A stretch of 24,376 nt of DNA from a virus. The stretch is from IMG/VR virus record IMGVR_UViG_3300046004_001880, positions 1-24,376 of that record. The stretch is one strand, 5' to 3'. Made by a program: the position numbers and the translations under genes. How positions within the stretch are numbered: position 1 is the first letter of the stretch; each line of letters begins with the position of its first letter. Below, one piece after another: positions 1-24,376 of the stretch. The notes beneath the pieces are model-generated. The model saw only the letters and a program-made list of their open reading frames with translations. It had not been told where the DNA came from and did not search any database.

Positions 1-1
1 G

Positions 2-370
2 TTAGCTGGACAAAAAGCTTCAGCAGCTGATGTAATTAATCAGTTTAATACACAAGGCAGACAAGGTGTTAACGCTCAAAATTTAGCATCAAGACAGAGT
101 ATTGCTAATCAACAAGCAGCGAATAGAAACCAACAAGAGATTTATAATAAAGGACTTTTTCAGCAAGAATTCCAAAATAAGATGGCTAAGGCTACTGGAG
201 TTTCTGGTGCGCAAACTAATTTAGCTAATCAATATACTGCGCAAGGCGGGGCTGCTCAACAAGCCCAACAAGCTCAAACAAGTGCAATGATTAACCTAGC
301 TGGAACTGTTGCGGGAGCTGGAATTGGAGCTTATGGAGATGTTCAAGCTGAAAAAGTAAAAAAGGCATAA
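2..370 (+). CDS. Ala/Gln-rich virion-type protein, C-terminal part (5' end outside window)
   Basis: The reading frame is open from base 2 to the TAA ending at 370, so the ATG at 182 is probably internal and this is the C-terminal ~122 residues of a longer protein. The visible part is rich in Gln, Ala, Asn and Ser (many QQA and AQQ runs), has no Cys, and carries a small-residue segment (LAGTVAGAGIGAYG) near the end, followed by a Lys-rich tail. Composition and position ahead of two other large low-complexity genes fit an internal virion/DNA-ejection protein of a short-tailed phage, but this is inference; no domain is recognised. The next gene starts 11 bases downstream in the same direction. 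Confidence 0.6.
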   Translation, partial: LAGQKASAADVINQFNTQGRQGVNAQNLASRQSIANQQAANRNQQEIYNKGLFQQEFQNKMAKATGVSGAQTNLANQYTAQGGAAQQAQQAQTSAMINLAGTVAGAGIGAYGDVQAEKVKKA

Positions 371-381
371 GGATATAGTAC

Positions 382-1794
382 ATGGCAAATAATAATTATC
401 AATCTTTAATAGACCTTCTTAATCCAAAAAAAGAAGAACAATTATTTTCTCCAATTAATCCAACTTTGGATCAACTAAGTACGCCAATTAATCCAACTTT
501 GGATCAACTAAGTACGCCAATTAATCCAACTCCTGAGCAATTAGCTTCTATTGTGGAACAACAGCAAACTCCTGAGCCTGAAATTCAAGCTCCCGTTAGA
601 GCAGTTGCAAAACAAGCTTCTCCAAAAAAAGAAGAAATTTCTGGCAATCCATTTATGGAAAACGTAAATTTTGATGCAGCTATGGCTAAACTTCCAAAAG
701 AAGATAGTTCTGTCTTAGATAATTCTAAAGAACCTCAAATGTCAAAATCAGAGGCTCTAATATCCGAGTATAATAAACTACTTGGAAAAGGTGAAACAGA
801 TCTTGCAGACGCTAGAAAGCGTGATAGAATGTTAAAAATAGGAGGATCTATTGGAGATGCTCTTGCTACATATTTAAATGCAAGATCTCAAATGAATGTT
901 AAAGCTCCGGGAGTTCAAGTTCAACAAGGTGCTGGATTAGGTAAGATAGCTGATATGTTTGCTACAGCCCCAGAGATTCAAAGTGACTTAGCTCAAAGAA
1001 GAGAATCCATGATGAAGCAATATGCAGAACTAGCTAAGGGTGAGAGAGCGCAAACTAGACTCACTTCCGAAGAATTAAGAGCTAAAGATACAGATTTAAG
1101 AGCTAGAGAATTAGCTAAAGATACAGATTTAAGAGCTAGAGAATTAGCTAAAATGCAAATTGAAGGTAATTTAAAAGCGGCTGGAATTAAAGCCTCTGGA
1201 AAAGGAGAGTTTACTCCTTATCAACAATATATGGTGAACAAGGCTGAGAAAAAAGAGTCAAAACTTTCGGATAAACAAACTACAGAAATTGAAGGTATTA
1301 ATAACGCACTTAAAGGTTTAGATGAAGTTGAAGCTGCTAAAACGGGAGTAAACACTGGAAGATACGCATCTATGTATCAATCAGGAATGGATATTTTACC
1401 ATTTGCAGAATCCGATAAAGATTTTGTTGCGCTTAAACAACTCTCTGGAACTCAATTATTTGATTATGTAAAAGCTCAATCTGGAGTATCCTATTCTGTA
1501 AAAGAATTAGATCAATTAAAAAGTAATATGCCTAATGTAGAGGATGATGATAATACTTTTATGACTAAATTAAAAACAGTTAGAGGTATTATCGAAAGAA
1601 AACAAAAAGAAAAGTTGTCAGCATTTGAAAAACAAGGAAAAAATGTTGGAGCATTCAAAGAAGAATCAGAAAAAACACAAGAACAGCCAAGTAATTTAGT
1701 GAGAATAAAAGGTCCAAGCGGCCAAGAAGTTAATATGACAGAAGAAAAAGCTCAAAAATACTTAAGTAAGCCGGGTTATACAAGGATAAAATAA
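382..1794 (+). CDS. Repeat-containing, coiled-coil-rich protein, probable internal virion protein
   Basis: 470 residues, function not recognised. Residues ~24-50 hold tandem copies of an 11-residue Pro-containing unit (PINPTLDQLST), followed by a Pro/Glu-rich stretch. Residues ~150-190 contain a small-residue patch (IGGSIGDALATYLNARSQ) and residues ~234-255 hold two exact copies of an 11-residue unit (AKDTDLRAREL) in a charged, helix-prone region. The C-terminal half is Lys/Glu-rich. No signal peptide or Cys. It sits between two other virion-like genes and is followed after one base by the next ATG. The middle position in a three-gene cassette recalls ejection proteins of P22-like phages, an inference from context only. 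Confidence 0.65.
   Translation: MANNNYQSLIDLLNPKKEEQLFSPINPTLDQLSTPINPTLDQLSTPINPTPEQLASIVEQQQTPEPEIQAPVRAVAKQASPKKEEISGNPFMENVNFDAAMAKLPKEDSSVLDNSKEPQMSKSEALISEYNKLLGKGETDLADARKRDRMLKIGGSIGDALATYLNARSQMNVKAPGVQVQQGAGLGKIADMFATAPEIQSDLAQRRESMMKQYAELAKGERAQTRLTSEELRAKDTDLRARELAKDTDLRARELAKMQIEGNLKAAGIKASGKGEFTPYQQYMVNKAEKKESKLSDKQTTEIEGINNALKGLDEVEAAKTGVNTGRYASMYQSGMDILPFAESDKDFVALKQLSGTQLFDYVKAQSGVSYSVKELDQLKSNMPNVEDDDNTFMTKLKTVRGIIERKQKEKLSAFEKQGKNVGAFKEESEKTQEQPSNLVRIKGPSGQEVNMTEEKAQKYLSKPGYTRIK
451..531 (+). repeat. 33-bp tandem repeat inside the 470-residue gene (first set)
   Basis: Bases 451-483 and 484-516 are identical 33-base units, and a third copy from 517 diverges after about 15 bases. 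The unit is 11 codons, so the frame is kept, encoding PINPTLDQLST twice and a variant (PINPTPEQLAS). A recent in-frame slippage or duplication event explains the identity at the DNA level. Confidence 0.9.
1081..1146 (+). repeat. 33-bp tandem repeat inside the 470-residue gene (second set)
   Basis: Bases 1081-1113 and 1114-1146 are identical 33-base units coding for AKDTDLRAREL, with the first six bases of a third copy (GCTAAA) following. The period is the same 11 codons as the unrelated repeat at 451-531 in the same gene, consistent with extending an alpha-helical coiled coil. Confidence 0.9.
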
Positions 1795-1795
1795 T

Positions 1796-3994
1796 ATGTC
1801 AGATTTTGATCCAGAGGATATTATTAATGAGCCACCCCTTATATCGGATTTTGATCCAGAAGATATTGCAAATGAACCTGCAATTCAAATGGAGCAGCAA
1901 GAAGAGATCCCTTTAACTCCAATTACAGAACAAATAACAACCCCAATGGTAGGATATGGAATAGGAAAAGCAGCTCAAACTGGAATTGAAAAAACAGGCA
2001 AAGCAATATTAGAAGCTCCTGAAAAAATAGCTATGAAAATTGGAGGACTTACTCCAGAGCAAGTAGATTACTATAAACAAAATTATACAGACATAGAAGC
2101 TAATAAAGGTATTTCTCAAGAAGCTATTGACGAAGCATATTCTAAATTAGAAAGTAACTTTAAACTAAAAAATATAGAGGCTAATAGGGCAAGACAAGCT
2201 GCAGAATCCGCACTAGATGTTCCAGTTACTCAAAAATTATCTAAGCAAGCTATGGAAGCTGCGTTACCTAAAGTTTTAAATAAAGTACCCACTGAAAGTG
2301 AAGCATTTAAAGGAAAACTACAAGAGAACATAACCTCTAAAGTAGACGCTGATTTAAATAGACTTACTAATCTATTAGAACAAAAAAAACAAATGTTAAT
2401 ATCGTCAAGTGATATAGCACAAACCAAAGCAGAAGAAGCTGCAAAAAATGCTGTAGAAAAGGCTATTCCAAAAAAATCTGTTGGACTTGTAAAAGAAGCA
2501 GCTCCAGATTTAAAAGCAATATACAATGAAGCTTTCGATAAAACAATAGAACAGTATTCTCCAGAAGAGAATAAAGCCAAGGCATCTATTAGTAAAGATA
2601 TCATTAATATACAAAATGAAATGCAAGATTTAAAAAATGAAAATTATATCCAATCTAATGTAGAACCTTCTGTAAGAGAAGATCTTATAAAATCAAAAAC
2701 TACTAAATTAGCAAAAGACTACCCATCCTTATATGGATATGAAGATCCTTCTGAAGAATTTATGCCTCAAGTTAGAAAAATAGAAGGTAAATTATCAGAT
2801 GTTTCTAGTCTTGAACAAAAAGATGCAGCAGACTACTTAAGAGCCTCTAGAGAATTAGGTTGGAAAAAAGGAGCCGGTGGCGTTCCTGAAGTATCTAGCG
2901 AATTAAGTAAAGAGTATGCAGGTGAGCTTAGATCTTTAGTGGCCCCAAGTGGGAGCAAATCTGATATTGAATATAAAAGAGTTAGTTCATTACTAAATCA
3001 ATTAGAAGAAGCAAAGCAAAATAAATTCATAACAAGAAATATGGGTGATGTAGTTGATGATGAAATTATAGGTAAATTTGATCCAGAGTCAGTTAGTATA
3101 GATTTAAATAATAGAAAAACAATAAATAAAGTTTTAAATCCTAGTCAGGCAGATTTAAAAGATCCTGCTATAAAAGAAGCAAAAATAGCATTAGATAGAC
3201 TTGTTGAAAATCCTGATTTAGTAGATGAGATAAAACAAGCTGCAATTAAAGCAAATTTACTAGATGAAAAAAAGGCATTTAAATTCGGACCATTTGATGC
3301 ATTAAGATTAAGCTTTGCTACAGGAGCTTCGTCATTTCTTCCAATTAGCGTGTACGAGGGGATGAAGTATGCTAAAACTCCCGAAGGGGCATATAAATTA
3401 GCAACATTGGTTCCTAGATTAGGAGACATGGCGGCTAATTATCCTACGACAAGTAAGATAGTTAGTAAAGTTACTAAGGGAGCATTAAAGGCATTACCAT
3501 TAGCAGGAGCGGGTATTGGAGCAGTAGCTGCTCAAGCCGCAGAAGAAGCATTTAGTCCAGAACCTTCAGGAGCAAATCCAGAAATGCCAGAATACTGGCT
3601 AGAAAAAGGTGTTCGTAATCCCGAAGAGCAAGTGCAAAGAGCTAGATTGGCTAGTTTTAAACAAGGTCTTCCTAGTCAAGGAGCCTATGACAAAATGCCA
3701 TCTGCTTATGAAAAGCCAGAAATTAAAGCTTATAAAGAAAGAGTTTTAGAAGCTGAGAAAGCAAAAAAACTTAAACCAAACTACGTAGAGAAGCTGGACA
3801 CTACAGATTCTAATGAGTTACAGAATATTTTGAATACGCTACAATCCGGTCAAGATAAAGTTTCTCAAGAATATGGCAATGTTTTATCTAAGATAATAGA
3901 TGCTCCAGAATCACAAAAGCAAGCTACGCTATTTGGGTTAAATCAACAACCAGCTTTTAGAGAACTTATTAGGAATATTAAGAATAAAGGATAG
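1796..3994 (+). CDS. Large helical protein with N-terminal acidic repeat, probable internal virion/ejection protein
   Basis: 732 residues, not recognised. The N-terminus carries two near-identical acidic units (SDFDPEDI..NEP) spaced 15 residues apart. Residues ~50-75 and ~505-600 contain small-residue or hydrophobic stretches, the clearest being LPLAGAGIGAVAAQAAEEAF around residue 567, which could insert in a membrane. Most of the rest is Lys/Glu/Ala-rich and helix-prone, with no Cys visible. Size, lack of enzymatic motifs and location as the last large gene of the virion block suggest an ejection or core protein, possibly a partner of the 470-residue protein. The start ATG lies one base after the previous stop. 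Confidence 0.65.
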   Translation: MSDFDPEDIINEPPLISDFDPEDIANEPAIQMEQQEEIPLTPITEQITTPMVGYGIGKAAQTGIEKTGKAILEAPEKIAMKIGGLTPEQVDYYKQNYTDIEANKGISQEAIDEAYSKLESNFKLKNIEANRARQAAESALDVPVTQKLSKQAMEAALPKVLNKVPTESEAFKGKLQENITSKVDADLNRLTNLLEQKKQMLISSSDIAQTKAEEAAKNAVEKAIPKKSVGLVKEAAPDLKAIYNEAFDKTIEQYSPEENKAKASISKDIINIQNEMQDLKNENYIQSNVEPSVREDLIKSKTTKLAKDYPSLYGYEDPSEEFMPQVRKIEGKLSDVSSLEQKDAADYLRASRELGWKKGAGGVPEVSSELSKEYAGELRSLVAPSGSKSDIEYKRVSSLLNQLEEAKQNKFITRNMGDVVDDEIIGKFDPESVSIDLNNRKTINKVLNPSQADLKDPAIKEAKIALDRLVENPDLVDEIKQAAIKANLLDEKKAFKFGPFDALRLSFATGASSFLPISVYEGMKYAKTPEGAYKLATLVPRLGDMAANYPTTSKIVSKVTKGALKALPLAGAGIGAVAAQAAEEAFSPEPSGANPEMPEYWLEKGVRNPEEQVQRARLASFKQGLPSQGAYDKMPSAYEKPEIKAYKERVLEAEKAKKLKPNYVEKLDTTDSNELQNILNTLQSGQDKVSQEYGNVLSKIIDAPESQKQATLFGLNQQPAFRELIRNIKNKG
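1799..1879 (+). repeat. Imperfect 45-bp tandem repeat at the N-terminus of the 732-residue gene
   Basis: Bases 1799-1843 and 1844-1879 encode SDFDPEDIINEPPLI and SDFDPEDIANEP. The DNA copies differ at several third positions and one codon, so the duplication is older than the exact 33-bp repeats in the preceding gene, or is under protein-level selection. Confidence 0.8.
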
Positions 3995-3997
3995 TTT

Positions 3998-4267
3998 ATG
4001 CAAGATCACTTAGATAAAATGGACGAAAAACTAGATCGTATTGAAGATAAAATATCTAATATTGATATAACTCTTGCTAAACAAGCTAAAGATTTAGAAC
4101 ATCATATCTACCGCACAGATCTTGCAGAAGAACAGATAAAATTAGTTAAAGAAGAGATTCTTCCAATTAAAAAGCATGTGGCATTAGTAGATGCTTCGCT
4201 TAGAATAATGGGAGCTATAGCATCTATAGTGACTTTTATTGCCGCAATTTACAAACTATTGCTCTGA
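3998..4267 (+). CDS. Small coiled-coil protein with C-terminal membrane anchor (XhlA/holin-like)
   Basis: 89 residues. Residues 1-65 are a charged heptad-like helix (MDEKLDRIEDKISNIDITL and onward), and residues ~68-88 form a single hydrophobic segment (IMGAIASIVTFIAAIYKLLL) at the very C-terminus. This is the architecture of XhlA-type haemolysin/holin-associated proteins and of several small phage holin candidates. The start is preceded by AAGGATAG at suitable spacing, three bases after the upstream stop. It closes the rightward block. A role in lysis is plausible but unproven; a membrane-anchored virion accessory is the alternative. Confidence 0.6.
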   Translation: MQDHLDKMDEKLDRIEDKISNIDITLAKQAKDLEHHIYRTDLAEEQIKLVKEEILPIKKHVALVDASLRIMGAIASIVTFIAAIYKLLL

Positions 4268-4393
4268 GATATACAACAAATATTGGCATCAGTAGAAGAC
4301 CTATAGATGACTCTACAGGATCATTACTTAAAAATAGCTTAAAAGAATTTATAAGTATTACTACAATTGAAATTAATCTAACATAATCCATAG

Positions 4394-4798
4394 TTAAAAC
4401 TCCAAACTTAAAGCATGAGTTATTATTCCAAAAGATACTAAGTTATTAATTTTAATAGTATCTGTAATAGGTATTTTAAAGTTTAATCCGATAACGGGAG
4501 TAAATCCGAAAATTGAAGGAGGTACAATTCCTCGCTTTTGAAAAGTATTAAAATTAGTATTATATCCACCCAACATAAAATCTGTATACTCTGATAGCTT
4601 AAAGCTGGATATTGGTCCAACAACATTTCCGCAGGCTGAATCTTTACCCTTAAGAATACCTATCTTAGCCTCCTCACTTCCAGCCATAGCTATAATATAT
4701 TCGTTGTGGATTGTTCCAACATTGTTTATTGTATTACAGTAATTTAATTTAGGGGCCATGTAGTGATGGGTTATTCCTCCGTAGATTAGAGATATCAT
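4394..4798 (-). CDS. Beta-barrel-like outer-membrane-type phage protein
   Basis: 134 residues. It opens with a YGGITHHYMAP motif, then alternating hydrophobic/polar strands rich in Gly, Asn and aromatic residues, and ends in Phe (HALSLEF), the usual last residue of outer-membrane barrels. It resembles a group of small phage proteins of unknown function that start with a GGxxxH motif right after a signal peptide. Here the start at 4798 has a good ribosome site (GAGG, six bases away) but no signal peptide. It overlaps the end of the upstream membrane-protein gene by 50 bases in another frame. It is the last gene of the leftward block. Function unknown. Confidence 0.55.
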   Translation of the reverse strand: MISLIYGGITHHYMAPKLNYCNTINNVGTIHNEYIIAMAGSEEAKIGILKGKDSACGNVVGPISSFKLSEYTDFMLGGYNTNFNTFQKRGIVPPSIFGFTPVIGLNFKIPITDTIKINNLVSFGIITHALSLEF

Positions 4799-4919
4799 TT
4801 ATGACCTCATCTGGATAAAATCTATTCAAGCCACTGTATAGTTTGTGACACGCTAAAAATCCTATCATAAAGGCGCAGAACATACAAGCTATAAAGGTTC
4901 CCCAAGTCATATCTTTCAT
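4749..4919 (-). CDS. Small single-span membrane protein
   Basis: 56 residues from the ATG at 4919, which forms an ATGA overlap with the stop of the upstream gene; the in-frame ATG at 4934 is five codons earlier and less likely. Residues ~6-25 are hydrophobic (GTFIACMFCAFMIGFLACH), giving one membrane helix or an uncleaved signal, followed by a polar tail of about 30 residues. It overlaps the start of the beta-barrel-like gene by 50 bases. No family recognised. It may act with the downstream barrel-like product, since that protein lacks its own export signal. Confidence 0.5.
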   Translation of the reverse strand: MKDMTWGTFIACMFCAFMIGFLACHKLYSGLNRFYPDEVINDISNLRRNNPSLHGP

Positions 4920-5470
4920 GATCCAACGATCCAATGTTTTGTGTTTGCCTTATATTTGGGAGGCGCACTTGTATCTTCAAATAAAGCACTATCTATAAAT
5001 CTAATCTTGTACTGTGGATAAAGCATAAAATATCCATCTCTGGTTTGCACCGCATGCAGCTGCTTCCAATGAGTGGGATGTCTAGAATACCCTTCACCAA
5101 CAAAATCTACTGTAAATAGGTAAATACCTGCTTTTGATTCAATCATATTAGGCATTACTACACATTCGGCATATCTCAGACTTTCCATGCAAAACACATT
5201 AATATCGTCACTAATGCAGTCCCACATCTGAGCATCAGAGAGCTGTAGCTTACCATTAAAAAGATCTTCTCTAAACGTAATGGCGTGGGCAGGAAGCCCG
5301 GTAAAAAGCGCACCATTGTCTAATAGGACAGTAAACTGGAGGGCTTGATTTGATCTTGCTCTTACAGAAACTAAATGACCACCAGTCTTACCTTCTTTTG
5401 AGCTATCGCAGTCAAATAAAAAGTAGTCCCAGACATAGACATAAATTGGAGGCAAGTTATCATTATTCAT
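4916..5470 (-). CDS. Conserved-looking phage protein of unknown function
   Basis: 184 residues from ATG at 5470, which overlaps the TGA of the ClpX-like gene as ATGA; a GTG at 5479 is the less likely alternative. The sequence is mixed alpha/beta, rich in aromatic residues (YVYVWDYFLFDCD, HPTHWKQLHAV, RDGYFMLYPQYKIRF), with several Cys but no clear metal motif and no membrane segment. Its tight coupling to the AAA+ gene suggests a shared role, for example as adaptor or substrate, but that is inference. No domain recognised. Confidence 0.6.
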   Translation of the reverse strand: MNNDNLPPIYVYVWDYFLFDCDSSKEGKTGGHLVSVRARSNQALQFTVLLDNGALFTGLPAHAITFREDLFNGKLQLSDAQMWDCISDDINVFCMESLRYAECVVMPNMIESKAGIYLFTVDFVGEGYSRHPTHWKQLHAVQTRDGYFMLYPQYKIRFIDSALFEDTSAPPKYKANTKHWIVGS

Positions 5471-6393
5471 AAAACCCACTTAGGTTTGCCATTAAGAACA
5501 ACACCGGAATTCAATATAAACTGCTTTGGTTTTATTGTCAAACTAGGGGCTTCAAATTGGGCATTTAGTAATGCCTCATCTAGTACACTGTGCAAGCCTC
5601 TTGCTCCTAAGCCTTTTTCAATAGCTTTTTGTGCAATCATATTTATAGCACTATCCTCTACCACAAGCTCAATACCTTCGCTCAAAAACCACTCTTTAAA
5701 CGAGTTCAAGATAGACCCCTTAGAGTCACGTAGGATCTTCCTATAATCATCAAATTTAAGCTCCTGAAGCTGTGTGATAACTGGAAACCTTCCCAAGAAT
5801 TCTGGGATCATTCCAAAATCCATAAGAGCAGGAACTGAAGCAGATTCTAGACCTACAAAAGCTCCAGAGCATATAAACATAATATCCTTAGTGTTCATTT
5901 TCTTATCGTACTCCCCATTTTGAGAATGTCTAGAAATATACGGAACTTCACTACCTTCTAATAATTTTAAAAGAGATTGCTGTACGCCAAGTCCATTAAC
6001 ATCAGCCCCTCCATCTTGACTAGTCTTCTTTTTAATTTTATCGATTTCATCAATGTAGATAATTGATTTAGAAGCTTTCTTTTCATCTCCCTCACAAATG
6101 CCTAGTAGATCGGTAATAAGTTCTTCTACACTCCTACCTTGATATCCAGAAGAGGTAAACTGAGTTGCGTCACTTGTCAAGAAACTCACTCCAAGAATTC
6201 TAGATAAGATAGAAACTAGATATGTTTTACCACATCCAGTAGGTCCAATTAGAAGCACGTTAGATTTTTTTATTGTACTACCATTCATTCTTTTAAAATG
6301 ATTATATGCAGCAACTGATAAAGATCTTTTAGTCTTTTCATGACCAATCACGTACTCATCTAATTCTTTTTTAATTTGCTCTGGGGTTTTCAT
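5467..6393 (-). CDS. ClpX-like AAA+ ATPase, shortened
   Basis: 308 residues. Clear ClpX-class features: Walker A GPTGCGKT (50-57), pore-loop GYQG (83-86), Walker B IIYIDEID (111-118), ICSGAF (175-180), IPEFLGR with the arginine (196-202) and sensor-2 GARG (263-266). It lacks the N-terminal zinc-binding domain of cellular ClpX. Between GAFVGLE and DFGMIPEF only about ten residues remain where cellular ClpX has roughly 40, including the loop with IGF that docks on ClpP. It is therefore expected to unfold or remodel proteins by ATP hydrolysis without a ClpP partner of the usual type. It is coupled on both sides (TAATG start, ATGA end). Confidence 0.92.
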   Translation of the reverse strand: MKTPEQIKKELDEYVIGHEKTKRSLSVAAYNHFKRMNGSTIKKSNVLLIGPTGCGKTYLVSILSRILGVSFLTSDATQFTSSGYQGRSVEELITDLLGICEGDEKKASKSIIYIDEIDKIKKKTSQDGGADVNGLGVQQSLLKLLEGSEVPYISRHSQNGEYDKKMNTKDIMFICSGAFVGLESASVPALMDFGMIPEFLGRFPVITQLQELKFDDYRKILRDSKGSILNSFKEWFLSEGIELVVEDSAINMIAQKAIEKGLGARGLHSVLDEALLNAQFEAPSLTIKPKQFILNSGVVLNGKPKWVL

Positions 6394-6584
6394 TATGCTT
6401 TCTTTGGAAATACTCTGTTATCATCTTTATCAAAAAATTCCATTGAAAAAGAGCCATCATCTTTCCATTCAAGCTTATAAGATTCAACTAAGTCTACATC
6501 TTCAAACAAGTCAGCTAAATCATAAACGTCAATATAATGCTCTCCAGAATCTTCATCTTTTTTAATCTCAATCCTATTTGTCAT
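6393..6584 (-). CDS. Small acidic protein
   Basis: 63 residues, strongly acidic (many Asp/Glu, for example DLADLFEDVDLVES), ending in VFPKKA. No Cys, no membrane segment, no family recognised. Starts in a TAATG overlap with the upstream gene and ends in a TAATG overlap with the ClpX-like gene, so it is probably co-translated with it. A DNA-mimic or adaptor role could be imagined from the charge, without further support. Confidence 0.6.
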   Translation of the reverse strand: MTNRIEIKKDEDSGEHYIDVYDLADLFEDVDLVESYKLEWKDDGSFSMEFFDKDDNRVFPKKA

Positions 6585-7138
6585 TACTTCTCGCTTTCTG
6601 TTATTAAATCCTCAATAGTAGTATTATCTAGTTCTTCTACATTAGCACTATATTGCACATCTTCAAAAGATTCAAGTTGTAATCCTTTAGCAGAATTATT
6701 TTGAATATCATATCGTCTCTTATAGTCGTCTGAGTTGATCTCTCTTTGGTCCCAAAAATTGTAAGCTAAGTTACCAAGGGATTTACTTTTCTTATTAAAC
6801 TCTTCAACAGCGGCAGTAACCTCAGTTGGGTAAAATCCATTCTGCTCAAAGAACTTGACATGTTCTTTTTTCTTAGATAGCTTCTTGGCTTTTTTAAACA
6901 ATCGAGTAGACTCTTGATCAGTGTTAAAAGTTCCATGCACATATTCTTTATAAAAGTTATTTAGCCACTCTTTTTCAGAATCATCTAAAGATCTCATTAC
7001 CTTCTCGCCACTTTCATTTATAATTCCAGAAAGATACGGAGTTTCAATAAATTCTTGCCTTTGCGCCCTAGAACCTTTTTTATTAAGGTACTGGAAACTT
7101 TTTTTGTGCTTTTTTACTTTGCCAGTGTTGTTTATCAT
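6584..7138 (-). CDS. Charged hypothetical protein
   Basis: 184 residues, not recognised. The N-terminal ~35 residues are basic (GKVKKHKKSFQYLNKKGSRA), the centre is Lys/Glu-rich and helix-prone, and the last ~45 residues are acidic. No Cys and no membrane segment. It overlaps the end of the upstream gene by 56 bases in a different frame, and its stop overlaps the next start as TAATG. The basic-then-acidic layout would suit a nucleic-acid or protein-assembly role, but nothing specific can be assigned. Confidence 0.55.
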   Translation of the reverse strand: MINNTGKVKKHKKSFQYLNKKGSRAQRQEFIETPYLSGIINESGEKVMRSLDDSEKEWLNNFYKEYVHGTFNTDQESTRLFKKAKKLSKKKEHVKFFEQNGFYPTEVTAAVEEFNKKSKSLGNLAYNFWDQREINSDDYKRRYDIQNNSAKGLQLESFEDVQYSANVEELDNTTIEDLITESEK

Positions 7139-7469
7139 ATTGTTTAGCAGCCTTTAGCATATCCTCATTAACATTAAATATCCCCTCTTTTAACATATAG
7201 TATCGCTGACTATTCTTTCTGTAATCTGGAAAGTGCTTTCCAAAAGTCTGAAAGAAAGTTATTTTCTTAGCTTTCTTTTTAGACTGGTCAGGTTTCCAGA
7301 TAGATCTATAAATAAAGAAAATCAAATAGTTGGGTACAGCTTCAACACCAGATTCAATTCTAAGATCATTAATAAAATCAAGAACATCTCTACTATCTTG
7401 TCTTGGCTTCTTTCCTGACTTAGGCTTTTCTTCTATGAGTTTAAGTAACTCTTCTATTGATTTTCCCAT
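7083..7469 (-). CDS. Basic hypothetical protein
   Basis: 128 residues, not recognised. Lys/Arg-rich throughout (IEEKPKSGKKPRQDSRD, KPDQSKKKAKK, QSKKAQKKFPVP) with an aromatic central part (VPNYLIFFIYRSIWKP). No signal peptide or Cys. The start ATG is preceded by AAGGG at normal spacing. It lies seven bases downstream of the secreted protease gene and overlaps the next gene by 56 bases. The composition suggests nucleic-acid binding, unproven. Confidence 0.55.
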   Translation of the reverse strand: MGKSIEELLKLIEEKPKSGKKPRQDSRDVLDFINDLRIESGVEAVPNYLIFFIYRSIWKPDQSKKKAKKITFFQTFGKHFPDYRKNSQRYYMLKEGIFNVNEDMLKAAKQYDKQHWQSKKAQKKFPVP

Positions 7470-7476
7470 ATAACCC

Positions 7477-8241
7477 TTAAAATGTTAAGTTCATTTTTCT
7501 ACTCATAGATTCTAGTTGCTTTTTAATTTTAGACATGTTTTCACGTTTTACATTTTTTTCAAAATCGATACTTAAAGGTGCTGAAATTAAAGGACACTTG
7601 GAGTATTTAACAGTAGCATTTCCAAATATACTTGTAATTGATTCAGAGTATGTCTGTCTAAATAGCTTCTTACTACATGTAACATTAGCAACCTCATCAG
7701 CATGGCCAGCTTTTACAGCATTATCTCCAAACAACCACAGTTCATTAATGATGGCTGCATCATAAGCGGATTTCGTCATTCCAGACCTTTTTGATGATGC
7801 GGATGACATCCTAGATAGCAGTGCTTGAATATGAGTAAGTCTTGAGTTTAACTCTCCGGGAACTTGACCGGAGATACCTGAAACAGATCCTCTATGACTC
7901 ATAAGAGTTCCAGATGGTGTAATATACCTTGTGCCAAGTTCTTGAACAATCTGATACCCCATAGATGCTGCAAAAACAGTAACTGTGTGTATTTTAATAT
8001 TAAGAGCTTTAATGATATCAATAAATTGTAATCCAGCAGTTACAGAACCGCCCGGAGTATCCATAACTAGATACAGTTCATTTTCAGTAAATGATTTTTG
8101 AATAATTTCTACAGTTTTCTTAGCAATATATCCATCAGAAACTGCTTTATTAAATACTACACAATTCTTTTCGTTTAGCTCAATATTTTTAGCATGCGCT
8201 ATAGTTGATAATAGGGTTAGACTTAGTAAAAGTTTAAGCAT
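7477..8241 (-). CDS. Secreted ClpP-like serine protease
   Basis: 254 residues from the ATG at 8241, chosen because GGAG lies five bases upstream and because it gives a clean signal peptide (MLKLLLSLTLLSTIAHA, cleavage likely before KN); the in-frame ATG at 8268 adds nine residues. The mature part has the ClpP/crotonase fold signatures: DTPGGSV (61-67), the nucleophile Ser93 in AASMGYQ and His116 in MSHRG. The usual catalytic Asp is not obvious; an INELW stretch (165-169) occupies that region. The protein should act outside the cytoplasm, so it cannot be the partner of the nearby ClpX-like protein by standard logic. A candidate promoter lies directly upstream. Confidence 0.85.
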   Translation of the reverse strand: MLKLLLSLTLLSTIAHAKNIELNEKNCVVFNKAVSDGYIAKKTVEIIQKSFTENELYLVMDTPGGSVTAGLQFIDIIKALNIKIHTVTVFAASMGYQIVQELGTRYITPSGTLMSHRGSVSGISGQVPGELNSRLTHIQALLSRMSSASSKRSGMTKSAYDAAIINELWLFGDNAVKAGHADEVANVTCSKKLFRQTYSESITSIFGNATVKYSKCPLISAPLSIDFEKNVKRENMSKIKKQLESMSRKMNLTF

Positions 8242-8284
8242 GAATACTCCGTAAAATGAAACAAACAAAATCGTTTGTAAATAA

Positions 8285-8313
8285 AATATACTAAATTAGT
8301 AAACAAATAACAA
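8285..8313 (-). promoter_or_regulatory. Candidate sigma-70 promoter for the ClpP-like/ClpX-like segment
   Basis: On the - strand, TTGTTA (8313-8308) and TATATT (8290-8285) are separated by exactly 17 bases, in one of the few true intergenic gaps of the block. Transcription would start near 8278, giving a short leader of about 37 bases before the ATG at 8241. The region is AT-rich, so a chance match is possible. Confidence 0.5.
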
Positions 8314-8316
8314 GGA

Positions 8317-8622
8317 TTATTTTATTAAAATAACTCCATTATCAAAACCGCCTCTTTCCAAGCACTTATCTTCTCTTTTTTTAAATACTTCTTCTACAAT
8401 ATTTTGCTTAACTATTAAAGCTTTTAAAACTTCTAAAACATCAGCTAACTCTTCTATCAGATTTTCATTACTGGTAGCATTTAAAACCTCATTAGCTTCT
8501 TCTACTAATTTATTCTTTAACAATAAAAGTACTTCATCTTCGGAAGCTATTCTAGTGACTAAAGTATCCCCTCTTTCCTTAAATACAAATTCTACAATTC
8601 TATCTCTTACCAACTTTTCCAT
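8317..8622 (-). CDS. MazG-like nucleotide pyrophosphohydrolase
   Basis: 101 residues. The MazG/phosphoribosyl-ATP pyrophosphohydrolase-like signature is visible: EEANE (41-45) followed by EELAD (57-61), i.e. EExxE plus ExxD metal-binding motifs, in an all-helical protein. The family hydrolyses nucleoside triphosphates to monophosphates; phage members are thought to clean up non-canonical nucleotides or alter host (p)ppGpp levels. The start overlaps the previous stop as TAATG. The protein is a single MazG-like domain. Confidence 0.8.
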   Translation of the reverse strand: MEKLVRDRIVEFVFKERGDTLVTRIASEDEVLLLLKNKLVEEANEVLNATSNENLIEELADVLEVLKALIVKQNIVEEVFKKREDKCLERGGFDNGVILIK

Positions 8623-8765
8623 TAAAATAACTCTTTTCCAAGGGATGTTTTTTTTAATTCTAGCTCTAATTCACGAATATGGAGGATCTCCATAGCTTCT
8701 TCTACAGATAAACAATTAGATTCTAGTAAAATCATCAACAATTTAATGTCAGAAGCAGTATTCAT
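8622..8765 (-). CDS. 47-residue hypothetical protein
   Basis: ATG at 8765 overlaps the TGA of the HNH gene (ATGA), and the TAA overlaps the MazG-like start (TAATG), which supports a real gene despite its length. The product is a short amphipathic helix-type protein (MNTASDIKLLMILLESN at the start) ending in TSLGKELF. The C-terminus resembles the SLEKELL ending seen in several other small proteins of this block. The codons for GKEL (GGAAAAGAG) also provide the Shine-Dalgarno sequence for the next gene. Confidence 0.6.
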   Translation of the reverse strand: MNTASDIKLLMILLESNCLSVEEAMEILHIRELELELKKTSLGKELF

Positions 8766-9154
8766 TTCTTATTCTCTCTTCTTGCTAAAGCCCTATCACC
8801 GCTTTCGGATAGACTTTTAGATTTATGACATAGCCAGCATATAGACTGAACATTATCCTCATCACAGAATAGCCTACTTATAACTTTATTCCAATCCTTA
8901 TCTTTCCCAGAATCCTCTACTGGTACAACTGGATCGATATGGTCAACATCCATTTTACCAGCAATTGCAGAAGGATGCTCAATTTGGATATACTCTATAG
9001 ATCTTTTACCAGTATAGATTATTTGCTCACACAAGGGACACTGGTGCAGTTCTGGACCTATCTTAGTCTTTTTTTTCGCTTTTAATATCGGACTCCACTG
9101 CTTTGTTAACTTTCTCAACGCTGACATTATTTTTGCTTGGAATCGTTTGTCCAT
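8762..9154 (-). CDS. HNH endonuclease
   Basis: 130 residues. The HNH layout is clear: a first zinc knuckle CPLC (39-42), DVDHIDPV (69-76) with the catalytic His, Asn101 in NVQSICWLC, and a second knuckle CWLCHK (106-111). The N-terminal ~30 residues are basic. Phage HNH proteins cut DNA, either as homing enzymes or as part of packaging and replication processes; no terminase is nearby here, so the role is open. The start at 9154 lies 92 bases inside the upstream gene; an ATG at 9127 is an alternative. Confidence 0.85.
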   Translation of the reverse strand: MDKRFQAKIMSALRKLTKQWSPILKAKKKTKIGPELHQCPLCEQIIYTGKRSIEYIQIEHPSAIAGKMDVDHIDPVVPVEDSGKDKDWNKVISRLFCDEDNVQSICWLCHKSKSLSESGDRALARRENKK

Positions 9155-9509
9155 CCAGTTTCTCCAGTTTCTTTACTTCAAGTCTTGGTCTAATTTTTTC
9201 TTCGACCTTTAATTCAATCTTCTTCTCACTATGTCTAACAAGTTTATCTTTAATCTCAGTTAGTCCGTAGTCTTGCAGTTGATTGAATTGATCAACTTGT
9301 GGAAAACTTTTAGAAACGAATGGGCTTCTAAACCAATCACCCACTGTCGCTAAATATAACTGTCCATCATCAGCTTCAATCAATGTACCTGAACTATGAG
9401 ACAGGATAGTTGCTTTCTTAGGAACTACCCAATGCCTAGCTGCAGCATTTAGCGAATCACTATTTACTACTTGATCTAAAGTTACTTTCATTGTTCTAAC
9501 TACATTCAT
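9063..9509 (-). CDS. Hypothetical protein with charged C-terminus
   Basis: 148 residues, not recognised. The first ~75 residues look folded (ARHWVVPKKATILSHSSG, DGQLYLATVGDWFRSPF); the rest is Lys/Glu/Val-rich and probably extended. The ATG at 9509 has GAGG six bases upstream. The last 92 bases also encode the start of the HNH protein in another frame, which may explain the low-complexity Lys/Glu tail. Confidence 0.6.
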   Translation of the reverse strand: MNVVRTMKVTLDQVVNSDSLNAAARHWVVPKKATILSHSSGTLIEADDGQLYLATVGDWFRSPFVSKSFPQVDQFNQLQDYGLTEIKDKLVRHSEKKIELKVEEKIRPRLEVKKLEKLDGQTIPSKNNVSVEKVNKAVESDIKSEKKD

Positions 9510-9651
9510 CGTTTACCTCTATATAATCTTCGTTATTTGCCAAAATTCTAATATAATGCTCTGTCTCATCAACAGAAAGCTTTCCACAACTACAACTTAC
9601 AAATTGTCCGGGATACGATGAGTAAACTAAATCTGAACATTTTAAACACAT
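9496..9651 (-). CDS. 51-residue zinc-ribbon-like protein
   Basis: A small reading frame from ATG 9651 to TAG 9496. It encodes MCLKCSDLVYSSYPGQF, then SCSCGK, a Cys pattern (CxxC...CxC) typical of a small zinc knuckle, followed by an acidic tail. It fills the gap between two neighbours and overlaps the next start by 14 bases. The ribosome site is weak. No family assigned. Confidence 0.55.
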   Translation of the reverse strand: MCLKCSDLVYSSYPGQFVSCSCGKLSVDETEHYIRILANNEDYIEVNDECS

Positions 9652-9674
9652 GAACTTAGTTTTTTTAAAAATAT

Positions 9675-9956
9675 CTATCCCTTCTTTTTAACTGCTCTAA
9701 ATCCACAAGCAGATTTACATAATTCTAAAAATCCCATGGGTAGTTCAGTTATAGAAACTTCGGCTCCACATTTAGGACATTCATTACACGTATATTTTTT
9801 AATCTTTTCAACAGATTTCTCTACTTTAAACACCTTAACATCTTTATTTTTATCTTGCAACAACTTTTTTAGTTTATCTATTTGTTTTTTTAAATCTTCT
9901 ATCTCTCTTTCAAGTTCATATTCAATTTCTAAATTAGGCTTTCTTTTTCGTCCCAT
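9675..9956 (-). CDS. Coiled-coil protein with C-terminal zinc ribbon
   Basis: 93 residues. An AT-hook-like basic start (GRKRKPN) is followed by a long charged coiled coil (about residues 10-50) and then a zinc-ribbon-type segment with CNECPKCG (57-64) and a later Cys pair (LCKSACG). The start has a strong ribosome site (AAGGAGAG). This suggests a DNA-binding or dimeric adaptor protein, inferred from composition and motifs only. Confidence 0.65.
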   Translation of the reverse strand: MGRKRKPNLEIEYELEREIEDLKKQIDKLKKLLQDKNKDVKVFKVEKSVEKIKKYTCNECPKCGAEVSITELPMGFLELCKSACGFRAVKKKG

Positions 9957-9984
9957 ACTACTCTCCTTAGAAAGTAAACTTGAT

Positions 9985-10131
9985 TTATTTATACTTCAGA
10001 TCTGATAGTTCTTTTTCTAAATCTTTTATCCTTTTTTTATATTTAGCTAAAATTCTTTTATTAATAATAGATTGTTTAATAAAAACATATGACATGGATA
10101 TAATAGATAGTACGAGCACAATTATTAACAC
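9985..10131 (-). CDS. 48-residue membrane protein (GTG start)
   Basis: Reading frame from GTG 10131, preceded by AAAGGAAG at four to five bases, to TAA 9985. The N-terminal ~18 residues are hydrophobic (LIIVLVLSIISMSYVFI), followed by a basic/charged coiled-coil tail (KYKKRIKDLEKELSDLKYK). It starts 11 bases after the upstream membrane protein ends. One-span protein with a cytoplasmic or periplasmic helix; a spanin-like or holin-accessory role cannot be excluded. Confidence 0.55.
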   Translation of the reverse strand: MLIIVLVLSIISMSYVFIKQSIINKRILAKYKKRIKDLEKELSDLKYK

Positions 10132-10141
10132 TAATCTTCCT

Positions 10142-10321
10142 TTAATTTCGCTTCTCTTTAACTTCGTACACTACCCCATCAATATACACTATATTTGTTT
10201 TAAGGCTAGTTTTAGATACAAATTCCTTAGTTATTACCCATCCGGTAATACCCATCATAATTACAAATGCAAGATACATGCCTATTAGAAAACTATTCGT
10301 ACATTTAATTAATCTATTCAC
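10142..10321 (-). CDS. 59-residue membrane protein (GTG start)
   Basis: GTG at 10321 follows GAGG at six bases and overlaps the end of the DUF3310 gene. The protein has one hydrophobic stretch (residues ~11-30, FLIGMYLAFVIMMGITGWVI) followed by a ~29-residue polar part ending VVYEVKEKRN. No family recognised. It forms a pair of tiny membrane proteins with the next gene. Confidence 0.55.
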   Translation of the reverse strand: MNRLIKCTNSFLIGMYLAFVIMMGITGWVITKEFVSKTSLKTNIVYIDGVVYEVKEKRN

Positions 10322-10574
10322 TAGTTACCTCATCAATAGTTTTTTTCCTAAGTTCATAGTAATCCTGATTAGTTTGCTGCGCAAGCATTTTAATAAGATA
10401 ATTTATAGCTTTTTTTAAATCCTGCTCCCCATTCTTGTGCCTGTATCTGGCAATATACTTAACAACTGCTCCCTGCATATAATCAAATCCCATGCCAGTT
10501 ATAGCATCCCAAACTTCGATAGTCCCATTATTGTATCTTGACGGTCTGGCAGTTGTTTCTGATTCTTTTGACAT
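10314..10574 (-). CDS. DUF3310 family protein
   Basis: 86 residues. The core (ITGMGFDYMQGAVVKYIAR followed by RHKNGEQDLKKAINYL) is the signature of the DUF3310 family, common in phages and often annotated, without solid proof for most members, as a nucleotide-kinase-related protein because of T7 gp1.7. Start supported by GGGAG seven bases upstream. The family usually appears among early or nucleotide-metabolism genes, consistent with the setting. Confidence 0.8.
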   Translation of the reverse strand: MSKESETTARPSRYNNGTIEVWDAITGMGFDYMQGAVVKYIARYRHKNGEQDLKKAINYLIKMLAQQTNQDYYELRKKTIDEVTSE

Positions 10575-10585
10575 TAGTACACTCC

Positions 10586-10819
10586 CTATAAGTTAAGTGT
10601 TGAAGCGGATTCATTCAATCTTTGTTTAACCATATCTTCAGATATGTGTAGCAGATCAGCAATGTCTGATACAGATTCCCCACTAATATACAACATGCAT
10701 ACATACCAGTTAGATTCTATAAAATAATTGGTATCTACTGTTAGTCTAATCTCAGATACGGTGGGATATTTGTAAATAATTCTATGAATTTTAAATATAA
10801 TTTTAGCTATTGTTTTCAT
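10586..10819 (-). CDS. Small HTH protein (sigma region 4-like)
   Basis: 77 residues. The C-terminal half contains a helix-turn-helix of the sigma-70 region 4/LuxR style (SVSDIADLLHISEDMVKQRL, residues 49-68). The N-terminal part is basic and hydrophobic (KTIAKIIFKIHRIIYKYP). The start overlaps the metallopeptidase stop as TAATG. It may regulate transcription of phage or host promoters; as a single-domain protein it could bind RNA polymerase or DNA. Function inferred from the motif only. Confidence 0.6.
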   Translation of the reverse strand: MKTIAKIIFKIHRIIYKYPTVSEIRLTVDTNYFIESNWYVCMLYISGESVSDIADLLHISEDMVKQRLNESASTLNL

Positions 10820-11148
10820 TATCTTAAAAAGAAATTAAGTATTTGATCTACCATTAAATACATTTCTGCTCCATGTTCTCCAAATATTTCAGCACAAACT
10901 TCCTCCATTTGATCTGCGGTTAAGCTAGAAGAATTAATACTGCAGCACATTACATAAGCATGCATAAGTTCGTGTCTAATGTAGTCAGGAGATAATTCAG
11001 ATAGCTTAAAGTATATTTCGTGATCTTTGGTATAAGTAATTGCGTGACTATCTGTACCATGCTTTCTATTATAAGTAGAACTAGCCTGAGCATAGAATTT
11101 CCATTCTATACCTTTTATCTTAGCTGTAAAAAATTTAGGCCTAGTCAT
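10819..11148 (-). CDS. Zincin-like metallopeptidase
   Basis: 109 residues. RHELMHAYV (58-66) holds the HExxH zinc site (His59, Glu60, His63), and EEVCAEIFG (82-90) offers the third ligand Glu, as in ImmA/IrrE- and SprT-type small zinc proteases. The N-terminal part is beta-rich (KIKGIEWKFYA). The start has GGAG at eight bases. Directly coupled to an HTH protein, an arrangement reminiscent of protease/regulator pairs. Confidence 0.7.
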   Translation of the reverse strand: MTRPKFFTAKIKGIEWKFYAQASSTYNRKHGTDSHAITYTKDHEIYFKLSELSPDYIRHELMHAYVMCCSINSSSLTADQMEEVCAEIFGEHGAEMYLMVDQILNFFLR

Positions 11149-11186
11149 TATAGATCTCCACGATCATTTTTAAATTAAAACATATA

Positions 11187-11438
11187 CTAATATCTATGGT
11201 TATGTTTTCTTCTACAGTAAGAAGAGCAGTACATTACGGCATATCCTTTTTTAGTTTCATGTATATAATAATTAGAATTTACATAATGAAATACCATAAT
11301 AGCAGTTTTAGCTGATATAGGCATAACAACTCTAGATGGTGCTTTAATGCTTCTAGAACAGCAGGAGCATAATACCATACCATCTAATCTTCTTCTTATT
11401 GGCTGGTTTACAATCTTTCCATCTATGTTGTAGCTCAC
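11187..11438 (-). CDS. Zinc-finger-like small protein (GTG start)
   Basis: 83 residues beginning at GTG 11438 in a GTGA overlap with the upstream stop; AAGG precedes it. The Cys pattern CSCC (24-27) and CSSYCRRKHNH near the C-terminus suggests a treble-clef or zinc-ribbon fold. The C-terminal Arg/His cluster could bind nucleic acid. Not assigned to a family. Confidence 0.6.
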   Translation of the reverse strand: MSYNIDGKIVNQPIRRRLDGMVLCSCCSRSIKAPSRVVMPISAKTAIMVFHYVNSNYYIHETKKGYAVMYCSSYCRRKHNHRY

Positions 11439-11635
11439 TTTAGCCTTTTAATAAGTTCTTCTGACTCTCCATCTAACTCACCTCTAATATACTCCCCAAT
11501 AACTAATCCGTCAATCCAAAGTATATCCGAGTTTGATTTTACAATTGGAGCTACAAATTCTAAAGCTTTCTTTTTGCTATTAAAAGTTTTTTGTTTAGGA
11601 GTGCAGTCGTCTACGTACAAAACTGTATACTTCAT
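11435..11635 (-). CDS. 66-residue hypothetical protein
   Basis: Alpha/beta-looking small protein (KYTVLYVDDCTPKQKTF, then ILWIDGLVIGEYIRGE), no recognised domain. The Shine-Dalgarno AGGAG lies within the last codons of the exonuclease gene and the stop is shared with the next start (GTGA), so it belongs to the coupled chain. Confidence 0.6.
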   Translation of the reverse strand: MKYTVLYVDDCTPKQKTFNSKKKALEFVAPIVKSNSDILWIDGLVIGEYIRGELDGESEELIKRLK

Positions 11636-11636
11636 T

Positions 11637-12422
11637 TTATTTACTCCTATAAGCTTTTAATGCATCCTGTACAACTTCAGTCTTATCGAACTCAGATAGA
11701 ACTATAAATAACTCTTCCGTAGCAAGTACATCCATTTTGTTGTATAGCTCCATTTCTTTCCATGCGGCAACATTACCTTTGCCACACTCGTCCCACAGCA
11801 TGAATCCCGGAAACTTACTATGTGCTAACTTCTTAAGCTTACAGAACTTCTTAGACATCCACTCAAGCTTATTGCTAACAAATTTAAAATGCTTCTTAGC
11901 TAATTTTAAAGTATCTATTTTTTTATAATCACTAGGGCTTCCTAATTTATATTCTAAGAACTTAGCGTTTAGCTTTTTAATATCAAAACTATCAGAATTT
12001 TGACCTATGATGATATCAGCCTCATCCATTAACTTCCAAATAGGCTTTAATAGTTCCTTTTCTTTTGACTTAATGCCTTTGACATCTTTATAAAGAACCT
12101 CATCAGAATCAATCCACTTAGCACTCCAAGAGAATACCCCACCTTCATCTACTATCTGATTAAGGGATATGTTTTGATCAAATAATCCCCAAACCTTAGC
12201 AATCATGGGTTTAGTTTCAATATCTAGAATTAACACTTTTCTAGGTAATTTTTCAATAGAAGATCCATATACTTCTATACAATGCTTTACAGAATCCTGA
12301 GTTCTTGGCCTAGTGGGATATTTATCATTAAACTTCCTAGCAATATCTTTTCTAGAAAATCCTTTCTTATGAAAGTTTAAAACAAAAGTAATTTCTTTTG
12401 GAAGCCAAGGTTTTTTAATCAT
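11637..12422 (-). CDS. HTH-fused DEDD-type 3'-5' exonuclease (RNase H-like)
   Basis: 261 residues. Residues ~5-50 form a helix-turn-helix/SANT-like segment (KKGFSRKDIARKFNDKYP). The rest is a DnaQ-like exonuclease: Exo I LILDIET (64-70, Asp67/Glu69), Exo II GQNSDSFDIKK (140-150, Asp147) and Exo III YNKMD (227-231), a DEDDy pattern. It should degrade single-stranded or mismatched DNA from 3' ends. The polymerase in this window carries its own proofreading domain, so this is a second exonuclease, possibly targeted by its HTH. The start overlaps the upstream stop as ATGA. Confidence 0.85.
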   Translation of the reverse strand: MIKKPWLPKEITFVLNFHKKGFSRKDIARKFNDKYPTRPRTQDSVKHCIEVYGSSIEKLPRKVLILDIETKPMIAKVWGLFDQNISLNQIVDEGGVFSWSAKWIDSDEVLYKDVKGIKSKEKELLKPIWKLMDEADIIIGQNSDSFDIKKLNAKFLEYKLGSPSDYKKIDTLKLAKKHFKFVSNKLEWMSKKFCKLKKLAHSKFPGFMLWDECGKGNVAAWKEMELYNKMDVLATEELFIVLSEFDKTEVVQDALKAYRSK

Positions 12423-12718
12423 TCTAGTTCCTTTAATAATCCAGTCTTTTTTTTAATTCTAGACTCGTGGTAATAAGCTTCTATCATTCTAACACCAGTT
12501 GCCTTAACTGGTAAACAAAAATATGTATAAGGCTTAGCATTATTGGTTATCATAATAATTTCAAATTCTGTATCATTTATCATAACGTATTCATTTATCT
12601 TAAATTTAGGCTTCTTAGCTTTCTTATACATCCAATAATAAAATTGGACAAACGTATGCCCATGCATAAGTATCATATTTAGTGTAAGCAGTATAGACAG
12701 TATAGTAATAGTCACCAT
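12419..12718 (-). CDS. Membrane-anchored SH3-like small protein
   Basis: 99 residues. Residues ~1-25 form one hydrophobic segment (ITILSILLTLNMILMHG), followed by a basic linker (KKAKKPK) and a small beta-type domain (FKINEYVMINDTEFEIIMI) ending KTGLLKELE. The soluble half resembles the other small proteins with an SLEKELL-type end in this block. The codons AAGGAA near the end act as ribosome site for the exonuclease gene. Start in a TAATG overlap. Confidence 0.6.
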   Translation of the reverse strand: MVTITILSILLTLNMILMHGHTFVQFYYWMYKKAKKPKFKINEYVMINDTEFEIIMITNNAKPYTYFCLPVKATGVRMIEAYYHESRIKKKTGLLKELE

Positions 12719-12849
12719 TACAACTTATTTCCTAATAATATTAAAGTTGCTAGTAGGGTAATTGCTTGAATTAGTATTTGAGCAAATTGCAACTTAGATT
12801 GTAATCTTTGGAGCTTAATTCGTTCTTGGTGATAATTATCTTGGTTCAT
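12718..12849 (-). CDS. 43-residue membrane protein next to the endolysin (holin candidate)
   Basis: ATG 12849 overlaps the endolysin stop (ATGA) and its TAA overlaps the next start (TAATG). The N-terminal half is polar and Gln-rich (NQDNYHQERIKLQRLQSKL), and the C-terminal half is a single hydrophobic helix (FAQILIQAITLLATLILL). Size, topology and adjacency to the M15 peptidase make it a candidate holin or pinholin, by inference. Confidence 0.6.
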   Translation of the reverse strand: MNQDNYHQERIKLQRLQSKLQFAQILIQAITLLATLILLGNKL

Positions 12850-13256
12850 GGAAAAAATATTCTCTTTTTAGATTTAGGTGGGACAATCTGTAAGTGTACC
12901 CAATTTGTCATCTTCCCAACTGTAGCAGACTTATCTTCCATATACAAGTTATATTTAGCAAGAATTTCAGGAGTTAGCTTATTAGCCAAAGATTGTTTTT
13001 TATCATCTAGAATATCAATAGCATTTCCAAGCATGTGATTAGATTTTTTAGCAGCACCCTTAGTAGCAGCATTTACTTCACTTGGACGAAACCCAGAAGA
13101 TACCTTAGCCTTAGATATCTCCAATCCACTTAATAGAGCATTTACATGAATTAAAAGAGTTTCCAGATTAGATATTACATCAGGAGTGAGTTCTGGATGA
13201 ACCTCCCTATCTGGGTAAGATCCGGAAGAAGTAACGGCATCCTTTAAATTAATCAC
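12846..13256 (-). CDS. M15-family peptidoglycan peptidase (endolysin)
   Basis: 136 residues from GTG 13256, chosen because it overlaps the upstream stop as GTGA with GGGAG in front; TTG 13268 is the alternative. Motifs of the M15 metallopeptidases: SGFRP (54-58), KSNHMLGNAIDI (71-82, zinc ligands His74 and Asp81) and WVHLQ (119-123, His121). Such enzymes cut peptide bonds in the peptidoglycan stem or crosslink. No signal peptide or cell-wall-binding domain is visible, so release would need a holin. The following 43-residue membrane protein is a candidate. Confidence 0.88.
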   Translation of the reverse strand: MINLKDAVTSSGSYPDREVHPELTPDVISNLETLLIHVNALLSGLEISKAKVSSGFRPSEVNAATKGAAKKSNHMLGNAIDILDDKKQSLANKLTPEILAKYNLYMEDKSATVGKMTNWVHLQIVPPKSKKRIFFP

Positions 13257-13474
13257 TCTATCTCCCAAGTATAGTATCTAACATCATCTTGATCAGCATG
13301 ATCTCCATCCATCATAAAAGACCATTCATTAAATGGAGGAAGTACGCCTAATTCTTCAAGCTTATCTAGTATTCTTTCAGCATCCATACCTTCCTTATCA
13401 TAGTCCTCTGGATAATGATTTCCAGTAAGTCGTAAGACATTAACTACATGTTCGATGGCTTCACTTCTTTTCAT
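13253..13474 (-). CDS. Small MKRSEA-type protein, copy A
   Basis: 73 residues from the ATG at 13474; an upstream in-frame start at 13510 would lie deep in the neighbour. Begins MKRSEAIEHVVNVL and continues with a helix (AERILDKLEELGVLPP). The start matches the 65-residue gene two places upstream, which begins MKRSEAVKLIHNII and has LLKALEEEGMF, so the two are probably paralogues. Helical small phage protein, function unknown. Confidence 0.6.
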   Translation of the reverse strand: MKRSEAIEHVVNVLRLTGNHYPEDYDKEGMDAERILDKLEELGVLPPFNEWSFMMDGDHADQDDVRYYTWEIE

Positions 13475-13694
13475 TTTCTTTTTCCCTAACTCTCTCGACG
13501 ATAAGATCAATATCTCTTATTAACTTAGTCTTAAGCATCTCTATGGATTGTTCTAAGCTAGGAGTCCCAAAGTTACCGTATACAAACTCCATACCGCCCT
13601 GACCAGCATGATATCCCGCATTGTAAATCCAATACATAGGAGTGCCATCTTCTTTAAACTCTATGGCTATTTCGGCTATTTTATATTTATTCAT
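13461..13694 (-). CDS. 77-residue hypothetical protein
   Basis: Starts in an ATGA overlap with the upstream gene. The N-terminal half is aromatic/Gly-rich (MYWIYNAGYHAGQGGMEF), and the C-terminal half is a charged helix (LKTKLIRDIDLIVERVREKE). No family recognised. It lies between the two MKRSEA-type paralogues. Confidence 0.6.
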   Translation of the reverse strand: MNKYKIAEIAIEFKEDGTPMYWIYNAGYHAGQGGMEFVYGNFGTPSLEQSIEMLKTKLIRDIDLIVERVREKENEKK

Positions 13695-13888
13695 TTTTCA
13701 TCCTCCCATCCTTTAGGTGTTCTTAATTGAAACTCACCCAAGTCCTCAACAGGGCAGTAGAACATACCTTCTTCTTCTAGAGCTTTAAGAAGTTCACTAC
13801 AGTCATTTAAGTTAAATTCTTCTGTAGTAAGTAATTCGTCACTGATGATGTTGTGTATTAATTTAACCGCTTCACTTCTCTTCATCAT
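13691..13888 (-). CDS. Small MKRSEA-type protein, copy B
   Basis: 65 residues; two adjacent ATG codons (13888 and 13885) follow AGAGG. Similar in its first 15 residues and overall plan to the 73-residue protein at 13253-13474. It is the first gene after the GC-rich non-coding insert, so its expression could be affected by that element. Function unknown. Confidence 0.6.
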   Translation of the reverse strand: MMKRSEAVKLIHNIISDELLTTEEFNLNDCSELLKALEEEGMFYCPVEDLGEFQLRTPKGWEDEK

Positions 13889-13898
13889 CTATCCTCTT

Positions 13899-14050
13899 AA
13901 GTTGTTCGCTGCGGTTATCAAACTAACAAACTCCCGCCCCACTACACTGTCTCGTCAGCCCTTAACTTGCGTCCACCAATCGAGGTTTCATTACAAGAGT
14001 TCTGAGTCATTCGATCCCCTGCCAACAGTTCGCAGGTTTGCTCGTTATAT
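13899..14050 (-). ncRNA. Candidate structured RNA: GC-rich non-coding insert
   Basis: About 150 bases with no convincing gene in a block where genes otherwise overlap or touch. By hand count 73 of 145 bases at 13901-14045 are G or C, clearly above the AT-rich surroundings. On the - strand it can form CCTGC/GCAGG (14036-14032 with 14022-14018, 9-base loop), a six-pair GATCGA/TCGATT helix with one G-U (14016-14011 with 13983-13978) and AAGTT/AACTT (13968-13964 with 13903-13899). A TATAAT lies just upstream (14062-14057) without a clear -35. Strand is assumed from the neighbours. It could be a leader/riboregulator, an intron or mobile-element remnant, or an omega-RNA-like element; no family assigned. 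Confidence 0.4.
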
Positions 14051-14057
14051 TCTAATA

Positions 14058-14477
14058 TTATAATCTTCCTATCTCAACGTATCCATTACGACTACTAAAT
14101 CTATGGATATAAGTCTTGTCATCAGAGTTCTCTACCAAATGTATCTTGCCTGTTCTTTCATTCATATAGATAGGTTGATACTCTTCTTTAGTTCTTATAA
14201 AAGACCTACCACCAGAGTATTCAATACTTAAACCTTGATTCATAAAAGCCTGACTAATTTCATCCTCGATACAAAATCCAAATATATCACGCAAGACTTC
14301 TGATTGGACAAAGTCCTTGTATAGCTTCCAACCTCCATCCTCACGATTAAAATGTTCCACAGCATCTTCAACTGCCCTACTAATAGCTTCTAGGATTTGT
14401 TTTTTTGTTTTGGATACACGATTAATCCGTAAGTCTCGTTTAACTGGTGCTGACAATACTAGTTTTTTCTCTTTCAT
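14058..14477 (-). CDS. Hypothetical protein
   Basis: 139 residues from ATG 14477, which overlaps the upstream TGA (ATGA) with GGAG in front; an earlier in-frame start at 14501 is unlikely. Basic N-terminus (VKRDLRINRVSKTKKQIL), helical middle (ISRAVEDAVEHFNRED) and beta-type C-terminus. No recognised domain. It is the last gene before the GC-rich insert. Confidence 0.6.
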   Translation of the reverse strand: MKEKKLVLSAPVKRDLRINRVSKTKKQILEAISRAVEDAVEHFNREDGGWKLYKDFVQSEVLRDIFGFCIEDEISQAFMNQGLSIEYSGGRSFIRTKEEYQPIYMNERTGKIHLVENSDDKTYIHRFSSRNGYVEIGRL

Positions 14478-14959
14478 TTCACTTCTCCACAATGAGGACA
14501 TTTATAATTATCTACTGTAGACATTTTTCCGCAATGGTCACAGCTATTGCTCCACATTTTAGCACACTCGATAGCAAGTTCGCAAGGTAATAGCTCTCTC
14601 GGAGCGTCACTAATAATTTCTTTACGTATGTGCGGATACTTAGCGCATACTACAGTGAAGGCATATTGTATGACCAGCTTCTGCCAGAATCTAATTATAG
14701 GAGCAATGTGCTTGAGTGGTTTATTCATTACGTCGAATGACCAAAGCCATTTAGGGTACTGAGAGTACATGAATCCGGGATGTGTGAACGAGTGTAGACT
14801 CCCGCTACATAAGTAAAGACTCCAGCGAGCTGTTCCATACTTCTCTTTACTATGAACACCTATGCGTCCGTACTTTCTCATTATAATATGAGCTTCGTTT
14901 ATAGCTTTATGTAGGGAATCCCAATCGAAATCCTCATCTCCCCAATAATGGTGTGGCAT
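14474..14959 (-). CDS. Hypothetical phage protein with C-terminal zinc ribbon
   Basis: 161 residues, start supported by AGGAG five bases upstream. The N-terminal part holds RKYGRIGVHSKEKYGTARW, a pattern seen in widespread phage/prophage proteins of unknown function. The C-terminus is a zinc ribbon: CDHCGK (~139-144) and CPHCGE (~154-159). A helical, aromatic middle (YPKWLWSF, IRFWQKLVIQYAFTVV) is not predicted as a true membrane span. Confidence 0.65.
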   Translation of the reverse strand: MPHHYWGDEDFDWDSLHKAINEAHIIMRKYGRIGVHSKEKYGTARWSLYLCSGSLHSFTHPGFMYSQYPKWLWSFDVMNKPLKHIAPIIRFWQKLVIQYAFTVVCAKYPHIRKEIISDAPRELLPCELAIECAKMWSNSCDHCGKMSTVDNYKCPHCGEVK

Positions 14960-14976
14960 AATACTCCTATATTTAT

Positions 14977-15051
14977 TTACTTATTTATAATACGTGCAAT
15001 AATTATTGATGTAATACATATAATTAATATTAGTTGAGCTTCAACATTCAT
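14977..15051 (-). CDS. 24-residue membrane micropeptide
   Basis: ATG 15051 follows AGAGGA at seven bases and sits about 15 bases downstream of the predicted start of a strong-looking promoter. The product is MNVEAQ followed by LILIICITSIIIARIINK, essentially one short membrane helix with a basic end. Too short for homology judgement. The promoter and ribosome site are the reasons for calling it. Confidence 0.45.
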   Translation of the reverse strand: MNVEAQLILIICITSIIIARIINK

Positions 15052-15072
15052 CCCACAATCCTCTTGTTAATT

Positions 15073-15102
15073 ATCTTACCAATAGTACACTATTTGAGTC
15101 AA
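15073..15102 (-). promoter_or_regulatory. Sigma-70-like promoter with inverted repeat in the spacer
   Basis: On the - strand TTGACT (15102-15097) and TAAGAT (15078-15073) are spaced 18 bases apart, directly after the stop at 15103. The spacer contains the inverted repeat ATAGT-GT-ACTAT (15094-15083), a possible operator for a dimeric repressor. It would drive the 24-residue gene and the downstream lysis/accessory genes. Confidence 0.55.
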
Positions 15103-15315
15103 TTATAAAAGCTCTTTTTCTAAGCTTGATATTTTTCTTATAAATTCATCCTCATAGCAGTAGCACTCATTCACTGGCATCTCGTTAGCTTCCAGATCCA
15201 ACCATTTAATACTAATAATGCCATCCCTATAGTCTAATATTAAATAATGCGCATCAGCACTATCGTCAAACCATATATCCCCAACTTCAAAATTCTTCTT
15301 TTCCCCATTTTTCAT
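15103..15315 (-). CDS. SH3-like small protein with SSLEKELL C-terminus
   Basis: 70 residues from ATG 15315; a GTG at 15336 would add seven residues. Contains FEVGDIWFDDS, then HYLILDYRDGIISIKWLDLE, the strand pattern of a small barrel, then CYCYEDEFIRKISSLEKELL. The same ending and a similar GDI start occur at 21494-21682, and the ending at 20447-20674. Probably one member of a paralogous set. Function unknown. Confidence 0.65.
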   Translation of the reverse strand: MKNGEKKNFEVGDIWFDDSADAHYLILDYRDGIISIKWLDLEANEMPVNECYCYEDEFIRKISSLEKELL

Positions 15316-15481
15316 AAATTTCTTTTTTAACTCCACACTTAGTACAATCTTCTACAGTAGATATTATAAGTACTGTTTTTTTCCAATTATGGCTACAATA
15401 CTTCTGCGACCAGTCTGAGTGTTTTTCTGGAACAGGAGGAGGAGGTGGGTAGTCATCGTCATCATTATCCATGTACCACAT
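15287..15481 (-). CDS. Small Pro-rich zinc-knuckle protein
   Basis: 64 residues. The start ATG 15481 overlaps the upstream stop (TAATG), with GGAG in the last codons of that gene. An acidic DNDDDD and a Pro run (PPPPPVP) precede a CxxH...CxxC knuckle (CSHNWKK, then CTKCGVKK). Small phage zinc-binding protein of unknown role. Confidence 0.65.
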   Translation of the reverse strand: MWYMDNDDDDYPPPPPVPEKHSDWSQKYCSHNWKKTVLIISTVEDCTKCGVKKEIYEKWGKEEF

Positions 15482-15918
15482 TAAAACTCCAGTGCTATAC
15501 CTAAACCGATTCTTTTAGTAGTGTCCAATGTTCCAACAATGGATAAATTACCAAGCAGAGGGGATACTGCCACTACTCCAAAATTAGTCTTTTCTGAAAA
15601 TTTGCCAAGATCCTTTAATGCTAATACTCCAATTGTAATATTAGCTTTTTTAAATTTAGTCTCATCTGAATAAGAAATACTTGATTGTGAATCAGAAGAA
15701 CTGTCTTCTTCTATTGTAGTATCTACAGTTGAGCTTCCATCAGCATTCGTAGTTTCCTTAGTAGTAGTTACTTTTTTCTTTTTTTCTTTCTTAACTTCAG
15801 CTTGTACATATTTAATAACTTCTTTAACTTCTTGTTTTGGCTGTATCACAAATCTACCAACTAAAAGTGAAATTAATCCCACTATAAGTAAATTTTTATA
15901 CTGACTAATATTTTTCAT
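15481..15918 (-). CDS. Membrane-anchored protein with extended linker and beta-type C-domain
   Basis: 145 residues from ATG 15918; a TTG at 15930 is possible. One N-terminal hydrophobic helix (LLIVGLISLLVGRFVI), then a Lys-rich segment (EVKKEKKKK), a Thr/Ser/Asp-rich linker (TTKETTNADGSSTVDTT), and a C-terminal strand-rich domain ending LGIALEF. This plan (anchor, low-complexity linker, small domain) recurs in phage envelope-associated proteins. The last codons hold GGAG for the next gene. Confidence 0.6.
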   Translation of the reverse strand: MKNISQYKNLLIVGLISLLVGRFVIQPKQEVKEVIKYVQAEVKKEKKKKVTTTKETTNADGSSTVDTTIEEDSSSDSQSSISYSDETKFKKANITIGVLALKDLGKFSEKTNFGVVAVSPLLGNLSIVGTLDTTKRIGLGIALEF

Positions 15919-15945
15919 TAAAAATTCCAATAATTTAAATAATCG

Positions 15946-16128
15946 TTATTCAAGTTCTTTTCCTAAAGAAGTTCTTCGTAGTAACTCCTGACCTAATTCT
16001 TCATCCGTAAATTCGCTTAATATAGAGTAGTCTTTTAGATAACCCCAGTACCCATCTATCCCTACTTTATACGTAGTTAGCTTAGGGTATAATTCCTCTA
16101 ATTCTATCTTAGTCTTTTTTGTTGTCAT
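15946..16128 (-). CDS. Small protein ending TSLGKELE
   Basis: 60 residues from ATG 16128 (ATG 16140 would add four). Charged and helical at both ends (TTKKTKIELEELYPKL, DEELGQELLRR), ending TSLGKELE, close to the TSLGKELF end of the 47-residue protein at 8622. A 27-base gap before the next gene shows that the ending is not there only to supply a ribosome site. Function unknown. Confidence 0.55.
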   Translation of the reverse strand: MTTKKTKIELEELYPKLTTYKVGIDGYWGYLKDYSILSEFTDEELGQELLRRTSLGKELE

Positions 16129-16294
16129 CTTTGTTACCATTTGAAAAAGTTAAGTCTAGTAGCATACATAAAATGACGGTTAATCCCATGGCTGTTAGTA
16201 AACTTGCGCCAATTCCCAAATGACCAGCTTTATACACTGCACCCATAGTTTGACCTACGATAAATCCTAATCCAAGTTTAAAAAAATAAATCAT
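16109..16294 (-). CDS. Two-span small membrane protein
   Basis: 61 residues from ATG 16294, set by a strong AAGGAG seven bases upstream; the longer reading frame to 16408 overlaps the neighbour and is unlikely. Two hydrophobic stretches (FFKLGLGFIVGQTMGAVY and IGASLLTAMGLTVILCMLL) and a charged tail (GNKDDNKKD). Size and topology would fit a holin or antiholin, but it is not next to the endolysin. Confidence 0.55.
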   Translation of the reverse strand: MIYFFKLGLGFIVGQTMGAVYKAGHLGIGASLLTAMGLTVILCMLLDLTFSNGNKDDNKKD

Positions 16295-16313
16295 ATATCT
16301 CCTTATAATAATC

Positions 16314-16616
16314 TTAGCATAAGAATTCTTTAATACGCTCAAGCAGGGATAGCTTACGTACATCCTCAATACAGTACCACATGGTATAATAGAAATACAT
16401 GCCAGCATTATTGAATTTCCAACACACTTTTACCTGATCAGGCTCAACTATAATAACTTTACCAGTTCCAAGTATAGCTAAAGATTCACATAGCATTTGC
16501 TCAAAAGAAGAAGCATTCACTCCTCCACGAAGTTGCCAACCATCAAATGCGTCATCAATATTATGATAAAAATTAAATCCTCTACTAGTCATCTTAACAA
16601 GTGTGCCTTTTTTCAT
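16314..16616 (-). CDS. Small SH3-like protein with KLSLLERIKEF end
   Basis: 100 residues, ATG in an ATGA overlap with the DUF2283 gene. Begins MKKGTLVKMTSRGF and ends YCIEDVRKLSLLERIKEFLC, which parallels CYEDEFIRKISSLEKELL at 15103. Longer in the middle than the other members. Likely a distant member of the same small-barrel set; function unknown. Confidence 0.6.
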   Translation of the reverse strand: MKKGTLVKMTSRGFNFYHNIDDAFDGWQLRGGVNASSFEQMLCESLAILGTGKVIIVEPDQVKVCWKFNNAGMYFYYTMWYCIEDVRKLSLLERIKEFLC

Positions 16617-16810
16617 CTTAGCTTAACCTCAGTTCCATCAACTTCTATAGTTGGAGTATTTAAGTATTCAATTCCAAGGATTTGCCCATCCTTATCGTAG
16701 TCAATATAGTATGCACCAGATTGCAATGTTTTGTCAACATACTCTCCGGGCTTTAGTTCTCGTAGCGTTACGTAAGTAGCTCCTGCTCTGGAGTCATAAG
16801 TTATTCTCAT
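16613..16810 (-). CDS. DUF2283 family protein
   Basis: 65 residues. YDSRAGATYVTL followed by YIDYDKDGQILGIEYL is the DUF2283 pattern, a small family of unknown function found in bacteria and phages. Coupled at both ends (ATGA overlaps). Confidence 0.8.
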   Translation of the reverse strand: MRITYDSRAGATYVTLRELKPGEYVDKTLQSGAYYIDYDKDGQILGIEYLNTPTIEVDGTEVKLR

Positions 16811-16938
16811 CTTCTATACCCCATTGGAAATAGCCTGTAATTCCTATTAGTGAAACAGGCAGTTAGCCATACAAAGCCTTTAGGATTGCCATTCGCATTA
16901 TTGATGGAGTAAGTAAAGCAAATGAACTTATTTTTCAT
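16807..16938 (-). CDS. 43-residue hypothetical protein
   Basis: ATG 16938 has GAGG six bases upstream inside the end of the previous gene, and TGA overlaps the DUF2283 start (ATGA), which supports a real gene. Sequence is aromatic and Asn-rich (KNKFICFTYSINNANGNP, then FVWLTACFTNRNYRLF), basic at the end. No family recognised. Confidence 0.55.
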   Translation of the reverse strand: MKNKFICFTYSINNANGNPKGFVWLTACFTNRNYRLFPMGYRR

Positions 16939-17122
16939 CTTCCACCTCTTCTTCTTTTATTATAGCCAATTCATCACCAAAGTCAATAGGATAGCCACAC
17001 GCCATTAGAAAGCACTTGAAGTCTTCCAGAATCTCGGAAGTAGTTATGGAATGGGATTCAAATGAGATAGCAGTGGAGTCGAATTCATTGGACTCATCAC
17101 GTATTTTTTTAAAGACTAACAT
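16928..17122 (-). CDS. 64-residue hypothetical protein
   Basis: Start ATG 17122 follows GGAAGG; overlaps the Mom-like gene by 14 bases. The first half is polar (RDESNEFDSTAISFESHS), a helix follows (SEILEDFKCFLMACGYP), and the tail is acidic (KEEEVEDEK). Not recognised. Confidence 0.55.
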   Translation of the reverse strand: MLVFKKIRDESNEFDSTAISFESHSITTSEILEDFKCFLMACGYPIDFGDELAIIKEEEVEDEK

Positions 17123-17708
17123 TAGTGTCCTTCCATTTTATGTCTAAGTTCGTATCATACACCAGAACATACCTGTGCTTAACGCTTCTATCTCTCCACT
17201 CTCCCTCTATTCCTTTAACCTTACCTCTACTGTGCTTAATGAATGATCCATCTGGCTGCTTTATGAAGAAATCCTTCTTAGCCTCAGTTAGTCCATAGTA
17301 CTTGAAGTTACAAGCTTTGTAAACAGTGCCAGAGTGGAATGTAGAATCTGCATAGGATAAAATAGCTCTTACAGATTTCTCCTTTCTTAAAAATCTAATA
17401 GACCGAGATACAAACCAAGAAGCTAAATTATGCTCTTGTTTTTGTATTTCTGGAGTTAAGCATAGTCTACTAAGCTCAAAAAATCCATCCTGATTTTCTC
17501 TTGGAAGTCCGAACATTCCTGTAACTAATTCTGGAACAGGAAATCCTGTGAATATACAAACTCCAACTAACTCCTCGTTATCAAATAGTCCAACATTAAA
17601 TCCACTCTTAAATCCTTTAGAAATATCTTTTAAATAATGGAACTTTAAGAGAATATCGGCAGCTTGTTGTTTTGTTACTAAGCCTAACTTAAAGGATTCC
17701 TTACTCAT
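17109..17708 (-). CDS. Mom-like DNA-modification protein (GNAT-fold)
   Basis: 199 residues. The pattern matches the phage Mu Mom family: HYLK near the start (24-27), NVGLFDNEELVGVCIF (38-53), FFELSRLCLTPE (76-87), ASWFVSRSIRFL (96-107) and YADSTFHSGTVYKACNF (119-135) followed by YYGLT. Mom modifies adenine in DNA to an acylated (carbamoylmethyl) form that blocks restriction enzymes. This protein is therefore a likely anti-restriction DNA modifier, next to the polymerase. The substrate group cannot be read from sequence. The start overlaps the polymerase stop (TAATG). Confidence 0.75.
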   Translation of the reverse strand: MSKESFKLGLVTKQQAADILLKFHYLKDISKGFKSGFNVGLFDNEELVGVCIFTGFPVPELVTGMFGLPRENQDGFFELSRLCLTPEIQKQEHNLASWFVSRSIRFLRKEKSVRAILSYADSTFHSGTVYKACNFKYYGLTEAKKDFFIKQPDGSFIKHSRGKVKGIEGEWRDRSVKHRYVLVYDTNLDIKWKDTNVSL

Positions 17709-19996
17709 TAATGTCCCTCTTTTAAATTCATAGCAACTTCAGGCTTTGCAATTAAAGGCATTGCCAGTTTATTAGTGTTCTCCATAGCATCTTGTACAAC
17801 TTCTTTAACTCTGTCAATACAATTCTTATTACAAGAGATAACTAATTGATCGTGAATTTGAAGACTTACCCAAGCATCCAATCCTTCCTCTAGGAATGAT
17901 CTCGTCATAGATATTGCGGCACGGTTAACTAAACTGGCACTTGCCGACTGGATTGGGAAGTTTAGAGCATTATTTAATAAATTATTATATTCTTTACGAA
18001 TAGTCTTTAGCTCCTCCATGCTTAAGTTATGCTTATAAGCAAGTCTTCCCAAAGCTCTAAAGTCCAATACGTTGTCACCAAACTTTCTGTGAATTTCTTT
18101 GGCTCTTGAAAGGTGGCGAACTCTTCCAAACTTAGAAGTAACAGTTCCTAACTTTTTAGCTTGATTCAAGTACTTATCCATAGAGGCTTTCAGTCCGGGG
18201 AAAGAGCTAAAGTAGTTATCAATAATTGTCTGAGCTTCATCTTTACCAATGTTCAGAGTATAGCTTAATTTTACATTCTTCATTCCGTAGCGAATTCCCA
18301 GAGCATAAGCCTTACCATCTTGTCTTGCCTTTGGATTTACTTTCTTCAGGAAGTTAGGGGCTTTCTTGTCAGCAGAAACTCCAGTCAGCTTCTCAGCTCC
18401 AATAGCAACTTTAGAGTAGAAGTCCTCTCCATTCAAGAAAATGTCAATGAGTGGCTGATCTCCTGCATCGTCAGCAAAAACTCGAGGCTCAAGAGATTCA
18501 TAGTCGTCATCAATAAAAGCATATCCAGTTTTAGGAATAACAAGTTCTCTTACGATATTTGTGAAATACATAATTCTTTCATCTTCTGGGGACTCCTCAT
18601 CCTCTTCTTTAGGACGAGGTAATTGCTGGAAATCACTCCCATATCGAGCACTTGTAGTGGCATGCTGCTTGAACGTAGGATAATAGATACCATCTTCCTG
18701 CATCTCCATAAACCTATCGAAGTAACTACTTTTAATCTTATTCATCTTATTAAAGACTCTAAGCTCTAAAGCCCAAGGAAAGCCATACTCTTCTGCCAAG
18801 TGTTCAACAAAATCTTCATTGAATTGACCCTTCCCACCTTTCGTTTTTGATAGTGGATCAATCCCTATTCTTTCAAATACTATCTTACCAAGCTGATCTT
18901 TAGAAGCAAGATTAATTGGGTACTGCTGATCTTGGAGCAATAGCTCCATCTGTATGCCCTTCCAGTCGAAATTAGGAAGTATAGTTCCATTTGCAAGAAA
19001 ATCGTAATGCTCTGGGTGCGTGTCTTTTAAAACCTCAATGCTCTTTTTTGTAAGCTGAAACTTACCACTTTTTAGCACTGGCAGGAATCTTCCCAAACCA
19101 CAAAGCTCACAAAAGTATTGCTTCAGCTTGCCGCCAGTTATTGGGTACTGTTCATTCAGTAAATCGTCCACAAACTCTTTTGCTTCTGTTATCTCCATGA
19201 TAGCCTCAACTACTGATTTCTCTGTTTTAGCTAATTCTAACTTGATTTCACCAAGGTACTTTTCAAGCTTTGGCATATCGAGATAAACCCCTCTATGCTC
19301 CATTTTAATTGTTACTAGCTTATAAAGGGGCATAACTTCATCAGTATAGAATAAGTCACACAATCCTTGCAATTCTAATTGCTCATCAAAGTAGTTGAAT
19401 AGTCGCAATGTTATGTCAGTATCGGCAATTGCATACTTAGCCAAGATTGGCAAGTCGCCTTTGAACATCTGCTTATTCTCTCTTGTCCAGCTTCCACCAT
19501 TAGCTTTGACATTAAGCTCAAGCTCAAGCTGCTCCTGATTGGCTGCATCCTGATTATCTAAACCAATTTCTTTAGCATATATAACAGCATTATCCTTAAG
19601 AGCAAATGGACCTTCCTCGCATAGAGTATGCTTCATAAGCTGAGTATCTGCGTATAATGCTGATATTAAACTTACCGAGAAATTACTCATTGTTACACGA
19701 ATATCAAAACTAGCATTATGCATTATAAGTTTTTTAGTAGTAAGTTCTCTAAGAATATCCATAGCTACTGATAGCTCCCATTCTTGAGGAATGAGTAGCT
19801 GCCGTTCTTTATCCCAAATATATAAAGGTAAATACCACCCACTGCCTTCAATACAAGATACTGAAAAGCCAATGACTTTATCTTTTCTTACGTTTAACCC
19901 AGTAGTCTCAGTATCATAGGAAACTATCTCATGCTCAGAAAGCTCATTTAAGAATAGATTAATATTTTCTTTAATTATTAGATTGTAGTTTTTCAT
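17708..19996 (-). CDS. polA-like: DNA polymerase I-type (family A) with 3'-5' exonuclease domain
   Basis: 762 residues from ATG 19996 (ATGA overlap with the upstream gene, GGAG in front). Exonuclease motifs: YDTETTGL (27-34), HNASFD (93-98) and YAIADTD (188-194). Polymerase motifs: A DYESLEPR (498-505), B R558...GKAYALGIRYG (561-571), C IHDQLV (714-719). No 5'-nuclease domain. The residue equivalent to E. coli Phe762 is Leu566, and motif C reads HDQ instead of HDE. It is the replicative polymerase of the phage, acting with the helicase and primase-like proteins encoded just upstream. Confidence 0.96.
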   Translation of the reverse strand: MKNYNLIIKENINLFLNELSEHEIVSYDTETTGLNVRKDKVIGFSVSCIEGSGWYLPLYIWDKERQLLIPQEWELSVAMDILRELTTKKLIMHNASFDIRVTMSNFSVSLISALYADTQLMKHTLCEEGPFALKDNAVIYAKEIGLDNQDAANQEQLELELNVKANGGSWTRENKQMFKGDLPILAKYAIADTDITLRLFNYFDEQLELQGLCDLFYTDEVMPLYKLVTIKMEHRGVYLDMPKLEKYLGEIKLELAKTEKSVVEAIMEITEAKEFVDDLLNEQYPITGGKLKQYFCELCGLGRFLPVLKSGKFQLTKKSIEVLKDTHPEHYDFLANGTILPNFDWKGIQMELLLQDQQYPINLASKDQLGKIVFERIGIDPLSKTKGGKGQFNEDFVEHLAEEYGFPWALELRVFNKMNKIKSSYFDRFMEMQEDGIYYPTFKQHATTSARYGSDFQQLPRPKEEDEESPEDERIMYFTNIVRELVIPKTGYAFIDDDYESLEPRVFADDAGDQPLIDIFLNGEDFYSKVAIGAEKLTGVSADKKAPNFLKKVNPKARQDGKAYALGIRYGMKNVKLSYTLNIGKDEAQTIIDNYFSSFPGLKASMDKYLNQAKKLGTVTSKFGRVRHLSRAKEIHRKFGDNVLDFRALGRLAYKHNLSMEELKTIRKEYNNLLNNALNFPIQSASASLVNRAAISMTRSFLEEGLDAWVSLQIHDQLVISCNKNCIDRVKEVVQDAMENTNKLAMPLIAKPEVAMNLKEGH

Positions 19997-20211
19997 AATA
20001 ACTCCATCATTAGTGAGCTGTGATATTTCCCGTCTACCCAATATTTTATACCATCTATGTTTATTAAGTATACAAAACGTAATCCAAACGGATCTATTGC
20101 TTCAATTGGGTGAATCGTTCCGATTATATTAGCAGCTTTAGTTGGGCATAGGGTTAGTATGTTAGTAACTACTATTATATCATTTATATTTAAATTCTTT
20201 ATACTTCCCAT
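19993..20211 (-). CDS. Small beta-type protein ending SSLMMELL
   Basis: 72 residues. Strand-rich (LNINDIIVVTNILTLCP, RFVYLINIDGIKYWVDGKY), ending HSSLMMELL. The final codons GAG-TTA-TTA-TGA contain both the ribosome site and the ATGA start overlap for the polymerase. The general plan matches the other SSLE-type small proteins. Function unknown. Confidence 0.6.
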   Translation of the reverse strand: MGSIKNLNINDIIVVTNILTLCPTKAANIIGTIHPIEAIDPFGLRFVYLINIDGIKYWVDGKYHSSLMMELL

Positions 20212-20450
20212 CCAAAATCCCCATAAGCTAATAAATAAATGGATTCGGCTTTAAGTCTTTCAAGTTTGCTTATTTTACCAGTTTTAAAATAATTAACTAT
20301 TATATCCTCTATGTCATCCATATTATGAAATCCTGCTAGAATATTATTACACTCATCTAGCAAAGCGTCATCACTTAAGCTATCTAATTCCATATAAAGA
20401 GTATCACTCTCAAAACATATATCATTATAGTCTACTAAAGTTTGTTTCAT
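20199..20450 (-). CDS. Acidic hypothetical protein
   Basis: 83 residues, acidic and helical (LDSLSDDALLDECNNIL), ending in a more basic helix (KLERLKAESIYLLAYGDF). Its start overlaps the upstream stop as ATGA. No recognised domain. Confidence 0.6.
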   Translation of the reverse strand: MKQTLVDYNDICFESDTLYMELDSLSDDALLDECNNILAGFHNMDDIEDIIVNYFKTGKISKLERLKAESIYLLAYGDFGWEV

Positions 20451-20475
20451 AATAATTGTTTCTCCAATGATGAAA
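20447..20475 (-). repeat. Repeated gene-junction element, copy 1
   Basis: The - strand sequence from TCATCATTGGAGAA to the ATGA overlap is almost identical to that at 21494-21522. It encodes the SSLEKQLL end of one protein, carries GGAG, and contains the start of the next gene. Confidence 0.7.
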
Positions 20476-20674
20476 GTGGAAGAATGAACACATCGTCTGT
20501 AAAATGCGTATATAAAATTCCTATTGTGTTATCATAGTATCGTATTCTTACTTTAAAGTCATCTACTTCTTCTAATACAATAAACCAAAATGTACTATCA
20601 CCGGCATCTTCATTTAAAGAATACCTCTCATTAATTATCAAATTATTTGTTTTTGTCTTTTGCAATAGTACCAT
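20447..20674 (-). CDS. Small beta-type protein ending SSLEKQLL
   Basis: 75 residues with ATG 20674, 32 bases inside the upstream gene; a later start is possible, since the first ~11 residues have no counterpart in the relatives. Core: INERYSLNEDAGDSTFWFIV, then DFKVRIRYYDNTIGILY, ending LPLSSLEKQLL. Probable member of the family with 15103 and 21494. Function unknown. Confidence 0.6.
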   Translation of the reverse strand: MVLLQKTKTNNLIINERYSLNEDAGDSTFWFIVLEEVDDFKVRIRYYDNTIGILYTHFTDDVFILPLSSLEKQLL

Positions 20675-21497
20675 CTTTTATAGATCTTTTAATTTGATAC
20701 ATATCTTTTTTATCTAAATCTTGAGGAGAAATTTTAGACATAACCTCCTCTATTATTGTAGCATCAACACCAGAAAGGGCAAGTGAAAAGACACACGCAT
20801 TTAATGAATTAATCCATAATCCCGATAATCCAGTATGCGCATTGGTCAAGAAGAATTCAACCGCTTCAGGTATAGTATCCCTTTCCTTGCCATATAATAA
20901 TTTAACTATTTCGGAAAGCTCCTCGGGTACAATGACTTGTGCTTCATTTAAATTGTACTTAGCTTCTATAAAATCTTTAGCTTTTTTAGGAATTAGAAAC
21001 TCACCATCCTGCCAAAATCCATCATCTATCTTAGAAGGGCAGTAATACCTAGCAGTATCGGAACATTGCCTATCAAGTTCTGGGAATTTTTCAGATAGCC
21101 AGTTCCAAGTCTCATCAAAATCCTTTGAATTTAAAATAGTCTTAGCTAATGGAAATACTAGCCTGAACTTATGTAACTCATTAGTATGACTAGGACTTGG
21201 CAGACATAGGCAGGATAATCCAATTTGCTGTATTCTATGCTCAGCTTGTGGAATAGTTAAACCACTGTCTACATCTAAAGTCATAAAATCGGTAGATATA
21301 AAATGCTCATCAAGCCTAGTTCCAGAAAAAATACTGGGACTCCAAGCATAAGATGATATATAAGATATTAGATCTTCTTCATTTATAATATCAACTACTT
21401 TAGGCAAATTAGGAGTAGAGGCAAGGAATGCTTGCTGTATTTTATCTTGTTTATTCTTAGGTAAGAAATTAGCTAAGGGATATATTGATAGTCTCAT
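20643..21497 (-). CDS. Primase-like protein (AEP-type)
   Basis: 284 residues. TLDVDSG (73-79) gives the DxD metal site of archaeo-eukaryotic-type primases, SPSH (101-104) the sxH motif, and HKFRLVFPL (109-117) the basic strand; a CSDTARYYCPS segment follows. It has the pattern of phage and plasmid primase/replication proteins, and its C-terminal ~80 residues are helical. It lies between the helicase and polymerase genes, as expected for a replication module. ATG overlaps the upstream stop (ATGA). Confidence 0.7.
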   Translation of the reverse strand: MRLSIYPLANFLPKNKQDKIQQAFLASTPNLPKVVDIINEEDLISYISSYAWSPSIFSGTRLDEHFISTDFMTLDVDSGLTIPQAEHRIQQIGLSCLCLPSPSHTNELHKFRLVFPLAKTILNSKDFDETWNWLSEKFPELDRQCSDTARYYCPSKIDDGFWQDGEFLIPKKAKDFIEAKYNLNEAQVIVPEELSEIVKLLYGKERDTIPEAVEFFLTNAHTGLSGLWINSLNACVFSLALSGVDATIIEEVMSKISPQDLDKKDMYQIKRSIKDGTIAKDKNK

Positions 21498-21522
21498 AAT
21501 AATTGTATTTCCAATGATGATA
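21494..21522 (-). repeat. Repeated gene-junction element, copy 2
   Basis: Matches 20447-20475 at all but two or three positions over about 29 bases. It encodes the SSLEIQLL end and the ATGA start of the primase-like gene. Confidence 0.7.
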
Positions 21523-21682
21523 GTTTTACTAATCCCATTTCAAAATTAGACTTATAATACCACGAAGTTTCTCTAAAGATAGATGAATTATATTTTATTA
21601 CAACAAAAACTAATTGATCAGTAACTTCAGTTATTTCAAATATAGCCCAATAATCATTTCTGTATATATCCCCTTTTTTCAC
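21494..21682 (-). CDS. Small beta-type protein ending SSLEIQLL (GTG start)
   Basis: 62 residues from GTG 21682, which overlaps the helicase stop (GTGA) with CGGAG upstream. Starts MKKGDIYRNDYWAIFEI and ends VKLSSLEIQLL; best aligned with the 15103 protein (GDIW start, SSLEKELL end). A compact SH3-like barrel is likely from length and strand pattern. Function unknown. Confidence 0.65.
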   Translation of the reverse strand: MKKGDIYRNDYWAIFEITEVTDQLVFVVIKYNSSIFRETSWYYKSNFEMGLVKLSSLEIQLL

Positions 21683-22686
21683 AGATCTCCGCTATCTCCG
21701 CTAAACTTCTCTACGATAGTAACTACTTTACCACTAGGACTCACTACTTCTTTAATTAAATCATAAGTAAAACTCTTATGCTTCTCTTCTGCAGACTTCA
21801 TTGCTAGAAGTTCATTATAGTATAACTTAAAGGTAGAGTACTCATTAATAGACATTTTCTTAAACCCTCTAGTCTCCACATCATAAGCCAGTAGCTTATT
21901 TTGACCACGCTTAATCTTATCCTCTTTGTGAGCTTCTCTAATCTTGCAATACCCCCATCCCATTACGCTTATCTTAGCCTCTTCTTCAAGTCTTAAAACT
22001 GGGCGATGAATCTGCATAATATCAGAGCAAATGTACTTAAACTGACTACAGCCCAATACTGCATCTGCATCAAGAGGAACCTCTCCCTTCTGACCAGCAC
22101 CTTTATTTACTTGAGCCATAGGGACTCCAAAAGCATTTAATTCTACAGCCATTTCTTTTAATGTAATCATAATAGAATTAAGAGTAGACGGATCGTTCTC
22201 GCCTAGACAATGAATATGGTCAATTGCAAAAGCTGCAACATCTCCAATGACTTCACGATACTTAACAAGTTCTTTCTTAATCCATCCCATGCTAACCTCA
22301 CGAGATTTTCCAGTCTCATCATATCTGGAGATTACGTATAATCTTTCAGATACCTCTGGACAATCCTCAGTAAGCTTAAACCATCGTTGAGAGATCTTTT
22401 CGTCGGTCATTTCAAGTGAAACGTATACGGCACAAGAATTTGGATTGTTCTTCAGAATCTCTTTAAAAAAATATAATACTACCTCAGACTTTCCTACGCC
22501 AGAATCTCCAATTACTCCAAGTAACTCTTGTCTACTCCATTGATTTATTAAGCAATCAAATTCTTTAGGTCCATTAATAAAAAGCTTTGTATTTAATCCA
22601 CCAGAAACCTTACCGGATCTTTTTAGATCTGCTAAGCTCCTTACTCCCATTTGCTGCTTTCTTTTATCATTAAAACTAGTCATCAT
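21679..22686 (-). CDS. DnaB-like replicative helicase (RecA-type ATPase)
   Basis: 335 residues. Walker A GDSGVGKS (60-67), SLEMT (90-94, typical of DnaB C-domains), Walker B VAAFAIDHIH (150-159, Asp156) and AQVNKG (191-196) with the sensing Gln. There is no DnaB N-terminal domain, as in many phage helicases. It would unwind DNA at the fork together with the primase-like protein and polymerase. AAGGAG lies upstream of the double ATG; the start could be 22686 or 22683. Confidence 0.85.
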   Translation of the reverse strand: MMTSFNDKRKQQMGVRSLADLKRSGKVSGGLNTKLFINGPKEFDCLINQWSRQELLGVIGDSGVGKSEVVLYFFKEILKNNPNSCAVYVSLEMTDEKISQRWFKLTEDCPEVSERLYVISRYDETGKSREVSMGWIKKELVKYREVIGDVAAFAIDHIHCLGENDPSTLNSIMITLKEMAVELNAFGVPMAQVNKGAGQKGEVPLDADAVLGCSQFKYICSDIMQIHRPVLRLEEEAKISVMGWGYCKIREAHKEDKIKRGQNKLLAYDVETRGFKKMSINEYSTFKLYYNELLAMKSAEEKHKSFTYDLIKEVVSPSGKVVTIVEKFSGDSGDL

Positions 22687-22705
22687 GTAATCTCCTTATT
22701 TTTCA

Positions 22706-22930
22706 CTACTCTATAATATCAACTATTCCATAAAATACCTTAACACTCTCAATTCTCCTTGTCAATTCCGTATTAGAAGGATCTTTCTCTCTACAAAACC
22801 AATAAGCAGCTACAACAGGGCATAAGTTACATGCACAATATAAAGATATAGAATCAATACCTTTCTCTTCATACGTATCATGTACTAGTTTTTCATGTGC
22901 GTTTCTAAATTCACCAATTTTAAATATCAT
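22706..22930 (-). CDS. 74-residue Cys-containing hypothetical protein
   Basis: Contains CACNLCPVVAAYWFC in the middle, a Cys cluster that could bind a metal, flanked by charged helices. Start ATG 22930 follows AGGA directly after the terminator's T-run. No family recognised. Confidence 0.6.
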   Translation of the reverse strand: MIFKIGEFRNAHEKLVHDTYEEKGIDSISLYCACNLCPVVAAYWFCREKDPSNTELTRRIESVKVFYGIVDIIE

Positions 22931-22936
22931 TTATTC

Positions 22937-22964
22937 CTAAAAAAAGGAGCCTTTCGGCTCCTTT
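22937..22964 (-). terminator. Rho-independent terminator
   Basis: On the - strand: a stem GGAGCC/GGCTCC with a GAAA loop (22961-22946), extended by AAA/TTT to nine pairs, then seven T (22945-22939). It follows the gene ending at 22966 and stands just in front of the next ribosome site. It would end or attenuate transcription between the recombination genes and the replication genes. Confidence 0.9.
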
Positions 22965-22965
22965 G

Positions 22966-23304
22966 TTATTTCTCTAAATCAGCTACAATTTCCATTTGCA
23001 CAAATTCCAACCTACCACCTGATCCATAATCTGCTACTTTTTTTTCAAATTCTTTTTTATCAATAACACCTTTATCGAGAAGTCTTGCAAATTTAGTATC
23101 AGGACGAGATACGTATAGTGTTTTACCACTCATATTAACCCCATTGATAACAACTTCTGTATTCTTATCTAGCTTAAGAGCGTATAGTTTACGACCCTTA
23201 TCATCAGTCTTATATTCGCCTTCTAGTCGATTGCCTTCATCATCAAACTGAGATTGAAAGATCAAACTTCCAACTGTAGCATACTTACCCTTCTGTTTCG
23301 ACAT
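22966..23304 (-). CDS. Hypothetical protein between recombination and replication genes
   Basis: 112 residues; AAGGAG before the ATG. Beta-rich sequence (KYATVGSLIFQSQFDDEG, YALKLDKNTEVVINGVNM, RLEFVQMEIVADLEK) compatible with a small barrel; a single-strand-binding role would suit its place behind the Erf gene but is not shown by any motif. Followed by a terminator. Confidence 0.6.
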   Translation of the reverse strand: MSKQKGKYATVGSLIFQSQFDDEGNRLEGEYKTDDKGRKLYALKLDKNTEVVINGVNMSGKTLYVSRPDTKFARLLDKGVIDKKEFEKKVADYGSGGRLEFVQMEIVADLEK

Positions 23305-23647
23305 TTTGTGCTCCTTGTGTTAAGCCTTCGGCTTCATTAGTCTGTTGATTTTGGACAAATCCATTTAAAATACCTTCGATAGCTGCTTCCGTTCCCAACG
23401 CTACTAAGCTATCACAAATTCTCTTCCAAGTCGATAGAGCAATTCTAAGTTCAGGTTCTGACTCCTCAAATTGAGAATCAATTAGAGGGTAGGTAGCCAT
23501 AGCTTCCATAAGCCTATCTTTTTGACCATGTTTTAGAATTGATCTAGCATTTTTAAATTCTTCTTGATCTCCAAGAAGACCTCTAACTAAAGTTTCAGTT
23601 ACTTCTGTTTTAGAAATAACTCTTGGCGTGTTCGGTAAATTTTCCAC
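23285..23647 (-). CDS. Hypothetical protein (GTG start)
   Basis: 120 residues from GTG 23647, with GGAG at seven bases, overlapping the Erf stop (TAGTG). Mostly helical (KTEVTETLVRGLLGDQEEF, TWKRICDSLVALGTEAAIE) with a Gln/Glu-rich tail. Probably co-expressed with Erf; function unknown. Confidence 0.6.
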   Translation of the reverse strand: MENLPNTPRVISKTEVTETLVRGLLGDQEEFKNARSILKHGQKDRLMEAMATYPLIDSQFEESEPELRIALSTWKRICDSLVALGTEAAIEGILNGFVQNQQTNEAEGLTQGAQNVETEG

Positions 23648-24198
23648 TATAGATCTCCTGATGGAATTGATGAAGTAGTTGCTTTAGTAGCATTCTTTCT
23701 AAAAGAACCACGACTAGCAGCAGGAGTAGAGTCTACTACTACTTCCTCTAATTTGTCAAAATTTGTAGTTTGTAAAGTTGCTACTACTTGTGTTTTGGAA
23801 TTTCCACGACCAACGGCTTGTTCTCCATCGTCATCATCGGCACCAATATTAGCTAGAGACTGTAAGCCATAACGACGAGCATAGGAAATTCCCGATCCTT
23901 GTTGTTGGGCATCATTCAATTTATTTACAATAATCTCTGTGAGACTTGAAATAAACTCACCAGATTCATGCAGAAGAATAGTTTCTACAAACGACTTTCC
24001 ATCAATATGAACAGTTGGCTGTAGAACAGAGATACCATTGGCATTCATAACAGGTAGCACTGCTTCACGTACCGCATTAAGATCTGCATAGCGACTTTTA
24101 AAGAATGGATTTTTAGCATCTTTAATAGCATTTCCCATAGCAGATTGAGCTTTAACTAGAGCAGGTGCAATTTTAACGATTGACTCTGACTTATTCAT
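23647..24198 (-). CDS. Erf-family single-strand annealing recombinase
   Basis: 183 residues. ERF superfamily signatures: ALVKAQSAMGNAIKDAKNP (13-31), FFKSRYADLN (32-41), GSGISYARRYGLQS (101-114) and GADDDDGE (119-126). Erf proteins bind single-stranded DNA ends and promote annealing, for recombination or genome circularisation. The C-terminal ~55 residues are low complexity. ATG overlaps the upstream stop (TAATG). Confidence 0.9.
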   Translation of the reverse strand: MNKSESIVKIAPALVKAQSAMGNAIKDAKNPFFKSRYADLNAVREAVLPVMNANGISVLQPTVHIDGKSFVETILLHESGEFISSLTEIIVNKLNDAQQQGSGISYARRYGLQSLANIGADDDDGEQAVGRGNSKTQVVATLQTTNFDKLEEVVVDSTPAASRGSFRKNATKATTSSIPSGDL

Positions 24199-24376
24199 TA
24201 TACACCTTCCAGTTCTTTAATTTTAAACAAAGCCTCGTCTAAAGTGTTAAAAATAAAACTATTACTATCTTGTCTTAAAATTGGAGAAAATGCTGACACA
24301 ATAAATCCATTTTCAGCTTTCTGAATTGTAAAACTACTGTACGTTTTCAAACTACACCCCCAAAAGTGTAAGACTT
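24198..24376 (-). CDS. Hypothetical protein, possibly cut by the window edge
   Basis: Frame open from the right edge to TAA 24198. A TTG at 24350 after a G-rich stretch could start a 50-residue protein (LKTYSSFTIQKAENGFIV onward), otherwise the gene begins outside. The sequence is alpha/beta-type, ending ALFKIKELEGV. Coupled to the Erf gene (TAATG). Not recognised. Confidence 0.5.
   Translation of the reverse strand, partial: VLHFWGCSLKTYSSFTIQKAENGFIVSAFSPILRQDSNSFIFNTLDEALFKIKELEGV

Follow-up and report, generated by a model that had tools for sequence, protein, structure and literature searches.

A conserved RNA-like element of uncultured phages, probably preserved as a truncated copy between two genes

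We argue that uncultured phages of roughly 80 kb probably share a structured non-coding RNA of modular build, of which a GC-rich insert between two phage genes is a truncated copy. The insert lies in a viral contig of 24,376 nucleotides (IMG/VR record IMGVR_UViG_3300046004_001880), which we call the window. Judged by its sequence and those of its relatives, the insert carries on its - strand a conserved element with the features of an RNA; the group to which this element belongs stands outside the described RNA families and is reported here as new. Comparison among phages establishes that the element is conserved and keeps its orientation, that the pairs of one module (block M) are kept and the 3' hairpin of another (motif G) covaries, and that motif G is missing from the window, where the copy ends at a sharp junction. 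To our knowledge, GOLLD and ROOL-like structured RNAs of phages are among the least understood of all RNAs; the present locus leads to a further phage RNA group that is missing from Rfam 15, and its two compact modules (~50 and 60-110 nt) are small enough for direct testing.

The gap that holds the element (Table 1) begins at the stop of a 147-aa gene (14058-14501, -) and ends at the ATG of a 65-aa gene (13691-13888, -). The first-pass annotation had described the insert as GC-rich and apparently non-coding, and both descriptions are borne out: the gap as a whole has a GC content of 46%, with 49% at 13897-14043, against a contig mean of 34%, and the level of 13897-14043 is reached by only 0.12% of 150-base windows. 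It had also described all neighbouring genes as overlapping, which we can confirm for those nearby (14474-14959/14058-14501, 13691-13888/13461-13694 and 13461-13694/13253-13510). A protein-coding insert was considered and rejected. The frame of 40 codons, already doubted as a gene, is not one, because reading frames change between homologues through indels of 1 and 2 bases and a Pfam search returned no protein homologue for it; another frame, of 72 aa, is open on the + strand (13845-14063), and its conservation is absent. A tRNA/tmRNA search of the window found none.

Table 1. Coordinates of the element and its parts in the window, and of motif G copies that follow a regulator gene in other records
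Feature	Position	Strand	Basis or remark
Gap holding the RNA-like element	13889..14057	-	ORF map, GC profile, no conserved frame
Candidate -10 box TATAAT	14057..14062	-	Weak; consensus matches not above shuffles
Variable 5' domain	13945..14043	-	~80-85% identity to G004/L010 only, flanks unrelated; two sequences
Block M, conserved putative H-type pseudoknot module	13897..13944	-	In nine other phage records; 72/72 cells paired
M stem 1, 5' strand GCGG	13934..13937	-	Aligned pair counts
M stem 1, 3' strand CCGC	13911..13914	-	GC->UA double change in one sequence; GC->GU in two
M stem 2, 5' strand UUGUU	13925..13929	-	Aligned pair counts
M stem 2, 3' strand AACAA (most relatives AAUAA)	13902..13906	-	Middle pair alternates GC/GU
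CGAACAAC, 8-base match where the RNA gives way to the tail of a protein gene	13901..13908	-	Comparison with G003
TTAAGAGGATAG, relic end of a 78-aa gene (intact in G003), now ribosome-binding region of the 65-aa gene	13889..13900	-	
Motif G copies after the phrog_323 gene	L126:15996-16058, L113:5257-5352, L108:14906-15014, L141, L152, L154, L156, L159, L133		

Is there reason, then, to think of RNA at all? Folded as a single sequence, neither strand beats its dinucleotide shuffles (z -0.58 and +0.16), and energy folding of the window and its relatives gives no signal, which may be because pseudoknots lie outside the folding model. The helices that had been listed for the insert (CCTGC/GCAGG, GATCGA/TCGATT and AAGTT/AACTT) can be drawn, but with folding energies that do not surpass those of shuffles they are no evidence alone; a near-repeat, CTGCGAAC/CAGCGAAC, is likewise present, but no shared meaning was found for its copies, one of which falls in the 5' domain and the other in the end of M at the fusion point.

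The homologues are more informative. Two neighbouring proteins served to retrieve related loci from IMG/VR (4 and 16 found), and the window contig itself (G000) is contained whole, at 100% identity, in a longer record of 69.7 kb (G001). On the - strand, 14043-13897 is ~85% identical over 151 bases to an intergenic stretch of phage G004 (locus L010) whose flanking genes are unrelated. Block M occurs in nine other phage records (G002, L004, G003, G004, G005, G010, G016, G017 and G018), twice in tandem in G017; since G002 and L004 are nearly identical, as are G016 and G018, the contexts of M number only about seven distinct ones. INPHARED, the collection of named phages, yielded no convincing DNA relative, and among named phages the 161-aa neighbour protein was without a relative. 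Matches of the 17-mer CCTCGATTGGTGGACGC in other contigs (G001 excepted) were set aside as chance, lying inside unrelated sequence. The segment 13477-14054 diverges among phages that are 95-98% identical across much of the adjoining sequence, which marks it as a site of module exchange. Small paralogous genes in the window (13253-13888) and in L005 (6760-7422) share nearly identical first bases, ATGAARAGAAGTGAAGC; such genes are gained or lost between close relatives and look like recombination anchors.

Block M forms the last 48 bases of the element and is nearly unchanged across relatives. Of its first 44 bases, 1 is different between the window and G004, although the rest of the RNA has drifted. 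We propose that it folds as a small H-type pseudoknot, GCGG/CCGC plus UUGUU/AAYAA, whose nine pairs can form in 72 of 72 cells across eight aligned sequences, with one compensatory change (GC->UA) and other, one-sided changes that still leave the bases paired. Slid control versions of the pairing reach at most 69% of cells. Variation is low, however, and 53 of 500 shuffles match the observed pairing score, so that the pair counts are support for the fold and fall short of proof. A longer stem, joining the M loop to the downstream AAACTTAC, was tried and rejected: it is imperfect in most sequences and missing in the window, whereas the self-contained pseudoknot suits all eight.

Motif G follows M in G004, G005, G010, G016, G017 and G018. 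Its order is GGUGU-CAC-AUACC, an optional variable hairpin, AGUUGUGAG and a short 3' hairpin with a loop that is usually GCU and with U residues often next; it thus comprises a hairpin with a CAC triloop, what may be a pseudoknot contact, and a 3' hairpin that covaries. The G016/G018 copy, having no variable hairpin, is a minimal form. A model of the motif (R1) finds it in 17 phage records at E below 1e-8, in one to three copies each, always between genes and on the gene strand, where no reading frame of that strand spans it; the model gives nothing beyond chance level in the window, G001, G002 and G003. Pairs form in 96% of cells, 11 double-change cells stand against 3.4 in shuffles, and the covariation score, with its signal mostly in the 3' hairpin, is reached by 0 of 500 shuffles. 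The CAC:GUG contact is invariant in confident copies, partly because the search pattern demanded it; a low-scoring, weak relative in G012 (E 0.165) has UCACC/GGUGA in place of UCACA/UGUGA, as judged by eye. A Lysinibacillus match to the pattern was discarded as chance, since it apparently lies within a gene (again by eye). Nine records have a small helix-turn-helix gene related to D5-like transcription regulators (phrog_323, E 4e-6), and in all nine motif G comes directly after it, within ~15 bases; this offers a first handle on function. The comparison with related phages and the pairing analysis had both been proposed in the first-pass annotation, and their outcome, in homologues and in pair counts for M and G, supports two of its suggestions, a structured RNA and a remnant.

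Upstream of M the element is less constant. A short hairpin precedes M in the intact relatives, differing in sequence by phage and keeping its complementarity in most (by eye). Several phages carry further conserved GC-rich blocks upstream of M (GCGACCGATAGCC...AAGTCGGTGAC; L119:9259-9740, L109:18006-18270 and L041:2450-2630), which appear to be additional modules of this RNA. G005 has a tRNA-Val gene within the RNA, between an upstream conserved block and M, and it is the only such call; none was made in the window or in the other relatives. Separately, tRNA-like 3' ends, each a T-arm with an acceptor strand, adjoin the RNA in G005 (L109:18400-18590) and G003 (L005:6595-6745), with ~100 extra bases inside. 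In one example, GAAGG-TTCGAAT-CCTTC is followed by CATCCCC, with GGGGATG as partner; these ends draw no ARAGORN call and an Rfam tRNA score of 15.8 bits.

How, then, did the copy in the window come to lack motif G? Followed along the - strand in the 5' to 3' direction, the window tracks G004 as far as CGCAGCGAACAAC and then reads TTAAGAGGATAGATGATGAAGAGAAGTGAAGC, which is, one change apart, the 3' end of a 78-aa gene of G003 together with the beginning of the gene after it. What remains in the window is thus the 5' domain plus an M pseudoknot that is whole, without the 3' continuation and G, and because G is missing and the sequence switches at CGAACAAC into the tail of a protein gene still intact in G003, we regard the copy as a truncated chimera. 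M without G is likewise seen in G002, L004 and G003, and in G002 and G003 a different sequence comes next; for G002 and G003 this hints that M alone may be useful, which counts against truncation as the explanation.

The mechanism that we have in mind is the following. In the intact relatives a variable 5' domain, which encloses a tRNA gene in one phage, is followed by the M pseudoknot and then by G, and the whole lies between co-directional genes. Such an RNA would be transcribed with its operon (in the window the TATAAT box at 14062-14057, a weak match, may be a promoter of its own) and would persist as a stable RNA, with the compact G motif setting or protecting the 3' end and M serving as a binding or assembly core. 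The copy in the window would have lost its 3' part by recombination at the 8-base match while keeping the 5' domain and M, and most likely it is no longer fully functional, at best partly working. More tentatively, and with rather less confidence than we have in the truncation, one may imagine an undescribed family of structural RNAs in phages, with M and G as core modules that move between loci and in one case surround a tRNA, with G serving also as a 3' element after the D5-like regulator gene and M alone as a minimal working unit.

The main rival, which we consider unlikely, gives M a life of its own: M would be a self-sufficient module, here a cis leader of the 65-aa gene that could control its translation. 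A regulatory leader had been among the first suggestions for this insert, and the idea keeps some plausibility since the 65-aa gene now has M immediately ahead of its ribosome-binding site, AAGAGG, the pseudoknot ending a few bases before it; nothing positive was found for such a leader. A self-sufficient M is favoured by the completeness of M in the window, its near-identity to G004 despite drift elsewhere, and its retention without G in G002, L004 and G003. Yet the genes downstream of M vary between phages, unlike those of a gene-specific leader, and the ribosome-binding region itself derives from the end of another gene. It is more improbable still that the block acts as DNA, as a hot spot or recognition site for phage recombination whose RNA-like features are secondary. 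The variability of 13477-14054 between otherwise close relatives, the paralogous gene starts ATGAARAGAAGTGAAGC on its flanks and the tandem M in G017 would all suit such a site, but M and G invariably lie between genes and on the gene strand, and the kept pairs include G-U, which is favoured by RNA and not by DNA strands.

Least probable of all, and very improbable in our judgement, is that the insert stems from a described class (HEARO/omega-RNA, GOLLD, ROOL or a group I/II intron) and has since degraded; at the sensitivity of the covariance models such an origin is unsupported. GC-rich, non-coding and phage-borne, it has the right general look, and one relative encloses a tRNA gene as some GOLLD RNAs do (PMC12286853). 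GOLLD is a long structured non-coding RNA of phages in which the 3' part is conserved, the 5' part varies and the linker sometimes contains a tRNA, and ROOL is pseudoknotted, phage-borne and often near tRNAs; both often occur near tRNA islands and have no known function (PMC12286853). The present RNA resembles the two in setting and not in model match. Like GOLLD (RF02032) it is phage-borne with a variable 5' part, and the G005 RNA encloses a tRNA-Val, but across 12 records the GOLLD model finds nothing at this RNA, its single match being at chance level (E 6.05) and in another part of G002, and the conserved modules here measure ~50 and 60-110 nt. Like ROOL (RF03087) it is phage-borne and probably pseudoknotted, but the ROOL model has no match in the 12 records, although the control genomes gave none either. 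With the HEARO/IscB omega-RNA (RF02033), which had been named as a class to try, it shares a GC-rich non-coding RNA in a compact genome; the HEARO covariance model, however, matches 0 of 12 records, window included, at E 10, and an IscB-type (HNH/RuvC) nuclease is recognised neither among the 147-aa, 161-aa and 65-aa neighbours nor among the other window genes tested. The earlier idea of an intron fares no better, for Rfam scans are negative for group I/II introns and the element lies between two complete genes, with none interrupted. The full Rfam search that had been proposed, HEARO and introns included, gave no family match: in the window and its relatives, scans returned only chance matches at this RNA, nothing credible, and true tRNAs in relatives.

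Elsewhere in the window, positions 7477-8268 encode a ClpP-like protease of the head-maturation type (phrog_94, E 3e-15), the N-terminus of which resembles a signal peptide.
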